From: Massilimicrobiota sp. An134
Lineage (GTDB): Bacteria > Bacillota_I > Bacilli_A > Erysipelotrichales > Coprobacillaceae
Assembly: GCF_002160815.1 (NCBI RefSeq)
Contig: NZ_NFLH01000003.1
Coordinates: 62,001-126,000 of the forward strand
Length of the DNA stretch: 64,000 nucleotides
Direction: 5' to 3'
Positions 1-64,000 of this stretch are shown piece after piece. A program made the position numbers and the translations under genes. Positions within the stretch are counted from its first letter, which is position 1. Each line of letters opens with the position of its first letter. Below the pieces are notes generated by a model. The model made no database searches. It saw nothing but the letters and a program-made list of their open reading frames with translations, and was not told where the DNA came from.

Positions 1-1
1 T

Positions 2-952
2 TACAGCGTGACTTATGAAGACCAGGATAAATATTTCCATGCCTATGATTATCAGACAACAATGGATGATAGTTATATTCAACAGATGGTATCACGTTAT
101 GCAACACATCATCATTCTATTGTTTTAAAACAAACTGATTTAATAGAGGCTTTAAGGGAAGCACTCATTGCCAGAGATATGCCAGGTATGGCGGATATTG
201 ATGCAAGCTTTTTACTGTTTTCTAAAGCTATTTCAAAAGAACATAAAGTCACATTATCAGGTGAATGTGCTGATGAAATCTTTGGAGGATATCCATGGTT
301 TTATAAAGAAGAACTCTACAACCAGCCTTATTTCCCTTGGATGCGTGATTTAGATCAGAGATTAAGTATGTTTAATGAAAAGGTTCAAAAATTAAATCTT
401 AAAGACTATATTATTCAACGTTATCAGGAATCTTTACAGGAAATTCATACTGACAATCGTAAAAAACAGCTTATCTATCTCAATACACAATGGTTTATGC
501 AAACACTTTTAACACGTGCTGACAGTCAAACCATGCGTGCTTCATTAGAAGTCCGTGTTCCATTTGCTTCAACTCAAATTTTACAGTATCTCTATAATAT
601 GCCTGAAGCCTATATGTTTGATCAAGGTGAAGAAAAAGGTATTCTTCGTCAGGCATTTGCTGATTTTTTACCAGATGATATTGTGCATCGAAAGAAAAAC
701 CCATATCCTAAAACTTATTCTCCACTATATGAAAAACTAATTGAAGACAAATTAAAAGAATCCCTTAAGGATCCTTCTAATCTCTTATTTCAATTCTTTG
801 ATATTCCAAAACTGGAAAACTTCATTCAATCACATGGTCAAAGCTTCACTGCACCATGGTTTGGTCAACTCATGATGGGTCCACAACTTATGGCTTATTT
901 CTATCAAATTTATTTATGGGGAAAAATTTATCATATTCAACTTGAATTTTAA
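2..952 (+). CDS. asnB: asparagine synthetase (glutamine-hydrolysing), C-terminal part, cut by window edge
   Basis: This is the ATP-dependent asparagine-forming domain of an AsnB-type enzyme, which makes Asn from Asp with glutamine as nitrogen donor. The frame is open to the left edge, so the GTG at 8 is not the start, and the N-terminal glutaminase domain lies outside the window. Visible motifs are SGECADEIFGGYPWF (about residue 80 of the visible part), the family pyrophosphate/synthetase motif region, and RADSQTMRASLEVRVPF about 90 residues later, typical of the synthetase fold. The end is intact; it converges with the leftward GDPD gene with 4 nt overlap. Function is confident; the full length cannot be seen. 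Confidence 0.9.
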   Translation, partial: YSVTYEDQDKYFHAYDYQTTMDDSYIQQMVSRYATHHHSIVLKQTDLIEALREALIARDMPGMADIDASFLLFSKAISKEHKVTLSGECADEIFGGYPWFYKEELYNQPYFPWMRDLDQRLSMFNEKVQKLNLKDYIIQRYQESLQEIHTDNRKKQLIYLNTQWFMQTLLTRADSQTMRASLEVRVPFASTQILQYLYNMPEAYMFDQGEEKGILRQAFADFLPDDIVHRKKNPYPKTYSPLYEKLIEDKLKESLKDPSNLLFQFFDIPKLENFIQSHGQSFTAPWFGQLMMGPQLMAYFYQIYLWGKIYHIQLEF

Positions 953-2820
953 GCAGGGTATCCTGCTTTTTCAATATCTTCATAATAATAAGAATATGGA
1001 TGTTCTTTGAGATATTCATCAATTGCTTTTCGACCTTTATCAGGATAATTGGTAATCAGTCCACTTACTCCCATATCTAAATACTGTTTCATTTTCTTAC
1101 CATTATCTACCGTCCATATATAAATAGGAATCATTTGAGATGTTGCCTTTTGGATTAGAGATGTACTCGCACGATTCTCTTCAATCGCTAAAAAATCTAT
1201 ATCCATATCCCAAATACTATTATCTATATCACCAATACTTCCATAAATACAATAACCAACCCACCACTTTGGATACAAATGCTGTAAATAAGCAACACTT
1301 TGATAATGCAGTGACATAAAGATAGCTTGTGATTCAAAATGATATTTTTGTATAATCTTGACAACTTCATCTACCATTTTTCGATAGTTGTCATTGGTTG
1401 GCTTGAATTCAATCAGTAATTTGACATCTAATTGTTGTTCCTGCATTTTTTGAATCAGATGTTCTAAAGAGATAGGACTAGCCGTTAATCTCTGGTCATG
1501 TAAAGATAGATTTTCAAATTCCTGAGCCGATAATTTTGAAACGGGTGAAGAAGAGTCAGATAATCGAGACATCGTTGTATCATGATAAACAACAGGAATT
1601 TGATCTTGTGAAAGCTGAATATCAATTTCCGCAAAATCACTGCCACACTGATTGGCATTTTCAACAGCTTCAAAAGTATTTTCTATGACATATCCTGAAC
1701 CTCTATGCCCGATCACATAAGGCTTATGTAATCTTGAATCTTGATGCAAATAAACGAAGCTTCCAACAATCACACAGACAATACAAATCAAACGAATCGT
1801 TTTTTTATAAGTCTGAATCCATTGAATTTGAAAAACACGCTGTTTTATTTTTTCAATCAATGATGTGAAATGATTTTGAATATTAGCTAATGTCTGTTGT
1901 AAACGGGTTGTATCCATCTGAACATCCTGAATTGTCATAAAATGCGTTTCATATTGACAAAATAGAGATGCCAGAAATCTTAAAAAGAATATCATTGCAA
2001 TCACGGATAATAAAAAGACAATTATATATTGAATCACACTATAACGAAATGAAGCAAAATGAACAAAATATTTAATCAAATAAATATTAAAATCTCGATT
2101 ATGTAACAATGGATAAGGCAAAAGACTCATCATTATATTTTCTATGACTACCCATACGACAATCCATAATAAAATCTGTATTTTTTGATGAAAAGTTATT
2201 TGTTTAATCATCTGATAGCTTTTCTTAACCGCTGTGATCAATGAATCATGTTCAATAACCAAATAAAATGGTACAAAAATCATAATTATGAACAGTCCAT
2301 AATAAAGCATATATATAAAAAAGATCAGTATTTGTCCTAGCCCTGTTAACTGTAATTCTTTAAAGATAAAAGGAGGTATATTCCATCTAGGAATATAGTT
2401 ATTCAAATACCCAACATGAACTAATGGTAATAATAAAATAAGGTATAAACCACTCAGTATAAACGTTGGTTTATGTATATTTTTTAAATCTTGAAAGCTT
2501 TTTAAAACAATATCTTTTAAATGATAAGATTGCTTTCGATATTCTAATATAACAATTTGTATCACAACATAAAGATTATAATAAACAAGAAGCATTATTG
2601 CTAATAATAGTACCAGTAAAATGATGATTCCAGGAATAGATAAAAAAACATCAATCATATTTTGATTAAAAGCAATACTGACTGAAACTTGACTCAAATA
2701 TTCTTTTAAAATAAATCTTAATAAAGGACTAAAGAAAAAGAGAATCATGAGTTTATAGAAGATTGAAAACTGTAAAACATTTTTTATTAAAGCATCATAT
2801 TTTTTATCTTTAAGCACCAT
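949..2820 (-). CDS. membrane-anchored glycerophosphodiester phosphodiesterase
   Basis: Predicted 623-residue protein. The first ~340 residues contain about eight hydrophobic segments (the GDPD-associated membrane domain); the last ~240 are a GDPD catalytic domain with HRGSGYVIENT, EIDIQLSQDQIPVVYHD and LLIEFKP, carrying the usual His, Glu and Asp metal and catalytic residues. It likely hydrolyses glycerophosphodiesters to glycerol-3-phosphate and an alcohol, possibly from lipoteichoic acid or lipid turnover at the membrane surface. I chose the ATG at 2820 because GAGGGGGAG sits just upstream; the open frame runs 33 nt further but without a site. It follows the small membrane-protein gene by 23 nt and is probably co-transcribed with it. 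Confidence 0.88.
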   Translation of the reverse strand: MVLKDKKYDALIKNVLQFSIFYKLMILFFFSPLLRFILKEYLSQVSVSIAFNQNMIDVFLSIPGIIILLVLLLAIMLLVYYNLYVVIQIVILEYRKQSYHLKDIVLKSFQDLKNIHKPTFILSGLYLILLLPLVHVGYLNNYIPRWNIPPFIFKELQLTGLGQILIFFIYMLYYGLFIIMIFVPFYLVIEHDSLITAVKKSYQMIKQITFHQKIQILLWIVVWVVIENIMMSLLPYPLLHNRDFNIYLIKYFVHFASFRYSVIQYIIVFLLSVIAMIFFLRFLASLFCQYETHFMTIQDVQMDTTRLQQTLANIQNHFTSLIEKIKQRVFQIQWIQTYKKTIRLICIVCVIVGSFVYLHQDSRLHKPYVIGHRGSGYVIENTFEAVENANQCGSDFAEIDIQLSQDQIPVVYHDTTMSRLSDSSSPVSKLSAQEFENLSLHDQRLTASPISLEHLIQKMQEQQLDVKLLIEFKPTNDNYRKMVDEVVKIIQKYHFESQAIFMSLHYQSVAYLQHLYPKWWVGYCIYGSIGDIDNSIWDMDIDFLAIEENRASTSLIQKATSQMIPIYIWTVDNGKKMKQYLDMGVSGLITNYPDKGRKAIDEYLKEHPYSYYYEDIEKAGYPA

Positions 2821-2843
2821 AACTCCCCCTCTCTTTTTCTTTA

Positions 2844-3254
2844 TCATACACAATCTTGTGACTTTGTCAAATCCATTTTTTGAAAATAATATCTATAAAT
2901 CAAAAGGGTTGCTATCATACTCATCACAGCAATATAAAACTCTGGATTACACCAATCAAAGCTTAATGCTAAATTAAAAGAACCAGAAATGGTGAGGATA
3001 TGCCATGTTAAAAACTCATAAATTTCCATCATCATAATACCTGTTAAACCAACATAGATCAGCATATAACTCGTTTCACCATAATGTGTCCATATACCAA
3101 TCAATGTTAAAATCATACATGCCACTGCAATAGGATTATTTAATAAAATGAGTCCAGAAATATCCTGAACACCTCGCTGTCCACCAAACCAATCCATCAA
3201 CATTGTTGATAAACTTATGATAAAGATCACTGTCATTAATAATTTTCTTTTCAT
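2844..3254 (-). CDS. small four-helix membrane protein, unknown
   Basis: Predicted 136 residues with about four hydrophobic helices and a polar C-terminus (ending KSQDCV). I do not recognise a family. An ATG at 3254 preceded by GGGTGG with 5 nt spacing is a better start than the upstream in-frame GTG at 3263, which overlaps that site. It lies upstream of the GDPD gene on the same strand with a 23-nt gap, suggesting a two-gene operon. Conserved-looking features include a WFGG turn after the first helix and a HYGE loop, but no catalytic motif is apparent. Confidence 0.6.
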   Translation of the reverse strand: MKRKLLMTVIFIISLSTMLMDWFGGQRGVQDISGLILLNNPIAVACMILTLIGIWTHYGETSYMLIYVGLTGIMMMEIYEFLTWHILTISGSFNLALSFDWCNPEFYIAVMSMIATLLIYRYYFQKMDLTKSQDCV

Positions 3255-3319
3255 ATTAACCACCCATTATCAGTATAATGTTTCACTTCTAAAATTTTCT
3301 TAAAAAATTCTTAATATTT

Positions 3320-3358
3320 CTTAAAAATAAAAGAACAAGATCATTCAAGACCTTGTTC
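3320..3358 (-). terminator. terminator of the V-ATPase operon
   Basis: On the minus strand GAACAAGGTC and GATCTTGTTC form a 10-bp stem with one G-U pair and a 6-base loop, followed by TTTTATTTTT. The stem overlaps the last codons and stop of atpD. Confidence 0.8.
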
Positions 3359-3985
3359 CTTCTTTAATCTTTCTTGTTTATTTTTTTGTGTTTTGATGAC
3401 TTTTTGACGAGAGAACTCTTCTCTATCTTTTTCATCTAAAGATTCACTAATGAATTTCACTGTTCTTTCAAATTCAGGAATAGAAATGTTTTGCAAGGCA
3501 TTAGCACGTTTTTGTGTTTTACGAATAGCATTGGCTAAACGATAAACAGCATTTTCTATTTCTGCTAATTTCACAGTTAATTCTTTAACATGATAGAAAC
3601 ATCTATATGCATAATCCACTTTAGAGTTTGCTCTTTCAAAACCATATCCTAGACGAAGAGGTGTTTTTTCATAACTCACTTTTGGAATTTCGACTCCCAT
3701 GACGCTTCGATAAGTCACACTCAATCCTTCATCAATAGGAACAGCTTCTACAATATCACTGATAATACCAAGTGACATGTTCGCTTCCTGAAGAGCATAA
3801 TAAGCTTTCTGATAAGAATCTGTAATATCATCTCTGATCAATTTGACATCATCTAATAAATTCATCATTTCCTTGATGAGAACATTTCTTTTTTTATCCA
3901 TCAAGTCATAACCCAAATATGCGAGTTCTAATGACTTTTTGGTAGCAATCAAATTCCCTTTTGTTGGAAAGACCTGATTAGCCAT
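3341..3985 (-). CDS. atpD: V-type ATP synthase/ATPase subunit D
   Basis: Central-stalk subunit of the V-type ATPase, coupling rotation of the K ring to the A3B3 head. It has 214 residues, the usual family length. It starts [12 protein letters not shown] and has long N- and C-terminal helices flanking a short middle domain, as expected for the coiled-coil rotor axle; the C-terminus is Lys/Glu rich. Its ATG overlaps the end of atpB by 8 nt, implying translational coupling, and the local ribosome site is weak. It is the last gene of the operon, ending inside the terminator stem. Confidence 0.92.
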
Positions 3986-5426
3986 TATCTACTGCCTGCT
4001 GTAACTCTTTAATCATTGTATCTTCTTGAAGATCAAATTGAGCTACTGCCTTTTCATGATCATAGAATTGTTCTAACACCGCATTATCAATACGATCTAA
4101 TTCATTCTTAGGAAGAACAGATAATAAAGTCCATCCTAAATCTAATGTTTCTTCAATAGATCTGTTTGTATTGAAACCTTGGTTAAGGAAATGTTGTTCA
4201 AATAAACGTCCAAATTCCATATATTTTCTATCAACAGGTGTTAATTCATCTTCACCAATAACTGATGTTAATGATTTAACATCCTGAACATGTGCATAAG
4301 CTGCAAATAACTGGTTAGATACATCTGAATGATCAGCTCTTGTATATCCTTCACCAATACCATCTTTCATCAAACGTGAAAGTGATGGAAGCACACTGAC
4401 AGGTGGATAAATACCCATTGAATTCAATTCAGAATCAAGTGTAATCTGACCTTCAGTGATATATCCAGTTAAGTCAGGTACTGGGTGAGTAATGTCATTG
4501 TTAGGCATTGTTAAAATTGGAATTTGTGTCACTGATCCTTTTGCTGATTTAGAAATACCAGCTCTTTCATATAATGAAGCTAAGTCAGAATATAAGTATC
4601 CTGGATATCCTTTACGTCCAGGAATTTCTCCCTTACTTGAAGAGAATTCACGTAAAGCTTCACAATAAGAAGTGACATCAGTATAAATAACCAAAACATG
4701 CATATCATGTTCATAAGCTAAATATTCAGCTGCTGTTAAAGCACAACGTGGTGTTAATGTACGTTCAATGATTGGGTCATTAGACAAGTTCAAGAACATA
4801 ACAACTCTTTGCATAACCCCAGCTTCTTCAAAAGAACGTCTGAAGTATTCAGCAACGTCATTTGTAACACCCATTGCCGCAAAGACAACTGCAAATCCAC
4901 TACCATCATCATCTTTAACTTTGGCCTGTTTAACGATTTGTACAGCTAATTGATTGTGTGGTAAACCTGAACCTGAGAAGATTGGTAATTTCTGTCCACG
5001 AATCAAAGTTGTTAAACAGTCAATAGATGAAATACCAGTGTTAATATAGTTTCTTGGATAAACACGAGCAACTGGATTTAATGGTTGACCGTTAATATCC
5101 ATAGATTTTTCAGCATAGATTTCTCCAAGACCATCAATTGGTTTTCCTGCTCCAGAGAACACACGTCCTAAGATTTCCTTAGATACAGGAAGTTCCATTG
5201 GATGGCCTAATAATCTTGTTTTTGTATTGGCAAGAGATAAAGAGTTTGTCCCTTCAAAAACCTGTACAACAACTCTTTCTCCTTCAATTTGAACGATACG
5301 TCCTAAACGAGTTGAACCATCTTTTAATTGTAATTCGACCATTTCGTCATATGAAGCATCTTTAACATGATCTAATACGACTAATGAACCATTAATTTCG
5401 TTCAACCCTACATATTGTAGACTCAT
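3978..5426 (-). CDS. atpB: V-type ATP synthase/ATPase subunit B (non-catalytic)
   Basis: Non-catalytic nucleotide-type subunit alternating with subunit A in the V1 head. It has 482 residues. There is an N-terminal beta barrel, then [13 protein letters not shown], and the P-loop position lacks a working Walker A ([11 protein letters not shown]), as is normal for [21 protein letters not shown] and the [11 protein letters not shown] region match the family. The start is the ATG at 5426 with AAAGGAGG 8 nt upstream, in place of the overlapping GTG at 5429. It sits 14 nt after atpA and is coupled to atpD downstream. Confidence 0.95.
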
Positions 5427-5440
5427 CACATTTTCCTCCT

Positions 5441-7198
5441 TTAGTCAATAGATGCAACTGCTTCATCAATTTCTTTATAATAATCATCAAATAAAGCTAA
5501 ATTATTGTTAGGAACATCATATTTCATTTTGACAACTCTATCAAAAATACCTGTTTCCAAAATCAAACGAATTGGTTTTCCAGCACTAACAACTTCTTTA
5601 CCACGTTTATATAAGTATAAGATGACTTCCATCATCTTTAATTGTTTTTCTAATGGTACATAAGTATCATCTGGATGGAATGCATTTTGTTGTAAGTAAC
5701 CAACACGTACTAATTTAGCAACTTCAATCACTAATTTCTGATCATCTGGTAAAACATCAGAACCCATTAATTTGACAATTTCCATTAATTTTGTTTCTTC
5801 AGCTAAAATACTTGATAATTCCTGACGATCTCTTAAGAATTTTGGATCAACATTTTTATTGAACCATCTTTCAAGATCAGGAATATATTCACTATAACTT
5901 TGATTCCAGTTAATCGCAAAATAGTGACGTGCATAAGCTAAAGCTTTATCCAATGCCCAGAAAGTACGTACGAAACGTTTTGTATTTTGAGTGACTGGTT
6001 CAGAGAAGTCAGAACCTTGTGGTGATACAGCACCAATGATTGTGACTGAACCTTTTGTTCCATTTAAGTTATTCATATATCCAGCACGTTCATAGAATTG
6101 TGATAAACGTGATGGCAAGTATGCTGGGAATCCTTCTTCAGCTGGCATTTCTTCCAAACGTCCAGAAATTTCACGTAACGCTTCTGCCCAACGAGAAGTT
6201 GAATCTGCCATGATGGCAACATGATATCCCATATCACGATAATATTCAGCAAGTGTCACCCCTGTATAAATAGAAGCTTCACGAGCCGCAACTGGCATGT
6301 TAGAAGTATTAGCAATCAATACTGTTCTATCTGTTAAAGGCTTGTTAGATTTAGGGTCAATCAATTCTCTAAATTCTTCAAGAACCTGAGTCATTTCGTT
6401 ACCACGTTCTCCACAACCTACATAAACGATAATATCGGCATCACACCATTTGGCTAATTGGTGCTGAGTCATTGTTTTTCCAGTACCGAATCCTCCTGGA
6501 ATAGCAGCTGTTCCACCTTTAGCAATTGGGAACAATGTATCAATAACACGTTGTCCTGTCACTAATGGCATTGAAATTGGTAAACGTTTTGTAACCGGTC
6601 TTGCCTGTTTGATTGGCCATTTTTGTGTTAATGTACATTCCACAATTTCACCATCTGCCGTTTCAATTTTCATGACAACATCATCAATTTTGTATTGTCC
6701 AGATGGAGCCACTTCAATAACTTTTCCGTTTGTATATGGTGATACCATACATTTATGCGTGATTAAGTCAGTTTCGGGAATTGTAGCATAAATATCTCCA
6801 CCTTTGACTTCATCACCGACTTTTGCAACCATTGTCACATCCCATAATTTATTTTTATCCAATGGATCAACATGGCTACCAGTTGGAATGAAAGCACCAG
6901 ATTCTTTTGCAATTTCTTCTAGTGGTCTTTCAATACCATCAAAAATATTTCTTAAGATACCAGGACCTAAAGTAACAGAAATAGGTTGTCCAGTTCCATA
7001 CACAGGTTCTCCTGGTTTTAATCCTGTTGTTGTTTCATAAACCTGAATTGTTGTTAATTCTTTTTTGATAGAGATAACTTCTCCAATCAATCTCGCATTA
7101 CCAACATAAACCATTTCTAACATAGAAAAGGCATCTGTATCTTTGACTGTAACAACGGGACCATTGATTGAATAAATTACATTTTCATTCACACTCAT
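5441..7198 (-). CDS. atpA: V-type ATP synthase/ATPase subunit A (catalytic)
   Basis: Catalytic subunit of the V1 head, binding and hydrolysing or making ATP. It has 585 residues, typical for bacterial V-type A. Key sites are Walker A GGFGTGKT, the non-homologous insert between barrel and nucleotide domain (about residues 115-190), [26 protein letters not shown], and the [10 protein letters not shown] region. The annotated ATG is separated from GGGAGG by one base; the in-frame GTG two codons later (7192) has better spacing, so the protein may start two residues later. It is in the middle of the leftward operon, between E and B. Confidence 0.95.
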
Positions 7199-7209
7199 AC
7201 CTCCCGTTT

Positions 7210-7806
7210 CTATCTAATAATTAATCCAGAATTTTTATTAAACCAATCTTTTTGATTATTTAAAGCAAAATCTAAAGTTTCATCAACAACTAAAGAAGAT
7301 GCTTTATTTTCAAGAATAAATCCACCAATTTGAATATCATCACTTGCTTGAACTTCAATATCAGTTCCAAAAGCTTTCACAAACGCATCTTTGTTTTTGA
7401 AATCATCATGAGATACATACATGATAGACTTAGAATCTTTAAAATCAGCAGCAACTTTCTTGATTTTTGCTTCTACAAAAGGTAAATATTCATCACTTTT
7501 GACAAAAGCTTTTAATTCATCACGTGCCTGATCAAAGATGTTTTTCACATATTCATCTCTTTTTTCAATTAATTTTTTTGTTCTTTCAATATGACTTTCA
7601 GAAATTTCTGCAGAAGCGTTAGAACTCATTTCTTCTTCTTCCTGTTTCAATTTTAAATCAGCATCTCTTTTTGCTTCTGCTTTCATAGATTCATAAGCTT
7701 CATCTTCAAGAGCTTTCACTTCATTTAAAATTGCCTGTTCTTCGCTTTTTGCCTGTCTTTCAATTTCATCTTTCATATAGAGAAATACTTGATCAATATT
7801 TTGCAT
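7210..7806 (-). CDS. atpE: V-type ATPase subunit E (peripheral stalk)
   Basis: Peripheral-stalk subunit of 198 residues. The first ~110 residues are a charged Lys/Glu-rich helix that would pair with the H/G-type subunit; the C-terminal ~80 form a globular head ending in GGFILENKASSLVVDETLDF, a segment typical for E, followed by an NKNSGLIIR tail. A ribosome site AGGAGAG precedes the ATG. It lies between the F and A genes. The assignment rests on fold pattern, C-terminal motif and operon position. Confidence 0.88.
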   Translation of the reverse strand: MQNIDQVFLYMKDEIERQAKSEEQAILNEVKALEDEAYESMKAEAKRDADLKLKQEEEEMSSNASAEISESHIERTKKLIEKRDEYVKNIFDQARDELKAFVKSDEYLPFVEAKIKKVAADFKDSKSIMYVSHDDFKNKDAFVKAFGTDIEVQASDDIQIGGFILENKASSLVVDETLDFALNNQKDWFNKNSGLIIR

Positions 7807-7818
7807 AATCTATCTCTC

Positions 7819-8127
7819 CTATAATTTCACTCCAATAGCTTCAGATACATAACCGTCGATTGTTTCACCAATCTTAGAATTTCCATGACGGTCAGGTATT
7901 TCTGTAATGAGTGGTTTTTGTTGTTTTAATTTAATCTCTGATATAATATCTGGACACATATCAACTAATTTTGTAGTCACTAAGATAATGGCAATGGATG
8001 AATCTCTCATCTTTGACTGTAAAACTTCAAGAAAATCTTTTCTTGTATGCACAACCACACCTTCAATACCTACAAGTCTTAGTCCCATTAATGTATCAAT
8101 ATTATCGCTGATTAAGAAAAATTTCAT
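7819..8127 (-). CDS. atpF: V-type ATPase subunit F
   Basis: Small regulatory rotor subunit of 102 residues, matching the family length. It starts MKFFLISDNIDTLMGLRLVGIEGV, the usual F N-terminus, with a Rossmann-like alternation of strands and helices and an IAIILVTTKL strand followed by a PLITEIPDRHG segment. It binds the central stalk near subunit D. The gene sits between K and E, unlike the E-C-F-A order seen in many other V-ATPase operons. Confidence 0.9.
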   Translation of the reverse strand: MKFFLISDNIDTLMGLRLVGIEGVVVHTRKDFLEVLQSKMRDSSIAIILVTTKLVDMCPDIISEIKLKQQKPLITEIPDRHGNSKIGETIDGYVSEAIGVKL

Positions 8128-8151
8128 ATAATCAGACCTTTCTTATAAAAA

Positions 8152-8577
8152 TTATAAAGCGTTGATAATTAAGATTGAAATCAATAACCCGTAAATGGCA
8201 ACCCCTTCACCTAAGGCAACGAAAATCAATGCTTTACCGAAGTTGTTATCATTTTCAGAGAAAGCTCCAATAGCAGCAGGAGCAGCAGCAGCAACGGCAA
8301 TACCTGCACCTAATGCAGAACATCCAGTTGCTAATGCAGCAGCTAGAAATCCCATACCTTGAGCTACAGTACCAACAATAGAAGCACCTTCAGCGGCAAA
8401 TGCAGAACCCATTGATAAACATAAAGTTAAAGCAACAGCTCCAAAGAATCCTCCAATATGAGTCATTAAACGCCATTTTGCACTTTCTTTGCTTACTTTA
8501 GAAGTAAACATTCTCACTAATGGTAAAGATAATAAAACAACAGCAATAGCAGGTAAAATAAACATAACTAAATTCAT
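8152..8577 (-). CDS. atpK: V-type ATPase subunit K (membrane rotor ring)
   Basis: Proteolipid of the rotor ring, 141 residues. The C-terminal ~80 residues form one two-helix hairpin with the ion-carrying Glu in VALGEGVAIYGLLIS. The N-terminal ~60 residues add a membrane helix, a short basic linker and a second hydrophobic segment ending AFAAEG, an extension known in clostridial relatives and possibly processed. By alignment the Na+-ligand Gln of helix 1 is replaced by Ala and the Ser/Thr next to the Glu by Gly, while the Tyr five residues on is kept, which favours proton coupling; this is inference. A strong GGAGG site precedes the start. Confidence 0.92.
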   Translation of the reverse strand: MNLVMFILPAIAVVLLSLPLVRMFTSKVSKESAKWRLMTHIGGFFGAVALTLCLSMGSAFAAEGASIVGTVAQGMGFLAAALATGCSALGAGIAVAAAAPAAIGAFSENDNNFGKALIFVALGEGVAIYGLLISILIINAL

Positions 8578-8604
8578 AATTTTTTTCCTCCAAATATTTC
8601 TTTT

Positions 8605-10530
8605 TTATTTTTCTTGAATTGATTGAAAAGGTTTTCCCTTTCCTTCATAGTAACGAGAGAACATTTCATAGAACTCTAGACGTAATACCTGAATACCAAC
8701 AATCATACCTTCCAAACACATAACGAAGATATTACCAATAATAGCGACTAAGATATATCCAAAGTTAATGATACCTGGTCCCCCTGCAACCATTTTAGCT
8801 AATGTGTAAACAACCATCATCATTCCAGCATGTGATAAAACGAATCCACCAACACGTAAGAATGACATCGTATTGGCAATGAATGTCAGCATAACTTCAA
8901 ATAATTCAAAGAACGCTTCTGTAAAGAATGCCCCAAACCCATATGGGAACATCTTTTCTCCTTCAAGTTTATGACATAATGGTTCTTTTAAGAAAATCAT
9001 CACCACTGGCATTGCGATTAATAATGCGATATAGACTGGTCCACCAAGTGGTAAATTCATTCCTACAAGCATATTGGCAACTAATAATAGAACTGATACG
9101 TAGAATACAAGTCCAGCTATACCATTTTGAGAGAATAACATTTCTCCCCAGTTTTTCTTCTTAAGATTTAAGAAGATATTAAATGCGATAGAAATAATAA
9201 TCAATACAACCCCTGTCGCAATGGCCGACATTAACAATGTCATCGTATTGTCTGGATCCATTGGCAAGAACATTGGTTCCATAAAATGTTCAAATAATTC
9301 TTCACTACCAAAAACAGAACCAAAGACAAATCCAAAGATCGTACTTGAAATACCTAAACGCACTCCTACAGCTCCTAGCTGCATACCTTTCCATTTATAG
9401 AAGAAGTATCCAACCAGCGATAAAACAATCCCTTGTCCAACATCACCAAACATCATACCAAATAAGAAAGTATATGTAATCGCAACTAAGTTTGTTGGAT
9501 CAAAGTCGGTATATGATGGAATACCATACATTTCAACAAACATTCTAAATGGTCTTGAAAACCAGTTATTTTTGAGTTTTGTAGGTGGTGTCAAACGAGA
9601 ATCACTCATTGGTGAACTGATTTCTACTTTGACATCATCTAACTTTTCAAATTCTTCTTTGATATTCTTTGCATCTTTTTCTTCAGCAAAACCATAAACG
9701 GCAGCATTTTTACCAAAGACAACAACATATTTTTGAGCATCATATGTTTCATTTAATTTCTTAGAAATAGAATAAATATGATTCATTTCTTCCATATTTT
9801 CACTAAACAATTTTTCAATTCTTGAATCAAGAACCTGAATATATTGTTTAGCTGTGTCATCTTCTTCTTTTAAAACTTCTAATGCTTCGCTAGGTTTACC
9901 ATGTACGAATTCAGGAATATGAATACGTTCAAAATATAATGAAGAGAAAATGTTATCAATTTCAGGAGCATTATCAGTTGTTGAAATATAACTACAATAA
10001 GTTTCTTTTGTTCCTTTATGTAAAACTTTAAATAAAAACTTCTGTTCTCCATAATATTTTAATTTATCTAAATTCATTGTTGGTAAACGACCAAAACGAA
10101 TCTGTAAATATTTACAAGAGAATAATCTATCAAAATCAATATTTGCATCAATCATATGCTCTAATTGAGAGATTGTTGCTTCATTCTCTTGAATCATTGC
10201 GAGTAAATCTTCTTTGACTTTTTCAATCTGTGCAGCTTTTTCTAATACATTACAGAAAAATGTATCAGCTTGAATAATATTCATACGAACATTATCAACA
10301 TCAGCACATTTTAATTGAAGATGATATTTATCCCTTGCTTCTTCCATTCTTGCAATCAAATCAGCATATGGATTTTCACGATTTAAAACCGATAACCCTT
10401 GTACTGAATCAGCAAATTTTGAAGCTGGCTCGGGATGAAAATTATCAAGATTAATGAGCTTTAATAACACGGCATCATACTGCTGTGCTGGAAATTCAAT
10501 TTCCAAAAGCTTTAATTTTGCTATTGCCAT
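8605..10530 (-). CDS. atpI: V-type ATPase subunit I (a-subunit), full length
   Basis: Membrane stator subunit forming the ion half-channels against the K ring. It has 641 residues, the normal length. The first ~350 form the cytoplasmic arm with coiled coils; the remaining ~290 hold about seven to eight helices, starting near FGDVGQG. The key arginines are present: SFLRVGGFVLSHAG (about R559) and a second in IQVLRLEFYEMF (about R617), matching the two channel arginines of the family. It follows a shorter paralogue by 15 nt and precedes K. Ribosome site AAGGGAG. Confidence 0.94.
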   Translation of the reverse strand: MAIAKLKLLEIEFPAQQYDAVLLKLINLDNFHPEPASKFADSVQGLSVLNRENPYADLIARMEEARDKYHLQLKCADVDNVRMNIIQADTFFCNVLEKAAQIEKVKEDLLAMIQENEATISQLEHMIDANIDFDRLFSCKYLQIRFGRLPTMNLDKLKYYGEQKFLFKVLHKGTKETYCSYISTTDNAPEIDNIFSSLYFERIHIPEFVHGKPSEALEVLKEEDDTAKQYIQVLDSRIEKLFSENMEEMNHIYSISKKLNETYDAQKYVVVFGKNAAVYGFAEEKDAKNIKEEFEKLDDVKVEISSPMSDSRLTPPTKLKNNWFSRPFRMFVEMYGIPSYTDFDPTNLVAITYTFLFGMMFGDVGQGIVLSLVGYFFYKWKGMQLGAVGVRLGISSTIFGFVFGSVFGSEELFEHFMEPMFLPMDPDNTMTLLMSAIATGVVLIIISIAFNIFLNLKKKNWGEMLFSQNGIAGLVFYVSVLLLVANMLVGMNLPLGGPVYIALLIAMPVVMIFLKEPLCHKLEGEKMFPYGFGAFFTEAFFELFEVMLTFIANTMSFLRVGGFVLSHAGMMMVVYTLAKMVAGGPGIINFGYILVAIIGNIFVMCLEGMIVGIQVLRLEFYEMFSRYYEGKGKPFQSIQEK

Positions 10531-10545
10531 ATATTTCTCCCTTCC

Positions 10546-12072
10546 TTATTCTGCTTTTTTCTTTAAAATTGACTTTGCCAAAACAAACACAAGGCAAGCA
10601 ACAATCACAATAGCAAATGGCATGATTGGTAAATTAATATGTGCTTCATACACACAACCAAAATACACAAGAAGTGCATAAACAATAATCAAACCACAAA
10701 TTCCCTTCATGGAAAGGACTTTCTCCATTGTTGAATCTTGTAGATACATTTTCTTAAATGCACCAATTGTAAAAGTTCCAACAATCAAAAGAATAATTCC
10801 ATCAACAAGTTTATAAACTGTTGACAATGGTAATGCTATGGCTGGATAAAGACTGATTGTATAGAAAACATCTCCATAAATAAGTCCTCCAAGCAATGCT
10901 GCTACACCAAGTGAAAGAAATAAATTTCCCATTTTTTTCTTTCTCATAAGAAGTCCAAGCAACGCAAGTATAGCTCCAACTCCTAAGTCCCCCAAAAAGA
11001 TAATAAAGACTGCATAATAAAGTACTGCAATAGCGATTGTTGTATCAATCTTATCTGATTGCTTCACTTTACTTAGCATTTCAAATGGTTTGACAATTTT
11101 CGCATTGTGTACAACTGTTGGAGCCACAACTTGCTGATGATCTAAAATATCAGCTGGTAGTTCCTGATACTCCATACCGTTGATATGTTTTAACATATCT
11201 TTGAATTCCTCAATCATACGTTTTGGAATAAATCCATAAATTGCACACTTACTTTGGAAATCCACAACAAAGATTTTAAATGACTCTATTCTTTGTAAGA
11301 ATAATCCTGTTGAATAAAGTTTCAACAAATCAACTTTGTGTGTTTCTCTTAAAATTGTCATCTTTTGATCCATGCGTAAGATATATTCAGTCATCGCATG
11401 AACTTCTTCTTCTAATTCCTTTTTTGCATCATTGACTTTCCCATGTACAAATGAAGGAATCACTATTTCTTCAAATCCTAACGCTTTAAATATATTGTCT
11501 ACTTCCAGCAATAAGTTATTTGTAACAATATAACAACAATATACATACTGACGATCTTCACCTAATTTATTAAATATAAATGGTCGACCTTCATAATATT
11601 TAATTTTATCAAGATTTTGTCTATGAAAACGTCCAAATCTGGCTTTTACATATTGACAATTCAATAAATGATCAAGATCTACATCACTCAATGTTAATCT
11701 TGTCAAGATTTCTAATGTTTTTTCATTTTCATCTTTTTCAGTAATCAATTGATCTTGAACATCTTTGATATTTTTAATTTGAGCTTCTAAATCACTTAAA
11801 TATTGATCTGTCTGATCAAGATTTAATGTTTTATCAGGAGCCAAATCTTTATTCAAATCCAACTTCATATCAGATGCAACCTGAATCAAACGATCCAATA
11901 ATTTTGTATAGGCATTATCTTCCTGTAATGCATGTACTCCTTTAACATTATTGACAATCTTTGAAGCAGGTTGAGGATAAAAGTACTTGGAATCTTTGAG
12001 TGTAAATAAGACCTGATCCAAATCATGACGATCAAAAGTCATATTTAACAATATCATTTCTTCTATAGCCAT
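10546..12072 (-). CDS. second, shortened V-ATPase subunit I paralogue
   Basis: A 508-residue paralogue of the next gene. The N-termini align well (for example YPQPASKIVNNVKG against HPEPASKFADSVQG), as do the KARFGRFHRQNLDKIKYY region and the FVHGK segment. The cytoplasmic arm is complete, but the membrane part has only about six helices and stops at the helix aligning with ALLIAMPVVMIFLKEP of subunit I, so the last ~110 residues with both channel arginines are missing. No frameshift is visible, and the gene has its own site (TAGGGGGA) and sits in the operon. It cannot conduct ions alone; it may be a structural or regulatory stator part. Confidence 0.85.
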   Translation of the reverse strand: MAIEEMILLNMTFDRHDLDQVLFTLKDSKYFYPQPASKIVNNVKGVHALQEDNAYTKLLDRLIQVASDMKLDLNKDLAPDKTLNLDQTDQYLSDLEAQIKNIKDVQDQLITEKDENEKTLEILTRLTLSDVDLDHLLNCQYVKARFGRFHRQNLDKIKYYEGRPFIFNKLGEDRQYVYCCYIVTNNLLLEVDNIFKALGFEEIVIPSFVHGKVNDAKKELEEEVHAMTEYILRMDQKMTILRETHKVDLLKLYSTGLFLQRIESFKIFVVDFQSKCAIYGFIPKRMIEEFKDMLKHINGMEYQELPADILDHQQVVAPTVVHNAKIVKPFEMLSKVKQSDKIDTTIAIAVLYYAVFIIFLGDLGVGAILALLGLLMRKKKMGNLFLSLGVAALLGGLIYGDVFYTISLYPAIALPLSTVYKLVDGIILLIVGTFTIGAFKKMYLQDSTMEKVLSMKGICGLIIVYALLVYFGCVYEAHINLPIMPFAIVIVACLVFVLAKSILKKKAE

Positions 12073-12083
12073 ATCTTGTCCCC

Positions 12084-13121
12084 CTAATAGATGAGCATCG
12101 CTTCAATCTGACTCGGTGCCTCTCCATATCTTAAACCTTCAATAATATGTTTAAGATTATCAATTTCTACTTGATATACAATTTTATATGTCATATAAAC
12201 CAATGCACTGTCTGTTGAAAATCTCATGAAACGTCTGGCTAAATTATATCTGATCTTTTCTGTATAATATTCAATATATACAAATTCATGATCATCTACA
12301 TATAATTTATATGGTGACTCAGCTAGTTTTCTTAAAAACTCACTGGCATCCTTTGTTTCAATCAGTTCATACATAACACTTTTTGGAATACGGCTATATT
12401 CCATAAATAATGTTTCTCTAATTTGATCTGGCGTGGCATTGAAATATTTCTTTAGACGATATATCTTTGTAATATTCTGTAATTCTATAGATGTATTGAT
12501 CATTGTTAATAAATCTTTACGTTTTTTTCCTCTATACAGCTTATTAACGACATCAACATACTGCGCATAATAAATATGCTTTAATTCTAACTCTAACATA
12601 TTAGAATCAAATCTTTCATCATCTTCAGGCTTATATTTGAGTAATGCATCATAATACTTTGTTCCTTTTAATAAAAATAACAAACTATCATAATCATTAA
12701 TAGCCAATAAACCATATAGATCAAAGCTTGCATATTTATTCAAATATTCTGGAATTTCAATTTCATAACCTGTGTAATAATCAGATACAATCAATCTTGC
12801 TTTTGTTAAAATCAATTGAATCTCTAATTCCATAACACCTAAGCGATAAAATTCTAATTCCTTTTTTGAAGCAAATCTCATCAAACGATCAAGTCTTAAA
12901 AAGATTTCTTTATTTAATAAAGCTTCTAACTGACCACGATGAATATTCACTTCTTTTAAATCAGCTAATATACCACTATAAGCTGTTTCACTTTTTAAAT
13001 AAGCAACTAAATCATTAATGCTTCTTCTTTTTAAAAGCTCTTCATAATTTTGTTCAGTTAATCTATGTGAATACATAGAACGAGCTTTGGCAAGAATAGC
13101 ATTTGATGAAAAAGAACTCAT
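12084..13121 (-). CDS. atpC: V-type ATPase subunit C
   Basis: Subunit C (also called d) is the funnel-shaped all-helical adaptor between the central stalk and the K ring. It has 345 residues, the usual length. Features are an N-terminal Ala/Arg-rich helix (SSNAILAKARSMYSHRL), repeated helical units with KRRSINDLVAYLKSETAY, and a conserved LKHIIEGLRYGEAPSQIEAMLIY tail, divided here because of length, typical of the family. It starts with AGAGGTG upstream. It precedes the two I genes rather than following E, an order different from Enterococcus hirae ntp. Confidence 0.9.
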   Translation of the reverse strand: MSSFSSNAILAKARSMYSHRLTEQNYEELLKRRSINDLVAYLKSETAYSGILADLKEVNIHRGQLEALLNKEIFLRLDRLMRFASKKELEFYRLGVMELEIQLILTKARLIVSDYYTGYEIEIPEYLNKYASFDLYGLLAINDYDSLLFLLKGTKYYDALLKYKPEDDERFDSNMLELELKHIYYAQYVDVVNKLYRGKKRKDLLTMINTSIELQNITKIYRLKKYFNATPDQIRETLFMEYSRIPKSVMYELIETKDASEFLRKLAESPYKLYVDDHEFVYIEYYTEKIRYNLARRFMRFSTDSALVYMTYKIVYQVEIDNLKHIIEGLRYGEAPSQIEAMLIY

Positions 13122-13136
13122 ACGCTCACCTCTTCT

Positions 13137-13448
13137 CTATATTTCTTTACAACGATTAACAATGGTAGAAACCCACTCATCTTTATTCTTTTCGTAAAGA
13201 CTAGAGAGCTGATTTAGTGATTCTTTGTACTCTTGTTCATTTTTGACTCTTGTTTCTTGAATCTTTGCTTCTAATTCTTTTTTATGAGCATCAATTTTCA
13301 CTTGATATTCTTTGACAAAAGAATCATAGATTTCTTTTTTCTTAGCATTCATATTGGCTTGAACATCTTGTTTTTTCTTCTTAGCTTCTTCAACCCTTTT
13401 TGAACACTCTAAATCTACTGAAACAATATCATCAATAATTTTGTCCAA
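13137..13448 (-). CDS. V-type ATPase H/G-type peripheral stalk coiled coil
   Basis: First gene of the operon, 103 residues, almost entirely a Lys/Glu-rich alpha helix with heptad-like spacing (about residues 8-85), as in the small stalk subunit that pairs with E. The start codon is TTG (MDKIIDDIVSVDLE) with GGAGGG six bases upstream; no ATG fits. The assignment comes from size, composition and position rather than from a diagnostic motif. Low initiation from TTG might tune stoichiometry of the stalk. Confidence 0.8.
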   Translation of the reverse strand: MDKIIDDIVSVDLECSKRVEEAKKKKQDVQANMNAKKKEIYDSFVKEYQVKIDAHKKELEAKIQETRVKNEQEYKESLNQLSSLYEKNKDEWVSTIVNRCKEI

Positions 13449-13485
13449 AATAATCCCTCCTCACTTTAATCATTTATTCTCACAT

Positions 13486-13514
13486 AGTTTACTCCTATTT
13501 TTTTAACATTTCAA
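13486..13514 (-). promoter_or_regulatory. promoter of V-ATPase operon
   Basis: On the minus strand TTGAAA (13509-13514) is followed after exactly 17 bases by TAAACT (13486-13491). This sits about 40 nt before the TTG start of the first operon gene, leaving a short leader with the ribosome site. Confidence 0.65.
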
Positions 13515-13656
13515 GCAAAACAGTACTTTGTAAAAAAGAATAAAAAACAGTTATATCTTATCAATTTTTCTTATTATGATAAAAAAGTTATTCAAGTTTA
13601 TTTTTCACTCATTTCATCAACATTTTTTAACTTTCCTATCATATATGATATTTTCA

Positions 13657-13909
13657 TTAAGCCTTAGAATAATGAACATGTTGTCGTTTCCATTGTTAAT
13701 TTTCTTTCACAATCACCTGTGTTTCTAGGCCTTGTATTCCATCAAGCTCACGGGTATCTCTTTTGATACATTGTGTCTGATATTCAAAAACAACAATAGC
13801 CATAGCATCATTGATATGATAAACGTTTACTTGCTTTGTTACTCATTCAATAGATAAATATGATTTTTGAATTCTATCAATCAAAAAATTCTGATAGATA
13901 CTTCCATCC
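13657..13909 (-). pseudogene. decayed NTF2/SnoaL-like domain protein
   Basis: Within the 564-nt stretch between the V-ATPase operon and the FNT gene, one minus-strand frame reads VTKQVNVYHINDAMAIVVFE, then continues to GLETQVIVKEN, an in-frame TAA (13696-13698), then QWKRQHVHYSKA and a final stop at 13657. The order strand-AIVxFxY-ETQVxVKENxQWKxxHVHYSK is that of the C-terminal half of small NTF2/SnoaL-like proteins. A second in-frame TGA (13843-13845) interrupts IQKSYLSIE upstream, and the preceding ~60 nt hold short matching pieces (GSIYQNFLIDR) up to another stop. The 5' limit is uncertain. Elsewhere in this stretch I see only the operon promoter and an AT-rich spacer. Confidence 0.6.
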
Positions 13910-13964
13910 CTTCATAAACATTTGCAATAGAAATGAAACAACATTTCAATTCACTTTTAATCAT

Positions 13965-14005
13965 AAAAAAACTGTAACATGTCTCAAAGTCCTGTTACAG
14001 TTTTT
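13965..14005 (-). terminator. bidirectional terminator after FNT gene
   Basis: AAACTGTAACA and TGTTACAGTTT form a perfect 11-bp stem with a 13-base loop; T-rich tracts flank both sides, so it can act in both directions. It directly follows the FNT stop at 14013. Confidence 0.9.
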
Positions 14006-14012
14006 ATTGTAT

Positions 14013-14780
14013 TTATTTTGTTTGAGGTGTTCTAAACATAATATAAATAGGTACAGCCAATAAAACACTACCACCTATAATATTTCCAAGTGTTGATATG
14101 AGCATATGTAGTGGAAGCATTGACCAGTCAATTGTTGAACCTAGCTGTGTGATTCCCATTGTAAAAATACCACCATTTGCAATACAGTGTTCAAATCCTG
14201 GTAAAACAAATGTCATAACCAAAATCATAATCACAATTAATCTGGCTGTTTCATCTTTAATCTTAACTCCTGAATATGCTGCAACACAAACAATGAAGTT
14301 ACACAAAATTCCTTTGATTAATAAATCAATGACATCAAAATTTAACTTAGATTCCATAATTCCCTTTAAATAAGGTTGCATAATCACTTCTTGAGCACCA
14401 CTTTTAATAAATAAGAAACAAATCAAAGATATACCAATCATATTTCCTATATAACAGACAACCCACATTGGCATAATCTCTTTTAATTTCATGTCACCTC
14501 TTAATACAGGCATGATTGTTACAAAACAATTTCCAGTAAATAATTCAGCCCCTAGATAAACAATAGCTACTAAACCAATTCCAAAAGACGCAGCCACAGC
14601 GATCTTTCCAACAACACTATGGTCACTTAACATAGCTCCTAATGTATAAGATAAAATAGCAGCCAATCCCAAATATGCCCCTGCCATAAATGCTCTTACA
14701 AAGAAACGTTTTGGATCTGTTTTCATTAAATTGATTTTAATATTTGCTAATTTACAAAGTGTTTCAATATCACCAATCAT
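14013..14780 (-). CDS. formate/nitrite transporter (FNT) family channel
   Basis: Pentameric anion channel family, 255 residues, six membrane helices. Diagnostic parts are GAELFTGNCF after helix 2 (the omega-loop region) and GFEHCIANGG, which holds the conserved central histidine of FocA-like channels, plus NIIGGSVLLAVPIY in the last helix. Substrate could be formate, nitrite, hydrosulphide or lactate; the sequence alone does not decide, although a fermentative host favours formate. The ATG is preceded by AAAGGAGAG. It is monocistronic with its own promoter and terminator. Confidence 0.9.
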   Translation of the reverse strand: MIGDIETLCKLANIKINLMKTDPKRFFVRAFMAGAYLGLAAILSYTLGAMLSDHSVVGKIAVAASFGIGLVAIVYLGAELFTGNCFVTIMPVLRGDMKLKEIMPMWVVCYIGNMIGISLICFLFIKSGAQEVIMQPYLKGIMESKLNFDVIDLLIKGILCNFIVCVAAYSGVKIKDETARLIVIMILVMTFVLPGFEHCIANGGIFTMGITQLGSTIDWSMLPLHMLISTLGNIIGGSVLLAVPIYIMFRTPQTK

Positions 14781-14805
14781 AGTCCCTCTCCTTTAAACCA
14801 AAAAC

Positions 14806-14834
14806 ATTATATAAGATACGACAAAAAAAGGCAA
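14806..14834 (-). promoter_or_regulatory. promoter of FNT gene
   Basis: Minus strand TTGCCT (14829-14834), 17-base spacer, TATAAT (14806-14811), 26 bases before the start codon. Confidence 0.7.
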
Positions 14835-14891
14835 AACTTTTTCCATGTTTTTCTAAAAAGTTCTTTCTTTGGCTTCAATGTAAATATTTTT

Positions 14892-14958
14892 TTAAGTTTA
14901 TGTTAAAACTTTACATAAACTTAACATAATATATATGTAATATTAACGATAGTTTACA
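14892..14958 (+). promoter_or_regulatory. Pho-box-like repeats and perfect inverted repeat before pstS
   Basis: TTTACA (14910) and TTAACA (14921) are 11 bases apart; weaker TATATG (14932) and TTAACG (14943) keep the same phase and TTTACA follows at 14953. This resembles PhoP boxes of Bacillus, which are TTAACA-type direct repeats spaced by about 5 bases. A perfect 12-bp inverted repeat TTAAGTTTATGT / ACATAAACTTAA (14892-14903, 14913-14924) overlaps it. No consensus -35 is evident, as expected for an activated promoter. Confidence 0.65.
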
Positions 14959-15007
14959 AGAAATTTGTTAAAGTATGAGTGATTAAAAATAAAGGATGGA
15001 ATCAATA

Positions 15008-15826
15008 ATGAAAAAGTTTGGAATATTAGTTATAGTCTTTATGGTTTGTTTAGCATTTCTTGGATTTTCAGCCAATGCTGATATAGAAACACAAAAAATC
15101 AGTTTAAATGGTTCAACATCTATGGAAAAAATGATTAATGCTGTTAAAGAAGGCATTGAAGAAAATTATCCAGAATTATCACTTGAACCACAGTTCACTG
15201 GTTCAAGTGCTGGGATTGAAGCTGTTCTCAATGGAACTGCTGATATTGGTAACTCTTCTCGTTATCTCAAAGATGCTGAAAAAGAAAAAGGTTTAACAGA
15301 AAATATTGTAGCCATTGATGCGATTGTGATTGTGACAGATACACAAAATAAAGTCGATAACTTAACAACTCAACAGTTAATAGATATTTATAAAGGAAAA
15401 ATTCGTAACTGGAAAGAAGTTGGAGGAGAAGATCTTCCTATTGTTGTGATTGGGCGTGAGTCTGGTTCTGGAACACGTAGTGCTTTTGAAGAAATATTGA
15501 ATATTGAAGAACAATGTCAATATGCCAATGAAGTCAATGAAACTGGTCCAATCATTGCAAAAGTTCAGTCTATTCCTGGGGCTATTGGTTATGTATCATT
15601 AGATGTTATTGATGAAACAGTAAAACCTCTATCTATTGATGGTGTTCAAGCCAGTGAAGAAACAATTCAAAATGGACAATATTCTTTACAAAGACCATTT
15701 GTGATGGCAACTAGAGGAGCTATCAACCAACAAAATGAAAATATTCAACATCTTTTCCAATTCATTCAAAGTGAAGACGGACAAAAAATCATACGTGCTG
15801 TTGGTCTTGTTCCTGTCGTTGAATAA
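15008..15826 (+). CDS. pstS: PstS-like phosphate-binding protein
   Basis: Extracytoplasmic phosphate-binding protein, 272 residues from the ATG at 15008 (AAAGGATGGA 7 nt upstream; the ATG at 14996 overlaps that site). It has a signal peptide (~25 residues) with an AxA-type end at SANA-D. The mature protein starts with ISLNGSTSMEKMI, the phosphate-contacting SGST-like loop, then FTGSSAGIEAVLNGTADIG and GRESGSGTRSAFEE, all hallmarks of PstS. No lipobox cysteine is visible, so it would be released or wall-held rather than a lipoprotein, which is unusual in Gram-positives. No pstCAB genes follow; they must lie elsewhere. Confidence 0.9.
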   Translation: MKKFGILVIVFMVCLAFLGFSANADIETQKISLNGSTSMEKMINAVKEGIEENYPELSLEPQFTGSSAGIEAVLNGTADIGNSSRYLKDAEKEKGLTENIVAIDAIVIVTDTQNKVDNLTTQQLIDIYKGKIRNWKEVGGEDLPIVVIGRESGSGTRSAFEEILNIEEQCQYANEVNETGPIIAKVQSIPGAIGYVSLDVIDETVKPLSIDGVQASEETIQNGQYSLQRPFVMATRGAINQQNENIQHLFQFIQSEDGQKIIRAVGLVPVVE

Positions 15827-15840
15827 AGAATCAATAAGAA

Positions 15841-15882
15841 AGTCTTATTTTCAATATTGAAGATAAAACTCTCTTTTTTTAT
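15841..15882 (+). terminator. terminator after pstS
   Basis: AGTCTTATTTTCAA pairs with TTGAAGATAAAACT (one mismatch, one G-T), followed by CTCTTTTTTTA. It isolates pstS from the riboswitch unit. Confidence 0.75.
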
Positions 15883-15957
15883 TTTGTCATTAATAAAAGA
15901 GGTAGTTATGATATTGACACTTTTATTTATCTTTTATATACTAAATATCGTTCATAC

Positions 15958-15995
15958 ACTGGTTCGAGAGCCAAACCCAGTATAAAAAACTAAGG
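15958..15995 (+). ncRNA. preQ1-I riboswitch aptamer
   Basis: P1 is ACTGG (15958-15962) pairing with CCAGT (15977-15981), followed by the A-rich tail ATAAAAAACTAAGG (15982-15995), which from memory is identical to the tail of the well-known Bacillus preQ1-I aptamer, and the stem is followed by the conserved TTC. The class senses preQ1, the queuosine precursor. It lies 66 nt before an ECF S-component and radical SAM gene, giving strong functional context. Binding normally lowers expression. Confidence 0.92.
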
Positions 15996-16046
15996 AAAAG
16001 AGATGGCTCACCATCTCTTTTCTGGCTTCTAACTGTTTTTTAGAAG
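15996..16046 (+). promoter_or_regulatory. riboswitch expression platform: two hairpins before qrtT
   Basis: AAAAGAGATGG / CCATCTCTTTT (15996-16021) forms an 11-bp stem with loop CTCA right after the aptamer. A second hairpin CTTCTAA / TTAGAAG (16026-16046), whose loop and 3' arm contain a run of six T, abuts the ribosome site AAAGG. GAGCCA of the aptamer (15968-15973) is complementary to TGGCTC (16004-16009) in the first hairpin, offering an alternative fold. Whether control is transcriptional or translational is not decided. Confidence 0.6.
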
Positions 16047-16061
16047 AAAGGAAAATGAAAT

Positions 16062-16661
16062 ATGAAAAAGAAAACAAAAATGCAAATGGTTATTGTCATG
16101 GGAATTGTTTTCAATGTTATGGGAGCATTCATTGCTATGACACTCTCTATTCCATTTTATATGGATTCTATTGGAACCATATTGGTGGCCGGACTTTTAG
16201 GTCCTAAATATGCCATGTTAACGGGTGTATTAGGAAGTATAACGAGTGGAATCACTTTTGATATCTATTCCTTCTATTATGCTCCTGTGCAACTGTTCAC
16301 AGGCTTCTTTGCTGGATTACTCTATCACGGCAAATGGCTCAAAGGATGGCGTACACCTATTGGTTCATTATTAGTTGGTATTCCAACATCATTATTGAGT
16401 GCCTGCATTACAGCTGGTTTATTTAACGGAATCACTTCTGGTGCCAGCAGCACTTTTGTTGTTGTCTTTCATCACTTAGGATTACCATTAGTATTCAGTA
16501 TCTTGCTTGTTCAAGTTTTTACTGATTACTTGGATAAATTCTTTGCCGTATGTCTGACAAAGGCGATTATTGAAAGAGGACATCTTTATGAGAAATGGGG
16601 GATAGCATGGAAAGATACAGCCGCATTGAAAACAAGCACAAAAGAGAAATCGTTCTTTTAA
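16062..16661 (+). CDS. qrtT: ECF transporter S-component, probably for queuosine precursors
   Basis: Membrane substrate-binding subunit of an energy-coupling-factor transporter, 199 residues with about six helices. YMDSIGTILVAGLLGPKYAM and YSFYYAPVQLFTGFFAGLLY are typical of this ECF S-component group. The preQ1-I riboswitch immediately upstream and the radical SAM gene overlapping its 3' end indicate that it imports queuosine, queuine or another 7-deazaguanine (QrtT role). Shared EcfA/EcfT components are not in this window. The start ATG has GAAAGG upstream. The riboswitch link is seen; the precise substrate is inferred. Confidence 0.82.
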   Translation: MKKKTKMQMVIVMGIVFNVMGAFIAMTLSIPFYMDSIGTILVAGLLGPKYAMLTGVLGSITSGITFDIYSFYYAPVQLFTGFFAGLLYHGKWLKGWRTPIGSLLVGIPTSLLSACITAGLFNGITSGASSTFVVVFHHLGLPLVFSILLVQVFTDYLDKFFAVCLTKAIIERGHLYEKWGIAWKDTAALKTSTKEKSFF

Positions 16662-17296
16662 AAGCCAGACCATGTGCCTGGTCAAAATGCACATTTTGTG
16701 ATTATATTGAAGATAATTCTACATGTACAGAAGAAATGATCAAAATCAATCAGGACGTTTTAAGTCATGTCACTGGTGAATATGGTGTTTTAGAAATCAT
16801 TGACTCTGCTAGTATTTTTGAATTACCTCAAGCAACACTATCACTGATTAAACAAATTATTCATGATAAAAATATTCACACACTCTTTGTAGAAAGTCAC
16901 TGGATTTATCATCAACGTATTCAGGAAATCAGAGATTTCTTTGGTATTGATATGATTGTAAAAATTGGTGTTGAATCTTTTGATGATGATTTTAGAAATC
17001 GTGTTCTCAATAAGAATGCGACTTTTTCAAGCATTGAGGAATTAAAAAAATATTTTGATTCACCTTGCCTGATGGTTGGTATTCAAGGACAAACAAAAGA
17101 AATGATTCAAAAAGATATGGATATTTTAACTCATCATTTCGATTATGGAACAATCAATATTTATCGTAATAATTCAACACCTATCAAAAGAGATGAATCT
17201 TTAATTCAATGGTTTATGCAAAACTATGCCTATTTACAAGATGATCCACGCTATGACTTTTTATGTGATCCTACTGATTTTGGTGTAGGAGATTAA
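16607..17296 (+). CDS. queL: radical SAM protein, probable queuine lyase (QueL-like)
   Basis: 229-residue radical SAM protein. The cluster motif is CAWSKCTFCDY, i.e. CX4CX2C rather than the canonical CX3CX2C, near residue 28. Later segments (VESHWIYHQRIQEIRDFFG, KIGVESFDDDFRNRVLNKN) fit a partial TIM barrel. In the queuosine salvage route described from Clostridioides difficile, QrtT imports the base, QueK hydrolyses queuosine and the radical SAM QueL converts queuine to preQ1; this gene is riboswitch-linked to qrtT, so QueL is the best call. The start is the ATG at 16607 (GGGG five nt upstream); it overlaps qrtT by 55 nt. No QueK is present. Confidence 0.78.
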   Translation: MERYSRIENKHKREIVLLKARPCAWSKCTFCDYIEDNSTCTEEMIKINQDVLSHVTGEYGVLEIIDSASIFELPQATLSLIKQIIHDKNIHTLFVESHWIYHQRIQEIRDFFGIDMIVKIGVESFDDDFRNRVLNKNATFSSIEELKKYFDSPCLMVGIQGQTKEMIQKDMDILTHHFDYGTINIYRNNSTPIKRDESLIQWFMQNYAYLQDDPRYDFLCDPTDFGVGD

Positions 17297-17312
17297 TACA
17301 ATTGAAATATAC

Positions 17313-17348
17313 AAAAAAATGTACGACACACACATCGTACATTTTTTT
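17313..17348 (+). terminator. bidirectional terminator
   Basis: AAAAAAATGTACGA and TCGTACATTTTTTT form a perfect stem with loop CACACACA, serving queL and the converging gene at 17365. Confidence 0.92.
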
Positions 17349-17364
17349 ATACCCATCACAATAT

Positions 17365-17769
17365 TTATCTATATCCGTTTCCAAAAAATACCCATTCACC
17401 TTGAGAGTTTTGAACACATTCATATCTATATCCTGACACAGATGCATTTTTCCCAAATTCAGGTGGTGCCTGAAAAAAGCCTGTATGAAAATCTAAATAA
17501 ACAACTATAGCATCCTGATACCCATCATGAATCAGATTCTTTTCAAATGTCTGACTTTCCATTCCATCATAATAGACATCTGTTACTGTTATACCATCTT
17601 GATCCATATTGGCAAGTGCCTTATCCATAACCAATCGAATATCCTCTCTTTTATGGATTGTATTATGACGAATTTCTCTATTAACTTCAACTGGCTGATT
17701 ACAAAATATAACAATGAGTGCTATCACAACAACTATCATGAATATAATGCCTTTTGTTTTCTTTTTCAT
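17365..17769 (-). CDS. small secreted or membrane-anchored protein, unknown
   Basis: 134 residues. An N-terminal MKKKTKG followed by a ~17-residue hydrophobic segment is an export signal or anchor. The rest is soluble and extracellular: a helix KREDIRLVMDKALANMD, a strand GITVTDVYYDG, then DAIVVYLDFHTGF and a C-terminal YRYECVQNSQGEWVFFGNGY. It looks like a small single-domain alpha/beta protein of a DUF type, but I cannot name it. GGAG lies upstream of the ATG. Monocistronic. Confidence 0.65.
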   Translation of the reverse strand: MKKKTKGIIFMIVVVIALIVIFCNQPVEVNREIRHNTIHKREDIRLVMDKALANMDQDGITVTDVYYDGMESQTFEKNLIHDGYQDAIVVYLDFHTGFFQAPPEFGKNASVSGYRYECVQNSQGEWVFFGNGYR

Positions 17770-17879
17770 ATTGATGAGCTCCTTACTTATCTTTGAAAAT
17801 ATAATAGACTTTTATTATATATATTATATAAAAAAGATATGAAAAACCTGTGAATATACAATTCCAATATTTTGGTTCT

Positions 17880-17902
17880 AAAAAAAGGATGCACATGCAT
17901 CC
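17880..17902 (-). terminator. terminator after GNAT gene
   Basis: Minus strand GGATGCATGTGCATCC palindrome followed by TTTTTTT, 35 nt past the stop of the acetyltransferase gene. Confidence 0.75.
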
Positions 17903-17937
17903 CTATTCCATCGACTCATATCAGGTAAGTCAATACT

Positions 17938-18630
17938 CTATTCATCAAATACCCAATAAGAATAAGTTGTTGATAAAGTCATATTTAATTTTCTTTGTAA
18001 AGCTAATGATGCCTCGTTTCCTACGACAACCTGACAATAAGGGACTTTCTTTTGTTTCAGTAATTCATTCATCAAATAGCTTTCCAACAAAGAACCATAA
18101 CCGCGTCTTTGATATTCTTTTTTGATTTCTAAAATGCCCATGCTTCCTTCTCGATGCATACCAATAAATCCAGCTAACTGGCCATCATGAAACAATCCCC
18201 ATAATGCTTTCTTTTCAATACGATCTTTTATATAATCTCGATCACTCATATGATGATAAATATGATAAACATCATCAAGATAATCCTGAGTCAACAAGCG
18301 TATAGAAACATGATCAGGGATTGTGAATTCTATTGGCTGAGTTGCCATATAAACTGCCTGATAACAGGCAAAATAATCTTTTTTATGATATTCATTGATC
18401 AGTAAATCAACAACTTCTTTTTGTTTGACATTATATAATTGATATTGATCTAAATGGCATTGACTCCATAATCTTTTGAACTTGTCTATATCAGTCATAG
18501 AAATCATGATGGACTGACTTTCTCTTTCCAGCATAATCAAGCCATCATCTTCACGATAGAAAACATCTGTCATATTTAAACGTAATGGCTCAATAAAATC
18601 AATATCATCAATTGAATCTAATATCATCAT
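17938..18630 (-). CDS. GNAT-family N-acetyltransferase
   Basis: 230 residues. The C-terminal ~120 residues carry a GNAT fold: LAGFIGMHREGSMGILEI, then the acetyl-CoA loop EYQRRGYGSLLESYLMNE (the RRGYGS version of R/Q-x-x-G-x-G/A), then VVVGNEASLALQRKLNMTLS. The N-terminal ~110 residues are a divergent helical half, possibly a second degenerate GNAT lobe. Substrate unknown. The start has GGAGGG ten nt upstream. It lies 24 nt downstream of the ABC permease stop and may be read from that operon. Confidence 0.8.
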   Translation of the reverse strand: MMILDSIDDIDFIEPLRLNMTDVFYREDDGLIMLERESQSIMISMTDIDKFKRLWSQCHLDQYQLYNVKQKEVVDLLINEYHKKDYFACYQAVYMATQPIEFTIPDHVSIRLLTQDYLDDVYHIYHHMSDRDYIKDRIEKKALWGLFHDGQLAGFIGMHREGSMGILEIKKEYQRRGYGSLLESYLMNELLKQKKVPYCQVVVGNEASLALQRKLNMTLSTTYSYWVFDE

Positions 18631-18653
18631 TCTACCCTCCTGTATTGATTATA

Positions 18654-19385
18654 TCATGGCAGATGACGAAAGGAAGAACGAATTGATCTTAATAATGCAT
18701 AACAAATCACTAAAGCAACAATCAATATCATACATAAAATATAGACATTTGATAATTGTATAGGTTGTTCAATCAGTAATAGATAACCCCATGTAGCTGG
18801 ACAAAGTTTTCCAATGGTTTCTAAAAAAGAAGGTAATAAAGAAACAGGAAACATAATACCAGATAAAATGATGGATGGTAAAAAGATGATTTGACTGACC
18901 ATAGTCAGCTTGGCCTGATTATGAACTGCTAATCCTAAAATACAAGCTATACTTAATGATACCAAAACAAATAATATCAACATCACAAAATATAAAACTG
19001 GATGAATAGGACATGTTGCATCAAAAAGAAGAGGAGATAAAATATAAATCAGACCGCTCATCATCATTAAATGAATAAATGCTGATAAAAATAAAGACAA
19101 AACTGCAAAATATTCAGGTATATGATTGGCCATATACATTTTCTTAATATCTGTTCCATAAATTTCAGCAATAGATGGTGGTAAACCAATATATGCCCCC
19201 ATCGAAACACCCATGACTGTCATAGATGCCATCAATGTTTCTTGAGACTCAGGCATGATGGATGTAAAAACACTGCCCATCATTAAGAAAAAGAGTAATG
19301 GCACTAAATAACATGTGATTAATAATGAACGAGAACGGATATCCATTTTCCATTGTAAATAAATCCCATAACCTAATGCTTTCAT
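18654..19385 (-). CDS. ABC-2 type transporter permease
   Basis: 243 residues with about six membrane helices and the ABC-2 layout: one N-terminal helix (LLITCYLVPLLFFLMMGSVF), then five in the C-terminal two thirds, with LSGIMFPVSLLPSFLETIGKLCPATWGY near the end, typical of drug or lipid exporters. The ATG overlaps the stop of the ATPase gene by 4 nt. With the ATPase and MerR gene it forms a three-gene operon. Confidence 0.85.
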   Translation of the reverse strand: MKALGYGIYLQWKMDIRSRSLLITCYLVPLLFFLMMGSVFTSIMPESQETLMASMTVMGVSMGAYIGLPPSIAEIYGTDIKKMYMANHIPEYFAVLSLFLSAFIHLMMMSGLIYILSPLLFDATCPIHPVLYFVMLILFVLVSLSIACILGLAVHNQAKLTMVSQIIFLPSIILSGIMFPVSLLPSFLETIGKLCPATWGYLLLIEQPIQLSNVYILCMILIVALVICYALLRSIRSSFRHLP

Positions 19386-20203
19386 ATTTCATTTCTCCTT
19401 GCGACTTCTAAAAAATGCTGTTCCAAAGTCCCACGATTGACTGTCATATCTAAAATATCGAGATTTTGTTTTTGATAGTCCTGACAGATTTGCATCAATG
19501 TCTGTTGAATATGTTGTGTCGTATAAACTTTTTCTCCTTCTTGACTATTGACCTTAATATAATAATATCGTCCAAGTTGTTTTGCTAATTCTTCTACTGT
19601 CCCTATAAAAGCCATTTTTCCTTGCCTTAAGATCCCAATACGATCACATAAGCTTTCTACTTCATTCATATCATGACTCGTCAAAACAATCGTCATTCCC
19701 TGTTTTTGACATTGGATAATATTTTCATGCAGGGCTCTACGTCCAGCGACATCTAATCCTGCAGTTGGTTCATCTAGAAAAAGCAGATCAGGATGTCCCA
19801 TCAAAGCCAATGCCAGATGAAGACGACGTTGCTGTCCTGTCGAAAGTTCCCTATATGTCTGATCAGCTATTTCTTGAATACCTAATGCCTTGACTATATC
19901 TTCATCTAACTGTGCATGCTTCCATTTTGAAAACAACTTCATAGCTTCTTTCACTTTCATATAAGCAGGTAAAGCTGAAGATTGAAGCTGAATGCCTATT
20001 TGACCATGAATTTCAATCTGTCCCTCATCATATTTTAAAAATCCTTCCAGACATTCTAAGATTGTTGTTTTTCCAGCACCATTCATTCCTAATATGCCAA
20101 AGATTTCTCCTTTTTTCACATCAAAACTGACATCCTTTAAAACCTCAAGTGTCTGATACTTCTTTTTCAAATGTGAAACGTGCATAATCGTATCCATCAT
20201 CAT
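19382..20203 (-). CDS. ABC transporter ATP-binding protein
   Basis: 273 residues. Walker A GMNGAGKTT, Q-loop near IGIQLQSSALP, signature LSTGQQRRLHLA, Walker B LLFLDEPTAGLD and switch His in VLTSHDMNEVE are all present. The C-terminal ~60 residues are a tail typical of ABC-2 exporters of the drug-resistance type. It energises the permease downstream. GGGGGA at the end of the MerR gene serves as ribosome site and the genes overlap by 4 nt. Confidence 0.92.
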   Translation of the reverse strand: MMMDTIMHVSHLKKKYQTLEVLKDVSFDVKKGEIFGILGMNGAGKTTILECLEGFLKYDEGQIEIHGQIGIQLQSSALPAYMKVKEAMKLFSKWKHAQLDEDIVKALGIQEIADQTYRELSTGQQRRLHLALALMGHPDLLFLDEPTAGLDVAGRRALHENIIQCQKQGMTIVLTSHDMNEVESLCDRIGILRQGKMAFIGTVEELAKQLGRYYYIKVNSQEGEKVYTTQHIQQTLMQICQDYQKQNLDILDMTVNRGTLEQHFLEVARRNEI

Positions 20204-20982
20204 TCCCCCTCAAATGGATTATTTCCTAATTTTTGAAAATAAATTTCTAATGCCGGTTTCAAATAATCATTGACTTCATTTTGTTTTTGAATCCATTCCT
20301 GATTTTGTGCATCAGTTAAATGATCAAACTTCATTAAACGTGGTAATAAACTCATATCCCCTTGCGTAAATTCCATAATCAAATTCCAAAACTGACCAGT
20401 CATCTGCTGGACCTGTTCATCTTCTGGAGGAAGATGTTTTGCTTTCAGCTTTAAGATGTCTTCATTGAGCTGATGAAAACGTTGAATAAATTCCTGACCA
20501 CTATCTTTATCAAACTGTTGACGAATATGTTCCAATGTTTCATTATCAAAATGTTTAATTAACCAATAATACTCATTATCCATTTGAAGATTCACAATGA
20601 TATCTGCATATTTTTTAAAATCAACTGTTTGCATTTGATTGACTTCAACCTTTAAGGCTTTAATGGCTGATAATGTATTTTGAAGCTGTTTGATTTTTTC
20701 TTCAATCATGACTTCCTGTTGATGAAGGGCATGTTCTACTTTTTGAGGTGTATCTAAAACTTCTATTCTATTTTTAATATCATCTAAAGTAAAACCTAAT
20801 GATTTTAAAGATTGAATCTGATGAAGTAAAATCATATCCTGATAAGTATAAAGACGGCGGCCTCCTTCACTTTCACTGCTAGGATGTAACAATCCTTTTT
20901 GATCATAAAACTGTAATGTGCGAACAGTTGTTCCCATCTTCTTTGCAAGTTCTCCAACTGTCATATATTTGTGATTATTCAT
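20200..20982 (-). CDS. MerR-family transcriptional regulator
   Basis: 260 residues. The N-terminal ~75 residues are a MerR winged helix: MTVGELAKKMGTTVRTLQFY, YDQKGLLHPS, GGRRLYTYQDM. A coiled coil follows (about 75-115), then a ~140-residue C-terminal domain that resembles the all-helical effector domain of TipA-type regulators (TipAS/antibiotic recognition). It heads the operon with the ABC transporter, whose 4-nt overlaps imply co-expression, so it likely induces the exporter and itself in response to a ligand. Confidence 0.9.
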   Translation of the reverse strand: MNNHKYMTVGELAKKMGTTVRTLQFYDQKGLLHPSSESEGGRRLYTYQDMILLHQIQSLKSLGFTLDDIKNRIEVLDTPQKVEHALHQQEVMIEEKIKQLQNTLSAIKALKVEVNQMQTVDFKKYADIIVNLQMDNEYYWLIKHFDNETLEHIRQQFDKDSGQEFIQRFHQLNEDILKLKAKHLPPEDEQVQQMTGQFWNLIMEFTQGDMSLLPRLMKFDHLTDAQNQEWIQKQNEVNDYLKPALEIYFQKLGNNPFEGE

Positions 20983-21002
20983 TTTCCATCCCTCCTGCTT
21001 TT

Positions 21003-21033
21003 ATTATAATTCATAACGTTACGTCACAAACAA
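21003..21033 (-). promoter_or_regulatory. MerR-type promoter with 19-bp spacer and central dyad
   Basis: Minus strand TTGTTT (21028-21033), 19-base spacer, TATAAT (21003-21008). The spacer contains GTGACGTAACGTTAT with the palindrome TAACGTTA. A 19-bp spacer with a central dyad is the hallmark of MerR-activated promoters. Confidence 0.78.
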
Positions 21034-21065
21034 GCATTTTTGTCAAAAATATATGTATAATCTCT

Positions 21066-21094
21066 TTGTATTTCAATATGAATTCCCCTATAAT
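21066..21094 (+). promoter_or_regulatory. promoter of HAD phosphatase gene
   Basis: TTGTAT (21066-21071), 17-base spacer, TATAAT (21089-21094), then GGGGTG ribosome site before the ATG at 21113. Confidence 0.7.
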
Positions 21095-21112
21095 AAGATT
21101 TGGGGTGAAAAT

Positions 21113-21862
21113 ATGAAATTACTTGCTAGTGATTTTGATAATACATTATGGTTTGAAGATCATATGAAAGATGAAGATGTCAAAGCCATTCATGAATTTC
21201 AAAAACATGGACATCTGTTTGGTATTTGTTCTGGGCGAAGTTTGAGTGGTATTTTACGTCCTTCAAAACCTTATGATATTCAGTATGATTTTTTTATTTT
21301 ATTAAGTGGGGGACTCATTTTAAATAAGGACTATGAACCTATTTTTGAAAGTCAGATTCCTATATCTTTAGTTAAAGACATCTATGAATTTACCGGCAAA
21401 CAAAATATGTCGATTGTTCATAATGATGTGACATATCATCTTAATACAAAATTTCAAGATCATATTTTTGATCATGAAATTCATTCTTTCAATGAGCTTC
21501 CTTTTACACATATTCAGGCTTTTTCATTTCACTATCAAGATCATGAATTAGTCCTGGCTCAAAAGATGACACATCTCATTATTGACAAATACGGTCATCA
21601 AATTGAAGCTTTTCAAAATAATCAACATATAGATTTAGCAATGAAAGGCTGTTCAAAAGGAAAAGGTATTCAAATCATTGAAAAATATTTCCACTTATCA
21701 CATGATCATGTTTATGGAATTGGAGATAACTATAATGATTTACCTATGTTAGATGCCATTCAACATAGTTATTCTTTTGATTATGCTCCCTTACCAGTTC
21801 AAAAGCATGCCAAGACAATTGTTTCACAATTGTCCAAGTGTATTTTAGATATTGAAAAATAA
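21113..21862 (+). CDS. HAD-superfamily (Cof-type) phosphatase
   Basis: 249 residues. Motif I is LASDFDNTLWFED near the start, motif II is in SGGLILN, motif III is around MKGCSKGKG with the conserved Lys, and motif IV is GIGDNYNDLPMLD. This order with a C2 cap matches the Cof/YidA-like sugar-phosphate phosphatases. Substrate unknown. The start is the ATG at 21113 with GGGGTG upstream; an upstream in-frame ATG at 21053 lies in the promoter. Monocistronic and divergent from the MerR operon. Confidence 0.88.
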   Translation: MKLLASDFDNTLWFEDHMKDEDVKAIHEFQKHGHLFGICSGRSLSGILRPSKPYDIQYDFFILLSGGLILNKDYEPIFESQIPISLVKDIYEFTGKQNMSIVHNDVTYHLNTKFQDHIFDHEIHSFNELPFTHIQAFSFHYQDHELVLAQKMTHLIIDKYGHQIEAFQNNQHIDLAMKGCSKGKGIQIIEKYFHLSHDHVYGIGDNYNDLPMLDAIQHSYSFDYAPLPVQKHAKTIVSQLSKCILDIEK

Positions 21863-21924
21863 TTTTATTTTTAATAAAAATAAAGCATCTTTTTTCGCTT
21901 ATTTCAAAATTATTTATTCATAAA

Positions 21925-21953
21925 TTGACAAATGTATACAAAAATGATATTAT
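21925..21953 (+). promoter_or_regulatory. promoter of hom-lysC-asd operon
   Basis: Perfect TTGACA (21925-21930), 17-base spacer, TATTAT (21948-21953). It gives a leader of about 138 nt before hom, containing a small ORF and hairpin. Confidence 0.85.
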
Positions 21954-21981
21954 CAATGCAATAACAAAGGAGGACATTTTC

Positions 21982-22071
21982 ATGCGGATTTATAAACATG
22001 AATATATCATAGCCGATCATATGAGAGTGTCTAGATTGTTGTCAAAGAAAACCATATCTCATGAAGAATGA
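21982..22071 (+). CDS. 29-residue leader peptide ORF before hom
   Basis: The ORF starts MRIYKHEYIIADHMRVSRLL and ends SKKTISHEE. It has an excellent AAAGGAGGA (21966-21974) seven nt before its ATG. Its last codons overlap the 5' arm of a terminator-like hairpin, the arrangement seen in leader-peptide attenuators. It holds four Ile codons (one Ile-Ile pair, two rare ATA codons) and a Thr-Ile pair near the hairpin, which would fit sensing of Thr/Ile, the pathway end products. This functional reading is inference. Confidence 0.6.
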   Translation: MRIYKHEYIIADHMRVSRLLSKKTISHEE

Positions 22072-22079
22072 GATTTTTT
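22056..22079 (+). terminator. attenuator-like hairpin before hom
   Basis: ATCTCAT (22056-22062) and ATGAGAT (22068-22074) form a 7-bp stem with a 5-base loop, followed by TTTTTT (22074-22079). It lies 18 nt before hom and after the operon promoter, so it would cause premature stop unless bypassed. Confidence 0.6.
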
Positions 22080-22097
22080 ATTTAGAGGGGGTATCAT

Positions 22098-23252
22098 ATG
22101 AAAATTGGTGTTATTGGTCTAGGAACTGTTGGGTTTGGCGTTGTAGAAATCTTAACACAACAAAAAGAAAGATTAGAAAAGCACATTCATGAAGAAGTGA
22201 CAGTTAAATATGGCTGTGCTTTAAATGAAGTGACTTTACCAGATGGTATCATCTATACCCAAGATTTTCATGATGTTTTAAATGATGATGAAGTTGATGT
22301 TGTGGTAGAATTAATTGGTGGAACAACAATTGCTAAAACAATCATTTTAGAAGCCTTAAAAAAAGGGAAACATGTTGTCACGGCAAACAAAGCATTGATT
22401 GCACATGATGGTCAGGAAATCTTTGAAACTGCAGCCAAATATCATGCTAAAATCTATTATGAAGCTGCTGTGGGTGGTGGTATTCCTGTCGTTGTTCCAG
22501 CTAAAGAAGATTTAATTGCTAATGAGATTGAAAAAATCGAAGGTATTTTAAATGGAACAACAAATTTCATTTTAACATTAATGGAAACAGATAATTTGGA
22601 TTTTCAGGAAGCTCTCACAATAGCTGATGGCTTAGGATATGTAGAAGCCGATGCCAGCTTGGATTTAGATGGGATTGATGCTGCACATAAGATTTGTATT
22701 TTAACTATGAATGCTTTTGAGATTTTCTTTGATTTCAATAAGATTCAATGTACAGGTATTCGAAAAGTCACAAAGAAAGATATAGACTATGCTAAAAAAT
22801 TAGGATACCGTATTAAGTTGATTGCACAGGCTAAAAAACTTGATCATGGTTATGGAATTGATGTTTCTCCTACCTTAATTGGTATAAAAGACATTGTTGC
22901 GAATGTGAATCAAGCATATAATGTAGTAGAAATCACTTGTAATTATTTAGAAAATGTGATTTTCTATGGTAAAGGTGCTGGGCGTTATGTCACTGCCAGT
23001 GCTGTTGTGAGTGATATCATCAAAACACATCAACCAACAATATGGCAACATCAATATCAATATGTAGAAGAGATTTATCCAATTACATATTCTAAATATT
23101 ATATCAGATGTGATCATCCTCTAGATATTGACTATGAAATGTATTATTCTCAAGATCATGATCATATCTACATTACAAATCCTATTGAACTGAATGAGTT
23201 AAAACAACAACTTCAAGATGAAACCTATAATTTATTGAAAGTAAGGGGTTAA
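22098..23252 (+). CDS. hom: homoserine dehydrogenase
   Basis: Reduces aspartate semialdehyde to homoserine with NAD(P)H, towards Thr, Met and Ile. 384 residues. The Rossmann motif GLGTVGFGVV is at the N-terminus, then VVELIGG, VVTANKALIAHDG and the catalytic-core part GILNGTTNFILT. Family members with a regulatory C-terminal ACT domain are usually about 430 residues; here the tail after SKYYIRCDHPLD is short and degenerate, so Thr feedback may be lost. GAGGGGG precedes the ATG. First gene of the hom-lysC-asd operon. Confidence 0.93.
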   Translation: MKIGVIGLGTVGFGVVEILTQQKERLEKHIHEEVTVKYGCALNEVTLPDGIIYTQDFHDVLNDDEVDVVVELIGGTTIAKTIILEALKKGKHVVTANKALIAHDGQEIFETAAKYHAKIYYEAAVGGGIPVVVPAKEDLIANEIEKIEGILNGTTNFILTLMETDNLDFQEALTIADGLGYVEADASLDLDGIDAAHKICILTMNAFEIFFDFNKIQCTGIRKVTKKDIDYAKKLGYRIKLIAQAKKLDHGYGIDVSPTLIGIKDIVANVNQAYNVVEITCNYLENVIFYGKGAGRYVTASAVVSDIIKTHQPTIWQHQYQYVEEIYPITYSKYYIRCDHPLDIDYEMYYSQDHDHIYITNPIELNELKQQLQDETYNLLKVRG

Positions 23253-23258
23253 AATAAC

Positions 23259-24488
23259 ATGAAAATAATTGTTCAAAAATTTGGTGGAACCTCAACACGT
23301 AGTATTGAAACACGTGAACATATGTATAAAAATATTATTCGTGAACACGATAAAGGCAACAAAGTTGTTGCTGTGGTCAGTGCGATGGGGCGCTATGATG
23401 ATCCCTATGCAACAGATACCCTTCTATCCATTGTTCATACAGATCAATTGACAGATGAAGAAATTGATCGTTTAACAAGTATTGGAGAAACGATTTCAAC
23501 ACTTGTTGTTAAAAGTGAACTGGCTAAAAAAGGCTATGTTGTAGATACGGTAACAAACGGAGAACTGGGTATTTTGACAGATTCACATCATCAAAATGCA
23601 ACGATTACAACCGTAGAGGGAAAACATATTTTAGATAAACTTAAAAATGCTGATATTGTGATTTGTCCAGGATTTCAGGGATATTCTCAAAATGGAAAAA
23701 TTACCACTTTAGGTCGTGGTGGCAGTGACTTATCTGCCGTTGCTATTGGTGTTGCAATAGATGCCAATGAAGTTGAAATATATAGTGATGTTAACGGTAT
23801 TTATACAGCTGATCCTCGTATTGTTCCTGATGCGATGAAATTAAATTATATCAGTTATTCAGAAATGCTGGAACTTTCTAAAAATGGCGCTAAAGTTCTC
23901 AACCATCGTTGTGTACAATTGGCTGCCAAACATGATATTGTAATTCATGCAAGAAGTTCTTTCGATGAAAGTCAGGGAACATATGTGTTAGGAGATGAAA
24001 AAATTATGAAAGATCATTTAAATCAATTCATTATATCTGGAATTACTGGTTCACAAAATGAAGCGAGAATTACTCTCGTTGGTGTTGATGCCAAAGTCAA
24101 TGGTGCTGGTGAACTCTTTGAAAAAATTGCTGATGCTAATGTCAATGTCAATGTCTTCAGTCAGGCATTAGTCGGTGGCGGTAGAATGGATATTTCTTTA
24201 ATCATTAATGATAAAGATGTTCCTGCTGTCGTTGAAGTCATTAATGATTTAAAAGAAACATTGCAGGCTAAAAAAACGATTGTGCGAGGAAATATTGGAA
24301 AAGTGGCTGTCATTGGTGTTGGTATTAAAAATAATAAAGGTATGTTCCAAAAAGTTTATAATACACTCATGAGTCATGATATTAATGTGGAAATGACTTC
24401 TTGTAGTGAAATTAATATTTCTTGTTATATTGATCGAGATGATGTCAAAAGAGCACAGGTTTTATTACATGAAGCATTCTTAGGTTAG
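23259..24488 (+). CDS. lysC: aspartate kinase
   Basis: Phosphorylates aspartate, the first step to Lys, Thr and Met. 409 residues. KFGGTSTRS at the start, GETISTLVV, a LGRGGSDLSAVAIG segment and the YTADPRIVPDA loop define the kinase domain (about 1-250). Two ACT domains follow (about 265-400), including the FEKIADANVNVNVFSQA effector segment. These usually bind Lys or Lys/Thr. The ribosome site lies in the tail of hom, 6 nt upstream. Confidence 0.95.
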   Translation: MKIIVQKFGGTSTRSIETREHMYKNIIREHDKGNKVVAVVSAMGRYDDPYATDTLLSIVHTDQLTDEEIDRLTSIGETISTLVVKSELAKKGYVVDTVTNGELGILTDSHHQNATITTVEGKHILDKLKNADIVICPGFQGYSQNGKITTLGRGGSDLSAVAIGVAIDANEVEIYSDVNGIYTADPRIVPDAMKLNYISYSEMLELSKNGAKVLNHRCVQLAAKHDIVIHARSSFDESQGTYVLGDEKIMKDHLNQFIISGITGSQNEARITLVGVDAKVNGAGELFEKIADANVNVNVFSQALVGGGRMDISLIINDKDVPAVVEVINDLKETLQAKKTIVRGNIGKVAVIGVGIKNNKGMFQKVYNTLMSHDINVEMTSCSEINISCYIDRDDVKRAQVLLHEAFLG

Positions 24489-24501
24489 GAGGACTATAAA
24501 A

Positions 24502-25536
24502 ATGAAAAAATATAAAGTTGCAATTGTTGGAGCTACTGGTGCAGTGGGTAGAGAAATGTTAAGATGTATTTTTCAGTTTCACTTCCCATTTGAAAGTTTA
24601 AAATTATTAGCTTCTTCCAGAAGTGCTGGAAAAGTGATTGAATATGAAGGACATGAATTTGTTGTTGAAGAATTAACTGAAAATTCATTTGAAGGTATTG
24701 ACGTTGCTTTCTGGAGTGCTGGTGGAAGTATTTCTGAAAAATATATGCCTTATGCTGTTCAAGCTGGTTGTATCAATATTGATAATACTTCTCATTTTAG
24801 AATGGATCCTGATGTTCCATTAGTTGTTCCAGAAGTCAATGCCTATGCATTAAAAGAACATAAAGGAATTATTGCTAATCCAAACTGTACAACGATTCAA
24901 ATGGTCAGTGCTTTAAATCGTTTAAATGAATATTTTGATATTGAAAGAATTATTGTGTCTACTTATCAGGCTGTTTCAGGTGCTGGTGTTGCTGGAATGG
25001 AAGAATTATATCGTCAGTCACAAGAAGTTTTAGATGGTCAAGAACCTGTAGCCAAAACATTACCTTGTGCTTCTGATAAAAAACATTATCCAATTGCTTT
25101 CAACTGTATTCCTCAAGTGGATAAATTTGATTTAGATAATCATTTTACAAAAGAGGAAATGAAAATGGTGAATGAAACAAAGAAAATCTTTAATAAAGAT
25201 ATTAAAGTTAATGCCACTTGTGTCCGTGTTCCAGTACTCAGAGGACATAGTGAATCTGTTTATATCGAAACAAAAAAACCAATTGATATGGATAAAGTCT
25301 TTGAATTATTATCAAATTCTCATGGTGTTGAACTCTATGATGATATTGAAAATCAGATTTATCCTATGGCAACTCTATTTATTGGTGATGAACTTGTCCA
25401 TGTGGGGCGTGTCCGTCGAGATTTAGATAATGATCATGCTTTAAGCTTATGGATTGTGGCTGACCAGCTTATGAAAGGTGCTGCTTACAACTCTGTTGAT
25501 ATTGGCTTAAAGATGATAGAGATGGGATTGTTATAA
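24502..25536 (+). CDS. asd: aspartate-semialdehyde dehydrogenase
   Basis: Reduces aspartyl phosphate to the semialdehyde shared by hom and dapA. 344 residues. GATGAVGREMLRCI is the NADP-binding start; NPNCTTIQMV carries the catalytic Cys and the acceptor His lies in RGHSESVYIE; GGSISEKY binds phosphate. AGGAGG precedes the start. Its TAA overlaps the next ATG by one base (TAATG). This completes the aspartate branch from Asp to homoserine together with lysC and hom. Confidence 0.95.
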   Translation: MKKYKVAIVGATGAVGREMLRCIFQFHFPFESLKLLASSRSAGKVIEYEGHEFVVEELTENSFEGIDVAFWSAGGSISEKYMPYAVQAGCINIDNTSHFRMDPDVPLVVPEVNAYALKEHKGIIANPNCTTIQMVSALNRLNEYFDIERIIVSTYQAVSGAGVAGMEELYRQSQEVLDGQEPVAKTLPCASDKKHYPIAFNCIPQVDKFDLDNHFTKEEMKMVNETKKIFNKDIKVNATCVRVPVLRGHSESVYIETKKPIDMDKVFELLSNSHGVELYDDIENQIYPMATLFIGDELVHVGRVRRDLDNDHALSLWIVADQLMKGAAYNSVDIGLKMIEMGLL

Positions 25537-25883
25537 TGAGTCATAAAGTCTTCCAGATGCCCTTTTCTCAAATCTATTCTTTACTGCTTCAAAAAGCATT
25601 GAAAAAAGGACGTAACCAAGAAGAAGTTGATACAGTCATTCAATGGTTAACAGGCTATTCTCAAGATCAGATTCACGCAATGTTGGAAACACCTATAGAC
25701 TATGAACATTTCTTTCTTCAGGCTCCAAGTTTGAATGAAAAAAGATTTTTAATCAAAGGTAGTATCTGTGGTGTTAAACTAGAAACCATTGAAGATCCCA
25801 TGATGCAAAATATACGCTATCTTGATAAACTGATAGATGAACTGGCGAAAGGAAAAAGCTTAGATAAAATATTAAGAAAATAA
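25536..25883 (+). CDS. DUF2200-family protein
   Basis: 115 residues. MPFSQIYSLLLQKALKKGRN, WLTGYSQDQIHAML, LIKGSICGVKLETIEDPMMQ and IRYLDKLIDELAKGKSLDKI match the DUF2200 family well as I remember it. Function unknown; the high conservation of the KGxICGVxxExIEDPxMxxIRYLDKLIDELAKGK core suggests a soluble protein, but no catalytic role is established. It is translationally coupled to asd (TAATG) and ends the operon. Confidence 0.85.
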   Translation: MSHKVFQMPFSQIYSLLLQKALKKGRNQEEVDTVIQWLTGYSQDQIHAMLETPIDYEHFFLQAPSLNEKRFLIKGSICGVKLETIEDPMMQNIRYLDKLIDELAKGKSLDKILRK

Positions 25884-25884
25884 C

Positions 25885-25913
25885 GAAGTGAATTTTGTTT
25901 CACTTCTTTTTTT
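25885..25913 (+). terminator. terminator of hom operon
   Basis: GAAGTGAA / TTCACTTC stem with a 6-base loop and TTTTTTT. Confidence 0.88.
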
Positions 25914-25917
25914 ATTC

Positions 25918-25949
25918 AAAAAAAGAAGATGAACATTCATTCATCTTCT
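25918..25949 (-). terminator. terminator of bceAB
   Basis: Minus strand AGAAGATGAA / TTCATCTTCT 10-bp stem with a 6-base loop and a run of T right after it. It is adjacent to the bceB stop. Confidence 0.85.
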
Positions 25950-25950
25950 A

Positions 25951-27957
25951 TTAATTCTTAACAATACGATAATATGTTCTTGATGTAAAGACATAGACAA
26001 TCGCATAAACAATCGCCACAATAATGACTGAGATGATTGTACATGTAATAAACACCTCTGTTCCACTCAAAACAATATAACTAAACATCAAAGTTATCAA
26101 ATGGAAAGCAAATGCCATGTGAATAACTGAAGCTATCAGTGGTAAAAAGAAGAAGATTAAAACTTGAGAACGAATAGTCTGTTTCACTTCTTTTGTACTC
26201 ATTCCAACTTTTTGCATAATTTCAAAGCGTTTTTGATCTTCATAACCTTCTGATAACTGTTTATAGTACATAATTAATATTGTAGCCATTAAAAATAAGA
26301 TGCCTAAGAAAATACCTAAGAAAAATAAACTTCCATACAATTCCATCAACATGATTCTGACTTCATATAATGAAGAACGATAGAAAGAAATGCCTCCCTG
26401 TTCTGTCTCTGTTTCTAAGGAAAAGTTATCTAAACACTTTCTTAATATGTCTTCAGCTTCTTTTTCTTGAGACTGATCCTGATATACAATAGAAAGATTT
26501 TCTGTTGGCTGGATAGTATCTCCAAAGAAATACGACATCATCTCTTGAATAGCTTCTTCATCTTTCATAATGACAATCAGATTTCTTTGGGCAGTAGGAT
26601 TTTCATTAGGTAATAAATAGGGTTGATGCACAACTTCCTGAATTGGATATTTTTGTTGATCTATGTCTAAAGTATCTCCAAAGTCAAAGAAATTACTGCT
26701 CACTAAAATATTCTGACCACTTAATTGAACATTTTGATGATAGGCACGATTATATTCATCCTGTGTCATCCCTACCAAATATCCCACAACAAAATCTCCA
26801 GATTCGTCTTCTGCTAAAATATGGTCATTTCCAAAACGTACACTGACTGAATATCTTTTGGTATGAATAAAACTATCAATACCAATATCATGATTCTCTA
26901 ATTCAATCTGCATTTGTGAATAAAACTTTGCAAACTCCTGATCACTTGGCAACGTTCCATCATCATAGCCATAAACTTTAAGCTGAAAACTATCCTGCTG
27001 ATAAGCTGTAATTGTATCTTCAATTCCAAAATAGAGTGAGACTGTACTTGACAACATAACCAATATACATGTACATAGAATACAGATACTTGCCAATCCT
27101 ACAGCATTTTGTTTCATACGATAGATTAACTGAGACACAGAAGTAAAGTGTTTTGTCTGATAATAGAAATGCTTATTTTTCTTTAAAAGTTTTAAAATCG
27201 TAATAGAACCTGCAGTAAATAAACAATAGGTTCCAATAATAACCAAGATAACAGCTACAAAAAACAAGAGCATTGCTGTTGTGGGATCATCAATCGTCAC
27301 TGCAATATAATATCCTAATCCAAGTGTTACCAAACCAATGATTGTCATCAGCCATTTGGTCTTCGGTTCTTTTTCACCACTTTGAGAACCTCTTAATAAT
27401 TCAATAGGGTTTGATAATTGAATTTGAATCACATGAATGAGATAAGAAGCCAAATAAATAGGTAAAAAGACAATAACGGCAACTAGAAAAGATGACCATG
27501 AAATATGAAATGTCAAGGTTGTAGATAGTCCCATTAAATGAATCAATACTAATGAAACCAGCTGACTAAAAATAATACCAAAAAGAAATCCCATAACAAA
27601 TGAAATCAATGTTGTGATGATGGTTTCACACAACATCATAATCATAATGTGTTTCTTTTCTAAACCTAAAATATTGTATAAAGCTATTTCTTTTTTTCGA
27701 CGTTTCATTAGGAAACTATTCATATAAAATAAGAAAATGACAGAAAAGATAACCATCACAATAATTCCTAAATTCAAGATGATCTGCATTGTACTTGAAC
27801 CCGTTGCCATTTGTTCTAAACCTTTATGTGATGCTAGATAATTAATTAAATAAAACATCATAACAGTAAAGGAACTTGTTAATAAATATGGAAAATATAA
27901 CTTAGAATTCTTTTTGAGATTGGTTAATGCCAGACGGGGATAAAAGAAAGATTTCAT
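25951..27957 (-). CDS. BceB-type ABC transporter permease
   Basis: 668 residues with ten predicted helices in the BceB layout: a pair of FtsX-like core domains and a large extracellular domain of ~200 residues between the seventh and eighth helix (about residues 320-510). MKSFFYPRLALTNLKKNSKLY is the usual start. Such permeases sense and remove cell-wall-active peptide antibiotics together with a BceS kinase. The start is the ATG at 27957 with GGAGGG; the in-frame upstream ATG overlaps the ATPase gene. One nt separates it from bceA. Confidence 0.88.
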   Translation of the reverse strand: MKSFFYPRLALTNLKKNSKLYFPYLLTSSFTVMMFYLINYLASHKGLEQMATGSSTMQIILNLGIIVMVIFSVIFLFYMNSFLMKRRKKEIALYNILGLEKKHIMIMMLCETIITTLISFVMGFLFGIIFSQLVSLVLIHLMGLSTTLTFHISWSSFLVAVIVFLPIYLASYLIHVIQIQLSNPIELLRGSQSGEKEPKTKWLMTIIGLVTLGLGYYIAVTIDDPTTAMLLFFVAVILVIIGTYCLFTAGSITILKLLKKNKHFYYQTKHFTSVSQLIYRMKQNAVGLASICILCTCILVMLSSTVSLYFGIEDTITAYQQDSFQLKVYGYDDGTLPSDQEFAKFYSQMQIELENHDIGIDSFIHTKRYSVSVRFGNDHILAEDESGDFVVGYLVGMTQDEYNRAYHQNVQLSGQNILVSSNFFDFGDTLDIDQQKYPIQEVVHQPYLLPNENPTAQRNLIVIMKDEEAIQEMMSYFFGDTIQPTENLSIVYQDQSQEKEAEDILRKCLDNFSLETETEQGGISFYRSSLYEVRIMLMELYGSLFFLGIFLGILFLMATILIMYYKQLSEGYEDQKRFEIMQKVGMSTKEVKQTIRSQVLIFFFLPLIASVIHMAFAFHLITLMFSYIVLSGTEVFITCTIISVIIVAIVYAIVYVFTSRTYYRIVKN

Positions 27958-27958
27958 T

Positions 27959-28717
27959 TTATTTCCCTCCTGTCGCAAGTAATGTTAGTGTATCTGAAAT
28001 ACTTTGATACATTTGCTGATTCGTTTGATTTCCTTTGTAAATTTGATGGAAAACTTCACCATCTCTAATAAATAAGACTCTTGAAGCATAGCTGGCTGCT
28101 TTGGTACTATGAGTCACCATTAAAATGGTTTGCCCTTCCTGATTGACTGTATCAAAAATTTCCAACAATTGATCCGTTGACTTTGAATCAAGGGCACCCG
28201 TAGGTTCATCTGCCAGAACAAGTTGAGGATGTGTGATAAGTGCTCTTGCAACAGCGACTCTTTGTTTCTGTCCACCAGATATTTCATATGGATATTTCTC
28301 TAATAAATCCTCAATACCCAGTTTTGGTGCTAAAGCTTTTAATTTCTGTTGCATAACAGGATAAGGTTCTTTAGATAAGACAAGTGGTAAGAAAATATTA
28401 TCTTTAATAGAAAATGTATCTAATAGATTAAAATCCTGAAATACAAAACCAAGATTCTTTCTTCTAAACTGTGAGATTTCTTTTTCCTTTAAATGGGTAA
28501 TATCTTGACCATTTAATAAGACCTGTCCACTGGTTGGCTGATCTAATGAAGCCAGAATATTTAATAAAGTTGTTTTCCCGCTTCCAGATTCACCCATAAT
28601 CGCAACATACTCACCTTCTTCGACACTAAAAGTGACATTGGATAATGCCTGTACCTGTTGATTGGAAAAACGTGTTGTATAAATTTTCTTTAAATTTTTA
28701 ACTTCCAGTAATGACAT
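27959..28717 (-). CDS. BceA-type ABC transporter ATP-binding protein
   Basis: 252 residues. Walker A GESGSGKTTLLN, Q-loop FVFQDFNLLD, signature ISGGQKQRVAVARAL, Walker B LVLADEPTGALD and switch His in MVTHSTKAASYA are complete. MacB/LolD-like subfamily, as in Bce transporters. The start is the ATG at 28717 (AAAGGAGGAG upstream), 21 nt inside the open frame. It shares an operon with bceB; the upstream region has a BceR-type operator. Confidence 0.92.
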   Translation of the reverse strand: MSLLEVKNLKKIYTTRFSNQQVQALSNVTFSVEEGEYVAIMGESGSGKTTLLNILASLDQPTSGQVLLNGQDITHLKEKEISQFRRKNLGFVFQDFNLLDTFSIKDNIFLPLVLSKEPYPVMQQKLKALAPKLGIEDLLEKYPYEISGGQKQRVAVARALITHPQLVLADEPTGALDSKSTDQLLEIFDTVNQEGQTILMVTHSTKAASYASRVLFIRDGEVFHQIYKGNQTNQQMYQSISDTLTLLATGGK

Positions 28718-28781
28718 TTTAACTCCTCCTTTGTACACTTATAGTTTATAAAAAAAGAGAAATATGTACCATTGATTTATC

Positions 28782-28816
28782 TTACAATTTCTCTGTTATA
28801 ACTTACATTTCTGTAA
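28782..28816 (-). promoter_or_regulatory. BceR-type operator before bceA
   Basis: TTACATTTCTGTAA (28803-28816) matches the inverted repeat TTACA-N4-TGTAA reported for BceR-like regulators. A second half-matching copy TTACAATTTCTCTG starts 21 bases away at 28782, on the same helical face. It lies between bceS and bceA. Confidence 0.72.
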
Positions 28817-28819
28817 GAT

Positions 28820-29803
28820 TTATTCAACTTGTAAATCCTTAACATGAAAATCAATCATCACTGTTGTTCCCACTCCTTGAGTTGACTGGATATGAATAGG
28901 ATGTCCTAAATACTTTAATATGCGAGCACATAAATATAATCCTAGACCACTTGCTTTTTTATCCATTCTTCCATTATATCCTGTAAAGCCTTTTTCAAAC
29001 AGTCTTGGTAAATCCTCCTGTTTAATCCCAATACCTGTATCTTCAATATACAAAACTTCATCTTCAACAAAAATATGAATGCCACCTGTTTTGGTATATT
29101 TCAATGCATTAGATAAAATCTGTTCCAAAACAAAGGACAACCATTTGGCATCAGTCAAAACCTGTAAATCTATTGGATCAATTTTTAAAGTTAATTTCTT
29201 TTGAATAAAAAAAGTGGCTTGTTTTTTAATAACATCTTGAATGAGCTCATTTAAATCATAACGTTTGATACGTAAATCAGAAGAAATCTGTTCTAATTTC
29301 ATATAATGTAAAGCCATATCTACATATTGTTCAATTCTTAAAACTTGTAAAAGCATATCGTTTGTTGAAGCATTTTGAGATGTAATTAAAAGTCTTAATG
29401 CAAAAATAGGTGTTTTGATCTGATGAACCCATAAAGTGAAATAATCTAACATATCCTGATTATGTATTTCATGTTGTTCTTTCATTTCTTTTAATAAATG
29501 ATGGATCTGATGAATCAATAATTGATATTGAGTTTCAATATATCCAGAACTTTGTGGTAAATCTAATAAAATCATATCTTCTAATTGAAAGATTGATTCT
29601 AAATTATTCGTTTTTTGATAATAGAAAAAATAATCAATCGCAAAATAAACAATCAATAAAACCAGACATAAAATAGTCGCATAGATGACAGCTTCAATGA
29701 AAACATTATATAAATAAAGAATCAGACAAAAAATACCAATGCATGATAAATAGAGAATATAAAAAGCTTTTTTATCATAAAAATAATGCAGTAATCTATT
29801 CAT
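28820..29803 (-). CDS. BceS-type sensor histidine kinase
   Basis: 327 residues. Two membrane helices (about 13-30 and 38-58) joined by a very short loop, so no extracellular sensor domain, which is the intramembrane-sensing BceS pattern. The phospho-accepting His is in WVHQIKTP (about 128). The ATPase domain has EQILSNALKYT, DTGIGI, FEKGFTG and SGLGLYL. It partners with the adjacent regulator, overlapping its gene by 8 nt, and probably signals with the BceAB transporter. Confidence 0.92.
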   Translation of the reverse strand: MNRLLHYFYDKKAFYILYLSCIGIFCLILYLYNVFIEAVIYATILCLVLLIVYFAIDYFFYYQKTNNLESIFQLEDMILLDLPQSSGYIETQYQLLIHQIHHLLKEMKEQHEIHNQDMLDYFTLWVHQIKTPIFALRLLITSQNASTNDMLLQVLRIEQYVDMALHYMKLEQISSDLRIKRYDLNELIQDVIKKQATFFIQKKLTLKIDPIDLQVLTDAKWLSFVLEQILSNALKYTKTGGIHIFVEDEVLYIEDTGIGIKQEDLPRLFEKGFTGYNGRMDKKASGLGLYLCARILKYLGHPIHIQSTQGVGTTVMIDFHVKDLQVE

Positions 29804-30479
29804 AAGCCAGCTTATAACCTAATCCTTTTTTTGTTTGAATAAGATGTTCAATATGAAAATCATCTAATTTCTTTCTTAATCTATTCATATTCACACTTAA
29901 AGTATTATCATCTATAAATTCATTGCTTTGCCATAATGCCATCATTAAATCATCACGTGATACAAATACTTCTGATTTTTCAAAGAGAACCTGTAAAATC
30001 TTTAATTCATTTTTCGTCAGTTCAATAGTCTGATGATGATAAGAAATAGTTGCATCTAAGATATTTAAAACCAAATCTTTATATGTTAAAACCTGCATAG
30101 ATTTAGAAAAAGAATATGTACGACGAAGTAACGCCTGAATTTTCGCTGTTAAGACATGAAAATCAAAAGGTTTTGTGATAAAATCATCTGCTCCCATAGA
30201 AATAGCCATGACAATATTCATATTCTCATTAGCAGATGAAATAAAGATAATAGGCACTGAAGATACTTTACGAATCTGTTCACACCAATGATATCCATTA
30301 TAAAAAGGTAAGGAGATATCTAATAAAATAAGTTCTGGCTGTTTTTGAAGATAAAGATCTAAAACATGTTCAAAATCATCCACAACTTCAACTTCATAAT
30401 TCCATGTTTCTAAATGTTTTTGAATTGCTAAAGCGATGACTTCATCATCTTCGACAATCATGATTTTTTGCATTTTCAT
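29796..30479 (-). CDS. BceR-type response regulator (OmpR family)
   Basis: 227 residues. Receiver domain with IMIVEDDE, the phospho-Asp in LILLDISLPF (about 52), ISSANE and ITKPFDF; then an OmpR winged helix ending LSVNMNRLRKKLDD and KKGLGYKL. The start is the ATG at 30479 with GGAG six nt upstream. It follows the WYL gene by 17 nt; a TATAAT with a poor upstream partner lies in that gap, so it may have its own promoter as well as read-through. It likely activates bceAB via the TTACA operator. Confidence 0.92.
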   Translation of the reverse strand: MKMQKIMIVEDDEVIALAIQKHLETWNYEVEVVDDFEHVLDLYLQKQPELILLDISLPFYNGYHWCEQIRKVSSVPIIFISSANENMNIVMAISMGADDFITKPFDFHVLTAKIQALLRRTYSFSKSMQVLTYKDLVLNILDATISYHHQTIELTKNELKILQVLFEKSEVFVSRDDLMMALWQSNEFIDDNTLSVNMNRLRKKLDDFHIEHLIQTKKGLGYKLAYE

Positions 30480-30496
30480 CACCCACTCCAATTCTA

Positions 30497-31492
30497 TTAT
30501 AACATATCTTGATAAAGGTTGTGCATAGCTTTTATACGGGACTTGATGTCATCATGTAGATACTGTGGAGAAATCACTTTAATTTGAGTTTGCATCATCA
30601 TAATCCAGCCAATCAATCCTTCTGAAATAGAAACATCTTCAATTGTTAATAATAAACGTTCCTGATATAAACGCTGTACTCGCATATTCAATCCAAAACG
30701 TGATACCATCTCTCTTAACTGTTTATAATCACATTCAATAACCAATGTATCACGATGATGAGATATAAACATATTCATCATCTTTTCAATTTCATTTTGG
30801 ATATCAAATTGTTCCTGAACATTGATATATCCTTTATTTAAAGTCTGAATAGCACGCATACGATCAATACGATAATTGGTTAATTGTTGGGGATGTTTTT
30901 CATTATAGGCAATCATATAATAATGATTATTTTGGGAAGTTAAAGAATAAGGAGAAACAATATATTGATCATCTTTATTCCCTCTTTGTGAAGCCACCTC
31001 TATGAAGTGATGATTTTGAATATCATAGTCAATATATTGAAAAGAAATAGCTTTTTGATGTTCAATCGCTTTCATAATAACTGTTAAATTGATAAATAGA
31101 GAAAAAGAATGCTGACGTTCACTTGGTTGAAATAAGACAAGACGTTTTTGTTGATGAAAAGAAGATAGGGTGAGAAGTTTCTTTTGTAAATGTTGCTGAT
31201 CTTCCCTATTTAAATCCTGATGAAAGGCAATCTGATCTAATAGAAATTGTAATTCACCATCCTCAAATATATCTTCATCTATCCTATAACCTAATTTATG
31301 ATAAGAGATAATCAAATCTCTACCTATCCAACCATTAAAAAAATCATTGATTTGTTTGATACAAGAATAAACAGTTTTAATATCAATCTTCATATCCTGT
31401 TTCATTAAAGCTTCCTGTATTTCTAAAGCTGTAATGGCTTTATTTGGCGTTTGTAAAATCATCTTCAGTACATAAAACATTCTTTTTCCCAT
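30497..31492 (-). CDS. WYL-domain transcriptional regulator
   Basis: 331 residues. N-terminal winged helix (about 1-75; VLKMILQTPNKAITALEIQ), then a WYL domain: FQYIDYD, QYIVSPYSLTSQNNHYYMIAYNEK and YRIDRMRAIQ, with the Tyr-rich ligand pocket residues. The C-terminal WCX-like part follows. Such proteins often bind nucleic-acid-like ligands and regulate stress or defence loci. It sits between the helical protein gene and the two-component system; AGGAG precedes the start. Confidence 0.88.
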   Translation of the reverse strand: MGKRMFYVLKMILQTPNKAITALEIQEALMKQDMKIDIKTVYSCIKQINDFFNGWIGRDLIISYHKLGYRIDEDIFEDGELQFLLDQIAFHQDLNREDQQHLQKKLLTLSSFHQQKRLVLFQPSERQHSFSLFINLTVIMKAIEHQKAISFQYIDYDIQNHHFIEVASQRGNKDDQYIVSPYSLTSQNNHYYMIAYNEKHPQQLTNYRIDRMRAIQTLNKGYINVQEQFDIQNEIEKMMNMFISHHRDTLVIECDYKQLREMVSRFGLNMRVQRLYQERLLLTIEDVSISEGLIGWIMMMQTQIKVISPQYLHDDIKSRIKAMHNLYQDML

Positions 31493-31501
31493 AATAGACT
31501 C

Positions 31502-32104
31502 CTAATGACTCATGACAAGCTGATAACTTTTCTTCCTGTTGTAATGACGCATTAATGAAAGATAATCTTTCATGCTGTAGCTACAAAGCAAATCTAAGAC
31601 AACTTCATCCTGGCAATCATCTAGCTTCAATAAATATTGATAGGCTAAATGATATTCATCTTCCAATAGACATATTTTAGCACAATCCAGTGTATCTACA
31701 TGATATTGATGTTCAAGAATAGAAATGACTTGAGAAAAAGACATATTCTCAAAAGGAATCAGATATCGGATCACACAATATTCTTGTAATGTTATTGTTT
31801 TTTTAGCTATTTTTTTAAAAATATCTTCTTTCAACAACAAATAATCCTGATGTGAAAACAAACTATTCATCATCATTAAATCATTTTCCATATCCTGATA
31901 ATTCTGCGCCTGATATAAATGTCTTAAAGCAGCTATAAAAAGCTGTTGATAAAGTCTTTTATCATGTAATAAATGACTCAATTCTTTTTCATGTAAACAA
32001 CTGGCAAATAACTCCAATACAGATGAATCTTTCATAATTTCTAATACATAATTTTTCTTTTGAACAAAAGTGATCATTTCTTGTTTTTGATAAGTTTTTT
32101 TCAT
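31502..32104 (-). CDS. helical protein of unknown function upstream of WYL regulator
   Basis: 200 residues, predicted almost all helical, Leu/Gln/Lys rich with many His and Tyr; no signal peptide, no membrane helix, no motif I recognise. A repeated pattern of helix pairs (YQQLFIAALRHLYQAQNYQD, then CLLEDEYHLAYQYLLKLDDC) suggests TPR-like or ARM-like solenoid packing. The start is the ATG at 32104 with AAGGAG nine nt upstream; the ATG at 32113 directly abuts that site. Nine nt separate it from the WYL gene, so the two are probably a functional pair. Confidence 0.65.
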   Translation of the reverse strand: MKKTYQKQEMITFVQKKNYVLEIMKDSSVLELFASCLHEKELSHLLHDKRLYQQLFIAALRHLYQAQNYQDMENDLMMMNSLFSHQDYLLLKEDIFKKIAKKTITLQEYCVIRYLIPFENMSFSQVISILEHQYHVDTLDCAKICLLEDEYHLAYQYLLKLDDCQDEVVLDLLCSYSMKDYLSLMRHYNRKKSYQLVMSH

Positions 32105-32126
32105 ATATGTCATCTCCTTGTATTAT

Positions 32127-32172
32127 CATTATACCCATTTTATGATTTTGAAGATGACTTTATACCTATTTT
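32127..32172 (-). promoter_or_regulatory. tandem 15-bp repeats and -10 box before WYL operon
   Basis: Minus strand AAAATAGGTATAAAG (32158-32172) and AAAATGGGTATAATG (32127-32141) lie exactly 31 bases apart, three helical turns. The second contains TATAAT as the -10 (32128-32133); no good -35 is present. A candidate operator for the WYL regulator. Confidence 0.55.
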
Positions 32173-32236
32173 AACACCTAAAAAACGGAGTTAAAACACT
32201 TTTTTTGTTTTTTTATATATAGAAAAAGATTTTGCT

Positions 32237-33295
32237 TTATACAAAATCTTGTCCAAATGATTGATAAATACCCTGGCCATAATAAGAAGATGGCTCATAA
32301 AGTATAGGATAGATTTTCCAGTTATCCTCAAGAATACATTGAAACCATTGTCCCTGATATGTAAAACAATATACACAATAAAGCATACCTTCTTGATATT
32401 CCATGGCTTCTTGGTAGCGTGATGAATGAAACTTATTTTTAACAAGATCTAAAATCACGGATGGACTCAATATATGATCTGTCATCCCTAAGACTTTGAA
32501 TAACACTTGACAATGTTGTTTGGATATCTGATGTTTTCTTAATAAAGAATACCCCTCTTCATATGACATCTTGGATAAAGATAAAATGTTTTTTTGAATG
32601 GTCTGCCACTGTTTATAATCTTTCAATAATTCATATAATAACTGACAGTCAGGATAAGATAAATAAATCACTGTTTTTATCCATAATGTGCCTTCATTTT
32701 TAAACACAGGCATATCACTTTGATAAATCCAATAGCCACCCAGCTCCTGTTTTTTATGTTTATTCCCAGCCAAAATATAATCCTCAATATTCAATGAGAA
32801 ATCTTTATATTCTTGGCCTGCACCATTTAAAGCATAACTGACTTTATGATTTTGTTCATCAATCATCTCTTTCCATAGAGGAGGTAGAGTGTTTTCATCA
32901 AGAATATAAGGATGTTCCACCGTTCCATTTCCATCACGTATTGTATATTTCAGTTCATTAAGAATTTGATTATTTGGATTGACAGCTCTTCTTTTTATAA
33001 ACAAAACAATGGCTAAAACAAGTAAAAACATCATCATGATAGAATCAAAGATAATACAAACAGGCTGTGGATTCGTTATTATCCCTATGATTAATGAAAG
33101 ACATACACTTAAAGCCATCAAAACATTCAACACACAATAGAAAATATGTTCTTTAAAATAAAGAAATACTCCAAAATAAATGATCCACAATAATAAATGA
33201 ATACCATTCATATATGAAAATTGATATTCAACGTTAGCCATAAATGCACATATAAGAGCTCCTACGTACTCTAAAAAATACCATTTTCTATTCAT
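32237..33295 (-). CDS. membrane protein of unknown function, tandem paralogue 1
   Basis: 352 residues. Four or five membrane helices in the first ~100 residues, a basic stop (KRRAVNPNN), then a ~245-residue cytosolic part with RDGNGTVEHPYIL, YALNGAGQEYKDF, GGYWIYQSDMPVFKNEGTLW, YQEAMEYQEGMLYCVYC and LYEPSSYYGQGIYQSF. All of these blocks recur in the next gene. No known family comes to mind. GAGAGG precedes the ATG. Downstream of its paralogue with a 214-nt spacer carrying a terminator. Confidence 0.7.
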   Translation of the reverse strand: MNRKWYFLEYVGALICAFMANVEYQFSYMNGIHLLLWIIYFGVFLYFKEHIFYCVLNVLMALSVCLSLIIGIITNPQPVCIIFDSIMMMFLLVLAIVLFIKRRAVNPNNQILNELKYTIRDGNGTVEHPYILDENTLPPLWKEMIDEQNHKVSYALNGAGQEYKDFSLNIEDYILAGNKHKKQELGGYWIYQSDMPVFKNEGTLWIKTVIYLSYPDCQLLYELLKDYKQWQTIQKNILSLSKMSYEEGYSLLRKHQISKQHCQVLFKVLGMTDHILSPSVILDLVKNKFHSSRYQEAMEYQEGMLYCVYCFTYQGQWFQCILEDNWKIYPILYEPSSYYGQGIYQSFGQDFV

Positions 33296-33426
33296 ATATA
33301 CTCATCCTCTCTTACATTATAACAAAGATTTTGATGACATAAAAACAAAAGTTGATATTAAAATAATTTTTTATAATTTATTTATAATAAAAATATTTTT
33401 AATAATTAATTTCTAGTTCTCCTTAT

Positions 33427-33464
33427 AAAAAAACAATGAATATCACTTACAATACTCATTGTTG
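33427..33464 (-). terminator. terminator between the two paralogues
   Basis: Minus strand AACAATGA / TCATTGTT stem with a 16-base loop and TTTTTTTA. The rest of the 214-nt spacer is AT-rich and holds a TATAAT 20-30 nt before the downstream start. Confidence 0.65.
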
Positions 33465-33509
33465 CTTTCTATTGAAATATCTTTATTAAATATTGATTTT
33501 ATTATACGA

Positions 33510-34565
33510 TTATTTTTCAAATGGTTGATAAGTACCCTTTCCATAATAAAGAGATGGTTCATAAAGAGTTGGTTTCACTTTCCATACGCCTTCTCTCATT
33601 TGTAAAAACCAGTTATCATAATAATAGATACAATAAGCACAATAAATCATTCCATCCTGATGTTCCATTGCTTCCTGGTAATCTTCTTTTTGAAAACTGA
33701 ATTTAATAAATGACTTTATGATATCTTGATCAAATATATTATCTTTTTGAGCAATAACTTTCAACAAACTCTTGGCAGCATCTTGTGGAATCTGATTGTC
33801 TATTAAAAATTGATAACTCTCTTTATAGGATAAGTTTAACACATGTGATATATTTTCTTGAATCATTTGCCACAGATGATCATCACAAAGCATCTGATAT
33901 ATATTTTTGACATCATCATGCGAAAGATAAACGACACCTTTCATCCAAAGGATTCCATTTTCCTTTAAAGCAGGCATATCACTTTCATATTTCCAAAAAC
34001 CACCATAATCTTGTTGGAGATGTTTTTTTCCTACCAATACCTTATCTTTAAAACCAAATGTTGAATATTCATATTCTTGACTTCCACCATTGAGTGCATA
34101 CATCACTTTATGATATTGATGTTCTATTTCATCGTTGATGGTAAGCGTCTGATCAATATCTAATCTATATGGATAAGATATTGTTCCATCTCCAGGCAAG
34201 TTTTTGTGCTGAATATCTTGAGATAATTCCATATTTTGATTTTGACGATTCCATCTCCTTTTAAAAAGCATGATGATAAAATAAAGAATAAAAGATAGGG
34301 ATAAAATACTATCAAAAATAATAGGAACTGTAGAAGGATTATTGATGATTCCCTGAATTAAAGAATAATCAATACCTATTCCCGTTAATAAGCCTGATAT
34401 GGGATAAAGGATACTTTCTTTAAAAAAGAATAAACAAATGAAAAAGAAGATAAAAAGAAACGGCTGTATAGTATTCATATAAGTGAAATGATATTCACTA
34501 TTTAAATTCATTATACAAAAAATTCCACCAATGCATATAGCCAAGTTTCTCATCTTGATATTCAT
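33510..34565 (-). CDS. membrane protein of unknown function, tandem paralogue 2
   Basis: 351 residues from the ATG at 34565 (GAGGTG upstream; the earlier in-frame ATG at 34586 lacks a site). Same layout as paralogue 1: helices up to ~105, KRRWNRQNQN, then GDGTISYPYRL, YALNGGSQEYEY, GGFWKYESDMPALKENGILW, YQEAMEHQDGMIYCAYC and LYEPSLYYGKGTYQPF. Divergence is substantial in the membrane part and low in those blocks, so the duplication is not recent and both copies appear under selection. Function unknown. Confidence 0.7.
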   Translation of the reverse strand: MNIKMRNLAICIGGIFCIMNLNSEYHFTYMNTIQPFLFIFFFICLFFFKESILYPISGLLTGIGIDYSLIQGIINNPSTVPIIFDSILSLSFILYFIIMLFKRRWNRQNQNMELSQDIQHKNLPGDGTISYPYRLDIDQTLTINDEIEHQYHKVMYALNGGSQEYEYSTFGFKDKVLVGKKHLQQDYGGFWKYESDMPALKENGILWMKGVVYLSHDDVKNIYQMLCDDHLWQMIQENISHVLNLSYKESYQFLIDNQIPQDAAKSLLKVIAQKDNIFDQDIIKSFIKFSFQKEDYQEAMEHQDGMIYCAYCIYYYDNWFLQMREGVWKVKPTLYEPSLYYGKGTYQPFEK

Positions 34566-34592
34566 ACATATCACCTCTACTTTCATTATATC

Positions 34593-34616
34593 AAAAAAAG
34601 CTGAGTTTTCTCAGCT
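34593..34616 (-). terminator. terminator after the frameshifted gene
   Basis: Minus strand AGCTGAG AAAA CTCAGCT then TTTTTT. Confidence 0.88.
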
Positions 34617-34887
34617 TATTCGTCTAGTAATTGTTTTAATTCTGCAATTTTTTGATTATATTCTTCAATATGACGATATATATCCATGACTTCTTCATCA
34701 ACAACACCTAATGTCTGAATTTGTTGATAATAATATTTTCCTAAATCACGAAAAACATCATCACGATCAGATTCTAAATTTTTCATTTTAAGCTTCAATT
34801 TGGCAGTACCAGCTAATTCCTGTGTTTTATCAATAGCCTCTTCTGTCAATTTCGCTGCTTTTTTGTGAGATCATCAAATAAAGGCAT
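34616..34887 (-). pseudogene. small coiled-coil protein with one-base frameshift
   Basis: A normal start with AGGAG (ATG at 34887) gives MPLFDDLTKKQRN and a stop. If one A is added to the six-A run (34859-34864 on the plus strand as T), the frame becomes MPLFDDLTKKAAKLTEEAID and joins the downstream ORF ending AELKQLLDE, about 90 residues. That product resembles small clostridial proteins with a FFDDLTKK start and a C-terminal coiled coil. It could be a pseudogene, a phase-variable slip or a sequencing error. It follows degV by 12 nt. Confidence 0.7.
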
Positions 34888-34899
34888 TTGTTCATTCTC

Positions 34900-35763
34900 C
34901 TATCCTGTATATTTTTTGATATATTGTACACCAATACCTCCAACTCCCATATGAGCACCGACAACAGCTGGAAGTTCTCTTAACTCTAATTCAACATTTC
35001 CAATTTTTTCTAAAACCATCTGTTTCACTTCTAAAGCTGAACTTTCACATAAGACATGTTCAATTGTGACTTTATATTCCTTAGCATTGACACCTAATTC
35101 AACCATACGATTCACAAGTGTAGCTTTGGCTTTAGATAAGGTTCTGACTTTTCCAAGTACATCTATTTTACCACCCAAGTCATAATTTAATTCCATCACT
35201 GGAACAATTTTCAACATGCTGGCAAGTAATGCCACTGCTGGCGTAATACGACCACCTTTCTTTAAATGTTCTAAGTTAGGGGCCATAATAATCGTTCCAG
35301 AATGTTCAATCATGTTTTCAAGAATATCTTGAATTTCACTAACACTCTTACCTTCTTGAATCAATTTGGCAGCAGTGAATACTAAATATTTTTGATTGCC
35401 TGCAGTTCCTTTTGTATCAATTAAAGTGATTGGAATACCCACCATTTCTCCAGCAACTTTCATCCCATTTAAAGTTGATGATAATCCTGTCGCAATGGGT
35501 AATCCAATAACTTCATCATAACCAGCATCTTTGATTCTTTGTAAAATATTCACCAGTTCCCCTGTTGCAGGCTGAGAAGTCATGACCATGATATCCTCTT
35601 TTTCCATAGTTTCAAAAACTTCCAAACTGGTAATGTCTTTTTGATCTAAATACGTATGATTTTTCATCGTAATACATAAAGGCACAATAAATATACCTTG
35701 ATCTTCATATTGATTTAATTCTATTTGACAGCCACTATCAGCTAATACTGCAATTTTAGCCAT
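34900..35763 (-). CDS. DegV-family fatty acid-binding protein
   Basis: 287 residues. The N-terminal IAVLADSGCQIE, VMTSQPATGELV (the family TSQPS-type loop), GLPIATGLSSTLNG and HLKKGGRITPAVALLASMLKIVPV are DegV signatures. DegV/FakB proteins bind a fatty acid and present it to the FakA kinase for phosphorylation; a fakA gene is not in this window. A good GTGAGGG ribosome site precedes the ATG. It heads a two-gene unit with the frameshifted small gene. Confidence 0.9.
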   Translation of the reverse strand: MAKIAVLADSGCQIELNQYEDQGIFIVPLCITMKNHTYLDQKDITSLEVFETMEKEDIMVMTSQPATGELVNILQRIKDAGYDEVIGLPIATGLSSTLNGMKVAGEMVGIPITLIDTKGTAGNQKYLVFTAAKLIQEGKSVSEIQDILENMIEHSGTIIMAPNLEHLKKGGRITPAVALLASMLKIVPVMELNYDLGGKIDVLGKVRTLSKAKATLVNRMVELGVNAKEYKVTIEHVLCESSALEVKQMVLEKIGNVELELRELPAVVGAHMGVGGIGVQYIKKYTG

Positions 35764-35814
35764 CTCAATCCCTCACTTCCAAAAGTTAATTTTTCTCTCA
35801 TTATTATAACACTT

Positions 35815-35842
35815 TTGACAATAAAATGAAATCATATATAAT
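35815..35842 (+). promoter_or_regulatory. promoter of yigZ-like gene
   Basis: TTGACA (35815-35820), 16-base spacer, TATAAT (35837-35842); the ATG at 35826 lies inside it and so is not the start. Confidence 0.8.
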
Positions 35843-35864
35843 AAAGAAAGAAAGGTGTGACATC

Positions 35865-36461
35865 ATGATTTCTATTGAAGATTATACAAGCCATACATTA
35901 GTTATTAAAAAATCTGAATTCATTTGTCATTTGATTCCCTGTAGTCAAATTGAACAGGCTAACGATATGATTACAAAATATAGCGATCCACAAGCTACAC
36001 ATAACTGTGTTGCCTATATTATTGGTCCTCATGAAAGAGCATATGATGATGGTGAACCATCTGGAACGGCGGGTATGCCTATGTTAAATGTTTTAAAAAT
36101 GCAAGGTTTAACAAATATGATAGCGATTGTGACCAGATATTTTGGTGGCATTAAACTTGGCGCTGGGGGATTAACACGAGCATATAGTCAAAGTGTAGCT
36201 GAAGCTCTTAAAGTCGCTCATATCGTTGAAAAAGAACTGGTTGATTTATATAATATAACAGTTGATTATACATATACACGTAAACTTGAGCATTTATTAA
36301 AAGTTCATCACATCAAGTGTATAGATATTCAATATCAGGAACAAGTTTCTTATCAATGTTATTTACGTAATCTTGATTTTCTGGATATGATTCAAGATTT
36401 CACAAACAATCAGTTTCAAGCTAAAAAAATAGGCAGTGACTATATCCCAAAAGATGTTTGA
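35865..36461 (+). CDS. YigZ/IMPACT-family protein
   Basis: 198 residues. HNCVAYIIGPHERAYDDGEP, SGTAGMPMLNVL and IVTRYFGGIKLGAGGLTRAY are the conserved core of the UPF0029/IMPACT fold (about 1-130), followed by the DUF1949-type C-terminal domain. The family is linked to translation stress and proline peptidase-like folds; the role here is unclear. The start is the ATG at 35865 with AAAGG upstream, because the earlier ATG overlaps the promoter. Confidence 0.88.
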   Translation: MISIEDYTSHTLVIKKSEFICHLIPCSQIEQANDMITKYSDPQATHNCVAYIIGPHERAYDDGEPSGTAGMPMLNVLKMQGLTNMIAIVTRYFGGIKLGAGGLTRAYSQSVAEALKVAHIVEKELVDLYNITVDYTYTRKLEHLLKVHHIKCIDIQYQEQVSYQCYLRNLDFLDMIQDFTNNQFQAKKIGSDYIPKDV

Positions 36462-36486
36462 CACTTATATGCAAAGTTGTTATAAT
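36458..36486 (+). promoter_or_regulatory. promoter of mntP
   Basis: Perfect TTGACA (36458-36463), 17-base spacer, perfect TATAAT (36481-36486). It overlaps the stop codon of the previous gene and leaves a leader of about 67 nt. Confidence 0.85.
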
Positions 36487-36506
36487 TTGAATATGATGAA
36501 AACAAT

Positions 36507-36545
36507 AAGACTTGTCTGTACGCTCAACAGTCATGTCTTTTTTAT
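36507..36545 (+). terminator. terminator-like hairpin in the mntP leader
   Basis: AAGACTTGTCTG pairs with CAGTCATGTCTT (ten pairs, two mismatches; loop TACGCTCAA) followed by TTTTTTA, directly before the ribosome site of mntP and after its promoter. It may end read-through from the previous gene, or attenuate mntP. Confidence 0.6.
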
Positions 36546-36559
36546 TACAAGGAGGACGT

Positions 36560-37120
36560 ATGGGGTTTTTAGAAATATTGATCATTGGTGTAGGATTATC
36601 CATGGATGCTTTTGCGGTGAGCATCTGTAAAGGGTTATCAACACGCACGCTTAAACTCAAACACGCTTTGATTTGTGGTGGTTATTTTGGCTTTTTTCAA
36701 GGCTTTATGCCCTTTTTAGGATATGTATTAGGTATTCAGTTTAAAGATAAAATTGAAAGTATTGATCATTGGATTGCTTTTATTTTATTAGCTTTAATTG
36801 GAATCAATATGATTAAAGAAGCTTTTGAGGATGAAGAAACATGTAATACAGAATTTTCACCTAAAGTCATGATTCCTTTAGCGATTGCTACTTCCATTGA
36901 TGCTTTAGCTATTGGTGTTACTTTTGCTTTTTTAAATGTCAATATTTTATCAGCCGTTTCTATCATTGCCTGTACAACTTTTGTGATTTCAATGATAGGT
37001 ATGAAAATTGGACATGTCTTTGGTATGAAATATAAATCTAAAGCTGAAATTGCTGGTGGTATTATTTTAATAGGTATGGGTATTAAGATTTTATTAGAAC
37101 ACCTTCATATTTTTGGTTAA
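36560..37120 (+). CDS. mntP: MntP-family manganese efflux pump
   Basis: 186 residues, six helices, the usual MntP length. [14 protein letters not shown] in helix 1 and [15 protein letters not shown] in helix 4 are the two repeated DAxA motifs whose Asp residues line the metal path; [12 protein letters not shown] is also typical. It exports Mn2+. The start is the ATG at 36560 with AAGGAGG; the 5' in-frame ATG at 36512 lies in the hairpin. No yybP-ykoY riboswitch fits in the short leader. Confidence 0.92.
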
Positions 37121-37174
37121 TCATTCAAATTTTATTCATATTGAGGTAAGATAATAGATAAGAGGTGAAAAATT

Positions 37175-37627
37175 ATGAATGATGTCGCAAAATTATATCA
37201 AGTCTATATCAATAGAGAAATTCAAGTCGCTAAAAATGAAATATTAAACACAACAAGAATCAATCAAAAAATCTTATCTTTTTTACATGATTTATCTGAA
37301 GTTGCACTTGAATCAAGATGTTATTTATTTTGGGAAAAAGAAGAACCTGTCAATCATCAACAGTTATTAGAAAACTATCTTGAAGGTTTAACGATGTTAA
37401 TGTCTATTGGTTATGAATTACGTATTGATAGTATTAAAAATCATACAGAAATTCCTGAAAATCAAGATCTTTATTCTTTATTTTTCAAGATTTATCAATC
37501 TATTTTAAATGTTCAAAAACAATACTCTAGTGAAGACTATCAAAATACTATTGATGATTATTTTACATTAGGTTTTAAATTAGGTATTGATATTGATGAA
37601 ATCATTGACAATTATCAAAATGATTAA
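37175..37627 (+). CDS. dUTPase-2-like all-alpha NTP pyrophosphohydrolase
   Basis: 150 residues, all helical. LSEVALESRCYLFWEKEEPV and LLENYLEGLTMLMSIGYELR mirror the dimeric dUTPase signature (E-x-x-E-region, FKFW, EEYVDGLHFLLSxG). The first metal site is partly kept, but the second reads ENYLEG instead of EEYVDG, so activity may be altered. Family role: hydrolysis of dUTP or other NTPs. AGAGGTG precedes the ATG. Confidence 0.65.
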   Translation: MNDVAKLYQVYINREIQVAKNEILNTTRINQKILSFLHDLSEVALESRCYLFWEKEEPVNHQQLLENYLEGLTMLMSIGYELRIDSIKNHTEIPENQDLYSLFFKIYQSILNVQKQYSSEDYQNTIDDYFTLGFKLGIDIDEIIDNYQND

Positions 37628-37651
37628 TCCTCATTCTATGAGGATTTTTTT
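37627..37651 (+). terminator. terminator after dUTPase-like gene
   Basis: ATCCTCAT / ATGAGGAT stem with a 3-base loop followed by TTTTTTT. Confidence 0.85.
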
Positions 37652-37656
37652 ATATG

Positions 37657-37685
37657 AAAAAGCAATCACTGATGCTGTGATTGCT
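37657..37685 (-). terminator. terminator within the mfd 3' end
   Basis: Minus strand AGCAATCAC / GTGATTGCT 9-bp stem with a 7-base loop and a short T4 run; it overlaps the last codons and the stop of mfd. Confidence 0.65.
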
Positions 37686-40600
37686 CATCCATTTTCTTTA
37701 ATTCATTTAATAATTCTATTGTATGTGGTAACCATTGACCGATTGTTTGAATCATAATCACAATTTCATTTTTAATGTATTTTAACTGTGGTTTATCAAA
37801 TAAACGATTAACCAATTCAAAAAGCTGATCACCTGCAATATGGGCTGAAAATTCCTGTGTCAACATAATTTGTACATGTCCACCTGCATCTTTGACTTCA
37901 TCAATGAAAGGCTGTGTACATAAAATTTCATATTTTCTTTTCAATACAATATTATTCACTTCTCTAGGCAATGTTCCATATAAATCTTTTAATTCTTTTT
38001 CTAAAGATTGTAACTGTGTTAAATGTTGCGCTTTATATATACGTTGATAAAGATTTAATTTTTCCATATCATTTTCTACATAATTTTCAGGAATATAACC
38101 ATCAACATTGACATTTTGAACAGGCACTTCTTTTTCTTCTTTTTTCTCCCCCGTTTTTTCTTCAATAGCCTCCTGAAGAATCCTCATATACATATCAAAA
38201 CCAACTGTATCAATAAATCCAGCCTGTTCTCCTCCTAGTATATCACCAGATCCACGAATAGATAAATCACGCATAGCAATCTTATATCCACTACCTAATT
38301 GTGCAAATTCTTTAATCGCCTTTAAACGCTTCGTTGCTTCTTCATTCATTTGCTTGTTCTTTGCATACAATAAATATGCATAAGCCAAACGTTCACTACG
38401 ACCAACACGTCCTTTAATCTGATAAAGCTGAGACAAACCAAAACGATCAGCATTTTCAATAATAATGGTATTGGCATTAGGAATATCAATACCGGTTTCA
38501 ATGATCGTTGTACAAACCAGAATATCATATTCTTTATCTACAAAAGCCTGCATCACCTTTTCAAGTTCATCTTTGCTCATACGCCCATGTCCAATACCAA
38601 TTTTTGCCTGTGGAACCAATCTGGCAATTTCATTAGCCACACTTTCAATATTGGCTGTCTGATTATGTAAATAGAAAACTTGTCCTTTTCGCCCAAGTTC
38701 ACGTTCAATCACCTGTTTGACAAGCTGATTGCTTTTTTCCATGACATAAGTCTGTACTGGCAAACGATTTAACGGTGGTGTTTCAATTTGTGATAATCCA
38801 CGAATTCCCATTAAAGACATTTGTAAAGTTCTTGGAATTGGTGTAGCAGTTAAAGTTAAAACATCTATTGTCTTTCTGATTTCTTTAATTTTTTCTTTCT
38901 GTTTAACACCAAAACGCTGTTCTTCATCAATACATAATAATCCTAAATCTTTAAAAACAACATCATTTGATAAAATACGATGTGTCCCAACTAATAAATC
39001 AATCTTTCCTTCCTTTAAATCACTTAAAATCTGTTTTCTTTGTTTCGTCGTTGTAAAACGATTTAATAAAGCAATAGTGACTGGAAAATTTTCAAAACGA
39101 GTAACCATCGTATGATAATGCTGTGAAGATAAAATCGTTGTAGGACATAGAAAAGCCACTTGCTTACCACCTAAAATAGCCTTAAAGCAGGCACGTAAAG
39201 CCACTTCTGTTTTCCCAAATCCAACATCTCCACACAACAATCTATCCATAGGACGTGGCATTTCCATATCAGCTTTAATTTCTTTGACAGCCTCTTTTTG
39301 ATCTGGTGTCAGTTCATAACCAAAACATTCTTCAAACTGTATTTGCATAGCATCATCTTTAGGAAATGCAAATCCTGGCTGTTTCATTCTTTGTGAATAT
39401 ATTTCAATTAAACGATCTGCCAAATCATCAACTTTGTTTCTGACTCTTTGTTTTGTTTTTTGCCACTCTGTACTATTTAAAGAATGAATTTTTGGAACTT
39501 TTCCATCTCTGGAAGCATATTTTCGTACCAGTTTAAAATTTTCTACGGGAATATATAAAGTATCATTTCCTTTATAGGCAATATACAAGTAATCTTTTTT
39601 CACACCTCTGACTTCCAGTGTTTTAATACCCATATATTGTCCAATTCCATTGACATCGTGAACAACATAATCTCCAATATTTAATTCCGTATAGTCATTG
39701 ATGACTTTTGCATCTTTATATTTAATGTAGCCTTTTTTCTTTTGACTGTTAACCTTAAATAACTCTTTTTCTGTCAACAGGATCACATGTTCTTCACAAA
39801 AATCTATACCTGTTGATAAATCACCCATATAAATATTAATTCCCTGATAAATATGATCATCATGACCTACCAAGGCATAAGAGAGATGATATTGATCCAA
39901 TAAATCTGTCATCATTTGAATCTGATGACTATTTTCAAGACACATAAGGATTTTATTTTGAATGAGATAATCTTTGATTTGTTGAATCAATTGATTTTCA
40001 TTCAATAATGGTAATTGAATTTCTCTTGTTAAAAAGGAAATTTGTTTGTCATTCGTTCTAAAATCAATAAAGTCAATATCTGTCTTTTTTAATAATGAAT
40101 CTAAATTTTGAAATAATGACAATCCTTTCACCATTTTCCCCATGTCTTGTAATTCATGAGAATAGTAAAATGTTTCTTCTACGTACTGATTATAGACTGA
40201 TTTTATTTTTTCTTGACTTGATGTTACAATCAGCACATCATCAAAATAACAACGTAATGACGTTGATGATGAAAACAATCCCATGTACTGATAAAGACGA
40301 GATGAATAATCATGATTCTTAATAGATTCTATATCAATAGAAATTTCTTCATCCAAATCATCCTGATAATCAGGACACTGCGTTTGACTCTGTAATGTTT
40401 CAATCTGTGAAATCACATGTTCTATTTCCTGATCATCATAAAGCAGATCGGTCGCCGGTAAGATTGTGACTTCCTGAACATTTTCTAAAGAACGTTGTGT
40501 ATTTTTATCAAAGAAACGTAAACTTTCAATTTCATCATCAAAAAATTCAATACGAATAGGATTCTCATATTGGATAGAGTAAACATCTATAATCCCACCA

Positions 40601-41109
40601 CGTTTTGAATAGTAAAATGGTTCATCAACACGTTGTATCATCTGATATCCACTATGGATAAGTTTTTCTCTTAATGTCAAAGGATCAATGGTCATACCTA
40701 CAGATAAATGTAACTGAGAACTTTCAAAAAGAGAAGGATGTGGTATATAACGTAAATAGCTTTGAGTATGACAAATCACAACGATTGGCTGATGTTGCAG
40801 TAATAATGACAAAGTATGAATACGTTCTCCAACTAATTCCTGAGAAGAAGCCAAAGCTTCTACGCGTAATGATTCATCGCATGGAAAGAAAGTGACTTTT
40901 TGATGCAACAAAGGATACAGCTCCTGATATAAAAGCTGTGCCTGATATAAGCTATCTTTAATCACCAGCATTGTTTTGGGACAAGCGAAAAAAGCACTAG
41001 CAATGAGAATCGCCTCATCGCTAGCGTGAGATACAACAATCTCGCCTTTTCCTTTTTTCATTGCAAGATATGCTGAATTATTTTTTAAAATCTGAATAAT
41101 CTTCTTCAT
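37666..41109 (-). CDS. mfd: transcription-repair coupling factor
   Basis: 1147 residues, the normal Mfd length. The UvrB-like N-terminal half (about 1-450), the CarD-like RNA polymerase interaction domain (NIGDYVVHDVNGIGQYMGI, about 470-550), then superfamily II helicase motifs LLCGDVGFGKTEVALRAC, DEEQRFGVKQKEK, LTLTATPIPRTLQMSL and a QIKGRVGRSERLAYAYLLY segment, and a C-terminal TRCF domain. It displaces stalled RNA polymerase and recruits UvrA. AGGAG precedes the ATG; pth lies 13 nt upstream, the usual pth-mfd pair. Confidence 0.96.
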   Translation of the reverse strand: MKKIIQILKNNSAYLAMKKGKGEIVVSHASDEAILIASAFFACPKTMLVIKDSLYQAQLLYQELYPLLHQKVTFFPCDESLRVEALASSQELVGERIHTLSLLLQHQPIVVICHTQSYLRYIPHPSLFESSQLHLSVGMTIDPLTLREKLIHSGYQMIQRVDEPFYYSKRGGIIDVYSIQYENPIRIEFFDDEIESLRFFDKNTQRSLENVQEVTILPATDLLYDDQEIEHVISQIETLQSQTQCPDYQDDLDEEISIDIESIKNHDYSSRLYQYMGLFSSSTSLRCYFDDVLIVTSSQEKIKSVYNQYVEETFYYSHELQDMGKMVKGLSLFQNLDSLLKKTDIDFIDFRTNDKQISFLTREIQLPLLNENQLIQQIKDYLIQNKILMCLENSHQIQMMTDLLDQYHLSYALVGHDDHIYQGINIYMGDLSTGIDFCEEHVILLTEKELFKVNSQKKKGYIKYKDAKVINDYTELNIGDYVVHDVNGIGQYMGIKTLEVRGVKKDYLYIAYKGNDTLYIPVENFKLVRKYASRDGKVPKIHSLNSTEWQKTKQRVRNKVDDLADRLIEIYSQRMKQPGFAFPKDDAMQIQFEECFGYELTPDQKEAVKEIKADMEMPRPMDRLLCGDVGFGKTEVALRACFKAILGGKQVAFLCPTTILSSQHYHTMVTRFENFPVTIALLNRFTTTKQRKQILSDLKEGKIDLLVGTHRILSNDVVFKDLGLLCIDEEQRFGVKQKEKIKEIRKTIDVLTLTATPIPRTLQMSLMGIRGLSQIETPPLNRLPVQTYVMEKSNQLVKQVIERELGRKGQVFYLHNQTANIESVANEIARLVPQAKIGIGHGRMSKDELEKVMQAFVDKEYDILVCTTIIETGIDIPNANTIIIENADRFGLSQLYQIKGRVGRSERLAYAYLLYAKNKQMNEEATKRLKAIKEFAQLGSGYKIAMRDLSIRGSGDILGGEQAGFIDTVGFDMYMRILQEAIEEKTGEKKEEKEVPVQNVNVDGYIPENYVENDMEKLNLYQRIYKAQHLTQLQSLEKELKDLYGTLPREVNNIVLKRKYEILCTQPFIDEVKDAGGHVQIMLTQEFSAHIAGDQLFELVNRLFDKPQLKYIKNEIVIMIQTIGQWLPHTIELLNELKKMDEQSQHQ

Positions 41110-41122
41110 ATCTTTTCATCTC

Positions 41123-41677
41123 CTAATTAAAAGCATTCATTGCGGCTACAAAATCTTTATCAAGCATCATCTGAACAGCTTGCGTGGCTTTTTGAATACC
41201 ATCTTCAATAAGTGGCTGCTGCTCTTTGGTGAAACGCCCTAACACATAATCCACCACAGGTATTTGGGGATGTTTATCAATACCCACGCGAATACGTTTA
41301 AAATTTTGTGTACCTACATGAGCAATAATACTTTTCACTCCATTATGCCCTCCAGCACTTCCACTTTGTCTTAAACGTAACTTGCCTGTTGGCATATCCA
41401 TATCATCATAAATCACCAGTAAATCATCGACATCAATTTTAAAGAAGTTCATGACTTGACTTACGGCTTCACCTGAATTATTCATATATGTCATTGGTTT
41501 GAGTAAAATAATATCTTCCCCTTGATATTTTAATTTGACATATTCACCTTTAAATTTTTTTGTATTTATAGACACATGAAAATCATCTGCTAAACAATCC
41601 ATCACCATAAAACCAACATTATGTCTTGTTTTCTCATATTCTTTACCTGGATTTCCTAATCCAACGATTAACTTCAT
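41123..41677 (-). CDS. pth: peptidyl-tRNA hydrolase
   Basis: 184 residues, family length. GLGNPGKEYEKTRHNVGFMV holds the catalytic His and Asn; IYDDMDMPTGKLRLRQSGSA carries the Asp, followed by GGHNGVKSI. It recycles tRNA from peptidyl-tRNA. TAGGAG precedes the ATG. Part of the conserved pth-mfd gene pair; the pullulanase gene lies 9 nt upstream. Confidence 0.96.
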   Translation of the reverse strand: MKLIVGLGNPGKEYEKTRHNVGFMVMDCLADDFHVSINTKKFKGEYVKLKYQGEDIILLKPMTYMNNSGEAVSQVMNFFKIDVDDLLVIYDDMDMPTGKLRLRQSGSAGGHNGVKSIIAHVGTQNFKRIRVGIDKHPQIPVVDYVLGRFTKEQQPLIEDGIQKATQAVQMMLDKDFVAAMNAFN

Positions 41678-41686
41678 ATATAACTC

Positions 41687-43783
41687 CTATCTTACTAATA
41701 TCGCTAGACAAACTCCATTCACATCTAATTGATGATCTAAAATTTTACCTTTTTCACTATGATATAAAAGTTGGAAACCATCTTCTACTTCAACCTGAAG
41801 TGTTTCTAGAGAAGCATTAAAGTATATGATAAAATCCTTATATTCTCCTTCATTTTGATGTAATGAATATTTAATCATGCGATGATTAATATTTTCTGTT
41901 TTCACATTTTTACGTATCATATCATAACTTCCATATCTAAAACAAGGATTATTTTTTCTAAGGTGAATTAAAAACTGTACAAATTGAGTTGTATCAATTT
42001 CCATATCTTTACGATTCCAATCTAATGCATTAACCTGATCACCAGCATTATATGTATTAGAAAGTCCACCTTTTGTTCTAAAGAATTCCTGTCCACTATG
42101 CAAGAAAGGAACACCTTGCGATAAAATCACTGCGGCCATCATCAGACGTGAACGTCTTTTTCTAATCTTTTCAGATTCATCATAATTCGAAATCTGTAAT
42201 TTATCATAACATGTCGCATTATCATGACATTCTACATAATTAATAGATTGTGTAATTTTCGCAAACATATCTAAATTACAAATAGCTTTCATCGCATCAT
42301 TTGTTTTATACGTATCACCAGAAAAATAACCTTTTGTTTCCATCTGATTCGTACCTCTTAATGTATCTCTAAAGAAATCATTAAAGAATCCAATATATGG
42401 TGTTTTCAAATTATTTTGAATCGTTGTACGCATCTCTTCATCTAAAGCTGTAGGCATATTCCATCCTTCACCATAAACAACAAATGAAGGATCTAAAGCT
42501 TTTCCTTGTGCATCTACAAGTTTCATTGTTTCCTGGTCAATGATACCCATTAAATCAAAACGGAATCCATCAATACCATACAAAACCTGCCAGCGTCTAC
42601 ACATATCTAAAATATATTTACGACACATCAGTGCTGTTGTATTTAAATCATTACCACACCATGAACCATTAGAAAGGCTACCATCTTCATTTCTTCTAAA
42701 GAAATAATAAGGCACTGTTCTTTCAAGAGCATTGATATTGACATCATGCATATGATTAAAAACAACATCCATCACAACACGAATACCTCTAGAATGTAAT
42801 GCTTCAACCATTCGTTGTGCTTCAGTAATACGCATATAACCATCGTCTGGATCTGTCACATAGCTTCCTTCTGTCACATTATAAGCTAATGGATCATATC
42901 CCCAGTTATATAATTCCAATGGATTCTTTTCATCCACTGTCGCAAAATCAGCAATAGGCATGAGCTGTAAATGGGTAATACCTAAACATGATAAATAATC
43001 TAATCCCGTTGGATTTCCACTATCTGTTGATGTATTTAATTCTGTAAAAGCCAAAAACTTTCCTTTATTTTTCATCCCACTGGTAGAAGACATAGAAAAA
43101 TCTCTAACACTTGTTTCATAAATTACCATATCAGTCATTTTCTCTAAAATTGGTAAATCAAACTGACGACATGGCACTTTTTCTAAATCCACAATAATGC
43201 TGGCACGTCCATTTGATGATGAAGAATAAGCATAAGGATCTAAAGTCACTTCATAACTGTTTGTATGTCTGATTAAATAAACATATTGTTCCAATTCTAA
43301 ATCTTCGCAGACTTCAACAAAATAAACACCTTTTTTTTGCCTTTTCATTGGGAACAATTCTGTTTCTCCATTCCATTTCATGACTTTCAAAATAACACCA
43401 GTCGCAAGTGGTGCCCATACTTTGAATGTTGTTTTCTCTTTTGTATATTGATTTCCTAAATCATTATGATCATAAAAATATAATTCATCAAATTCTTCAC
43501 ACATAGATAGTTTTGAAAAATCTAAATAACAGCTTAAACCATAGGCATCAACAACCTTATAAACTTTTCCCATTGTAAAATTGGTATGAAATACATATTC
43601 CTGAAATCCGTCCTGACTACTATTATTCAACGAATCTCCATTCAATGGTATCAATTCATCATTTTCAATATTTTTAATATAAAATTGGCTACTAATGCCA
43701 TTATAATATCCTTTAGATAAGTAAACTCTAATCTCATCAAAAGCAACTGCATAAGCTTTCATCCTTACTGCACTTTCTTCCAT
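41687..43783 (-). CDS. pulA: type I pullulanase
   Basis: GH13 debranching enzyme, 698 residues, cleaving alpha-1,6 links in glycogen or starch. N-terminal carbohydrate-binding domain (CBM48-like, FKVWAPLATGVILKVMKW), then the type I pullulanase signature YNWGYDPLAYNVTEGSY, the nucleophile in DGFRFDLMGI, the acid Glu in VVYGEGWNM, and VECHDN. No signal peptide, so cytoplasmic. The start is the ATG at 43783 (AAAGGATGG upstream), not the one 57 nt earlier. It fits functionally with the glgP and glgB genes nearby. Confidence 0.94.
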   Translation of the reverse strand: MEESAVRMKAYAVAFDEIRVYLSKGYYNGISSQFYIKNIENDELIPLNGDSLNNSSQDGFQEYVFHTNFTMGKVYKVVDAYGLSCYLDFSKLSMCEEFDELYFYDHNDLGNQYTKEKTTFKVWAPLATGVILKVMKWNGETELFPMKRQKKGVYFVEVCEDLELEQYVYLIRHTNSYEVTLDPYAYSSSSNGRASIIVDLEKVPCRQFDLPILEKMTDMVIYETSVRDFSMSSTSGMKNKGKFLAFTELNTSTDSGNPTGLDYLSCLGITHLQLMPIADFATVDEKNPLELYNWGYDPLAYNVTEGSYVTDPDDGYMRITEAQRMVEALHSRGIRVVMDVVFNHMHDVNINALERTVPYYFFRRNEDGSLSNGSWCGNDLNTTALMCRKYILDMCRRWQVLYGIDGFRFDLMGIIDQETMKLVDAQGKALDPSFVVYGEGWNMPTALDEEMRTTIQNNLKTPYIGFFNDFFRDTLRGTNQMETKGYFSGDTYKTNDAMKAICNLDMFAKITQSINYVECHDNATCYDKLQISNYDESEKIRKRRSRLMMAAVILSQGVPFLHSGQEFFRTKGGLSNTYNAGDQVNALDWNRKDMEIDTTQFVQFLIHLRKNNPCFRYGSYDMIRKNVKTENINHRMIKYSLHQNEGEYKDFIIYFNASLETLQVEVEDGFQLLYHSEKGKILDHQLDVNGVCLAILVR

Positions 43784-43916
43784 ATAACCATCCTTTCTCT
43801 TTAACACGACTATTAACCATTCCAAGTATAACATAAACAAATCTAAAAAACTATCAAAGAATGTAACCCCTTTACTTTTCTTGTTTAGGTTTGATACTTT
43901 ATATCAATTGTCATAT

Positions 43917-43950
43917 AAAAAAACAAATATACCTTTCAATAGGTATATCT
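43917..43950 (-). terminator. terminator after Na/Pi cotransporter
   Basis: ATATACCT / AGGTATAT 8-bp stem with a 6-base loop, T-run on the minus strand and a shorter one on the plus strand. Confidence 0.75.
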
Positions 43951-43955
43951 GCTTT

Positions 43956-45623
43956 TTATTGATGTTCTATCATCTTCATAGCTTTCATTGCTTCTCTTGC
44001 TTTATAGAAACCTTCGGCTATGTTCAATCCATGATCTCCAATTCTTTCAAAATCTGTAAGAATTTTTGTATAGACAACACTGTTCTCTGTTGTACATTTT
44101 TTATCTTTTAATCTCTTAAGCTGATTCACTGTAAACTGATGATGTGTCTTGTCTATGTTCTCTTCTATTACATCAACTTTGTCTACAATGCTACTGAACT
44201 CATCATAATTCATGATTCTCAGCTCATCTAGTATATTGACACAAAGACTGCTCATGATTCCTATCTCATCCATAGCTTCATGTGAGAATCGTCTGTCTTC
44301 ACTTTGAAGTAGCTCGGCCCTTTGGGCTATATTCACCGCATGATCTCCAATTCTTTCAATGTCTGATGATATCTTCATGAATAAACCAATAGCCTGTGAT
44401 CCTTCTACTGGAAATTCTGTTGAAATCGCATTTGTTGTAAAGTCTACAATATTTTTATTGAGATAGTTGATATATTCTTCATTCTTTTGTAGCTTTTCAT
44501 ATTTGTCTTCCTTGAACTCTATCAAAAGTTCAAATGATTTACGAACATTGTCTATTGCAACATCTAGCATGTTCTGTGTTTCGTTGAACAACTGCGTATT
44601 CGCAATAGCACTTGTTCCAATATGATAGTCGTTTGTAAAAATACCAAAGTCTAAGTATTTTAACTGCATCTTTCCTTCCAATTCTGGTTTTTCTGGTAAA
44701 ATAATGAATGATAAATCGACTAGTTTTGTTCCAATTGGCAACAAGATGATTGTTGTCACAACATTAAATACTGTATGTACATTGGCAATTTGTGACACGA
44801 CATTACCTGGTGTCAATGACTCCATAAACGCAGCAAATGGTGTCAGCATACTAATAATAACAAAGATAATTGTTCCTATAATATTGAATGATAAATGAAT
44901 AATGGTTGTACGTTTGGCATTACGATTAGCACCAATGGAAGCCAATACAGCCGTAATACATGTTCCGATATTTTGTCCAAATAAAACATAAATGGCTGAT
45001 GGTAAAGTTACAACTCCACTCATCGCTAACGCCTGTAAAATACCTACTGATGCTGATGATGACTGAATGATGGCAGTAAAGACTGCACCCACCAAAATAC
45101 CAATCAATGGATTTTCAAAGTTTGCGACAATATTCGCAAATTCTGGTGAACTTCTTAATGGTGCCATAGCACCAGACATCATTTCCATTCCCATAAATAA
45201 AATACCTAAACCAGCAATAATTTCACCAATTGCATCAAGTTTCTTGCTTTTGAAAAAGGCAATCAACACAACCCCAATAAAAGCAATAATAGGTGCTAAA
45301 GCTGTAATATCCAAGGCAATCAACTGTCCTGTGATTGTTGTCCCAATATTGGCACCCATGATGACCCATACAGCATTTTTTAATTGCATAAGTCCTGCAT
45401 TGACAAATCCTACTGCCATAACTGTTGTGGCAGAAGATGATTGCATGATTGCTGTGGTTAAAGCTCCTACCAGCGTTCCTAAAAAACGATTTGTTGTCAA
45501 TTTTTCCAAAATTGACTTCATCTTATTCCCGGCAGCCAGCTCCAAACCAGTTGACATCATTGTCATCCCATAAAGGAATAAAGCTAGCCCACCTAGCATA
45601 GAGAATATGTTTGTCAGTTCCAT
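43956..45623 (-). CDS. Na+/phosphate cotransporter with PhoU domain
   Basis: 555 residues. The N-terminal ~310 residues are two inverted repeats of the NptA/PNaS family: LFLYGMTMMSTGLE, MQSSSATTVMAVGFVNAGLM and IIQSSSASVGILQALAMSG with the paired QSSSA motifs. The C-terminal ~200 residues contain PhoU-like three-helix bundles (IERIGDHAVNIAQRAE and FERIGDHGLNIAEG with E/D-x-x-x-D metal residues). It imports phosphate with sodium. GGAGGA precedes the start; Pho-box-like repeats lie 30-70 nt upstream. Confidence 0.93.
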   Translation of the reverse strand: MELTNIFSMLGGLALFLYGMTMMSTGLELAAGNKMKSILEKLTTNRFLGTLVGALTTAIMQSSSATTVMAVGFVNAGLMQLKNAVWVIMGANIGTTITGQLIALDITALAPIIAFIGVVLIAFFKSKKLDAIGEIIAGLGILFMGMEMMSGAMAPLRSSPEFANIVANFENPLIGILVGAVFTAIIQSSSASVGILQALAMSGVVTLPSAIYVLFGQNIGTCITAVLASIGANRNAKRTTIIHLSFNIIGTIIFVIISMLTPFAAFMESLTPGNVVSQIANVHTVFNVVTTIILLPIGTKLVDLSFIILPEKPELEGKMQLKYLDFGIFTNDYHIGTSAIANTQLFNETQNMLDVAIDNVRKSFELLIEFKEDKYEKLQKNEEYINYLNKNIVDFTTNAISTEFPVEGSQAIGLFMKISSDIERIGDHAVNIAQRAELLQSEDRRFSHEAMDEIGIMSSLCVNILDELRIMNYDEFSSIVDKVDVIEENIDKTHHQFTVNQLKRLKDKKCTTENSVVYTKILTDFERIGDHGLNIAEGFYKAREAMKAMKMIEHQ

Positions 45624-45653
45624 CTCTTCCTCCTATTTACACACAAAACAAAC

Positions 45654-45692
45654 TTAACATAATCTTTACATAATGTAAACATGAATTTTACA
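45654..45692 (-). promoter_or_regulatory. Pho-box-like array before Na/Pi cotransporter
   Basis: Read on the plus strand: TTAACA (45654), TTTACA (45665), TAAACA (45676) and TTTACA (45687), each exactly 11 bases apart. The repeats read from the strand opposite to the gene. The 14-base word AAACTTAACATAAT at the left end also occurs before pstS. Confidence 0.65.
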
Positions 45693-45816
45693 AAAAAAGA
45701 TTTGATTTTATCAGCTTTTGTTAAAAAATCTTAATAAAAAAATATCAACAAAGATATTCTATCCATCAAGACTCTTTATAAATAACTATTATTCCCTATT
45801 TTCAATTTTAAATGCG

Positions 45817-45857
45817 TAAAAAAACCAATGAGATCTAATTCTCATTGGTTTCCATTT
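45817..45857 (-). terminator. terminator after glgP
   Basis: AAACCAATGAGA / TCTCATTGGTTT perfect 12-bp stem with a 6-base loop; T-rich tracts on both sides. Confidence 0.92.
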
Positions 45858-45859
45858 TT

Positions 45860-48256
45860 TTATCTTTTCACTCTATCTAATTTCCAGATATCCTTAACGT
45901 ATTCTTCAATTGTACGATCTGATGAGAAATATCCAGATTTTGCGATATTGACAAGACACATTTTAGACCATCTTGAACGATCACGATATAATTCATCTAC
46001 TTTTGCCTGAGCTTTTAAGTAAGCTTCAAAATCGGCAAATAAGAAGTATTCATCATTACGATTCATCAATTCATCAAAGATCATTCTGAATTCTTCACGT
46101 GATTCATGGAATGTTCCATCAACTAATGAGTCAACAACATGTTTAATACGTGGATCATTATTATAATAATCCCATGCGTTATATTGACCATTCCATCTTA
46201 ATTCATTAATTTCATTATCTTTTAATCCAAAGATAATTACATTGTCATCACCAACACGTTCAGCAATTTCCACATTAGCACCGTCAAGTGTTCCTACTGT
46301 GACAGCACCATTCATCATAAATTTCATATTACCTGTACCACTTGCTTCTTTACCAGCTGTTGAAATCTGTTCAGAAACATCTGCAGCAGGCATAATCTTT
46401 TCAGCAATTGTGACACCATAGTTTTCAATAAAGACAACTTTTAAATATGGATTTGTTTCAGGATCATTATTCACAACATCTGCAACACTATTAATTAATT
46501 TGATAACTTTCTTTGCGAAATAGTAAGCAGGAGCTGCTTTTGCACCAAAGATAAATGTTCTTGGATAAATCTTAAATTCAGGATTCATCTTCATTTGCTG
46601 ATATAAATAAATCACGTGCATGATATTTAATAATTGTCGTTTATAAGCATGTAATCTTTTGACTTGAATATCAAAAATACTATTCACATCAACTTTAATA
46701 CCATTGTGTTTATAAATATAATCAGCTAAAACTTGTTTTCTTTGTTGTTTGACATTGTAGAATTTACCTTGAACAATAGAATCATCAACATAATCCATTA
46801 GTTTTTCTAATTCTTCTGGATGTTTAATCCAATCATTTCCAATTGTTTCATTTAATAATGATGATAATTCAGGATTTGAATAAGCTAACCATCTACGATG
46901 TGTAATACCATTTGTTTTATTGTTGAATTTCTTTGGATATAAGAAATAGAAATCTTTCATTTCCTGTTCCATTAAAATTTGTGTATGAAGTCTAGCAACA
47001 CCATTAACACTAAAACTTCCTACAATGGCAAGATGAGCCATATGTACTTGTCCATCTTTTAAAATCATCACACGATTTAATAAATCTTCATCATTATCAC
47101 TGATATGTTTCACATATCCAATAAATCTTCTATTGATTTCTTCGATAATCTGATAAACTCTTGGAAGTAATGCCTGCATTGTTGAAATTGGCCATTTTTC
47201 CAAGGCTTCTGATAAGATTGTATGATTTGTATAGGCACATGTTTGTGTTGTAATATGCCATGCTTCATCCCAATCCATATCATATTCATCAATTAAGATT
47301 CTCATCAATTCAGGAATCACCAATACTGGATGTGTATCATTTAACTGAATAACATTCTTTTCATGGAAATTAGATAATGATGGATAAACTCTTAAATGAT
47401 TTTTAATAATAGCACGTAATCCTGCTGATACAAAGAAATATTGTTGTTTTAAACGTAATGTACGTCCAGCAAGTGTTGAATCATCAGGATATAATGTCTG
47501 ACAGATATCTCTGACTTCTTGAGCATATTGTCTAAAATCTTTATTAGATGGAATTTCATCACTTGGTTCTGAAGACCATAAACGGAGTGTATTTGTGACA
47601 GTTGTATCATTACCAACAATTGGCATATCATAAGGAACAGCCTTGACACATTCAGCATCAACATGATCCCATTTACCAGTTTCTTCATTCCATACAACAT
47701 GTCCCCAGAATTTAACATCAACAGCATGTTTAGGTTTTCTCACTTCCCACATATTTCCTAATTTTAACCATTGATCAGGAACTTCAACTTGATATCCATT
47801 TTCAATTTTCTGTTTAAATAAACCATATTCATAACGAATTGTATTTCCAAATGCTGGATAAGAAAGTGAAGCTAATGAATCCATGAAGCAGGCAGCAAGT
47901 CTTCCTAAACCACCATTTCCAAGTCCTGCGTCAGATTCTAATTCTTCCAAATCATGGATATTAATTCCATAATCTGCTAATCCTTCTTTGGCAATCTCAT
48001 AAATACCTAAATTCATCATATTGTTTACCAATAAACGTCCAATCAAAAACTCCATAGAGAAGTAATGAACTTGTTTTTGGTAATTTGTTTTTGTAGCCAT
48101 TTTTGTCATAGCCCAATTGACAGATGCATAATCACGAACCATTCTTTCAAGTGTCATGAACTTTTCTGTAATGTGTGATTCTTCTACTGTACGTCCGTAA
48201 GATTCAATAATTCTTCTTGAAAACTCATATTTAAATTCTTCTTTTGTCTTAAACAT
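45860..48256 (-). CDS. glgP: glycogen/starch phosphorylase
   Basis: PLP enzyme releasing glucose-1-phosphate from alpha-1,4-glucans, 798 residues, family length. GNGGLGRLAACFMDSLASL binds substrate, FNNKTNGITHRRWLAYSNP precedes the second domain, and EASGTGNMKFMMNGAVTVGT contains the PLP lysine; KVVFIENYGVTIAEKI is also typical. Last gene of the glgB-glgP unit, 16 nt after glgB, with GAGGGAG before the ATG. Confidence 0.97.
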   Translation of the reverse strand: MFKTKEEFKYEFSRRIIESYGRTVEESHITEKFMTLERMVRDYASVNWAMTKMATKTNYQKQVHYFSMEFLIGRLLVNNMMNLGIYEIAKEGLADYGINIHDLEELESDAGLGNGGLGRLAACFMDSLASLSYPAFGNTIRYEYGLFKQKIENGYQVEVPDQWLKLGNMWEVRKPKHAVDVKFWGHVVWNEETGKWDHVDAECVKAVPYDMPIVGNDTTVTNTLRLWSSEPSDEIPSNKDFRQYAQEVRDICQTLYPDDSTLAGRTLRLKQQYFFVSAGLRAIIKNHLRVYPSLSNFHEKNVIQLNDTHPVLVIPELMRILIDEYDMDWDEAWHITTQTCAYTNHTILSEALEKWPISTMQALLPRVYQIIEEINRRFIGYVKHISDNDEDLLNRVMILKDGQVHMAHLAIVGSFSVNGVARLHTQILMEQEMKDFYFLYPKKFNNKTNGITHRRWLAYSNPELSSLLNETIGNDWIKHPEELEKLMDYVDDSIVQGKFYNVKQQRKQVLADYIYKHNGIKVDVNSIFDIQVKRLHAYKRQLLNIMHVIYLYQQMKMNPEFKIYPRTFIFGAKAAPAYYFAKKVIKLINSVADVVNNDPETNPYLKVVFIENYGVTIAEKIMPAADVSEQISTAGKEASGTGNMKFMMNGAVTVGTLDGANVEIAERVGDDNVIIFGLKDNEINELRWNGQYNAWDYYNNDPRIKHVVDSLVDGTFHESREEFRMIFDELMNRNDEYFLFADFEAYLKAQAKVDELYRDRSRWSKMCLVNIAKSGYFSSDRTIEEYVKDIWKLDRVKR

Positions 48257-48272
48257 ATCTCGTCTCCCTCAA

Positions 48273-50144
48273 CTATTTTCTCTTCAATTCAAATATCATA
48301 CTCGAAAATGGTGCAATGTCAACCAAAATTGAATTTTCTTTGTTGACAGCGTGTATTTTTTGTGATTTGATAGCACGTTTATTCGTGAAATTGCTTCCTG
48401 TATAGTAGTCCGTATCCGTATTAATAATCTCTTTATAAGTTCCTGCTACGGGAACTGGAATACGATAACCATGATGTGTATTTCCTACAAAGTTCATCAC
48501 GCAGACAAGCACTTCCCCATCTGGTGCATAACGTGCATAAGCAAAGACACTTTGTTTCATATCATCAACAACGAGCCATTCAAATCCTTCTGGATAATAA
48601 TCATACTGATATAAAGCAGGATGTTTTAAAATCAGATGATTTAAGTCATGAAAATATCTATGGAAAGAATCATGTTGTGGGAATTTCAATAATACCCATC
48701 CTAAAGCTTTCTTTTCATCCCATTCTTTATATTCAGCCAGCTCATTTCCCATAAAGTTCAATTTCTTACCAGGATGTGTCATCATATATAAATACAAAGA
48801 CTTACATTGCGCAAACTTCTGGTCATTATTTCCCCACATTTTATCTAGAATTGTTCCTTTACTATGAACCACTTCATCATGTGAGAATGGTAAAATATAA
48901 TTTTCACGATAGAAGTACATCATAGAGAATGTAAGTTTATTATGGACATCTGGATATTGTCGATAAATTGGATCCTTTTTAAAATAAGCCAATGTATCAT
49001 TCATCCAACCTAAATCCCATTTATAATCAAATCCTAATCCTCCAGATTGTGGAGCTGTTGTAACATTTGGATAATCTGTTGAATCTTCCGCAATCAACAT
49101 GACACCTGGGAATAATCCATTCATATGTGAATTCATACGTTTCATGAATTCAATAGCGCCATCATTAACGCCACGTTCCTTATTTCCTTTCCAGTAAATC
49201 AAATTACTGATCGCATCAAAACGAATACCATCAACATGGAAGTAATTTGCCCAGAAATGAACAGAAGACATCAAGAAACTACGAACTTCTTCTCTTCCTA
49301 AATCAAAATAACAGCTATCCCACTCCGTATATCTTAAATTAATATCAGGATATTCATAAACAAAACCACCATCAAACTGATGTAACCCATGTCCATCTTT
49401 TACAAAGTGTGCTGGAACAAAATCCATAATGACACCAATGTTATTTTTATGGCAGGCATTAATAAATGCCATTAACTGTTTTGGATTTCCATAACGGCTT
49501 GTTGCACTAAAATAACCTGTTGCCTGATATCCCCATGAACCATCAAATGGGAATTCAGTCAATGGCATCAGTTCAATATGTGAAAAACCATTTTCTACAA
49601 CATAAGGAATGATCTGATCAATCATTTCTTCATAGCTGTAATATTCACCATCTTCTTCATCCGTAAAATCCTTTTTCATTTTCCATGAACCAATATTGGC
49701 TTCATAGATATTTAAAACTCTATCAAAATTCTTTGTACGTTTATTTAACCAGCGTTTATCAGCCCATCTAAAGCCATCAATTTTATAAACTTTAGACGCT
49801 GTTCCTGGTCTTAATTCACTAAAGAAAGCATATGGATCTGCACGATCAACCCAAGATCCATTGGGTGTTTCAATACGATATTTATATGTATCATATTGTT
49901 TGATTTTTGGAATAAATAAAGTATAAATACCCCCATCAGTATATTTTTCCATATAATGATTTTCGCCATTCCATTGATTAAAATCACCAACAACCTGCAC
50001 ACTTCTTGCATTTGGAGCATAAACGGTAAATCTTACACCCTTTTGTCCATCTAATTCCTCAAAATGCGCACCAAAAACTCTATACATCTCTAAACAATTT
50101 CCCTCATGGAAAAGTTGTATCAAAAAGTTATCCAATTGTGCCAT
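48273..50144 (-). CDS. glgB: 1,4-alpha-glucan branching enzyme
   Basis: 623 residues. N-terminal CBM48 (VRFTVYAPNARSVQVVGDFN), then a GH13 barrel with PFDGSWGYQATGYFSATSRY, the nucleophile Asp in VDGIRFDAISN, the acid Glu in LIAEDSTDYP and LPFSHDEVVHSKG, and a C-terminal beta domain. It introduces alpha-1,6 branches into glycogen. The start is the ATG at 50144 (AAAGGGG upstream). No glgA or glgC genes lie in this window. Confidence 0.96.
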   Translation of the reverse strand: MAQLDNFLIQLFHEGNCLEMYRVFGAHFEELDGQKGVRFTVYAPNARSVQVVGDFNQWNGENHYMEKYTDGGIYTLFIPKIKQYDTYKYRIETPNGSWVDRADPYAFFSELRPGTASKVYKIDGFRWADKRWLNKRTKNFDRVLNIYEANIGSWKMKKDFTDEEDGEYYSYEEMIDQIIPYVVENGFSHIELMPLTEFPFDGSWGYQATGYFSATSRYGNPKQLMAFINACHKNNIGVIMDFVPAHFVKDGHGLHQFDGGFVYEYPDINLRYTEWDSCYFDLGREEVRSFLMSSVHFWANYFHVDGIRFDAISNLIYWKGNKERGVNDGAIEFMKRMNSHMNGLFPGVMLIAEDSTDYPNVTTAPQSGGLGFDYKWDLGWMNDTLAYFKKDPIYRQYPDVHNKLTFSMMYFYRENYILPFSHDEVVHSKGTILDKMWGNNDQKFAQCKSLYLYMMTHPGKKLNFMGNELAEYKEWDEKKALGWVLLKFPQHDSFHRYFHDLNHLILKHPALYQYDYYPEGFEWLVVDDMKQSVFAYARYAPDGEVLVCVMNFVGNTHHGYRIPVPVAGTYKEIINTDTDYYTGSNFTNKRAIKSQKIHAVNKENSILVDIAPFSSMIFELKRK

Positions 50145-50168
50145 ATTAAAACCCCTTTCATAGTTTTT

Positions 50169-50190
50169 ATTATACATGAAAACGCTTGAA
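50169..50190 (-). promoter_or_regulatory. -10 box and candidate cre (CcpA) site before glgB
   Basis: TATAAT on the minus strand (50169-50174) adjoins ATGAAAACGCTTGAA (50176-50190 on plus), one mismatch from the cre consensus WTGNAANCGNWNNCW. It would block the spacer region of the glgBP promoter, implying carbon catabolite control. No clear -35. Confidence 0.5.
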
Positions 50191-50275
50191 AAAGCACCCA
50201 TTATTTGTCAAATGAGGATTTTTAATGAGCTTCTATCTCCTATTTTCTATGATGTTTTCTACATATATTGAATAT

Positions 50276-50299
50276 AAAAAAAGACAGATTACTCTGCCT
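50276..50299 (-). terminator. terminator overlapping XRE gene end
   Basis: Minus strand AGGCAGA GTAA TCTGTCT with one G-U pair, then TTTTTT. Confidence 0.7.
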
Positions 50300-50495
50300 C
50301 TTTGATAAATTCAATAACGTCATTAGGTGTACAATCTAATGCTTCACATATTTTTTCTAAAGTATATGTTGAAATACCCTTTCCATGTTTAATATTATGG
50401 ATTGTTCTTGAATTAATTCCATATTGATGGATAAGGGCATATGTTGTTATAGATTTTTCCTTCATTGTCTTAAATAATGGTGCATAACTAATCAT
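50289..50495 (-). CDS. small XRE/Cro-type HTH regulator
   Basis: 68 residues, a single helix-turn-helix domain of the Cro/C1 type: MKEKSITTYALIHQYGINSR, TIHNIKHGKGISTYTLEKIC and EALDCTPNDVIEFI. This matches the short stand-alone XRE family with a lone domain. Target unknown. GATAGG lies upstream of the ATG. Monocistronic, with its stop inside a terminator. Confidence 0.88.
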   Translation of the reverse strand: MISYAPLFKTMKEKSITTYALIHQYGINSRTIHNIKHGKGISTYTLEKICEALDCTPNDVIEFIKEAE

Positions 50496-50590
50496 CCTAT
50501 CACAGCCTCTATTTTATTATGCCCATTTCTTAAGATTATGAATATATTGAAAAATGTAACTATAATGACATGTACTAACCTTCTGTCAAT

Positions 50591-50638
50591 GAAAAAGTAT
50601 GACTCAAAAATGCTTCTTCTATCTTCAAATCATACTTC
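50591..50638 (-). terminator. terminator after the NdpA-like gene
   Basis: AAGTATGA / TCATACTT 8-bp stem with a 27-base loop and a T5 run on the minus strand. Confidence 0.5.
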
Positions 50639-50649
50639 TTGTTTGAATA

Positions 50650-51636
50650 TTATTTGACAATAACTTCACTGACATCTTTCAATAAAATAGAATATGTTCC
50701 ATCTTCCTGTTTCACTTTTTCTACCTTATCTCCAGATAAGTATTCTTCTATTGGTAAGCTAATTTCAATATCATCATCTAACACTAGCTTACATTTATCC
50801 ATTGATGTTAAAGATAAGCTTTCAATACGATCTTCTTCATCAATGCCTAAATCTTTCATCATGATTTCACTTTCTTCCTGTGCCTGACCATCAGATTCCA
50901 ATACTTTTTTCACAATTTCCAATGGTTTAACAGGTTGATTTGTATCAATTCTTTCCTGAATTTCATGCTTCATTAAAGGTAAAGCTTTTCCATCATTGAC
51001 ATTATAAGTATCATCCATCTTTTTCACAACTTTTTTCATTGTTGACATTTTTTGTTTATCCGTCAACTTTTCTTCACCTTTAATCCACTGTGCATTCAAA
51101 TAGAAATCCATTCTTCCATCAATCATATATTTCTTTTCAATTAAAAATAATTTTTTAGCATCCACATTCACAACAATCGCTTCATCCACAGGAGAACCCA
51201 TTGTTGGTAAAACCTGTTTTTTGGTAATACGAATGTTTTCTTCATCAATCACACTCATAGGAATATAACGATAGTTGAGCTTTAAGGCTGCCACATATCT
51301 TTCCCCATTTTTATAACAATCCACAAACAGCACATTGCTGTTAGGCATTTCTTCTATAACTGAACCTAACGCAAATAATTTGTCCGTCATTTCATGTGCC
51401 TGTTTGATAAATTCTTCATCACTTTCAATCATCTTGTCACTTCTTAACATCATTTCATGTAAAGAACCAACTGTTAATTCTTTGAGTGAAGAAGAATTTA
51501 AAGCTTTTTCTACTTTCTTACGATAATAATCAATAGATGTTTCATTCATATCGACAAAATCAGTAGAATGATAAATCTTACGATGTTCAAAATCTAACAT
51601 ATGCATTAAAATTTTATTTATGACTATTGTATTCAT
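50650..51636 (-). CDS. nucleoid-associated protein, NdpA/YejK-like
   Basis: 328 residues. The start VINKILMHMLDFEHRKIYHS, VLFVDCYKNGERYVAALKLNYRY, TMGSPVDEAIVVNVDAKKLF and YFLNAQW-like DFYLNAQWIKG match the 37-kDa nucleoid-associated protein family as I remember it. The C-terminal ~60 residues are acidic and vary. Role probably in DNA packaging or restricting access; some family members are encoded near mobile elements. GGGTGG precedes the ATG. Divergent from yaaA across a 77-nt spacer with a TATAAT on each strand but weak -35 boxes. Confidence 0.72.
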   Translation of the reverse strand: MNTIVINKILMHMLDFEHRKIYHSTDFVDMNETSIDYYRKKVEKALNSSSLKELTVGSLHEMMLRSDKMIESDEEFIKQAHEMTDKLFALGSVIEEMPNSNVLFVDCYKNGERYVAALKLNYRYIPMSVIDEENIRITKKQVLPTMGSPVDEAIVVNVDAKKLFLIEKKYMIDGRMDFYLNAQWIKGEEKLTDKQKMSTMKKVVKKMDDTYNVNDGKALPLMKHEIQERIDTNQPVKPLEIVKKVLESDGQAQEESEIMMKDLGIDEEDRIESLSLTSMDKCKLVLDDDIEISLPIEEYLSGDKVEKVKQEDGTYSILLKDVSEVIVK

Positions 51637-51713
51637 CTTACCACCCGCAAAGATTATAACATATTTCTTTATCTATGACATTAAATACTTTATAATAATC
51701 TCGAGGTGAAATT

Positions 51714-52418
51714 ATGAAAATTGTCATTGCCCCAAGTAAAACAATGAAATATCAAAAGATTCCTTTTGTTGGTAGTAAACCTTTATTTCCAGAAGAAACA
51801 CAATATCTTACAAACATTTTAAAACAATATAATGATGAACAGTTATGTCAGCTCATGAAAATATCTTATAAACAGGCGGCTCAAGTGTATCAGTATTTTC
51901 ATGAAGAACAGACTGCTCATCCTGCTTTAGCTTTTTATCAGGGAACTGTTTTTAAACAACTTGAATTAGCATCTTACATAAATCACCATGATTATCTCTT
52001 AGAACATTTACGTATTTTAGATGCTTACTATGGTGTTTTAAAATACAATACTTTGATAACCCCTTATCGTTTAGATATGACAATGAAACCTGATCATATT
52101 AACTTATATGATTATTGGTATACACCTTTATATCAACACTTTGAACAAGTTGATTTCATTATTTCTTTAGCATCTAAAGAATTTACAAGTATGTTAAGAC
52201 ATCCTCATATCTATTTTATAGATTTCATGATCAATGATCAGGGGAAAATGAAAAGAAACGCCATGATTATTAAAAAAGCCCGTGGTCAGATGTTAAATCA
52301 GATGGTCTTAAATGAAATTTGTACATTGGATGAATTGAAAACACTCAATATTGATGGTTTTACATATCAGCCAGATTATAATCAAGAAGGTACTTTAGCA
52401 TTCGTCAAAGTCCTATAA
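51714..52418 (+). CDS. yaaA: YaaA-family peroxide stress protein
   Basis: 234 residues. MKIVIAPSKTMKYQ, DAYYGVLKYNTLITPYRLDM, FIISLASKEFTSML and IIKKARGQMLNQM are the blocks of the YaaA/DUF328 family, which in E. coli lowers free iron under peroxide stress and binds DNA. The start has CGAGGTG upstream. Followed by a small membrane protein and a GNAT gene on the same strand. Confidence 0.92.
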   Translation: MKIVIAPSKTMKYQKIPFVGSKPLFPEETQYLTNILKQYNDEQLCQLMKISYKQAAQVYQYFHEEQTAHPALAFYQGTVFKQLELASYINHHDYLLEHLRILDAYYGVLKYNTLITPYRLDMTMKPDHINLYDYWYTPLYQHFEQVDFIISLASKEFTSMLRHPHIYFIDFMINDQGKMKRNAMIIKKARGQMLNQMVLNEICTLDELKTLNIDGFTYQPDYNQEGTLAFVKVL

Positions 52419-52436
52419 TATAAAAAGGATATTAGT

Positions 52437-52676
52437 ATGTTAAAAAGTGAAAAAGTTATTGTTATTGGGATTGGATCTTTTATAGGGTTGTTTATCTTGA
52501 ACTCTTATTTTTTATCTTATATTCTATCATTTCTTATTGTAGGCGGAGATGACTATGTGCTTTCATATCTGATGCCAATATACAGTGGTATTGCACTGAT
52601 TGGAGCCATTATCATTTGTTGTAGCTACATCATTGTCAAAAAAATAAATCAACTAAGAGAGGAAAGAAACAAATGA
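52437..52676 (+). CDS. small two-helix membrane protein, unknown
   Basis: 79 residues with two hydrophobic helices (about 9-32 and 43-66) and a basic C-terminus (KKINQLREERNK). No known family recognised. AAAAGG precedes the ATG. Its TGA overlaps the next ATG (ATGA), so translation of the acetyltransferase is coupled to it. Confidence 0.65.
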   Translation: MLKSEKVIVIGIGSFIGLFILNSYFLSYILSFLIVGGDDYVLSYLMPIYSGIALIGAIIICCSYIIVKKINQLREERNK

Positions 52677-53308
52677 TTACCATTCGTCATGAAGAGAAAA
52701 AAGATTATATGACAGTAGAAAATGTTATTAGACAATCCTTTTATAACGTTTATATGCCTGGATGTTATAAACATTATTTAGCACATATCATTCGTAATCA
52801 TGAAGATTTTATTCATGAATTAGATTTTGTTTTAGAAAAAGATGGAAAAATTATTGGGAATATCATGTATACCAAAGCAAAGCTTATAGATGAAAATAAA
52901 AATGAAAAAGTTGTTCTCACTTTTGGTCCTGTCTGCATTTTACCTGAATATCAAAAACAGGGTTATGGAAAAAGACTGATTGAACACTCCATGAAAGAAG
53001 CCTATCAGCTTGGATATGATACTATTGTCATTTTAGGCAATCCTGGAGCTTATGTTCGTTTGGGATTTCAAAGCTGTAAAGACTTTCATGTCAGTCTAGA
53101 AAATGGAAAATATCCAACAGCATTGCTGGTGAAAACTTTAGTTCCTCATGTTTTAGATCATCACTCATGGACTTATTATGAAAGTCCAGCTATGGCATTT
53201 GATCCACAAGTTGCGAAAGATTTTGATGATTCCTTAGAAAAAATGGAAAAGATACATCTTGCCAGTCAAGATGAATTTGCGATTATCAGTCGCTCATTTA
53301 TAGAATAA
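52673..53308 (+). CDS. GNAT-family N-acetyltransferase (YhbS-like)
   Basis: 211 residues. GKIIGNIMYTKAKL, then TFGPVCILPEYQKQGYGKRL (the acetyl-CoA loop Q-K-Q-G-Y-G-K) and IVILGNPGAYVRLGFQSCKDF, typical of YhbS-like GNATs. The C-terminal ~60 residues are longer than the core fold. Substrate unknown. The ATG overlaps the stop of the previous ORF; the next gene starts 3 nt after its stop. Confidence 0.86.
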   Translation: MITIRHEEKKDYMTVENVIRQSFYNVYMPGCYKHYLAHIIRNHEDFIHELDFVLEKDGKIIGNIMYTKAKLIDENKNEKVVLTFGPVCILPEYQKQGYGKRLIEHSMKEAYQLGYDTIVILGNPGAYVRLGFQSCKDFHVSLENGKYPTALLVKTLVPHVLDHHSWTYYESPAMAFDPQVAKDFDDSLEKMEKIHLASQDEFAIISRSFIE

Positions 53309-53310
53309 AT

Positions 53311-53640
53311 ATGCAAGTTACCGTGACTATTGATCGTCCTATGGGCAGTTTTCACCCTCAACATAAAAATCTATATTACCCTATTAACTATGGATACATT
53401 GAAGGAATCATAGGTGGTGATGGAGAATATCAAGATGCCTATGTTATTGGTGTTGATATACCTTTATCTCATTTTACAGGAAAAGTCATTGCCATTATTC
53501 ATCGTTTCAATGATAATGAAGATAAATGGGTTATTGCTCCTATATCAAAAACCTATACAAAAAAAGAAATAGAACAATATGTCTATTTCCAAGAACAATT
53601 CTTTGAATATGAAATTGAAATGATGATTTCACATTTCTAA
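53311..53640 (+). CDS. short inorganic pyrophosphatase-like protein
   Basis: 109 residues resembling the core of family I pyrophosphatases: IDRPMGSFHP, YPINYGYIEG, GGDGEYQDAYVIGVD and NEDKWVIAPIS. Canonical enzymes are ~165-180 residues; here the N-terminus and the last helix are reduced, and the second Asp cluster (NDNEDK) is shorter than the usual D-x4-D. It may be a degenerate or specialised family member. It starts 3 nt after the GNAT stop with no separate ribosome site, so coupled. Confidence 0.75.
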   Translation: MQVTVTIDRPMGSFHPQHKNLYYPINYGYIEGIIGGDGEYQDAYVIGVDIPLSHFTGKVIAIIHRFNDNEDKWVIAPISKTYTKKEIEQYVYFQEQFFEYEIEMMISHF

Positions 53641-53667
53641 CGACTTTCTATGAGAGAAGTCGTTTTT
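53641..53667 (+). terminator. terminator between converging genes
   Basis: CGACTT / AAGTCG stem, extended weakly inward, followed by TTTTT on the plus strand. Confidence 0.65.
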
Positions 53668-54211
53668 ACTTTACTAAATAATGATATTGCATACCTTCAC
53701 GAATATCTTTTGAAGGCTGTCCTAATTTTTCTAAGATTGTATAGGCAAATTCCAAAGCAGCGGCAGGTCCACGTCCTGTAATCATATTCTGATCACAGCA
53801 TACTAATACATCCTGATAAATCCCTGAAGGAATTTCTTTTTCAAATCCTGGATAACAAGTGAATTTCTTATTGCTTATGACATTGGCTTTTTCTAATGAA
53901 ATAGGCCCTGCACAAATGGCTCCAATCCATTTTCCCTGTTCATTAAAACTTTTTAAAATATCTATCACTCTTTGATCATCACGAAGAGATGTCGCTCCAG
54001 GTAAACCACCAGGTAAAACAACAATATCCACATCATAAACACTTTCATCAAACAACTGATCCATTTTGACTTCTATACCATGTGAACTTTTAACACTCAT
54101 TGCATCCATTCCAACCATTAGACATGTCAATTGTGCTCTTCTTAACACATCAACAACACTTAATGCTTCTAATTCTTCAAAACCATCTTTAAATAAAACA
54201 GCTGCTTTCAT
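53666..54211 (-). CDS. DJ-1/PfpI-family protein
   Basis: 181 residues. MKAAVLFKDGFEELEALSVV, VVLPGGLPGA, and the nucleophilic elbow AICAGPISLEK with the conserved Cys; the following ITGRGPAAALEFAYTIL is the usual DJ-1 end. Family roles include glyoxalase, deglycase-like and chaperone activities; the specific role is not known. The start is the ATG at 54211, with GGAGGA seven nt away; the ATG at 54217 abuts that site. Confidence 0.92.
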   Translation of the reverse strand: MKAAVLFKDGFEELEALSVVDVLRRAQLTCLMVGMDAMSVKSSHGIEVKMDQLFDESVYDVDIVVLPGGLPGATSLRDDQRVIDILKSFNEQGKWIGAICAGPISLEKANVISNKKFTCYPGFEKEIPSGIYQDVLVCCDQNMITGRGPAAALEFAYTILEKLGQPSKDIREGMQYHYLVK

Positions 54212-54326
54212 CTTCATTCCTCCTTTGATTCTTTTCTTTATTTTAACATATTTTTTTAAATAAACAATGAACTACACTTTTATAAGCAATTATGTTATGA
54301 TTATAACCATAAAAGAAGGTGAACCT

Positions 54327-55499
54327 ATGATTGACAAAAGTCAAATAGTCAAAAAAAATAAAACAATTTTTTATTTAACATATGCCATTTTACTGGCTTT
54401 TGTTGTTTTTAATTATGAAACTGTTTTTGCTATACTCAGTGATATCTTAGCACTTGCGACACCTTTATATATCGCTATTATTATTGCTTTTATTTTAAAT
54501 ATACCTATGCGTAAGATTGAACATTTGTATGGTAAAAAGATCAAACGTAAAGGACTGAAAAGAGGTTTAAGTATTGCAACAACATTAATATTGGCTGTTA
54601 TCTTGATTATTCTCTTTTCAGCATTTATTATTCCTAGACTTGGTGAAAGTATTGCCTTAATTATTACAAATATTTTTAATTATGCTGATCGTCTCGTCAC
54701 AATGATTAATGATGCCTTAGCTCATTTCCATATCAATTATGCGATTAATTATGAATCTATTCAACAGGCTCTAACAAGCCTTGATTTGAATCATTTGCTT
54801 TCTCAAAGTGGTAATATTTTAGGGAATGCTGGAATTCATCTTATTTTTCAATCTATTGGTATCTTTGGTGTTTTTATTAATGCGATTACATCTTTTATTA
54901 TGGCTATCTATTTACTGGCCAATAAAGAAACGCATTTAAGACAGTTAAAGAAAATTGTGACTTTCTTATTTGGATATCATCGTTCATTGGTGATTTTTGA
55001 TATTGGTGCCGAAGCCAATCATTATTTTAATGGTTTTGTTTCTGGTCAGCTGTTAGAAAGCTGTATTTTAATGTTTTTAATGTATGTCGGCTTTAGAATA
55101 ACAGGCTTACCTTTCCCAGAATTGATTGCCTTTATTATTGGTATTTCCAGTCTTATTCCAATGTTTGGAGGTTATTTTGGATTTGCAATCAGTTTTATTT
55201 TAGTATTAGCTATTAACTCTACACAAGCTATTATCTTTACAATCTGCTTTGTGATTATTCAGCAATTTGAAGCCAATATTATTTATCCTCGTGTTGTAGG
55301 CGGAGCTGTTGGTATTTCTGGATTATATGTCTTATTAGCATTAGTTATTTTTGGAAACTTATTTGGATTCTTTGGATTATTAATTGCGGTTCCAAGCATG
55401 GCTTTAATCTATGCTGTAGGAAGTCGCGTTGTTAATATTTCATTATATCGTAAACATATTGAAATCACTGATAAAACGATTAAAAAATTTGATGAGTAA
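54327..55499 (+). CDS. AI-2E family transporter
   Basis: 390 residues with about eight helices. IIIAFILNIPMRKIE in the N-terminal part and the C-terminal FRITGLPFPELIAFIIGISSL, GGYFGFAISF, NIIYPRVVGGAVGISGLYV and GLLIAVPSMALIYA are classical for the family (YhhQ/PerM/TqsA type). Substrate is not established; some members are Na+/H+ antiporters. The start is the ATG at 54327, with AGAAGGTG upstream; the in-frame extension lacks a site. Confidence 0.92.
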   Translation: MIDKSQIVKKNKTIFYLTYAILLAFVVFNYETVFAILSDILALATPLYIAIIIAFILNIPMRKIEHLYGKKIKRKGLKRGLSIATTLILAVILIILFSAFIIPRLGESIALIITNIFNYADRLVTMINDALAHFHINYAINYESIQQALTSLDLNHLLSQSGNILGNAGIHLIFQSIGIFGVFINAITSFIMAIYLLANKETHLRQLKKIVTFLFGYHRSLVIFDIGAEANHYFNGFVSGQLLESCILMFLMYVGFRITGLPFPELIAFIIGISSLIPMFGGYFGFAISFILVLAINSTQAIIFTICFVIIQQFEANIIYPRVVGGAVGISGLYVLLALVIFGNLFGFFGLLIAVPSMALIYAVGSRVVNISLYRKHIEITDKTIKKFDE

Positions 55500-55527
55500 A
55501 AACGGACATTTTGTCCGTTTTATTATT
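55498..55527 (+). terminator. bidirectional terminator
   Basis: AAAACGGACA / TGTCCGTTTT 10-bp stem with a 3-base loop, shared by the converging AI-2E and nitroreductase genes. Confidence 0.9.
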
Positions 55528-56254
55528 TCCATGATTCGATCATCTTTTTAACAGAGCGATTCATTTCCTTACGATATTGAGCATGAAATTTTCTTTTCGC
55601 AAAAGCCTGTATATAATTTTTGAGTTCATCTTCATTTTTACCAGTCTGTTTAATAAACATCTGTTTTGTTTCATCCATTGTTTTATGATGATAAGTATTG
55701 ACACTTACCATATCTGCTAAATCAAAACGCTGTGGTTTTGGACGATTTTGTTGTTGTAGCGTTGGTTTTCCCAAAACAAGTAAAGTTGCTGGAATGGCAT
55801 ACTTTGGTAAATTAAAAAGTTTTTGATGAATTTCAAAATTTTCTAAAATATCCCCAATATAACATGATCCTATTCCTAAAGACCATGCTGCTACGACTGC
55901 ATTTTGCGCCGCAATCATACAATCTTCCAAAGCCAAAATCAAATCAGACTCTTCCAATGGTTGGATATCTTTATCATAGTGAGTATATATATCATACCAT
56001 TTTTGATAATCAGCTAAAAAAAGCAAAACCATAGGTGCCTGACTAATAAATGGCTGATGATCACAAGTGATAGCGAGCTGATCTTTTAAGGACTGATCCT
56101 GTATATCAATAATAGAATAAAGAGCCATATTGCCTGCTGTCGGTGCCTGTAAGGCAGATTTTAATATCCATTCTTTTTCCTCTGGCGTTATGATTTCATC
56201 ACTATAAGCACGAACAGATTTTCTGTCAAATAATTCCTGAATTGTTTGATTCAT
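55523..56254 (-). CDS. nitroreductase-family FMN oxidoreductase (NfsA/FRP-like)
   Basis: 243 residues. The N-terminal RKSVRAYSDEIITPEE, LQAPTAGNMALYSII and the MIAAQNAVVAAWSLGIGSCYIG segment bind FMN; LVLGKPTLQQQNRPKPQRF is the NfsA/Frp loop. It would reduce nitro or flavin substrates with NAD(P)H. The start is the ATG at 56254 with GGAGG; the TTG at 56260 is too close. A promoter lies 23-52 nt upstream. Confidence 0.88.
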   Translation of the reverse strand: MNQTIQELFDRKSVRAYSDEIITPEEKEWILKSALQAPTAGNMALYSIIDIQDQSLKDQLAITCDHQPFISQAPMVLLFLADYQKWYDIYTHYDKDIQPLEESDLILALEDCMIAAQNAVVAAWSLGIGSCYIGDILENFEIHQKLFNLPKYAIPATLLVLGKPTLQQQNRPKPQRFDLADMVSVNTYHHKTMDETKQMFIKQTGKNEDELKNYIQAFAKRKFHAQYRKEMNRSVKKMIESWK

Positions 56255-56276
56255 TTTCAATACCTCCCTATTTATG

Positions 56277-56306
56277 ATTATATCATAATCATGGATTATT
56301 TGTGAA
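56277..56306 (-). promoter_or_regulatory. promoter of nitroreductase gene
   Basis: Minus strand TTCACA (56301-56306), 18-base spacer, TATAAT (56277-56282). Confidence 0.6.
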
Positions 56307-56344
56307 TTTCCATGTATAATAAGAGAGAAAGCGAGGTAAGATTA

Positions 56345-57565
56345 ATGAGTATAGAAGAAAGATTTTTAAAATATATTAGTTTTGATACACAATCTGATCC
56401 TCAATCTTCAACAATACCTTCTTCTATGAAACAATTAGAACTAGGAAAATATCTTGTTGAAGAAATGAAAAAGATTGGTATTGAAGATGCTCACTTGGAT
56501 CAAAGTGGTATTGTTTATGGAACAATTCCAGCAAACAGTGATCATGGAAAAGTCATTGGTTTTGTTGCCCATATGGATACTTCTCCTGATGCTTCTGGTC
56601 AAAATGTCAAACCACAAATCATTAGAGATTATCAGGGAACAACAATTACTCTTAATCAAGAGAAAGAATTATATCTTGATCCTCATGAATTTCCTGAACT
56701 TCTCAATGTGATTCATCATGATTTAATCACAACTGATGGAACAACATTGCTTGGTGCAGATGATAAAGCTGGGGTTGCGATTATCATGAGTATGGCTGAA
56801 CATCTTTACCATCATCCTGAAATCAAGCACAATGATATTAAGATTGCTTTTACTCCTGATGAAGAAGTCGGTCGAGGAACTGAAAACTTTGATGTAGAAG
56901 CTTTCCATGCTGATTATGCTTATACAATTGATGGTGGTAATATTGCTGAAATTGAATATGAAAACTTTAATGCATTTAGTGCTGTCGTAGAAATCACAGG
57001 GAAAAGTATTCATCCTGGAAGTGCTAAAAATGCGATGATTAACTCTATTCGCATTGCTCAGGAATTTGATGCTATGTTACCAGTTCATGCCAGACCAGAA
57101 TATACAGAAGGATATGAAGGTTTTAATCATCTTGAAAATATTCAGGGAAAATGTGAAAAAACAGTGATGGAATACATCATTAGAAATCATGATTTAACAT
57201 TAGCTAAAAAACAATGTCAGGATTTTGAAAATATTGCTGCATTCTTAAATCAAAAGTATGGATATCCAATGGTTAAAGTCACAATTGAACAAAGTTACTT
57301 AAATATGCGTGAACATATTGAACAACATATGTACATCGTTGAAAATGCCATGGCAGCCATGAAAGAATGTGGTATTGAGCCATATGCTGTACCTATTCGT
57401 GGAGGTACTGATGGTGCTAATTTAACATATATGGGACTTCCTTGTCCAAATTTAGGTACAGGTGGGTATAATTTCCATGGACCATTTGAGTATGTATCAT
57501 TAACAATGATGAAAAAACAAGTAGAAGTTCTATTAAAAATAATTGAAAGAAATGAGGTTATATAA
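56345..57565 (+). CDS. pepT: peptidase T (tripeptidase)
   Basis: M20 metallopeptidase, 406 residues, cutting the N-terminal residue from tripeptides. FVAHMDTSPDASG and DGTTLLGADDKAGVAIIMSM give the zinc His and Asp; AFTPDEEVGRGTENFDVE holds the catalytic Glu pair; IRGGTDGANLTYMGLPCPNL ends with the GTGGYNFHGPFE zinc site. The start is the ATG at 56345 with GAGG eight nt upstream, not the ATG at 56312. One nt before the M18 gene, whose ribosome site it contains. Confidence 0.95.
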   Translation: MSIEERFLKYISFDTQSDPQSSTIPSSMKQLELGKYLVEEMKKIGIEDAHLDQSGIVYGTIPANSDHGKVIGFVAHMDTSPDASGQNVKPQIIRDYQGTTITLNQEKELYLDPHEFPELLNVIHHDLITTDGTTLLGADDKAGVAIIMSMAEHLYHHPEIKHNDIKIAFTPDEEVGRGTENFDVEAFHADYAYTIDGGNIAEIEYENFNAFSAVVEITGKSIHPGSAKNAMINSIRIAQEFDAMLPVHARPEYTEGYEGFNHLENIQGKCEKTVMEYIIRNHDLTLAKKQCQDFENIAAFLNQKYGYPMVKVTIEQSYLNMREHIEQHMYIVENAMAAMKECGIEPYAVPIRGGTDGANLTYMGLPCPNLGTGGYNFHGPFEYVSLTMMKKQVEVLLKIIERNEVI

Positions 57566-57566
57566 A

Positions 57567-58937
57567 ATGTACGCAAAAAATGCTTGGGACAAATACGAAA
57601 GTAATCAATATCAAGATGTTATGGATTTTAATGAAGGTTATAAAGCTTTCTTAACAGCCGGTAAAACAGAAAGAGCTTGTGTAAAAGAATCTGTTGAACT
57701 TGCTAAAAAAGCTGGTTTTCAAGATATTGAAAATATGAACAGTTTAAAACCTGGAGATAAATTCTATGTGATCAATAAAGATAAAAACTTAGCTTTATTT
57801 ATTATGGGAGAAAAACCATTAGTTGATGGAATGAGAATCTTAGGAGCACATATTGATTCACCACGTTTGGATTTAAAACAAAATCCACTTTATGAAAGTG
57901 ATGGTTTTGCTTTATTAGATACTCATTATTATGGTGGTGTTAAAAAATATCAATGGGTTACAATTCCATTATCATTATATGGTGTTGTTATTAAAAAAGA
58001 TGGAACTAAGATTGATGTTGTGATTGGTGAAGATGATCATGATCCTGTTGTGGGTATTACAGATTTATTAATTCATTTATCTGCTGATCAAATGCAAAAA
58101 ACAGCTGCGAAAGTGATTGAAGGAGAAAATTTAGATGTTACATTAGGAAGCATTCCTTTAAAAGATACTGAAAAAGATGCTGTTAAAGTGAATATTTTAA
58201 AACTTCTTCAAGAAAAATATGATATTGAAGAAGAAGATTTCTTAAGTGCAGAAATAGAAGTTGTACCAAGTGGTCCTGCCAGAGATTATGGTTTAGATAG
58301 AAGTATGGTTATGGGTTATGGACATGATGATCGTGTCTGTGCTTATACATCATTAAAAGCTATTTTAGATATTCAGGAAATCCCACAATATACATCTTGT
58401 TGTATTTTAGTTGACAAAGAAGAAATTGGTAGTGTTGGTGCGACTGGTGCTCAATCTTTATTCTTTGAAAATACAATTGCTCAAATCTTACACTTATGTG
58501 GTGATGATACATTCTTATCTGTTAGAAAAGCTTTAGCTCATTCTATGATGTTATCAAGTGATGTTAGTGCAGGTTTTGATCCATTATATAAAGAAGTGAA
58601 TGATCCTAAAAATGCCGCATATCTAGGAAAAGGAATTGTTTTCAATAAATACACAGGTTCTCGTGGTAAAAGCGGAAGCAATGATGCTAATCCTGAATAC
58701 TTTGCTAAAATTAGAAATGTTATGGATCAAGCTGGTGTCCATTTCCAAACTGCTGAACTTGGTAAAGTTGATCAAGGTGGTGGAGGTACTATTGCCTACA
58801 TCTTAGGAAATTATGATATGAATGTTATTGATGCTGGTATTGCTGTTTTAAATATGCATGCTCCTCATGAAATTGTATCAAAAGTTGATGTTTATGAAGC
58901 TTACTTAGCTTATACACAATTCTTACTTCAATTATAA
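57567..58937 (+). CDS. M18-family aminopeptidase
   Basis: 456 residues. LGAHIDSPRLDLKQNPLYES and YYGGVKKYQW (first metal half), ILVDKEEIGSVGATGAQS (catalytic Glu), SSDVSAGFDP and NKYTGSRGKSGSNDANPEY match the M18 aspartyl/leucyl aminopeptidase family. It removes N-terminal acidic or neutral residues in the cytosol. The start is the ATG at 57567, with GAGG nine nt upstream. Together with PepT it forms a peptide-salvage pair. Confidence 0.92.
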   Translation: MYAKNAWDKYESNQYQDVMDFNEGYKAFLTAGKTERACVKESVELAKKAGFQDIENMNSLKPGDKFYVINKDKNLALFIMGEKPLVDGMRILGAHIDSPRLDLKQNPLYESDGFALLDTHYYGGVKKYQWVTIPLSLYGVVIKKDGTKIDVVIGEDDHDPVVGITDLLIHLSADQMQKTAAKVIEGENLDVTLGSIPLKDTEKDAVKVNILKLLQEKYDIEEEDFLSAEIEVVPSGPARDYGLDRSMVMGYGHDDRVCAYTSLKAILDIQEIPQYTSCCILVDKEEIGSVGATGAQSLFFENTIAQILHLCGDDTFLSVRKALAHSMMLSSDVSAGFDPLYKEVNDPKNAAYLGKGIVFNKYTGSRGKSGSNDANPEYFAKIRNVMDQAGVHFQTAELGKVDQGGGGTIAYILGNYDMNVIDAGIAVLNMHAPHEIVSKVDVYEAYLAYTQFLLQL

Positions 58938-58959
58938 AAGCTCATCATGAGCTTTTTTT
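58937..58959 (+). terminator. terminator after M18 aminopeptidase
   Basis: AAAGCTCAT and ATGAGCTTT form a compact hairpin, followed by T-run TTTTTTT. Confidence 0.8.
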
Positions 58960-58965
58960 CTTTCA

Positions 58966-58994
58966 TAGACAAGTGATTATCTCTTTGATATAAT
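58966..58994 (+). promoter_or_regulatory. promoter of DUF2812 gene
   Basis: TAGACA (58966-58971), 17-base spacer, TATAAT (58989-58994), then AAGGAGG before the ATG at 59021. Confidence 0.75.
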
Positions 58995-59020
58995 AAGCCC
59001 ATTAAGGAGGTTACACAACC

Positions 59021-60082
59021 ATGAAATTTATGATTATGAACTATAAACCATACGAATATGAATTATTACAAACCAAACTTAATAAACTTGGTCAACAGGG
59101 TTACATAACTCAAGAACTATCATTCATTACAATCTTTAATAAAGTTGATTATCCTGTTTATTATCATATAGATTTTCATAAAACTATCGGTTCTACAAAA
59201 ATAGAACGTCAAAAAGATAAAGATGCTTTTGCTAGAAAATATCAACAAAAAGGATATCAACCTATTTATGCAAAACATCATATGTTTGTTTTTGTTTCTA
59301 AAAAACAAAAAGACCTTCCTTTTTCTTGGGAAGATAAAAAAGATATAGCAACTGGTTCATTTAAAATTCTTTCATTTATTGGATTTTTTATATCTCTCGT
59401 TGCTTTAACCTTATTTTCTCAGTATTTATATAATGCCAGTTTTGATAAGTTTATGAGTTATGGAATTACACTCGCCTATATTGGTATTCTTCTCCTTTTT
59501 ATAACTTCTATTTTTAGAAATTACTTTAGTTTTCATCAAATGAGTACGATGCATCATCAACTCAAAAATGGAATACCTCACTTTTCTTTAAAAACACTCA
59601 AGTCAATGAGAATCGTTTATTTCTTTTTATCATTACTAACAATTATTCTTATCTTTGGTGGATTAATTGAAGATGTATTCAATCAAAAATCATTTCATCA
59701 ACAAGAGCATCAAGTCATTCAATTAAGTGATTTTCAAATTGATAAGGAAACATCTTTCTCAAGTCAAAGTTATTCAAGTTTTACTATCCCACATACATAC
59801 ATTTCATTAGAAGAAGCAAAAGATGGGAACGAAGCTCTTTATGTCAAAGAATTTGAATTTTCATCTCCAGAAAAAGCCAAACAAAGATTTACTGAAATAA
59901 AAGGTTTACCAAGTTTATATGCTGGAAATCACGCTGTTATTGATGGAGCATTACTATACGGGTATTATGATGATGAAATTGTTTCATTAACACTTTTACA
60001 TAATCAGTCTGTTACAATCATTATCCCTTCATTTCCATTAACAGAAGAAAATATCCAAATCATTTCACAATTTTATGCATAA
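59021..60082 (+). CDS. DUF2812-containing membrane protein
   Basis: 353 residues. The N-terminal ~110 residues are DUF2812-like (YEYELLQTKLNKLGQQGYIT, then VYYHIDFHKT, ending in a FVFVSKKQK strand). Four membrane helices follow between about 120 and 225, then a ~125-residue C-terminal domain with NEALYVKEFEFSSPEKAKQR. Such proteins often act with a PadR-type regulator, but none is adjacent here. A strong AAGGAGG site precedes the ATG. Function unknown. Confidence 0.72.
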   Translation: MKFMIMNYKPYEYELLQTKLNKLGQQGYITQELSFITIFNKVDYPVYYHIDFHKTIGSTKIERQKDKDAFARKYQQKGYQPIYAKHHMFVFVSKKQKDLPFSWEDKKDIATGSFKILSFIGFFISLVALTLFSQYLYNASFDKFMSYGITLAYIGILLLFITSIFRNYFSFHQMSTMHHQLKNGIPHFSLKTLKSMRIVYFFLSLLTIILIFGGLIEDVFNQKSFHQQEHQVIQLSDFQIDKETSFSSQSYSSFTIPHTYISLEEAKDGNEALYVKEFEFSSPEKAKQRFTEIKGLPSLYAGNHAVIDGALLYGYYDDEIVSLTLLHNQSVTIIIPSFPLTEENIQIISQFYA

Positions 60083-60115
60083 AAAAAGTTTATGAATTTT
60101 CATAAACTTTTTTTA
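60081..60115 (+). terminator. bidirectional terminator
   Basis: AAAAAAAGTTTATGAA pairs with TTCATAAACTTTTTTT; T-runs on both strands, shared with the converging opp operon. Confidence 0.92.
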
Positions 60116-61078
60116 TCTTTTCACAGGATGATGACAAGCCACAAAATGTCCTGGTTTTGCTTCAACAAGTTCTGGTTTTGTTGTTCTACATTCTTCAGTA
60201 GCATAACGACATCTACCAGCAAATGGACATCCAGCTGGTAAGTCAATTGGACTTGGGACATCTCCTTCAAGAATAATACGTTTTTTCTCTTTTTCTAAGT
60301 TTGGATCAGGAATTGGTACAGCTGATAATAAAGCTTCTGAATATGGGTGTAAAGAGTGAGAATAAACTTCTTCACTAGAACCCAATTCAACCAAATGTCC
60401 TAAATACATAACTGCAATACGATCAGAAATATATTTTACAATATCCAAATCATGAGCAATGAATAAATATGTTAATCCTAATTTCTTTTGTAAATCAATT
60501 AATAAGTTAATAACCTGTGATTGGATAGAAACGTCCAAAGCAGAGATTGGTTCATCACATACTAAGAATTCTGGTTCAATAGCCAGTGCTCTTGCAATAC
60601 CAATACGTTGACGTTGACCACCTGAGAACTCATGAGGGAAACGGTTTGCATGTTCTTTATTTAAACCAACAAGTTCAAGTAATTCATGAACTCTTTGTTT
60701 TCTTTTTTCAGGTGTGTACATTCCATGAATTTCCATACCTTCAGCAATAATTGATTCAACTGTCATACGTGGATTTAATGACGCATATGGATCTTGGAAA
60801 ATCATCTGTGCATGTTTTGCATATGCTAAACGATTTTTTGCATTATTAATATGAACTTCTTTTCCATTATAAACAATCTTACCTTTTGTAGGTTCATAAA
60901 TTCCCATAACAACACGACCTAATGTTGATTTACCACAACCAGATTCACCAACTAAACCTAAAGTTTCCCCTTTTTTAATTTCAAGACTTACACCATTAAC
61001 AGCCTTTAAAATTCCTCCACTGACTCTAAAATGTTTAGAAACATTATCAATTTTTAATAAAATATTTTCATCAGCCAT
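60113..61078 (-). CDS. oppF: oligopeptide ABC transporter ATP-binding protein OppF
   Basis: 321 residues. Walker A GESGCGKSTLGR, Q-loop MIFQDPYASLNPRMTV, signature FSGGQRQRIGIARAL, Walker B LVCDEPISALDVS, switch His in FIAHDLDIVKYISD. The C-terminal Cys-rich oligopeptide domain (CPFAGRCRYATEEC) may hold an Fe-S cluster, as in related importers. The start is the ATG at 61078 (AAGGAGG), one nt overlapping the oppD stop (TAATG). Last gene of the operon. Confidence 0.95.
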   Translation of the reverse strand: MADENILLKIDNVSKHFRVSGGILKAVNGVSLEIKKGETLGLVGESGCGKSTLGRVVMGIYEPTKGKIVYNGKEVHINNAKNRLAYAKHAQMIFQDPYASLNPRMTVESIIAEGMEIHGMYTPEKRKQRVHELLELVGLNKEHANRFPHEFSGGQRQRIGIARALAIEPEFLVCDEPISALDVSIQSQVINLLIDLQKKLGLTYLFIAHDLDIVKYISDRIAVMYLGHLVELGSSEEVYSHSLHPYSEALLSAVPIPDPNLEKEKKRIILEGDVPSPIDLPAGCPFAGRCRYATEECRTTKPELVEAKPGHFVACHHPVKR

Positions 61079-62079
61079 TATGATTTTCCTCCTTGAGATG
61101 ATGGACAATCTTTATGCAATAACCAGCAAGAAGCTTCATGACCATCATTTAATTTGAAAATAGGTGGTTGTTTCTTTTGACAGATTTTCATACATTTTTC
61201 ACAACGTGATGCAAAAGCACAACCTTTTGGTGGATCTAATAAATCAGGTGGTGTCCCAGGAATTGATGATAATTTATCAGATTTATTTGTATCGTGTTTA
61301 GGTAAACTGTTTAATAATGCACTTGTATATGGATGAGATGGATTATAGAAAATATCATTTGCAGTCCCAGTTTCAACAACTTTTCCTGCATACATAACTG
61401 CAATTTTATCTGCTAAAGAAGCAACAACTCCTAAGTCATGAGTAATTAAAACAATTGCTGTCCCTGTTTTCTTTCTAATATCATCTAATAAATCAATAAT
61501 CTGTGCTTGAATTGTTACATCTAATGCTGTTGTTGGTTCATCAGCAATCAATAATTTTGGATTACATGATAGAGCCATCGCAATCATAGCACGTTGACGC
61601 ATCCCACCAGAGAACTGATGAGGATATTGATTTGCTCTTTCTTCAGCATTTGGAATTTGTACTAATTTCAACATTTCAATAGCTTTCTTTTGTGCTTCTT
61701 CTTTAGATAAATGTTGATGATGAACAATTGCTTCAACAATTTGTTTACCAACTTTCATTGTTGGATTTAAACATGTCATAGGATCTTGGAAAATCATACT
61801 CACTTCTTTTCCACGAATCTTTTGCATGTCTTCTTCTGGTGTATTAATAATATCAATATCACCTAAAGTTAAAGTTCCATATTTGATACGTGCAGGAGGC
61901 ATAGGATTTAATTTCATGATTGTTTGAGCAGTTACACTCTTACCACAACCAGATTCACCAACAACTGCAAGAACTTGTCCTTCATCCACAGAATAAGAAA
62001 CACCTCTTACAGCCTGTACTTCTCCAGCATATGTGTCGAATGAAACATATAAATCTTTGATGTCTAATACTTTTGCCAT
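61078..62079 (-). CDS. oppD: oligopeptide ABC transporter ATP-binding protein OppD
   Basis: 333 residues. Walker A GESGCGKSVTAQ, Q-loop MIFQDPMTCLNPTMKVG, signature FSGGMRQRAMIAMAL, Walker B LIADEPTTALDVT and switch His in LITHDLGVVASLAD are present. The C-terminal oligopeptide domain has CAFASRCEKCMKIC, a four-Cys site. It pairs with OppF to energise uptake. GGAGG precedes the ATG; the gap to oppC is 6 nt. Confidence 0.95.
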   Translation of the reverse strand: MAKVLDIKDLYVSFDTYAGEVQAVRGVSYSVDEGQVLAVVGESGCGKSVTAQTIMKLNPMPPARIKYGTLTLGDIDIINTPEEDMQKIRGKEVSMIFQDPMTCLNPTMKVGKQIVEAIVHHQHLSKEEAQKKAIEMLKLVQIPNAEERANQYPHQFSGGMRQRAMIAMALSCNPKLLIADEPTTALDVTIQAQIIDLLDDIRKKTGTAIVLITHDLGVVASLADKIAVMYAGKVVETGTANDIFYNPSHPYTSALLNSLPKHDTNKSDKLSSIPGTPPDLLDPPKGCAFASRCEKCMKICQKKQPPIFKLNDGHEASCWLLHKDCPSSQGGKS

Positions 62080-62085
62080 TATCCG

Positions 62086-63075
62086 TTACCTCCTTAATTT
62101 AGGATCAAAAGCATCTCTAAGCTTATCACCCAATAAGTTAAAGCTTAACATTGTAATACTAATGAAAATAGCAGGAATAATCAATTCAATAGGATATTGT
62201 TGGAAATATTGAATTCCATCACTCGCTAAAGTTCCCCATGAAGCTTCAGGTAAAGGTACCCCTAAACCTAAGAAAGACAAGAATGCTTCAGTAAAGATAG
62301 CATTAGGGATAGCTAATGTTAAGTTAACAATAATGATAGATAAAATATTTGGAATTAAATGTTTTCTAATAATACGTGCAGAAGAAGCTCCCATACTTTT
62401 TGCAGAAACAACAAACTCCTGTTCCTTTAAACGCATAACTTCACCACGTACTAATCTGGCGGTTCCTACCCAACCGACAAGCGAGTAAGCAATGATAATT
62501 GTAAATACCCCACCAGTCATAACAACCATCAATAAGATAACGATCAATAAGTATGGAATACCATTAATAATTTCAGCGATACGCATTAAAATGTTATCGA
62601 CTATACCACCAAAATATCCAGCAATACCACCATAAATAACACCAATAATAACATTGATAATAACGGCAGCAAATGCAATAAATAATGAAATACGTGCTCC
62701 ACGCCAAATTCTGGCAAACATATCTCGACCTAAATAATCAGTTCCAAAGAGATGGAAATGGCCATCACCAGAGAAAAACATACCTACATGTTTATGAAGG
62801 TCATCTGTCATATCAAATTTATATGGATAAACAGCTGGAATAATAATCGCTAAAATAACCATCACGGCTAAAATAGCCAAAAATGTAATCGCTACTTTAT
62901 CTTTTCTAATTCTTGAAAATGCATCTTTCCAGAAACTTGTACTTGGACGAGTGATAGATTGCATTTTCTCACTATCTTGTCCAACCCACTCAAAATCCGC
63001 TGCATCAACATGACAATCGGGAGATAATGCTTCTTCTGGAACGAATTCTTGTTTTAATATTTCTTTCTTTTTCAT
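62086..63075 (-). CDS. oppC: oligopeptide ABC transporter permease OppC
   Basis: 329 residues. A ~70-residue N-terminal cytosolic part, then six helices. FGTDYLGRDMFARIWRGARISL is the OppC N-motif and VVSAKSMGASSARIIRKHLIPN the EAA loop contacting the ATPases; LSFLGLGVPLPEASWGTLAS is also typical. It forms the channel with OppB. AAGGAG precedes the ATG. Confidence 0.95.
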   Translation of the reverse strand: MKKKEILKQEFVPEEALSPDCHVDAADFEWVGQDSEKMQSITRPSTSFWKDAFSRIRKDKVAITFLAILAVMVILAIIIPAVYPYKFDMTDDLHKHVGMFFSGDGHFHLFGTDYLGRDMFARIWRGARISLFIAFAAVIINVIIGVIYGGIAGYFGGIVDNILMRIAEIINGIPYLLIVILLMVVMTGGVFTIIIAYSLVGWVGTARLVRGEVMRLKEQEFVVSAKSMGASSARIIRKHLIPNILSIIIVNLTLAIPNAIFTEAFLSFLGLGVPLPEASWGTLASDGIQYFQQYPIELIIPAIFISITMLSFNLLGDKLRDAFDPKLRR

Positions 63076-63081
63076 TCTACA

Positions 63082-64000
63082 CTACTCCTTTTCACTTGCT
63101 AAATTGATACGAGGATCAATAACACCATACAATAAATCGACAATTAATATAGCAATAATTAAGAATGCGCCATAGAACAATGTTGTACCAGCAATTAATG
63201 TATAATCCGCTTCTTTAATAGCCAATACGAAGAATTTCCCCATACCCGGAATACTAAACACATTCTCAACAACGAATCCCCCTGTTAATACAGCAGCCGC
63301 AATTGGACCTAAAACCGTAATAACTGGCATAATCGCATTACGTAAAGCATGTTTCCATAAAATCTGACGTTCTGATAAACCTTTTGCTTTAGCCGTTTTA
63401 ATATAATCAGAACTTAAAACATCCAGCATACTTGTACGCATTAAACGTGAAACTGTTGCTAGTGAACTGAAACTCAATGCCAAAGCAGGTAAAATAATCT
63501 GATTCAAATTACCCCATCCTGTAATCGCAAAAATCTGGGTTCCCAGCAGCTGATTCAACTTTAATGCCAAAAAATATTGGAAAATTGCAGCAACGATAAA
63601 GTTTGGAATTGAAACCCCAATAACAGATAAAGTCATAGCAACAGTATCTGCAGTCTTTCCTCTACGAATAGCTGCAATGGCTCCTAAAGCAATTCCTGCA
63701 ATAACTGCAAAAATTAATGAGAACATCCCTAACTGGAATGAAACAGGGAATGACTCCATAATAATATCAATAACAGGTCTGTTATATTTGATAGAAATTC
63801 CCAAATCTCCTGTTATTGCATTTTGAATATAAATTATAAATTGTTCTACTAATGGTTTATCTAACCCATAAAACTCACGTAAAGCCTGTTTTGTACTTTC
63901 ACTCATTGCTTTACCAGTACTAAATGGGTCACCCGGTAGCATATGCATCATTATAAACGTCAATGCAAGGAGAACTAAGATAGTTATTAAAGCATATATG
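63082..64000 (-). CDS. oppB: oligopeptide ABC transporter permease OppB, cut by window edge
   Basis: Partial, ~306 codons; the frame is open past 64000, and the TTG at 63963 lies inside the first membrane helix (IYALITILVLLALTF), so it is not the start. MMHMLPGDPF, GLDKPLVEQFIIYIQNAITG (family YGLDxPxxxQY), DYIKTAKAKGLSERQILWKH (EAA loop) and VFSIPGMGKF are OppB/DppB features. The substrate-binding protein gene probably lies further upstream, outside the window. Confidence 0.93.
   Translation of the reverse strand, partial: IYALITILVLLALTFIMMHMLPGDPFSTGKAMSESTKQALREFYGLDKPLVEQFIIYIQNAITGDLGISIKYNRPVIDIIMESFPVSFQLGMFSLIFAVIAGIALGAIAAIRRGKTADTVAMTLSVIGVSIPNFIVAAIFQYFLALKLNQLLGTQIFAITGWGNLNQIILPALALSFSSLATVSRLMRTSMLDVLSSDYIKTAKAKGLSERQILWKHALRNAIMPVITVLGPIAAAVLTGGFVVENVFSIPGMGKFFVLAIKEADYTLIAGTTLFYGAFLIIAILIVDLLYGVIDPRINLASEKE

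Follow-up and report, generated by a model that had tools for sequence, protein, structure and literature searches.

A preQ1 riboswitch, an ECF S-component and a queuine lyase homologue form a predicted queuine-salvage operon in Massilimicrobiota

Introduction

A short operon of Massilimicrobiota sp. An134, headed by a preQ1-I riboswitch, raises the question of which queuosine (Q) precursor this bacterium takes up and how that precursor becomes preQ1. A preliminary description of the locus, which lies in the 64,000-nucleotide stretch of DNA analysed here as a whole (the window), proposed that queuine or queuosine is salvaged from the surroundings and turned into preQ1, with preQ1 feedback. This kind of unit is already known: it is the C. 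difficile queK-qrtT-queL operon, which has a preQ1-I riboswitch and belongs to a bacterium that does not make preQ1 de novo (PMC11477304), here minus queK. The two have in common a preQ1-I riboswitch, an ECF S-component and a queuine lyase in one operon; they differ in that the genome studied here, the unit included, lacks queK (PF01156 search), and in that gene 1, likened to QrtT by description and operon context, may be of another family.

Organization of the operon

The features of the unit are collected in Table 1. The open reading frames of genes 1 and 2 overlap on the plus strand, 3' of the aptamer. Promoter sites of the quality found at 15914–15942 are frequent by chance, and the main argument for this one is its position. 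The start of queL is probably 16607 rather than 16595, because a GGGGGA ribosome-binding site lies just 5' of it and most relatives start with M-x-RYS. The order riboswitch, S-component, QueL is found again in related genomes, with protein identities of 60–92%, and the arrangement is therefore not due to chance.

Table 1. Features of the riboswitch–S-component–queL unit, in window coordinates
Feature	Position	Strand	Basis or remark
Sigma-70 type promoter, TTGACA-17-TATACT	15914..15942	+	11/12 consensus matches, directly 5' of aptamer
preQ1-I riboswitch aptamer	15953..15999	+	Rfam RF00522, 46.3 bits vs gathering score 39
Expression-platform hairpin, 12 bp, loop CTCA, terminator-like	15995..16022	+	Sequence; base-stem covariation in relatives
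Second hairpin, CTTCTAA...TTAGAAG, conserved, directly 5' of ribosome-binding site	16026..16046	+	Pairs kept, 25 leaders
Gene 1, ECF transporter S-component, predicted queuine/Q-precursor binding subunit (QrtT-like)	16062..16661	+	199 aa
Gene 2, queL, radical SAM queuine lyase (predicted)	16607..17296	+	Longest ORF 16595–17296, 233 aa
Likely bidirectional terminator: hairpin flanked by A/T runs	17309..17352	.	Strong; closes unit

Just 5' of the unit (14013–15826), the minus strand encodes a formate/nitrite transporter and the plus strand a phosphate-binding-like protein; a formate/nitrite transporter gene is also found 5' of the riboswitch in another genome, G032 (L074).

The preQ1-I riboswitch and its expression platform

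The RF00522 match exceeds the curated gathering score (E 3.2e-6 in 64 kb) and is the only match of this family in the 2.56-Mb genome. The aptamer tail reads ATAAAAAACTAAGG, exactly as quoted in the preliminary description, whose assignment of the element to the preQ1-I consensus, tail included, is confirmed. Rfam also gave weak sub-threshold matches in the vicinity (SSRC8, MIR8008 and others), which were judged to be noise. The element at 15953–15999 is predicted to bind preQ1 and to control expression, and we infer the direction and mode of this regulation from the leader that follows it.

The leaders of 25 units of the same bacterial family, located 5' of QueT or of the S-component, were compared, and beyond the aptamer they have further structure in common. 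A hairpin of variable length comes next, and in its base stem changes on both sides preserve the pairing at columns 39–100 (GC in 18 leaders, AT in 7), 41–98 (TA in 11, CG in 8) and 42–97; the second hairpin shows compensatory changes at two pairs. The apical TGGCTC of the first hairpin (16004–16009) is complementary to GAGCCA of the aptamer loop (15968–15973). Both sides are changed together in one leader (L060, AAAGCCA with TGGCTTT), and both counterparts are lost in another (L086), a co-variation and co-loss that is suggestive of an antiterminator pairing. For the leader in the window, transcriptional control is the likelier reading, though unproven.

Three QueT leaders of one genus, g11 (L079, L080 and L081), have a first hairpin of only a few bases and without a U-run, and they keep the hairpin before the ribosome-binding site; these leaders probably act on translation. 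Control thus seems to have shifted from transcription to translation inside one family.

The S-component and its cargo

As modelled, the product of gene 1 has the fold of an ECF S-component: the AlphaFold (AF2) model (pLDDT 78.8) matches RibU with a Z score of 15.0 and ThiT with 13.9, FolT and BioY also match, and ranks 1–20 of the structure comparison are all S-components. Sequence searches place the protein less closely. It scores 24.1 bits against PF12822 (gathering score 30.7, E 4.2e-5), a family that all 16 of its relatives match with E values up to 0.01, and 61.3 bits against NF045596, the CD3073 S-component family, below the cut-off of 180; that family is a related but different group. 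The search of gene 1 with PF06177 (QueT) gave no match, and the PDB sequence search matched no solved structure.

The S-component is present in 13 of 43 family genomes, each time directly 5' of QueL, and in none of the 43 does it occur without an adjacent QueL. Gene 1 most likely carries a queuosine precursor, a substrate that we infer from its occurrence in the family only beside QueL and under a preQ1 riboswitch. The preliminary description went further and called it QrtT. That name is reasonable, because published work assigns the C. difficile QrtT, encoded in the queK-qrtT-queL operon, to the PF12822 S-components (PMC11477304, PMC11130926), and gene 1 has the corresponding setting, sharing with queL an operon that is headed by a preQ1 riboswitch. 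The S-component fold and the constant pairing with QueL stand, but the name follows that description, with the cut-offs of both PF12822 and NF045596 missed, and is unproven. A tentative and rather doubtful extension is that gene 1 represents a separate S-component subfamily specific for the queuine base, distinct from both the C. difficile QrtT and QueT, which co-evolved with QueL in importers of the free base that need no hydrolase.

The queuosine pathway elsewhere in the genome

The genes tgt, queA and queH are contiguous in the genome. The pocket of the TGT enzyme reads GGTSVGE, and queuine-using (q-type) enzymes are known to carry GG[LS][AS]G where preQ1-using ones have valine (PMC10723273); judging by this motif, the enzyme appears to be of the preQ1 type. 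QueC was absent from the genome in the family search, and the genome seems, by this absence, unable to make preQ1. In genomes with QueL, the weak QueC matches cover just short segments of longer proteins, and they were not scored as QueC. The dependence on salvage that had been proposed for this organism is supported by these findings. The genome has a single EcfT gene, located with EcfA genes and truA, and the S-component should therefore use this shared EcfA1-A2-T module.

A QueT gene lies elsewhere in the genome (C34:80916; L106, G000:C34:80300-81700) behind a short leader that has no preQ1 riboswitch, so that preQ1 uptake need not depend on the riboswitch–S-component–QueL unit. There seem to be two inputs to preQ1, namely direct uptake by QueT and the uptake and cleavage of queuine by the unit. 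The proposed salvage of queuine by the unit is coherent, with the qualification that preQ1 may also be taken up separately. In many relatives QueT has a preQ1 riboswitch, whereas in this genus the riboswitch seems to have been given over to the QueL unit; one family genome (G004) has it at both QueT and the QueL unit.

The notion that the S-component imports mainly preQ1, with queuine for QueL entering by another route, draws on the fact that the riboswitch senses preQ1 and that the same riboswitch in the family also precedes QueT proteins, predicted preQ1 transporters (PMC6593275). It is unlikely, given that the genome already has QueT and that the S-component never occurs without QueL in the family.

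No QueK-family nucleoside hydrolase (PF01156) and no Qng1 (PF10343) was found in the genome. The assembly consists of 94 contigs and was scored 100% complete, which makes the lack of QueK likely, not absolute. Because both are missing, free queuine is the likely substrate of the unit, as far as known hydrolase families go; of the two options that the preliminary description had left, free queuine or a QueK encoded elsewhere, the first is favoured. That the indirect route could have a branch in which the base is imported and QueK is not needed had already been foreseen (PMC10723273). Breakdown of tRNA releases queuosine, and a single C. difficile QrtT is able to import all of preQ1, queuine and queuosine (PMC11130926), and hence the S-component might import the nucleoside queuosine (or its phosphate), from which an unrecognised hydrolase would free queuine for QueL. 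With neither hydrolase family in the genome, and no hydrolase gene recognised in the units of the relatives read, this is quite improbable.

The queuine lyase

Gene 2 is predicted to encode QueL, as initially proposed, and by homology would cleave queuine. The sole solved structure that its product matches is 6p78_A, deposited as "Queuine lyase", with 61% identity over 229 residues (residues 3–233, full length; E 1e-93). Across the aligned stretch the 6p78 sequence is letter-for-letter that of QueL in G042, a genome of the same bacterial family (identical copy L038 in the alignment), where the gene stands in a preQ1 riboswitch–QueT–QueL unit. That unit and the one described here share the riboswitch, an S-component and QueL; the S-component there is QueT (PF06177), whereas in Massilimicrobiota it is of the PF12822 type. 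The radical SAM motif CAWSKCTFC (CX4CX2C) is invariant in 19 relatives, with equal spacing in 6p78, and 20 further residues besides the cysteines are invariant in these proteins, down to 33% identity. By QueL identity the genome groups with Massilimicrobiota (87–89% to three records of that genus).

That the enzyme is instead RaSEA-like, acting on another 7-deazaguanine compound, is a suggestion that could be drawn from weak TIGR01210 (archaeosine RaSEA) matches in 17 of the 19 aligned relatives, but it is extremely improbable, since the 58 bits of gene 2 lie far under the cut-off of 212 and the identity to the deposited queuine lyase extends over the full length. Archaeosine RaSEA also acts on a 7-deazaguanine, and the likeness would be a superfamily relationship, not identity. 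As a side observation, the likeness, though weak, is consistent, and it hints that the two radical SAM lyases of 7-deazaguanines have a common origin.

Proposed route of queuine salvage

The reading of the unit as a preQ1-repressed operon for the indirect salvage of queuine is very probably correct. Computation supports it through the riboswitch, the homology of QueL, the fold of the S-component, conservation of the operon, the presence of the partner genes, and the absence of QueC, of a QueK-type hydrolase and of Qng1. When preQ1 is scarce, the aptamer would be unoccupied and the operon transcribed. The S-component, docked on the single shared EcfA1-A2-T module, would bind extracellular queuine and import it, and QueL, with S-adenosylmethionine and its iron-sulphur cluster, would release preQ1 from it. 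The preQ1-specific TGT would then insert preQ1 into tRNA, where QueA and QueH would finish queuosine. As preQ1 accumulates, the aptamer would fold and the downstream hairpin would turn expression off.

The indirect queuine salvage route of C. difficile is in this way extended to a group of gut commensals, in a lean version without QueK. This suggests that free queuine, a gut micronutrient, is an object of competition between these bacteria on one side and the host and other microbes on the other.

Distribution and exchange of the transporter

QueL is patchily distributed, being present in 16 of the 43 family genomes and in 18 of 392 genomes drawn from the phylum (E 0.001), 6 of these 18 being marginal. 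One of these 16 family genomes, G035, also has QueC; the other 15 lack it in full length. In the three family genomes that have QueL without the S-component, the neighbour is QueT (G035, G042) or a QPTR-like protein (G025). Beyond the family, QueL adjoins an S-component of the gene 1 kind in Peptoniphilus and Anaerosalibacter, a QueT-like protein in G338, and a QPTR-like protein in Fusobacterium, Desulfovibrio and G102, the QPTR proteins and the QueT of G338 having been identified by eye from sequence, not by family search. The transporter beside QueL is exchangeable (S-component, QueT or QPTR) while the lyase is constant.

The pairs of QueL with QPTR/YhhQ (COG1738) in G025, Desulfovibrio, Fusobacterium and others resemble the unit in having the lyase beside a Q-precursor transporter; they differ in that this transporter is unrelated to gene 1, and the search for a preQ1 riboswitch at one such locus (L040) gave none. 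Q-precursor transporters are still poorly mapped as to specificity, and the family, with QueL in 16 of 43 genomes beside any of three kinds of transporter, lends itself to testing it.

QueL and the S-component were not found on viral contigs, nor QueL in phages. The plasmid search gave one match, NZ_CP084075.1 (L101), a 2.1-Mb Fusobacterium record in which queL stands beside a QPTR-like gene; the record, catalogued as a plasmid and carrying a single feature annotation, is evidently a chromosome-size replicon. The unit of G032 (L074, L039, L041) is decayed, with QueL split between two frames and the riboswitch parted from the S-component by foreign sequence that contains a transposase-like reading frame. 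Homologues of QueL (L011–L017), in whose neighbouring genes, as far as read, no Q transporter was recognised, occur in Phycisphaerae and other environmental bacteria with 43–46% identity.
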